A stretch of 21,074 nt of DNA from Chromera velia (Eukaryota; Sar; Chromeraceae): assembly GCA_018398765.1 (NCBI GenBank), contig JAHBMJ010002231.1, positions 1 to 21,074 on the forward strand. The letters run 5' to 3'. Below are positions 1 to 21,074 of the stretch, in pieces. A program made the position numbers and the translations under genes. The first letter of the stretch is position 1. Each line of letters opens with the position of its first letter. A model generated the notes under the pieces. It did no database searches and was not told the origin of the DNA. It worked only from the letters and a program-made list of their open reading frames with translations.

Positions 1-543
1 GGGGAAGGAGAAACTATTTGTGGCTGTGAGTATGCAGCAGCGGCAACCAGTTCTTTTCAAACCCACCTCATCAATCAGCATGGCTTAACGATCACGTCTG
101 ACAAACATGTGTAGCTGCTCCAAGAAAGACAGGAGAAGTGGTCGGAGGGGGCGGGGAGGACCAATTTGAAACCAAAGGAGGCGGCCGCAGACGCAAATGC
201 TGAGAAGGCTGGGGGGAAACTTCCCCCTCCTGAGAAAGTCATCACTCCGGGTGAGGAAGGCTACCGACCTCTCTATGTTTACCTCCAATACAAGGGGCTT
301 GTTGTCGGCCCTGGCACGGTACAGAGGGTAGCCGAACTTACCAACTCTGGATGCTTAGCTGCCCAGAAACAGAACGGTTCCAACACTAGTGTATATACAC
401 TACCACACAGGCATATTTTTTTTACGGAACTGATAAGTTACACATCAGAAATGTTCTGATAACTATTGTCATGAGAAAAATGATCAGAGTGACAGTAAGT
501 CAGTGACTCAGTGAGGAACCCTAAGAGGTTAACCTCAAATCTT

Positions 544-568
544 ACCTCAAATATCAAATATTTGAGGT
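544..568. repeat. Inverted repeat with 11-bp arms
   Basis: The arms acctcaaatat (544-554) and atatttgaggt (558-568) are exact reverse complements around a 3-nt loop. A perfect palindrome, gaggttaacctc, lies just upstream at 525-536 and shares the AACCTCAAAT word. It could be a fragment of a foldback element or a 3' end structure of the minus-strand gene; I cannot decide between these. Confidence 0.7.
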
Positions 569-575
569 TGAAGCT

Positions 576-605
576 CAAATCAAATCAAATCAAATCAAAT
601 CAAAT
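576..605. repeat. (CAAAT)6 microsatellite
   Basis: Six tandem CAAAT pentamers, followed by a degenerate copy (about 606-620). The tract lies just beyond the 3' end of the minus-strand NLR gene. Confidence 0.95.
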
Positions 606-818
606 ATAATCAAATCAAACATGGTCACTAATCGTAAAGCTAGTCGTAAAATAGTAGCTACTTGACTAGCTAGTAGTACTAATATAACTTGAAGTGTTCT
701 GAAATGAAGTTTGAACTGAATAATTTTAACGTATATATTCTCTAGCGAGCTAGTACCATAGTACACATTCCCATGTTTTTTAGTTCTGCAAAAAGTGTGA
801 TCTTGTGCGTTTTGATGA

Positions 819-2444
819 TTATGACAAAGTCTCAGCAATATCAAACTGCTTCTTCCCGGTTGCGTTCCCCGTCGCCGTGTCAAACCACAAAAAGAGTTCA
901 AGCAGCATAATGGGTGGAGGCCTTGCGGGATCCAAAGACTCTGCCAGTGACTCTTTAAAGAGAATTTGACGTCTTGGAGACTCAGAGCTGGAAGCCTCAG
1001 GGACGACACAAATTTTTCCTGCATCTCCATTTCGCCCGGCCGTCTCAAGCAGGTTCTCACAAAGAATCTGAGGGAAGACTTTTTGTGTGTTGATGTGTTC
1101 TCGTGTGACGTTGGCCGAGCATAATTGAAGTCTCTCTCGTTGGAAATGGCGCTCCAACGTGCGATGCTCCTTGAACGAGGGTGGGATCTCTGAGAGCAAG
1201 CAGCAATTACCACGATTTCGGAGTTTCAGAGCATTCTTCACTTCCTTTCGTGCCTTCTCTCTCATTTCCGACACTTTAGAGCTCACCGCCTCCCCACCAT
1301 CAGCCTCGTCCATTTCTAGAAAATCACCCAGCTTATTCAGAAAATTCACCACCCTCTCCGAGTCCTTTCCATGCCTCTCTGTCAGCAAGCCGACTGCAGC
1401 ACCCACTAACCAGTGAAGAACTGAACGATTCAGAGGATGGAGAAAATACCACTTTTCAATCGCCGACTTGATCTCAGACTCTGACTCAGAGTCAGAAGCA
1501 GGAAGGGTGGCAGCTGCTGCATCTAAAAATCCACCCATATCCCACCCTGTCCACCATTCGTGGAGACCATCTGTGGCCGTATGCAGATCGTCAGTTCCGA
1601 GTGCACGAGAACAGCTGTCTTCCAAAGACCCCGTCCTCTCATTCTCAGCCATGACCTCATTCACGAAGTCGTCGACTGCGTCCCACACACAGAATTCAAA
1701 AAACTCAAAAGCGTGCAGGGGTGACTGTCTAAATTTGTCTGCTCTTTTCTGATCCGACCCATCGCCATACCGACCGGGGACCGTTCTAATTGCACTACAC
1801 AGCTTCTGTATAGCACCATCAGGGACTCCAATTTTCCTTTCGATCCCAAGGCGCTGCAGGTGTACGGACAATTCACGATACACGAGCATTAAAAAGAGAT
1901 TATATCGATCTTTCCAATCCGACGCAAGACGCACTAATGCATCACTGCTTTCAGCCTCCACATTTTGTTCCTCTATCAAAGATCTTAACAAGGCGGCCAA
2001 ACGATCTTGCGCTGCCTCATATTCCCCTTTCTCCATTGCTTCGAGAGCGTCGAGCACTCTGATGAGCTGCCGATCCTCCTCAAATCTCTTTTCAGCTGTC
2101 TCTAATCCTTCTGCTTGTGCCCTTGCGACCGTCACGGCGGCCTCGAGGCACTGCTCTGATCTTCTGAGTGCCTCTGGAGTGTCCAAATCCCCCCACATAT
2201 CGCTCTGTGTTTCGAAGAATGCTGAAAGATCTTCGAGAGAGACACCAAGATTCTCTGACACTAACGCAGGGGAATGACCGGTTCCGGTCCGACTGAGGAG
2301 GAAACAGTCGAGGTTGGAGGAGGGCTCAGATTGTTCTTCATGAAGCAACAGCGGAGAGTGTGGGAGGGAGCAAGGAGGATGCCATCCCCAGACTCTCACA
2401 AGCTCGGACGCGCAGTCCCATTTTCCTCTCAATCCGGGATTTCC
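819..2444 (-). CDS. C-terminal helical segment of the NLR-type gene
   Basis: A long minus-strand open frame ending with a stop at 819-821. It encodes an acidic, largely alpha-helical region with heptad-like stretches, for example around EALRRSEQCLEAAVTVARA and EAAQDRLAALLRSLIEEQ. A Ser/Asp/Glu patch (SDSESESE) and an Arg/Lys-rich tail follow. I recognise no named domain; the helical pairs could be degenerate TPR- or HEAT-like repeats, which usually follow NB-ARC modules. The 5' boundary is uncertain. An acceptor-like ttgtag precedes 2444 on the minus strand and gives the correct phase if the upstream segment ends near 2503 at a gtcgga donor, but that intron would be only about 60 nt. The last 150 or so codons are less convincing as coding. 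Confidence 0.5.
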   Translation of the reverse strand, partial: GNPGLRGKWDCASELVRVWGWHPPCSLPHSPLLLHEEQSEPSSNLDCFLLSRTGTGHSPALVSENLGVSLEDLSAFFETQSDMWGDLDTPEALRRSEQCLEAAVTVARAQAEGLETAEKRFEEDRQLIRVLDALEAMEKGEYEAAQDRLAALLRSLIEEQNVEAESSDALVRLASDWKDRYNLFLMLVYRELSVHLQRLGIERKIGVPDGAIQKLCSAIRTVPGRYGDGSDQKRADKFRQSPLHAFEFFEFCVWDAVDDFVNEVMAENERTGSLEDSCSRALGTDDLHTATDGLHEWWTGWDMGGFLDAAAATLPASDSESESEIKSAIEKWYFLHPLNRSVLHWLVGAAVGLLTERHGKDSERVVNFLNKLGDFLEMDEADGGEAVSSKVSEMREKARKEVKNALKLRNRGNCCLLSEIPPSFKEHRTLERHFQRERLQLCSANVTREHINTQKVFPQILCENLLETAGRNGDAGKICVVPEASSSESPRRQILFKESLAESLDPARPPPIMLLELFLWFDTATGNATGKKQFDIAETLS

Positions 2445-2502
2445 CTACAAGGACAGAAAACAGACGACAACGAGCGAGCCCTCCCCCAGGCATCTCTCCG
2501 AC

Positions 2503-2790
2503 TTCCTTGACCTCACAGGCCGAGGAAGAGAAGACATGGCTCGTTGCCTTCCAGGATGCGTCTGCTATTTCATCCAGAATCGAGAGAACCCTCTGACCGT
2601 CCTTTGCAAGACTTTCACCGGGCTGGGGGGGGCTAACTTGGACACGCTCACGCAAACTGCGTGCAATGTCGCTGCCTGCAGACAAACCAAACTTTTCCAA
2701 GAGAGCCGTCGGGGAGAGACCACTCAGCCCCCCTACAGAAGAGTCTGAGCTGCTTGTGGACTCTCCTCCGCTGGCAGTGGCTGGGGGGGG
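2503..2790 (-). CDS. Linker/helical segment of the NLR-type gene, frame-shifted
   Basis: This open frame continues the minus-strand gene after an apparent frame change in a run of nine C (minus strand) near 2783-2791. It encodes a Ser-rich linker, then the segment LLEKFGLSAGSDIARSLRER and a predicted helix (VLSILDEIADASWKATS). No domain is recognised. The frame of the previous segment stops at 2733-2735, while this frame runs through it, so a one-base error in the homopolymer or a real mutation is needed to join them. GT-starting donor candidates lie near 2503-2520. Confidence 0.4.
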
Positions 2791-3932
2791 GAGGGGAGGC
2801 TCAGGGCAGGGGCGGAGGAGGGGGGCTTGAAGGTTTTGACCATTGTGTAAGGCCAGCGAAAGAGGTACGCCAGGGCAGCTTCTGCCTGGCCGAGGGAAAT
2901 GTAGCAGTCCACTACTATTGTGGTAAAGGAACCTCGGAGGCCGGCGGGAAGAAGGGGTAAGAAGGGTGTGAGCATCTTTATGAAGCAGTGCGGCGGAAGC
3001 CTCTCGGCCTTCTTCCTGAGGAGCCTTTTGCTAAGGGTTTGGCTGAAGAGCTTCAACAGCCACCCTCTATCCCCCCACACAAAGCATCTGACTATGTGGG
3101 CCACCAAACTGACGGCAGAGGACAGTAGCGCCTGCTCATCATAAACCACGGAGAGCAGAGACTTCTTTGCGGCAACGGTAACCTCCCCCCTGCCGGGCCA
3201 CCTGGTTTCAATTTCATTCAACAGCCAGGGGCGGAGCACTCGCTGGCCCCAGTGGCACTGGAAGAACAACCGCTCAAACCACAGACACAGAAGCATGAGC
3301 ATGCGAACCTCCTGTTTCTCAATGTGTGCCCATGACTGGCCAGCTGAATTCACCCAACGCTGCAGGACCTGCAGTTGATGGTTGTTTCTCCCGGAGGGTG
3401 TGGGGAGACGACAGAAGAGGTCTTCAATTTCCCATCTACTTGTGTGCCTACCGACAAACAGAGCATATGCAATCAGATTGAAGACGGAGTGTTGACGACT
3501 TCCAACGGGATCATCCGCTTTGACCTCCCTTCCCAACTCAGTGCGGACAGCTAGCTGAGTCAGCTCATGGATGCCATACCAATCCTCAACCTCCATCGGC
3601 TCTATGTCTGTATTGCGTAGGGTACCGAGGAGGCGTCCGAATTCGTCCCGCTCGGTTTTCCGTTGCTCAGTGCGAAGGGTGCACAGCGATTGTTTTCTGT
3701 GGGAAATGAGACAGTTTGCGAAGGCAAAGCTCTTTGCCTGTGGCGTCTTCCCCCCTTCATCCTTGTCCAATGACTTGCAAGTCTCGAACACCTGCAGGAA
3801 GGCACATGAGCACAGAGGAGGCCCAATTATGCAGAGAGCCAAGCAGGCAGGCAAAGAAGTCAAATGACGAGCAAGTCTTTCCACTACGGAAACCTTTTTT
3901 CGACAACGTTCGGCGTGAAAGCCTAGCTGTCT
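2790..3932 (-). CDS. Winged-helix-like and helical segment of the NLR-type gene
   Basis: A minus-strand exon. An acceptor (ttacag) before 3932 is in phase with a GTCAGT donor after 4180, giving an intron of about 247 nt. The key motif is YGIHELTQLAVRTEL, which matches the 'yriHrLvQ..vR' strand-helix at the end of the winged helix in NB-ARC/TPR proteins. Downstream are about 200 residues rich in Trp and Leu with alternating helices, including WEIEDLFCRLP and LFRWPYTMVKTF. They could be degenerate TPR or ARM-like repeats. The segment between the acceptor and RDEFGRLLGTLRN is less convincing and may contain a further intron, because another acceptor-like tttcccacag lies in it. It ends at the C9 tract where the frame changes. 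Confidence 0.5.
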
Positions 3933-4179
3933 CTGTAATCGTAGTGCAAGAGCCTCGTAATGATGTCTTCGAGAGAAACGAATCGCAGTTTCACATCAAA
4001 TTTACATCAAATCAACGAGCACCTAACGATCCGAAGGACCACACAATGAGGGAGACATTGGGCCAACCGCGTTGCAGACGAAACGTCTTTCTGAATGATG
4101 TTGTCTCAAAAAGAGGGAAGAACAAAAGAACGGCTGACGGAAATTGCGCTCAAGAAGTTAAAAAAAAATGGTGACTGAC

Positions 4180-4705
4180 CGTCTTACAAATCTCGAAAGA
4201 AATTTGTCGATGATCAGCAAAGGACAGGCACTCCATCAGAGTGGCAGCCCTCGAGAGACCCTGTTGACAGAGGAACTCCCTCTGTTGCCTCCACAAGCTG
4301 ATCACACTCAGCTGGTAGTCGGTCCATTTTTGAATCTCCCCCCGCTTTTCTAGAAATTCCCGCACCTCTCCTCTCTCTGCTGACACACGCTCAGCTAGAT
4401 CAGAGAATGTCAGCACCCCCCGTTTCTCTGCAATCAGAGAGGAGGCCATCACAAGACCCAACGGAAGAGATCCGAGCGCCTTTGTTTGCACGTTTCTCGG
4501 AACCGGCAGTGTCATCTGGCTGCTTTCCGAGTGTCTGAAGGAGTAACTGCGCATCGGGGAGTTGCAAAATGTCGAGATTCATATGTTTGGGGGGGGGGCA
4601 CATCGGGTTCGAGTCATCCCGGGAGGTGATCACCACAATGCCTTCATGGTTTTTTGGTATGAAGGTCCAGAGAAGTTCTGGATCTTCTAGGTTATCTGCC
4701 ACCAA
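4180..4705 (-). CDS. NB-ARC domain, second half (Walker B to GLPL), frame-broken
   Basis: This stretch carries the second half of an NB-ARC ATPase. LVADNLEDPELL is the Walker B/DNxxD-type strand. It is followed by the sensor strand IVVITSRDD, a helix (LPDAQLLLQTLGKQ) and the GLPL-like motif LGSLPLGLVMASSL. The order and spacing are those of NB-ARC/TPR STAND proteins. Two single-base frame changes are needed. One is near 4703-4710, where an extra T in a TTTT run separates it from the upstream P-loop exon. The other is near 4479-4490, where EKRA leads into ALGSLPLG. No intron explains either, because family spacing is contiguous across both. The 3' boundary at 4180 is a GTCAGT donor in phase 0, the same donor word used by the plus-strand gene. 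Confidence 0.6.
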
Positions 4706-5654
4706 AATTCAGTCCCTGTTTCTCCTCCAACCATTCACGCAGGTGGGAGGAGCTATCCATCAGTACCCCTTTGGCTTTGAAATCGTCACGCACTTCCTTA
4801 ATCTCAGATTCCAAATTTTCACGGGATGATGCCTCCAACCAGATCTTCGTCAGAGGGACCTCACACCGGTGGAGCAGCTCACAGGCTAGCTGAGTCTTGC
4901 CCACCCCCCCTATTCCTGAAATCAAAATAAACGGCACCCCCCCGCTCCCCTCTTCTCTTGTCACCACACTTCCCCCACCCCCAACCCACCCCAGCAACTG
5001 CTCTACTGCGCCACCCCGGCCAAAACAAAAGTCGTCCCCCCCCTGTCCTGCACGTGGTTTTAAGCTAGGTGGATATCTCCTGCGGATTTGGGGAGGCTGC
5101 AACGTGGTGTCGCCCCTCCAAAGCACAGGCTCGGCCTTCCCGGCAAATAATTTGATCGCCCCATCATGCGAGACTTGGAGAACGAACGCGCTAGCCCTCC
5201 TTGCACACTCTTCTGCAGCAGCGGTACCCAGACCTCCACCGACAGATGATGCTGCCCCCTCATACCCCAGACGAAATCCAGAGGCCCGAAACTCACCGCT
5301 TGGGCCGTCGATGATGAGCGCCCCGTCGTCATTCAATCGCTCTTGCAACTCCCGCCAGCCCCGATCGGTCTTGACGTCTGTGGGGAATCTCTTGATGTTC
5401 TCTTCCCGTACACCTCCATACATGGTCATTCTGTCTGGTGCGGTTTCACTTTGCGGATCGCTTTCCTCGATCCTCGAGAGGAAATCGATGGCGTTGCTGA
5501 CGACCAGACGTGTGCCTTGTCGACTCCCTCCACTGCCGATCTCTGCGTACACCTCAGCGATGCGTAATACTCTGAGAGCAGTCACGTGCCAGTCTGATGG
5601 GATAAAGCTGAACAGCGGCCTCAGCCGCTCAGGAACGTCCGTCGCTGTGGTCAT
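4692..5654 (-). CDS. NLR/STAND N-terminus: DAC-like domain plus NB-ARC P-loop
   Basis: The ATG at 5654 opens a 320-codon frame. Residues about 100-175 resemble the DisA_N/diadenylate cyclase fold. They have DGALIIDG (DGA at 110-112), then GTAAAEECARRAS at 143-155 where true enzymes carry G-T-R-H-R-A-A, then FVLQVSHDGAIKLFAG. The RHR is absent, so catalysis is unlikely and a nucleotide-sensing role is an inference. FCFGRGGAVEQLLGWV (209-224) is the usual leader of NB-ARC. Residues 247-254 form Walker A (GIGGVGKT), and IWLEASSRENLE is the following RNBS-A-like strand. The domain should act as an ATP-switched oligomerising sensor in the cytoplasm. The frame stops at 4692, but the NB-ARC continues immediately in another frame, so this is the 5' part of one damaged or mis-assembled gene. 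The NB-ARC call is firm; the DAC-like call is tentative. Confidence 0.65.
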   Translation of the reverse strand: MTTATDVPERLRPLFSFIPSDWHVTALRVLRIAEVYAEIGSGGSRQGTRLVVSNAIDFLSRIEESDPQSETAPDRMTMYGGVREENIKRFPTDVKTDRGWRELQERLNDDGALIIDGPSGEFRASGFRLGYEGAASSVGGGLGTAAAEECARRASAFVLQVSHDGAIKLFAGKAEPVLWRGDTTLQPPQIRRRYPPSLKPRAGQGGDDFCFGRGGAVEQLLGWVGGGGSVVTREEGSGGVPFILISGIGGVGKTQLACELLHRCEVPLTKIWLEASSRENLESEIKEVRDDFKAKGVLMDSSSHLREWLEEKQGLNFGGR

Positions 5655-6039
5655 TCTCTCTGGTGTGCAGGCTGCACGAGAGAATCGACTGCTGAAGGTC
5701 AGTCAATCAGTCAATGTGACTCAGTCAGTCAGCAAGTCTGTCTGCTTGACGTTGAATCAGTTGAATCTGAACTGACTTTGACGAAGTTGATCTTCTGATC
5801 ACACACGACAATCTTGTTGTGTGTTGTGTGCGCGGTTGCGCAACTTGCGCCAACAAGAGCTCAGCTTTGAATGCATTCAATGCATTGACGGCGTCGGTGG
5901 CCGGCCTGTCAAGACTTAGTTAAGTTAATTTTTTCAAAGCCATGGCTTTGAAAATTCCCAAAACTCAAGCTTTTTCAAAACTCAAGTTAATTTTCTTATA
6001 TAATTTTCAGGCCAACTGCTTGAAAACATTCTCAAAACT
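5655..6039. other. Upstream region of the minus-strand NLR gene
   Basis: No coding sequence is recognised. Next to the NLR start are many TCAG/GTCA words (5700-5740), then AT-rich sequence with the phrase CAAAACTCAAG at about 5958 and again near 6033, within longer partly duplicated stretches. This should contain the NLR 5' UTR and promoter. I see no convincing TATA box. Confidence 0.35.
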
Positions 6040-6405
6040 CAAGTTTTTTCAAGCTCACCCCCTTCCAGGCTTTCTAGAGCGGGCATTTTTAGCACCGCGG
6101 CTGCGCCGCGGTTCCTTCCAGGGCCCTCCGCGGCGGCGCCCCCCCTCCGTTTGGGACATGGCCCATATACCGTATAAAAACGGTTTTTTCTGAGCGCCGC
6201 AGGCGCCATTTTTTTTTTTTAAGGTGTTTCAATGATAAATTTGATCAATTGCTGATCAATTTGGTTCAACTTACCTCAGAAAAGGTAAAAACCAGAACAA
6301 TCACGCCGCGGTTCCCCCCCTTTCTTTAAGGTTTTACAACTTCGGCGCGCCCTTCGTTTGACCGTAAACGCCGCGGTGTCTAGAAAGCCTGCCCCCTTCA
6401 AAAAG
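6040..6405. mobile_element. Possible foldback/MITE-like non-coding element
   Basis: A 13-bp sequence, caggctttctaga at 6066-6078, occurs as its exact reverse complement at 6379-6391. Flanking sequence extends the inverted match imperfectly on both sides: GCCGCGGTG words inward, and runs like aagttttttcaag against cttcaaaaagtt outward. The interior has GC-rich hairpins (arms 6094-6101 and 6105-6112 around a tgc loop; cgccgcaggcg near 6196), a poly-T run at 6209-6220, and a direct pair of tgatcaatt at 6242-6250 and 6253-6261. There is no transposase. The structure suggests a short non-autonomous repeat, but copy number and target-site duplication cannot be seen in a single copy. Confidence 0.4.
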
Positions 6406-7376
6406 TTGCCCATTTCTGCCGCTGACGCACGCAGTGCAATGATTGCAGTACGCGTGCTGCATGCGCGTATCGGTTGCCGCGATGTTGCCGGGCAAACCTT
6501 ATACACGCCTGTCACGTATTAATTGCTCCACGATATCGATCTGTATTGCATTTTATATATCATCCCCCAATCGTCTGACAGCGCGAAGGAACCCAGAGCT
6601 ATGCCTGCAGTTCCAGAAACGAGGGAGAATCCCCCTTTGCCAGGAGTTTCGGTTTTCGTCCAACACTAATGTACTCTGAGGGTTTGACAAGTCGGGGATC
6701 GAAGCACTCGCGTATACTGTTGCTCACTAACTAAGACCAAGTCGATCTCCCTTCTTGGATTTCTCATCACACGATTGTCCCACCCAAACAGGAAACGCTG
6801 AAATTATGAGCGGAGCAATCATCACAGGAGGGCTGAGAACCTTCGTGGCACACTCATTGTGAGTTTCTACCTGGAAGTGTGTCGCTATCGGTCAACCAAA
6901 AGATATGCAGTTCTCTTGACATACAGAACGTCGCACAATACAGACGTGTCTCACTTTGTGATTCAGACGTTCCATCTGCACCGAAACCCTCTTCGTTCTT
7001 TAACTGATATGTCCCTGCAGGTCATAGAAGAAAGACCCAAGAAGGAAGGGGAGAACTTCCAAGGCAGTGGAGACCAGTGCTTGCAGGTTTGTGCCCTGCC
7101 TTCCATCTATCGTTCAGACTGATAACCCGCCCTCCTCAACTCAATACAGCGTCGTCTCGAGATACCAAGACACCCAGAGCAGGACTGCCATGCTAATTTG
7201 GTCCTTTTGACACCCAGGAATCTTAGGTTCTTGGTGCGCACTGACGCTGTGGGCCTGTCTTCGCTTCATCAGAATCCCTGTTTGCAATGGCGACATTCGC
7301 TACGTCTCCTTCCCTACTCTCTCCTCTGCTGCCCCTGCTCAGACTGGCACACATGTTTTCCCTTCTCTGAAGTCGT
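6406..7376. other. Intergenic sequence, nothing recognised
   Basis: Only short frames without family resemblance occur. A TGCAG acceptor-like site stands at about 7020 (ccctgcag) and another at 7087 (cttgcag), so a 5' non-coding exon of the downstream plus-strand gene is possible, but nothing supports a specific one. Confidence 0.35.
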
Positions 7377-7414
7377 CTGTCTATCTGTCTGTCTGTCTGT
7401 CTGTCTGTGTCTGT
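7377..7414 (+). repeat. (CTGT)n microsatellite
   Basis: A slightly interrupted tandem of CTGT units upstream of the repeat-protein gene. Confidence 0.9.
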
Positions 7415-8418
7415 ACAGGTCTTCTGCATGCAGTCGGTCAGGGAAACTCCACCGCCTCTGTGTGTGCTCGGTCAGTGAAGGATCTTGAAGCAGCAGAAAG
7501 ACACCAATCATACGATGACATCAGACACGACTCTTCACCATTTCTGTCTTTTATTGCCCCCTTTCTACCCAGTCTCATTCATTTGCCTCACAGCACCAAT
7601 ACATCCCTTCCCCTGCTCACTTTTTCCACCCACAAGCGGCCCCTTTCCCTTCTTCCTCCCGGGGCCCCCCCCTGCAACCTGCCGTCACTCTCGCTGCCCT
7701 TCTTTGCATCTCACTTCCTGCCTGCCTCCTGCCCTCTTTCTTGCCCGACTCCCATCTCTTTCCCCAGCGCCTTTTCTGTCCCTGTTTCTGCTCCCGTAAG
7801 GATTTGTTGACAAATTTTCTCTGGAACCGACCGGTTGCATTCCCCCTCGCTGCGACTTACAGGGACTCGGTTTTTCTTCCTTTGAGCTCTCTCCTTGCAG
7901 GAGGAGACTTCCCTTCCGATCCTCCAGCAGCAGCCTCTTCAACTTTCCAAACATCCGAAGGCATCACACACACCCCAAGGCCCCCCAAAGCCGGGCAGAG
8001 CGAATCAGAAAGAGAGAATGGGGGAGCTGCTTGGGGGCCGATGCACAGACCTTCAGAGCCTTCTGAAGTGGAGGGGGGAACCACGACTTTGAATGACTTT
8101 CTAAGGCCTCCCACCACGCACAAACAACCGGAAGGGGGCATGAGATCTGACCCAGATTTTGAGTTTTGCATGTCGGAAGGAGGCATGGAAGCGGAGGCTG
8201 TCTCCGCGTGTGGTGGTAGAGAAAAAACATCTTTTGAGTCGAACCGGTGGGTGCTTAGAGGGGGAGGAGGAGTCTTCGCACTTTTGTCCCACCTGTGCGT
8301 TCTCTTATTCGCCTGGCTGGTGCCTTTTATCACACTCCATAGAGGAGCCAGGGAAAAACGTGTGAAGAAAAAACAGCAACCATCAAGAATTTCATCTTTT
8401 GGAGGACTTGCGAGGCGT
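7415..8418 (+). other. Upstream region of the repeat-protein gene, open in frame
   Basis: The left part is C/T-rich with no gene. From at least 7741 the frame of exon 1 is open without a stop up to the proposed start at 8419. In-frame ATGs lie at 8041 and 8185, among others. The 8185 ATG has G at -3 and +4. The extension would encode a Pro/Ser/Gly-rich stretch, then one strongly hydrophobic segment (FALLSHLCVLLFAWLVPFI, about 8275-8331), then a basic patch (REKRVKKKQQ). It is either a 5' UTR or a real N-terminal extension with a membrane anchor. A TGCAG acceptor-like site (ccttgcag) ends at 7900. I chose 8419 because a textbook signal peptide follows it directly. Confidence 0.35.
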
Positions 8419-9145
8419 ATGTCGTCCTCCTCCTCAGGCTCGATTTGGGGGGGGGGATTCAAATTCCTGTTCCTCATCTGCATGGCGTGCCTGGCTCTTC
8501 TTCCAAAGACCGCGGAGGCCTGGTATGCTGTGACAAATGACGGGACGATCATCTTTTTGGGACCCGTTGAAATCAGTCAGTCGAGTGTGTGTGTGTGTGT
8601 GTGTGTGTGAAAGAGAGAGAGAGTTCCTAGATCGGTTGCCTTCTCTGGTTCGTTTTCGGGCACCTTTCTCTTCTCTTTTGTTTTGTTTTCTTCTTCTCTT
8701 GGCTGACCTCTCTTTGACTTGCCTGATCTTCTCTTGGTGGTGTTTTGTTTCCCCTCTCTTTTCTTGCTGTGATGTGGTGCTCTCGTTTCTTTCGTTTTGA
8801 AGGAGGGAGGGGATCTGGGTTTCTTTTCGTTTTCATGACGTGTGGTCCGTTCTCTCTGACGCAATCTCACAAGCCTCTTCTTACCCTTTCCTCAATCATC
8901 CATCCCTTTCTCTGCCATACTTTGAGATCTTTCTGTTTTTCTTTCTTTCCGTGCGCGTCTGTTGTCTTGACGGTTCGATTCGATGCAGATCCGTCATACG
9001 GTGACAGTCGAATCTCTCTTCGCAATAGCGGTACGAGACAGGTCCGTCTTTCCAGGTGTCTGTCCTGTCCTCTGTCTCTCTGTCTCTCTCTCTCTCTCTC
9101 TCTTTGTGTTTGTGTGTGTGTGAGAAAGAGAGAGAGAGTGAGTGA

Positions 9146-9180
<35 letters not shown>

Positions 9181-9979
9181 TGAGTGAGTGTGTGTGTGTG
9201 CCTCTCTCTGTCTTTCTCTCTTGGTGTCTGTCTGGTCCTCGCCTCTTCGCTTTTCTCCCGTTCTGCTTTCCTTTCCTTCCCGTTCTGGCCCGCTGACCTC
9301 CGATTCCCTTCCCCGCTCTAAGTTTTGTCTCATCTATCTTTTCACCAACCCTCTCCCCTCCCCTTTTGTCGGGAGACTCTCTTGTTTTCTTCTCCTTCTC
9401 CTGCCCCCTCTCATTATGGGCCGTTTATCGTCTAGACTTCCTTGATACCCTTTCTTTCTGCGTGCAGTGGGACATCTACAACGACGCCACAAACGACGAC
9501 ACACTGAGAATACAGTCAGTCAGCCTGTCTGTTAGGGGAGCAAGAGAGAAGAGGAGAAAGCAGGTGGATGCTGATGAGAAGTCAACTGTTGTCAGAGCTC
9601 CTCAAAAAAGGAAAACAAGAAAGTCATTGCAATGCAGGGATTTAATTCAGATTGCACACATGCCGTCTTCTTTTCATGATTACACAACGGACAGGGAAAA
9701 AGAGGACCAAGAGGGGTTCTGCTTGTTACTGTCTTTCCTTTACCGCTGAAAAGCTTTTACTGCATGATGTTATTTGCATCACCGAAGCGTCGTTTCTTCT
9801 TTCCCCTTGTCCACCTACTGTACTGCAGAAAGTACACTGACGGGACGGACTACGTCTCTCTGACCACGTCCTCTCTCTCGGTCAGCAGGCACCCTCGTTG
9901 TCTCTTGTTTTTTCTTGTTTCGTTCATTCAGCTTTGATTTTGCGCAGGCATGCGAATAGTTCTCCCCCCCCCCCCCCCN

Positions 9980-10013
<34 letters not shown>

Positions 10014-11481
10014 CGTGCGTGCTCGCCGGTGGTAACTTCTGGGCGCCAAGAGAGAGAAGACTGTGTCACCTCCCTTCCCTCTGGGTCTCACTGTTCCCGT
10101 TCCCCTTCACTGCAGGTCTACCACAACGTACAACTTGGGTCGTCTCTGTCGGTGCACCACAGTCAGTCAAGTCACAACTAGGGCTGTAAACAGTGTCAAA
10201 AAAGACGCTGATATGGGGATCTCGTTCTCTCTTTCGTCTCTATCGTGAATTGATTCTGACCTGTTCCGTTCTTCGACTTTCATCGGTTCCTTTCTGATTT
10301 GAGTGATGACCGAATGGAATGAATGTCCGAGCAAGGGATTTGAGACAGGGGGCTCTCGAAAAAAAGTGGTGGTGATTCGACGATGCATCTGCGTTCTTCT
10401 TTTCTTTTTTGTGCACAGATCCTTTGTTCGGCCTCCTTTTTCATCATCAGTTTGTGTATGTGTGTGTATGTATGTATATATATATGTGTGTGTGTGCAGT
10501 AAGTATGTTCAACGGTATCGCCACATTCCTCGAACCCGTCAGTCGATTGCGTGGGAGGGGATTTGGATATTCATGGACAGGGAGGGGGGCACGGAAGGTT
10601 TTTCTTTTTCTCTGTTGCTTGTCACTGTTCCTTCTTTTTCTTCCCCTCCCTGCACTCCGGAACTTTCATTGGTGTTGCTGTGTTGGGGCTGACCTTCCTT
10701 CCTTCCTGTCATTCATTCATTCCTTCATTCATCCATCCGTACTTGCAGGTGTACATGAGAAGCACCCTCTCAGTGACTGATCGGACACAACTGGGATCGT
10801 CTCTGTCGGTGACCTCATGGACAAAGCTTGGAGGTCGGTCGGTCTCCTTCTTTCGTTTCTCAATTTGTTCTTTCATTCACTATTCATTCATTTATTCATT
10901 CATGCGTCCATTCATGTCTCATGTTATTCATCAACACCTGCAACCATCTACTCATTCGTTCACTTTTCCTTCTTGTCTCCATGGTCTTTGACCAGATTTC
11001 TGTCAGTTCTCTCCCTTTCTGTCTCTTTCTGGCCACGAATGGAATTTCTCAGTTAGAGAGACTATTTGCTGTCAGGGAAGTTAAGCACACATGCAAGTGT
11101 TTGTGGTTTTGGAGGAAATGGTCTTCCTGTGGGTGCGCCCATCCTTTGTCAATGTCTCTTCTGTAGTACAAAACCAGAACAGAACGTTGACATTCATTCC
11201 TGTGCGAACTTCCAGAGCAATCAGATGTCCAACAATCCTTCTTCATCGCATCGCACTGCCTTACTTGCAGGCGCACTCTCTGTACACGGGGTCACAGACC
11301 TCTACGCATCTGTGTCTGTCAGAGAAAGGTCGGCTGAAGGCACGCTTGATTTCCCACCCTGTTCAGCTCCACTTCTTTTTTTTTCTTTGCCCGTCGGCTC
11401 CTACTGATCTCAATCGACAATCGAAGGACTGAATCTGGGTGTCTGTTTGTGGTTGTGTGTATGTTTATCTTCTCTCTCTGA

Positions 11482-11530
<49 letters not shown>

Positions 11531-12327
11531 CGCCCTCATGTTGCTCTATATGAACGCTTGCAATCCGCCTATCTGTGTGCAGAGCTGTTTTGGGATCGGC
11601 ACTTTCGGTTCGGCAATTCGTCCGACTCGGTCAGTTGTGCCTGTCGCAAGAAGTCTTCAGCATAATTTGTTTGACGATTGACGTCTGTTAAGACACAATC
11701 AGCATTTCCTCGTATTGCCTCACTTAAATTCAAAGGAGCGGCTCAAGCATGCGTGCCCGTGTGTGCATATATGCGTGTGTGAGTGTGTGTGTGCGTGTGC
11801 GCTCTTCCCTTCCGTGCCCTTCAAAGAAATGCGGGATCAGTGTACACTTATCCTTCCGCACTCCCACGTGCGTTTCGGCACCCCAGCTGACCATTTCTCG
11901 TTTCGGTGCCCCAGCTGATCAATGCTTGCGCTGCCTCTGTCGTTCGCTTTTTGCCTTTTCTTTATCCTTATTCAGGGAACACGCTGTCGGTGTACGGAGA
12001 TTCGGACCTTGGGGGCGTCCTCTCTGTGAGGGGCATCGGCCTTCTGGGAAGCTCTATGTCCATTCAGTCAGTCGTTCTTTCTTTCTTTCTTTCTTTGAAT
12101 GCTATTTCTGCAATGTGGGTCCAGCCGTTGTTCCTCTGTTGTGCTAGCTTTCCGTTTTATTCCGGAAGCTGCTGGCTGTGAGTGTCTGGAAGACCAAAGG
12201 GTCACCCAAGGAGATACTGGGTGTCGTGCTTCTTTGTTAGTGCATTGGCTGTTACATTGCATTCTGAAACTGTTTGCGCTTCTTTTTTCATGTTGTGCGT
12301 GCGTGCGTGCGTGTATGTGTGTGTATG

Positions 12328-12363
<36 letters not shown>

Positions 12364-12509
12364 GTCATATGACCCATGCATCTGCCTGCAGGTCCTTCTC
12401 TCGGCTGGGGTCGACCCTCTCGGTGTTTGGAAGTGAGCCGGCAGGCCTTTCTGTTTTCGAGACCTTTCGTTGTCATCCTTTCTTTTCTGCTTCTTGTCAT
12501 TCTCTCTTA

Positions 12510-12566
<57 letters not shown>

Positions 12567-15500
12567 CTGTCTGCCGTCTGTCTGTCTTCTGAAAGATAGA
12601 AAGAGGAAGAGAAAAGAGAAACAAAAGGCAACATAGTCTGTCGGTCTGTCTTTTTTGAATCCTTTATTTCTTTGTTTGTTTGACTCATTGTGCCTCCTTT
12701 CTCTTTCTCTGTGCTTCGATGGCTTGTTTTGCTCCCTCGGTGGATCTGTTGTGTCTTTTCACCTTTTTGTAGAGACATACCTGACGGTGCGACTGCGTGT
12801 ACTAGAGAGACTCCATATGCAATTCTGTCTTGATGCATGAAAGAAAATACCTCTGTGTGTCCGGGATGCAGGCACCAATCTTGGGTCGTCCCTGTCTGTG
12901 CTGGACCAGGTGCTGATGGGGTCCTCCTTGTCGGGTCCGTCCGTCAGTAATGCGACCAGTCGGGTTGTGCCTCTTCTTTTGCTTTGCTTTGTTTTGTTTT
13001 CTTTTGTGTGCGGTTGAGTGCCTACAGGGGAGAAAAAGAAAAGGGGCCAGGCGCTGAGAAGTCTTTATGGTCTTCGTCTGTGGATTTTCATCTCTTCAAG
13101 CGCGCATTTGTTTTGGGTGCATCTTTCGCCTTTAGTCTTCAATGATTACACTGTCATGTAGACCTGTGATTGGAAATTAGGTTTTTCGATTTTCTCTGCT
13201 TCCTTGTCTCCGTGTCTATCTGGCACAGGCAATGTGAGTGCATGAATGATGAATCATTTGATGAATATGCATTTGCAGTTCGAAGTTTTGCGCGTCTCGG
13301 CAGTTCCTTATCTGTCTTCGGGATTGCTGCCTTCTATTCTACCTTATCAGGTCAGTTCGTCAGTCAGTCAGTCAACCAGGCAGTGAAGCTACCGGTCAAG
13401 ACTTTTCTTCCTTGTTTGTTTCCCACTTCTGCTCGGCCTGCTATTGCTTCCATACCGTATCATCGCTTCCTTTACCTTCAAATGCGGACGTGATACAATA
13501 GCTTTCCTGCTGACTCAACCCATCCCTCCTCCAAAAGAATTTCAAAGTCAAAGAGAAGAAAAAAGCAGAGAAGGAGAAGAAAAAGAAGAGGAAAAAGAAA
13601 AGAATGACACAGAATCAAAAAAGAGTAATCGCCATCAGGCATCAACGCGAGCTACCAAGAAGAAAAAAAAAATTACAGCCACCTGGAGAACTCTGAAAAA
13701 ATTCCGCACGGAATTTTCCTCTGCCGCCCCCCCCCCGTCATCTGCTTTACAAAACATACCAATGAATCCTTCCACCAATCATGCGCCTGCAGTACGCGAT
13801 TTCTCGACTCTAGGCTCGTCTCTGTCTTTGAGAAGCATGGGACGTTTGGGGTCCTCGCTGTCTCTGACGAGCTTTGCGATGCTCGGGTCGTCCCTGTCCG
13901 TGACTGGTTTCACGGAGCTTGGCTCCTCGCTGTCTCTGACAAGCATAGGACGTTTGGGGTCCTCGCTGTCTCTGACCAGCTTTGCGATGCTCGGGTCGTC
14001 GCTGTCCGTGACTGGTTTCACTGAGCTGGGCTCCTCGCTGTCTTTGACCAGCATGGGACGTTTGGGGTCCTCGCTGTCTCTGACAAGCTTTGCGATACTC
14101 GGGTCGTCCCTGTCCGTGACCGGTTTCACTGAGCTGGGCTCCTCGCTGTCTTTGACAAGCATGGGACGTTTGGGGTCGTCGCTGTCTGTGACGAGCTTCG
14201 CGATGCTCGGGTCGTCGCTGTCCGTGACTGGTTTCACTGAGCTTGGCTCCTCGCTGTCTTTGACAAGCATGGGACGTTTGGGGTCCTCGCTGTCTCTGAC
14301 GAGCTTCGCGATGCTCGGTTCGTCGCTGTCCGTGACTGGATTCAGTGAGCTTGGCTCCTCGCTGTCTTTGACAAGCATGGGACGTTTGGGGTCGTCTCTG
14401 TCTGTGACCAGCTTTGCGATGCTCGGGTCGTCGCTTTCCGTCACTGGCTTTACTGAGCTTGGCTCGTCATTGTCTTTGACAAGCATGGGACGTTTGGGGT
14501 CCTCTCTGTCTGTGACCAGCTTTGCGATGCTCGGGTCGTCGCTGTCCGTGACTGGTTTTACTGAGCTTGGTTCCTCGCTGTCTTTGACAAGCATGGGACG
14601 TTTGGGGTCCTCGCTGTCTCTGACCAGCTTTGCGATGCTCGGGTCGTCGCTGTCCGTGACTGGTTTCACTGAGCTGGGCTCCTCGCTGTCCGTGACAAGC
14701 ATGGGACGTTTGGGGTCCTCTCTGTCTCTGACGAGCTTTGCGATGCTCGGGTCGTCGCTGTCCGTGACTGGTTTCACGGAGCTGGGCTCGTCTTTGTCTT
14801 TGACGAGCATGGGACGTTTGGGGTCCTCGCTGTCTCTGACGAGCTTTGCGATGCTCGGGTCGTCGCTGTCGGTGACTGGTTTCACTGAGCTTGGCTCCTC
14901 GCTGTCTTTGACCAGCATGGGACGTTTGGGGTCCTCGCTGTCTCTGACGAGCTTTGCGATGCTCGGGTCGTCGCTGTCCGTGACTGGTTTCAGTGAGCTC
15001 GGGTCGTCGCTGTCTTTGACAAGCATGGGACGTTTGGGGTCTTCGCTGTCTGTGACCAGCTTTGCGATGCTGGGGTCTTCGCTGTCCGTGACTGGTTTCA
15101 GTGAGCTTGGCTCCTCTTTGTCTTTGACAAGCATGGGACGTTTGGGGTCGTCGCTGTCTCTGACCAGCTTTGCGATGCTCGGTTCGTCGCTGTCAGTGAC
15201 TGGTTTCACTGAGCTTGGCTCCTCGCTGTCTTTGACAAGCATGGGACGTTTGGGGTCCTCTCTGTCTCTGACCAGCTTTGCGATGCTCGGGTCGTCGCTG
15301 TCGGTGACTGGCTTCACTGAGCTTGGGTCGTCTCTGTCTTTGACGAGCATGGGACGTTTAGGGTCGTCTCTGTCTCTGACCAGCTTTGCGATGCTCGGGT
15401 CGTCGCTGTCCGTGACTGGTTTCACTGAGCTGGGGTCCTCGCTGTCTTTGACAAGCATGGGACGTTTGGGGTCCTCGCTGTCTCTGACCAGCTTTGCGAT

Positions 15501-18500
15501 GCTCGGGTCGTCGCTGTCGGTGACTGGTTTCACTGAGCTGGGCTCCTCGCTGTCTTTGACAAGCATGGGACGTTTGGGGTCCTCGCTGTCTCTGACCAGC
15601 TTTGCGATGCTCGGGTCGTCGCTGTCTGTGACTGGCTTTACTGAGCTTGGGTCCTCGCTGTCTTTGACAAGCATGGGACGTTTGGGGTCCTCGCTGTCTG
15701 TGACTGGCTTCGCGGTGCTGGGCTCCTCTCTGTCTTTGACAAGCATGGGACGTTTGGGGTCCTCTCTGTCTCTGACCAGCTTTGCGATGCTCGGGTCGTC
15801 GCTGTCCGTGACTGGTTTCGCTGAGCTTGGGTCGTCTCTGTCTTTGACGAGCATGGGACGTTTGGGATCCTCGCTGTCTCTGACCAGCTTTGCGATGCTC
15901 GGGTCGTCGCTGTCCGTGACTGGTTTCACTGAGCTGGGGTCGTCGCTGTCTTTGACCAGCATGGGACGTTTGGGGTCCTCGCTGTCTCTGACCAGCTTTG
16001 CGATGCTCGGGTCGTCGCTGTCCGTGACTGGTTTCACTGAGCTGGGGTCCTCGCTATCTTTGACAAGCATGGGACGCTTGGGGTCGTCGCTTTCTCTGAC
16101 CAGCTTTGCGATGCTCGGGTCGTCGCTGTCGGTGACTGGTTTCACTGAGCTTGGCTCCTCGCTGTCTTTGACAAGCATGGGACGTTTGGGGTCCTCTCTG
16201 TCTCTGACCAGCTTTGCGATGCTCGGGTCGTCGCTGTCCGTGACTGGTTTTAGTGAGCTTGGGTCCTCGCTGTCTTTGACAAGCATGGGACGTTTGGGCT
16301 CCTCGCTCTCTCTGACCAGCTTTGCGATGCTCGGGTCGTCGCTGTCCGTGACTGGCTTCACTGAGCTTGGCTCCTCGCTGTCTTTGACGAGCATGGGACG
16401 TTTGGGGTCCTCGCTGTCTCTGACCAGCTTTGCGATGCTCGGGTCGTCGCTGTCCGTGACTGGTTTCACTGAGCTGGGGTCCTCGCTGTCTTTGACAAGC
16501 ATGGGACGTTTGGGGTCCTCGCTGTCTCTGACGAGCTTTGCGATGCTCGGGTCTTCGCTTTCTGTGACTGGATTCACTGAGCTGGGCTCCTCGCTGTCTT
16601 TGACAAGCATGGGACGTTTGGGGTCCTCGCTGTCTGTGACCAGCTTTGCGATGCTCGGGTCGTCGCTGTCCGTGACTGGATTCAGTGAGCTTGGTTCCTC
16701 GCTGTCTCTGACAAGCATGGGACGTTTGGGGTCCTCGCTGTCTCTGACCAGCTTTGCGATGCTCGGGTCGTCGCTGTCAGTGACTGGTTTCACTGAGCTG
16801 GGGTCGTCGCTGTCTTTGACAAGCATGGGACGTTTGGGGTCCTCTCTGTCTTTGACCAGCTTTGCGATGCTCGGGTCGTCGCTGTCCGTGACTGGTTTCG
16901 CTGAGCTTGGCTCCTCGCTGTCTTTGACAAGCATGGGACGTTTGGGGTCCTCGCTGTCTGTGACCAGCTTTGCGATGCTCGGGTCGTCGCTGTCTGTGAC
17001 TGGTTTCACTGAGCTGGGCTCCTCGCTGTCTTTGACAAGCATGGGACGTTTGGGGTCGTCGCTTTCTCTGACCAGCTTTGCGATGCTTGGGTCGTCGCTG
17101 TCGGTGACTGGTTTCACTGAGCTTGGCTCCTCTCTGTCTTTGACGAGCATGGGACGTTTGGGGTCGTCGCTGTCTCTGACCAGCTTTGCGATGCTCGGGT
17201 CGTCGCTGTCTGTGACTGGCTTCACTGAGCTTGGCTCCTCGCTGTCTTTGACAAGCATGGGACGTTTGGGGTCGTCGCTGTCTCTGACGAGCTTTGCGAT
17301 GCTGGGGTCGTCGCTGTCCGTGACTGGTTTCACTGAGCTGGGGTCCTCGCTGTCTTTGACGAGCATGGGACGTTTGGGGTCCTCTCTGTCTCTGACGAGC
17401 TTTGCGATGCTCGGGTCTTCTCTGTCTGTGACTGGTTTCACTGAGCTTGGCTCGTCTTTGTCTTTGACAAGCATGGGACGTTTAGGGTCCTCGCTGTCCC
17501 TGACGAGCTTTGTGATGCTCGGGTCGTCGCTGTCCGTGACTGGTTTTAGTGAGCTTGGCTCCTCGCTGTCTTTGACAAGCATGGGACGTTTGGGGTCCTC
17601 TCTGTCTCTGACCAGCTTTGCGATGCTCGGGTCGTCGCTGTCCGTGACTGGTTTCACTGAGCTGGGGTCCTCGCTGTCTTTGACAAGCATGGGACGTTTG
17701 GGGTCGTCGCTGTCTCTGACCAGCTTTGCGATGCTCGGGTCGTCGCTGTCTGTGACTGGTTTTGCTGAGCTGGGGTCCTCGCTCTCTTTGACAAGCATGG
17801 GACGTTTGGGGTCCTCGCTGTCTCTGACCAGCTTTGCGATGCTCGGGTCGTCGCTGTCCGTGACTGGTTTCACTGAGCTTGGTTCCTCGCTATCTTTGAC
17901 AAGCATGGGACGTTTGGGGTCGTCGCTGTCTCTGACCAGCTTTGCGATGCTTGGGTCGTCGCTGTCGTTGACAAGCATGGGACGTTTGGGGTCCTCGCTG
18001 TCTGTGACCAGCTTTGCGATGCTCGGGTCGTCGGTGTCCGTGACTGGTTTCACTGAGCTTGGCTCCTCGCTGTCTTTGACAAGCATGGGACGTTTGGGGT
18101 CGTCGCTGTCTGTGACCAGCTTTGCGATGCTCGGGTCGTCGCTGTCCGTGACTGGTTTCACTGAGCTTGGGTCCTCGCTGTCTTTGACAAGCATGGGACG
18201 CTTGGGGTCCTCTCTTTCTCTGACCAGCTTTGCGATGCTCGGGTCGTCGCTGTCCGTGACTGGTTTCACTGAGCTGGGGTCGTCGCTGTCTTTGACAAGC
18301 ATGGGACGTTTGGGGTCCTCGCTGTCTCTGACCAGCTTTGCGATGCTCGGGTCGTCGCTGTCCGTGACTGGTTTCACTGAGCTCGGCTCCTCGCTGTCTT
18401 TGACGAGCATGGGACGTTTGGGGTCTTCGCTGTCTTTGACAAGCTTCGCGATGCTCGGGTCGTCGCTGTCCGTGACTGGTTTCACTGAGCTGGGGTCCTC

Positions 18501-21074
18501 GCTGTCTTTGACAAGCATGGGACGTTTGGGGTCCTCGCTGTCTCTGACCAGCTTTGCGATGCTCGGGTCGTCGCTGTCCGTGACTGGTTTCACGGACCTT
18601 GGCTCCTCTCTGTCTTTGACAAGCATGGGACGTTTGGGGTCGTCGCTGTCTCTGACGAGCTTTGCGATGCTTGGATCGTCGCTGTCTTTGACAAGCATGG
18701 GACGTTTGGGGTCCTCGCTGTCTCTGACCAGCTTTGCGATGCTCGGGTCGTCGCTGTCAGTGACTGGTTTCACTGAGCTGGGCTCCTCGCTGTCTTTGAC
18801 AAGCATTGGACGTTTGGGGTCCTCGCTGTCACTGACCAGCTTTGCGATGCTTGGGTCGTCACTGTCCGTGACTGGATTCACTGAGCTGGGGTCCTCGCTG
18901 TCTTTGACAAGCATGGGACGTTTGGGGTCGTCGCTGTCTCTGACCAGCTTTGCGATGCTCGGGTCGTCGCTGTCCGTGACTGGTTTCACTGAGCTGGGGT
19001 CCTCGCTGTCTTTGACAAGCATGGGACGTTTGGGGTCGTCGCTGTCCGTGACTGGTTTCACTGAGCTTGGGTCCTCGCTGTCTTTAACAAGCATGGGACG
19101 TTTGGGGTCCTCACTGTCTCTGACCAGCTTTGCGATGCTCGGGTCGTCGCTGTCCGTGACTGGTTTCACTGAGCTGGGGTCGTCGCTGTCTTTGACAAGC
19201 ATGGGACGTTTGGGGTCCTCGCTGTCTCTGACCAGCTTTGCGATGCTTGGGTCGTCGCTGTCTTTGACAAGCATGGGACGTTTGGGGTCCTCGCTGTCTC
19301 TGACCAGCTTTGCGATGCTCGGGTCGTCGCTGTCCGTGACTGCTTTCACTGAGCTGGGGTCGTCGCTGTCTCTGACAAGCATGGGACGTTTGGGGTCCTC
19401 TCTGTCTCTGACCAACTTTGCGATGCTCGGGTCGTCGCTGTCTGTGACTGGTTTCACTGAGCTCGGCTCCTCGCTGTCTTTGACGAGCATGGGACGTTTG
19501 GGGTCCTCGCTGTCTCTGACCAGCTTTGCGATGCTCGGGTCGTCGCTGTCCGTGACTGGTTTCACTGAGCTGGGCTCCTCGCTGTCTTTGACAAGCATGG
19601 GACGTTTGGGGTCGTCGCTGTCTCTGACGAGCTTTGCGATGCTTGGGTCGTCGCTGTCTTTGACAAGCATGGGACGTTTGGGGTCCTCGCTGTCTGTGAC
19701 CAGCTTTGCGATGCTCGGGTCGTCGCTGTCGGTGACTGGTTTCACTGAGCTGGGGTCCTCGCTGTCTTTGACAAGGATGGGACGTTTGGGGTCGTCGCTG
19801 TCTCTGACCAGCTTTGCGATGCTTGGGTCCTCGCTGTCCGTGACTGGTTTCACTGAGCTGGGGTCCTCGCTGTCTTTGACCAGCATGGGACGTTTGGGGT
19901 CCTCTCTGTCTCTGACCAGCTTTGCGATGCTCGGGTCGTCGCTGTCCGTGACTGGTTTCACTGAGCTGGGGTCCTCGCTGTCTTTGACAAGCATGGGACG
20001 TTTGGGGTCCTCTCTGTCTCTGACCAGCTTTGCGATGCTTGGATCGTCGCTGTCTGTGACTGGTTTCACTGAGCTTGGGTCCTCGCTGTCTTTGACGAGC
20101 ATGGGACGTTTCGGGTCGTCGCTGTCTCTGACGAGCTTTGCGATGCTCGGGTCGTCGCTGTCCGTGACTGGTTTCACTGAGCTGGGGTCCTCGCTGTCTT
20201 TGACAAGCCTGGGACGTTTGGGGTCGTCGCTGTCTCTGACCAGCTTTGCGATGCTCGGGTCGTCGCTGTCCGTGACTGGTTTCACTGAGCTTGGGTCCTC
20301 GCTGTCTTTGACGAGCATGGGACGTTTGGGGTCGTCGCTGTCTCTGACAAGCTTCGCGATGCTCGGGTCGTCGCTGTCTGTGACTGGTTTCACTGAGCTG
20401 GGGTCCTCGCTGTCTTTGACAAGCATGGGACGTTTGGGGTCGTCGCTGTCTCTGACGAGCTTTGCGATGCTCGGGTCGTCGCTGTCTTTGACAAGGATGG
20501 GACGTTTGGGGTCCTCGCTGTCTGTGACCAGCTTTGCGATGCTCGGGTCGTCGCTGTCGGTGACTGGTTTCACTGAGCTNCTGTCTCTGACCAGCTTTGC
20601 GATGCTCGGGTCGTCGCTGTCCGTGACTGGTTTCACTGAGCTGGGGTCCTCGCTGTCTTTGACAAGCATGGGACGTTTGGGGTCCTCTCTGTCTCTGACC
20701 AGCTTTGCGATGCTCGGGTCGTCGCTGTCGGTGACTGGTTTCACTGAGCTGGGGTCCTCGCTGTCTTTGACAAGCATGGGACGTTTGGGGTCGTCGCTGT
20801 CTCTGACCAGCTTTGCGATGCTCGGGTCGTCGCTGTCCGTGACTGGTTTCACTGAGCTTGGCTCCTCGCTGTCTTTGACAAGCATGGGACGTTTGGGGTC
20901 GTCGCTGTCTCTGACCAGCTTTGCGATGCTCGGGTCGTCACTGTCGGTGACTGGCTTCACGGAGCTGGGGTCCTCGCTGTCTTTGACAAGCATGGGACGT
21001 TTGGGGTCCTCGCTGTCTCTGACCAGCTTTGCGATGCTCGGGTCGTCGCTGTCCGTGACTGGTTTCACTGAGCT
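8419..21074 (+). CDS. Giant secreted 12-residue-repeat (LGSSLS) protein, 14 exons, 3' partial
   Basis: Exons: 8419-8575, 8989-9041, 9468-9514, 9829-9880, 10116-10161, 10500-10537, 10749-10833, 11271-11328, 11583-11629, 11976-12066, 12392-12432, 12872-12934, 13279-13350, 13793 to beyond 21074. At least 2710 codons lie in the window. Exon 1 encodes a signal peptide (hydrophobic core FLFLICMACLALL, cleavage after AEA) and WYAVTNDGTIIFLGP. Exons 2-4 encode a leader with WDIYNDATNDDTLRI and KYTDGTDYVSLTT. This resembles the head of viral/phage beta-helical fibre proteins (my recollection, not searched). From exon 5 on the protein is tandem modules V-x-x-F-x-x-L-G-S-S-L-S, for example VRSFARLGSSLS. 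Each module is two hexads, which suggests a beta-solenoid; this is inferred. All intron phases match, and every junction from exon 4 on keeps exact 12-residue spacing. Introns are 211-442 nt; 12 of 13 acceptors are TGCAG. The function is unknown; an extracellular fibre, wall or adhesin role is likely. The start codon is the least certain point. Confidence 0.75.
8585..8623 (+). repeat. (GT)n then (GA)n microsatellite in intron 1
   Basis: About 12 GT dinucleotides followed by GA dinucleotides, nine nucleotides after the first donor. Confidence 0.95.
9071..9208 (+). repeat. Compound CT/GT/GA microsatellite in intron 2
   Basis: Alternating blocks of (CT)n, (TG)n and (GA)n, with AGTGAGTG interruptions occurring twice. 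The block pair GA-GTGAGTGAGTG-TG is duplicated. Confidence 0.95.
9963..10020 (+). repeat. Poly-C, unresolved N, then (TG)n/(TGCG)n in intron 4
   Basis: A run of about 15 C, a single N at 9979, about 14 TG dinucleotides and GTGC units. The N marks an unresolved point in low-complexity sequence. It is intronic, so the protein model is unaffected. Confidence 0.95.
10454..10497 (+). repeat. TG/TATG/TA-rich tract ending at the exon 6 acceptor
   Basis: TG, TATG and TA repeats lead directly into the gtgtgtgcag acceptor of the 38-nt exon 6. The UG-rich tract takes the place of a classical polypyrimidine tract. Confidence 0.85.
11483..11533 (+). repeat. (TG)n/(CG)n microsatellite in intron 8
   Basis: About 20 TG dinucleotides followed by CG dinucleotides, about 50 nt upstream of the exon 9 acceptor. 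Confidence 0.95.
12295..12363 (+). repeat. (TGCG)n/(TG)n microsatellite in intron 10
   Basis: GTGC units, TATG-interrupted TG units and a pure TG run, ending about 30 nt before the exon 11 acceptor. Confidence 0.95.
12511..12564 (+). repeat. (CT)n then (GT)n microsatellite in intron 11
   Basis: A pure CT block passes directly into a GT block, in the same sense-strand orientation as the other intronic tracts. Confidence 0.95.
13534..13611 (+). repeat. Purine-rich tract in intron 13
   Basis: An almost unbroken A/G stretch (aaagagaagaaaaaagcag and onward) in the last intron before the giant exon. It is the opposite composition to all other introns of the gene, which are T/C/G-rich on this strand. 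Confidence 0.85.
13793..21074 (+). repeat. Coding tandem array, 36-nt units in 108-nt triads (exon 14)
   Basis: The exon begins with a transition module (VRDFSTLGSSLS) and LRSMGRLGSSLS, then settles into a three-module cycle: C = LTSFAMLGSSLS, A = VTGFTELGSSLS, B = LTSMGRLGSSLS. About 202 modules fit in 7282 nt, and the register is exact from 13793 to the N at 20580. Differences between copies are mainly at third codon positions of the plus frame (TCG/TCC/TCT, ACA/ACC/ACG, GGG/GGC, CTG/TTG). A few triads have lost module A (C directly to B, for example near 17945, 18665, 19245, 19640 and 20465) or module C (near 15690 and 19040). The array runs off the right edge. Confidence 0.95.
20580..20580 (+). 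other. Single N: collapsed gap inside the array
   Basis: The N replaces the third base of a Leu codon in module A. The next bases resume at position 11 of a module, so G8-S9-S10 and probably one B module (45 nt), plus possibly any multiple of 36 nt, are missing. The frame survives, but the true length of the array is unknown. Confidence 0.8.

Follow-up and report, generated by a model that had tools for sequence, protein, structure and literature searches.

What does a 21,074-nt stretch of the Chromera velia genome (contig JAHBMJ010002231.1; the whole stretch is hereafter called the window) encode in its long array of 12-residue repeats, and how does the product end? The sequence gives good support for a single plus-strand gene, spliced and encoding a secreted repeat protein of fibre-like character. 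The 14 exons found in the window are probably the 5′ part of this gene, because two sister contigs carry nine further exons that lead from the array into a Peptidase_S74 domain.

Exon chain and repeat modules of the window gene

The gene was rebuilt from the nucleotide sequence as 14 plus-strand exons with 2,710 codons and no stop, open at the contig end, in agreement with the preliminary description, which had announced one protein of more than 2700 residues. All 13 introns have the form GT...CAG and their phases agree, so its claim that fragments between 10.1 and 13.4 kb join in frame across GT-AG introns is borne out. Exon 1 (8419..8575) encodes a signal-peptide-like start (MSSSSSGSIWGGGFKFLFLICMACLALLPKTAEA, recognized by eye; maximum 19-residue hydropathy mean, 1.95) and the beginning of a leader, which continues through exon 2 (NPSYGDSRISLRNSGTRQ, 8989..9041) and exon 3 (WDIYNDATNDDTLRIQ, 9468..9514) and ends in exon 4 (9829..9880), where the first module begins (TTSSLS). 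A paralogue on contig C2257 begins differently, though again in the manner of a signal peptide; its leader is homologous (47% identical over 45 residues), and DPNYSTSPKVALRNSGVRK in it corresponds to exon 2. The position and phase of intron 1 are common to both genes, and the paralogue reads RKWTI without an intron where the window gene has the junction 9041/9468. The first two junctions are thus backed by the paralogue, and the signal peptide and leader proposed earlier are retained. Junction 3 (9514/9829) is placed by frame and splice sites, and exon 4 by frame and register. No Pfam family matched the 313-residue N-terminal model at E 0.1.

Divergent modules occupy exons 5 (10116..10161), 6 (10500..10537), 7 (10749..10833), 8 (11271..11328), 9 (11583..11629), 10 (11976..12066), 11 (12392..12432), 12 (12872..12934), and 13 (13279..13350). 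Exon 14 (13793..21074) carries the homogeneous array up to the contig end, and its repeats, codon variability, and predicted β-solenoid all speak for it. The junctions were searched for with a blind spliced aligner, whose module profile was built from 280 array modules and from none of exons 4–13. Within 9821–13809, which spans ten model junctions, the search recovered six (10833/11271, 11328/11583, 11629/11976, 12066/12392, 12432/12872, and 12934/13279) with a score of 79.7, and a seventh (13350/13793) was recovered once the region was extended to 13920 (intron cost, 4). Exons 8–13 are therefore supported by both the blind search and the register, and exon 7 by its 3′ junction. The junctions of exons 4–6 (9880/10116, 10161/10500, and 10537/10749) were not recovered in the search of 9821–13809, and at intron costs of 3 and 4.5 the aligner preferred a different path around these exons. 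Exon 5 is placed by register; exon 6 fits the module poorly and is the weakest of the chain. Module FNGIATFLEPVY fits poorly. The 12-residue register claimed from exon 4 onward thus stands at the seven junctions found blind, and in exons 4–6 it is itself the evidence.

The score of 79.7 lies far above those of dinucleotide shuffles of the same region (n = 200; mean 9.6, SD 1.27, maximum 16.3), its reverse complement (9.3), and column-permuted profiles (n = 40; top score 19.6). Among 108 overlapping 4-kb genome pieces searched on both strands, 17 scored above 16.3, every one of them overlapping known modules, and the remaining 91 scored at most 13.8.

The leader is followed by 15 divergent modules, with TTSSLSVYHNVQ directly before them as a possible sixteenth, and then by 202 windows of 12 residues counted from 13810 (the last partial), 188 of which are in register; these counts match the 15 divergent and approximately 202 homogeneous modules described earlier. 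The super-unit of the array is 36 residues, that is, three modules (LGSSLSLTSMGR-LGSSLSLTSFAM-LGSSLSVTGFTE). At a single N at 20580, the register slips by three residues, which probably marks an assembly join; a single N at 9979 lies inside intron 4. The hexapeptide left-handed β-helix, with its six-residue period, was rejected as a fold because the divergent modules show an identity of 0.06 at lag 6 vs 0.37 at lag 12. Structure prediction, which the preliminary description had proposed for a run of modules, gave a β-solenoid with AlphaFold2 from an input of 11 near-identical rows (monomer; five models, pLDDT 50–78, the best being 78), and no structural match to this model reached E 0.001.

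Peptidase_S74 domains on sister contigs

Two contigs of the same 178-Mb assembly, C3248 and C971, carry the 3′ end of an array. In both, the array is followed by a tail-fibre-like stalk, VNGNLYVTGNISYGG, and then by an intron-split Peptidase_S74 domain (chaperone of endosialidase), a self-cleaving folding chaperone familiar mainly from the tail fibres of viruses. Each 3′ end was joined by hand from 10 exons (nine introns) with matching phases. The array and VNGNLYVTGNISYGG lie directly N-terminal of the domain, and on C2922, which has a third S74 gene, the contig ends just upstream. The earlier account of a giant 14-exon repeat gene holds for the exon chain and the plus strand; the end of such arrays had escaped it.

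The full C3248 tail matched Peptidase_S74 (PF13884), and no other Pfam family, with 34.2 bits over profile positions 16–57 only (curated cut-off, 22 bits). With the variable linker left out, the score was 48.7 bits, with both of two members matching and the match starting at the dyad serine; the C2922 gene scored 35.0 bits from two joined pieces. The tails of C3248 and C971 contain a Ser-Lys dyad (CASDRRLK), a predicted coiled coil, and then a charged tail. Serine and lysine are five residues apart in all three S74 genes, reading S-D-R-R-L-K across an intron in C3248 and C971 and S-D-S-R-L-K in C2922, a spacing shared with the catalytic dyad S911/K916 described for endoNF (PMC3828593). With the linker left out, PHROG tail-fibre families were matched down to E 3.3e-13 over the stalk and S74 together. 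Under the same condition, four PDB profiles matched at E 0.1, two of which were tail fibres (E 3.3e-4 and 4.1e-4); the match to MYRF (E 0.095) was no better than that to a designed protein (E 0.092). The unmodified C3248 tail found no S74 structure in the PDB. After the S74 domain, no transmembrane segment was found in the two tails (maximum 19-residue hydropathy means, 0.88 and 0.76). A six-frame family search of the assembly found no uninterrupted S74 domain at E 0.01 (a control matched in E. coli); the domain came to light only after exon joining.

Since the contig of the window breaks off within the array, the window gene is linked to S74 by array similarity and not by overlap. The C3248 array is 95.0% identical to the window array, which is 95.3% identical to itself; since the two are as close as the window array is to itself, C3248 is probably the same gene. 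Two 432-base pieces of the window had best matches of 93.3–94.4% in C3248 vs 75.7–89.1% in the arrays of C1091, C3775, and C500. No overlap of the contig ends was seen: the 432-base end pieces had their best matches elsewhere than at the end of the other contig, and among the word lengths tested the longest one shared was 100 bases.

Proposed fibre and competing explanations

We consider it likely that the window holds the 5′ part of an intron-rich nuclear gene with which this photosynthetic alga encodes a secreted, putatively homotrimeric β-fibre, whose C-terminal intramolecular chaperone would fold it and then cut itself off. The gene would end in the same stalk and S74 domain as its sister contigs, and its product would enter the secretory pathway. 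Three chains would be brought together by the coiled coil and the S74 domain; a coiled coil is described as driving trimerization in MYRF (PMC8326128). Folding of the β-repeats may then proceed from the C-terminus, nucleated by these two elements. The lysine five positions downstream would afterwards activate the serine of S74, which would cut just before itself. The predicted product is a stable trimeric fibre of roughly 50–130 nm, located extracellularly or in a secretory organelle, where it may serve as a structural or adhesive filament.

An array need not end in S74, because window-type modules on C1091, C3775, and C500 come without a leader or an S74 motif beside them in the fetched stretches (one C1091 stretch is half N). 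The window gene could accordingly encode a secreted repeat protein with a charged or membrane-anchoring tail of the kind seen there, forming a single-chain surface solenoid. Three genes of the assembly have the array in such a context, the one on C1091 continues with an acidic stretch and a hydrophobic segment (NWLFLSSLCLVAVVFGHGLA), and the monomer model forms a β-solenoid alone. However, these arrays stand behind a different N-terminus, lack a window-type leader in the same stretches, and differ more from the window array than that of C3248 does, and we regard this explanation as unlikely. A viral fibre gene from a polinton-like virus, giant virus, or phage, serving virions now or until recently, is improbable. 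The S74 and stalk parts do resemble tail fibres, and modular PF13884 fibres of up to 3.9 kaa are reported as ubiquitous in the polinton-like viruses found across most eukaryotic groups (PMC12220804). Against this stand the 13 introns of the window gene and nine in each of two 3′ ends, the signal-peptide-like start, several diverged paralogues on separate contigs, and the lack of an uninterrupted S74 domain in the six-frame search. No NCLDV capsid match was found either, which weighs little, as its control also gave none; the viral-gene check of neighbours covered six window ORFs. The S74 domain itself may still be of ancient viral origin.

That the array is a satellite, or that the minus strand is the coding one and the exon chain an artefact, is very improbable. 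There is a long antisense ORF (2,431 codons, 13779–21074, minus strand), and against C1091 its pN/pS is as low (0.29) as that of the plus frame (0.33). Yet the plus frame has the lower values against C3775 (0.20 vs 0.41) and C500 (0.14 vs 0.41), the null tests separate the exon chain from chance, and the plus-strand array runs on into a Pfam domain in two contigs. Variability at third codon positions of the array, read in the plus frame, is approximately 8 to 83 times that at second positions, and for this reason the antisense ORF is not to be preferred.

Beyond the S74-processed fibre proposed for the window gene, we lean slightly towards a broader view: the alga may have adopted a phage-type, self-processing trimeric fibre as a small gene family, in which a giant fibre with a signal peptide would be folded and cut by S74 in the secretory pathway, and the modules may also have spread to other secreted proteins. 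The well-studied eukaryotic cellular role of the S74/ICA chaperone is in MYRF-type transcription factors. If correct, our proposal would add a cellular use of the S74 system in a eukaryote outside transcription factors, and would imply that eukaryotic cells can themselves build virus-style trimeric fibres, combining phage architecture with a signal peptide and introns. The algal gene is a candidate for surface or ejected filaments. It also illustrates how a short-exon repeat gene split over contigs can conceal its defining domain.

Relation to known systems

With phage tail fibres and tailspikes of the endoNF type, the algal gene shares a β-rich repeat fibre, a stalk, and a C-terminal S74 domain with an SDxRxK dyad and a GF.AQ motif. 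Unlike them, the algal gene is nuclear and intron-split, has a signal-peptide-like start and a strict 12-residue period in approximately 200 copies, and carries a long variable linker inside S74 and a long charged tail past the coiled coil. The preliminary description had suggested comparing the leader and module with viral proteins. The divergent modules did match phage proteins, weakly: among the best phage matches are YS40_052 of phiYS40, which bears an acyltransferase annotation, and structural proteins of cyanophages with a YadA domain (E 2e-4 and about 1). These proteins likewise chain short xLSVxG-type repeats, with a period of six residues in YS40_052 vs 12 only in the window modules.

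MYRF and MrfA are described as cellular proteins whose S74 domain contains a Ser-Lys dyad and is preceded by a β-helical stalk and followed by a coiled coil (PMC3828593, PMC8326128); the algal gene differs in its signal peptide and fibre. Membership in the MYRF family was rejected, as no NDT80-type DNA-binding domain was found in the 313-residue N-terminal model and no transmembrane segment in the two tails. The S74 fibres of polinton-like viruses resemble the algal family in their great length and modular build, in having one S74 domain, placed at the C-terminus, and in occurring in protist genomes. They are described as viral genes whose modules are of the laminin, collagen, or adenovirus-fibre kind (PMC12220804), whereas the algal family has multiple introns, LGSSLS modules, and a signal peptide. 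The parts have precedents in phage fibres, in MYRF, and in polinton-like viruses; their combination looks like a novel variant.

Exon chain and coding strand of the repeat gene

The window contig belongs to an assembly of 177.8 Mb in 4,040 contigs, which contains 58 light-harvesting protein matches and accordingly comes from a photosynthetic eukaryote. Rebuilt from the letters, the plus-strand gene at 8419..21074 has 14 exons and 13 introns and encodes 2,710 codons without a stop. All 13 introns read GT...CAG with consistent phases, and 15 divergent modules precede an array of 202 12-residue windows, of which the last is incomplete; 188 are in register and the others lie after a slip at the single N at 20580. 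The exon chain, phases and module count of the preliminary description are thus confirmed. The single Ns at 9979 and 20580 look like collapsed assembly gaps, and the latter shifts the module register.

To test the chain against chance, we built an aligner for spliced sequence, which threads codons through a cyclic profile of 12 positions and permits introns of the form GT...(C/T)AG; the profile was built from 280 modules of four arrays, with none from exons 4-13. On 9821-13809, which spans 10 of the described junctions, the aligner scored 79.7 and recovered six exactly (10833/11271, 11328/11583, 11629/11976, 12066/12392, 12432/12872 and 12934/13279), and these six were unchanged at each of five intron costs between 3 and 10. 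Extending the region to 13920 brought in one more, 13350/13793. The scores of 200 dinucleotide shuffles averaged 9.6 (SD 1.27, maximum 16.3), the reverse complement scored 9.3, and 40 column-permuted profiles reached at most 19.6. Among 108 overlapping 4-kb genome pieces, scores above 16.3 were confined to 17 that overlap known modules; the remaining 91 scored at most 13.8. The three junctions involving exons 4-6 were not recovered in 9821-13809, and the aligner prefers another path there at intron costs 3 and 4.5; the register alone suggests their placement.

Diversity at codon positions 1/2/3 was 0.022/0.0025/0.208, 0.027/0.005/0.145 and 0.019/0.021/0.158 in array module types one (65 modules), two (63) and three (59), where classing by protein somewhat lowers the values at positions 1-2. 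Between the window array and paralogous arrays on contigs C1091, C3775 and C500, pN/pS was 0.33, 0.20 and 0.14 in the plus frame versus 0.29, 0.41 and 0.41 in the antisense frame, so that C1091 alone does not discriminate the strand. Long ORFs on the minus strand of 819-5702 include a stretch resembling a P-loop, ISGIGGVGKTQLACE (by eye, near 4870-4925), and look like a STAND/NLR-type gene; no Pfam family scored above cut-off in those scanned.

Paralogues and the 3′ ends of sister arrays

A second gene, on C2257, has a signal-peptide-like start MAGPRVFVFWLLLLLSTLVHVAKS and a leader WVLVSKDGDITLLGNIEIDPNYSTSPKVALRNSGVRKWTIV that passes directly into the array, without divergent modules. Its leader is 46.7% identical to that of the window over 45 residues (E 4e-15, two-sequence comparison). 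Intron 1 is common to both genes in position and phase, and C2257 runs uninterrupted through RKWTI where the window gene has intron 2, in support of that junction; an extra intron between signal peptide and leader is absent from the window gene. Of the 33 5′ splice sites assigned by hand (13 in the window, 9 each on C3248 and C971, 2 on C2257), mostly GTCAGT/GTCGGT, 28 have C at intron position +3 and all have G at +5. Despite the +3 C, the 5′ end of the assembly's top candidate for U1 RNA (C723:30205-30359) is the ordinary ACTTACCTG.

The window contig stops within the array. Searching the assembly at the DNA level located 23 places, and an array's end is visible on two contigs, C3248 and C971 (minus strand). 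Both exit through ...LGSSLSVASFGRFGSGLTVNGNLYVTGNISYGG, followed by nine introns each with agreeing phases, and then encode CASDRRLK(D/H)AIRNLKEW, a variable linker, RLEPV.F.W.EG, NFGF.AQ.VRE.LPS.V.E, a stretch reading as coiled coil and a charged tail. The full C3248 tail matched Peptidase_S74 (PF13884, chaperone of endosialidase; E 3.1e-8, profile positions 16-57); with the linker left out, E was 9.6e-13 and the match started at the serine of the Ser/Lys dyad. The earlier interpretation was right within its reach and incomplete at the C-terminus. The domain and the tail-fibre-like stalk preceding it together matched PHROG tail-fibre families (best E 3.3e-13). A linker-free PDB profile search gave four matches at E 0.1: tail fibres 8jov (E 3.3e-4) and 6f45 (E 4.1e-4), a designed protein (E 0.092) and MYRF 7dc3 (E 0.095), the last not significant by itself at a value beside that of the designed protein. 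By tblastn, 142 phage records matched at E 1e-3 (115 from Klebsiella phages), none covering 80% of the query; the 20 matches listed of these showed 34.7% identity over 69%. Contig C2922 carries a third S74 gene at its end.

When array pieces of 216 bases were compared, the best match averaged 95.3% for the window against itself (21 pieces), 95.0% for C3248 against the window (8), 94.6% for C3248 against itself (8) and 92.0% for C2257 against the window (3). The C3248 pieces resemble more of the window array, and C3248 is therefore taken as the likely continuation of the window gene; C2257 and C971 probably form the second gene. No overlap was seen between 432-base contig ends.

Arrays of the same module also occur on C1091 (stretch L011, 2065-3880), C3775 (L014/L015, 8782-10000 and 1-339) and C500 (L016, 5054-5600), behind a different N-terminal segment (...WTSL..GFLG.G.GTSSGSSV...). 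A pattern scan of the stretches fetched for these contigs, one of them half N, found neither the window-type leader nor the S74 motif. Modules seem to move between genes. A two-module fragment, LSVTGFTELGSSLSVFDRCGTS, occurs on C3806 in two copies of opposite orientation about 28 kb apart (L018, about 5260, minus; L019, about 3110, plus), perhaps carried by a mobile element.

Proposed function and origin

The signal peptide and repeat suggest a secreted structural or adhesive filament. S74 domains are described as trimerising, aiding the folding of upstream beta-structure and cleaving themselves before a conserved Ser, with Lys five residues on; phage S74 proteins leave a kinetically stable trimer after cleavage, and trimerisation of MYRF is driven by a C-terminal coiled coil (PMC3828593, PMC8326128). 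The sister 3′ ends hold both the dyad and the coiled-coil-like stretch. The algal domain would trimerise, help the upstream beta-structure fold and then cut itself off before the dyad Ser.

Polinton-like viruses of most eukaryotic groups are reported to carry S74 fibres, with proteins up to 3.9 kaa (PMC12220804), which makes a viral source of the domain plausible. A resident host gene family is favoured by the introns, the signal peptide, the diverged paralogues and the finding of no uninterrupted S74 domain in the assembly. A fibre on a viral contig (L063, 2420-4366) has collagen-like SSGTSG repeats and then a short S74-like domain at its end; its layout is that of the algal fibre, but the repeat type is different. 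The combination of an S74 chaperone with a beta-fibre is of an already known kind; what is new, as far as our searches show, would be a secreted form encoded by a host gene with many introns and carrying a strict array of 12-residue modules.
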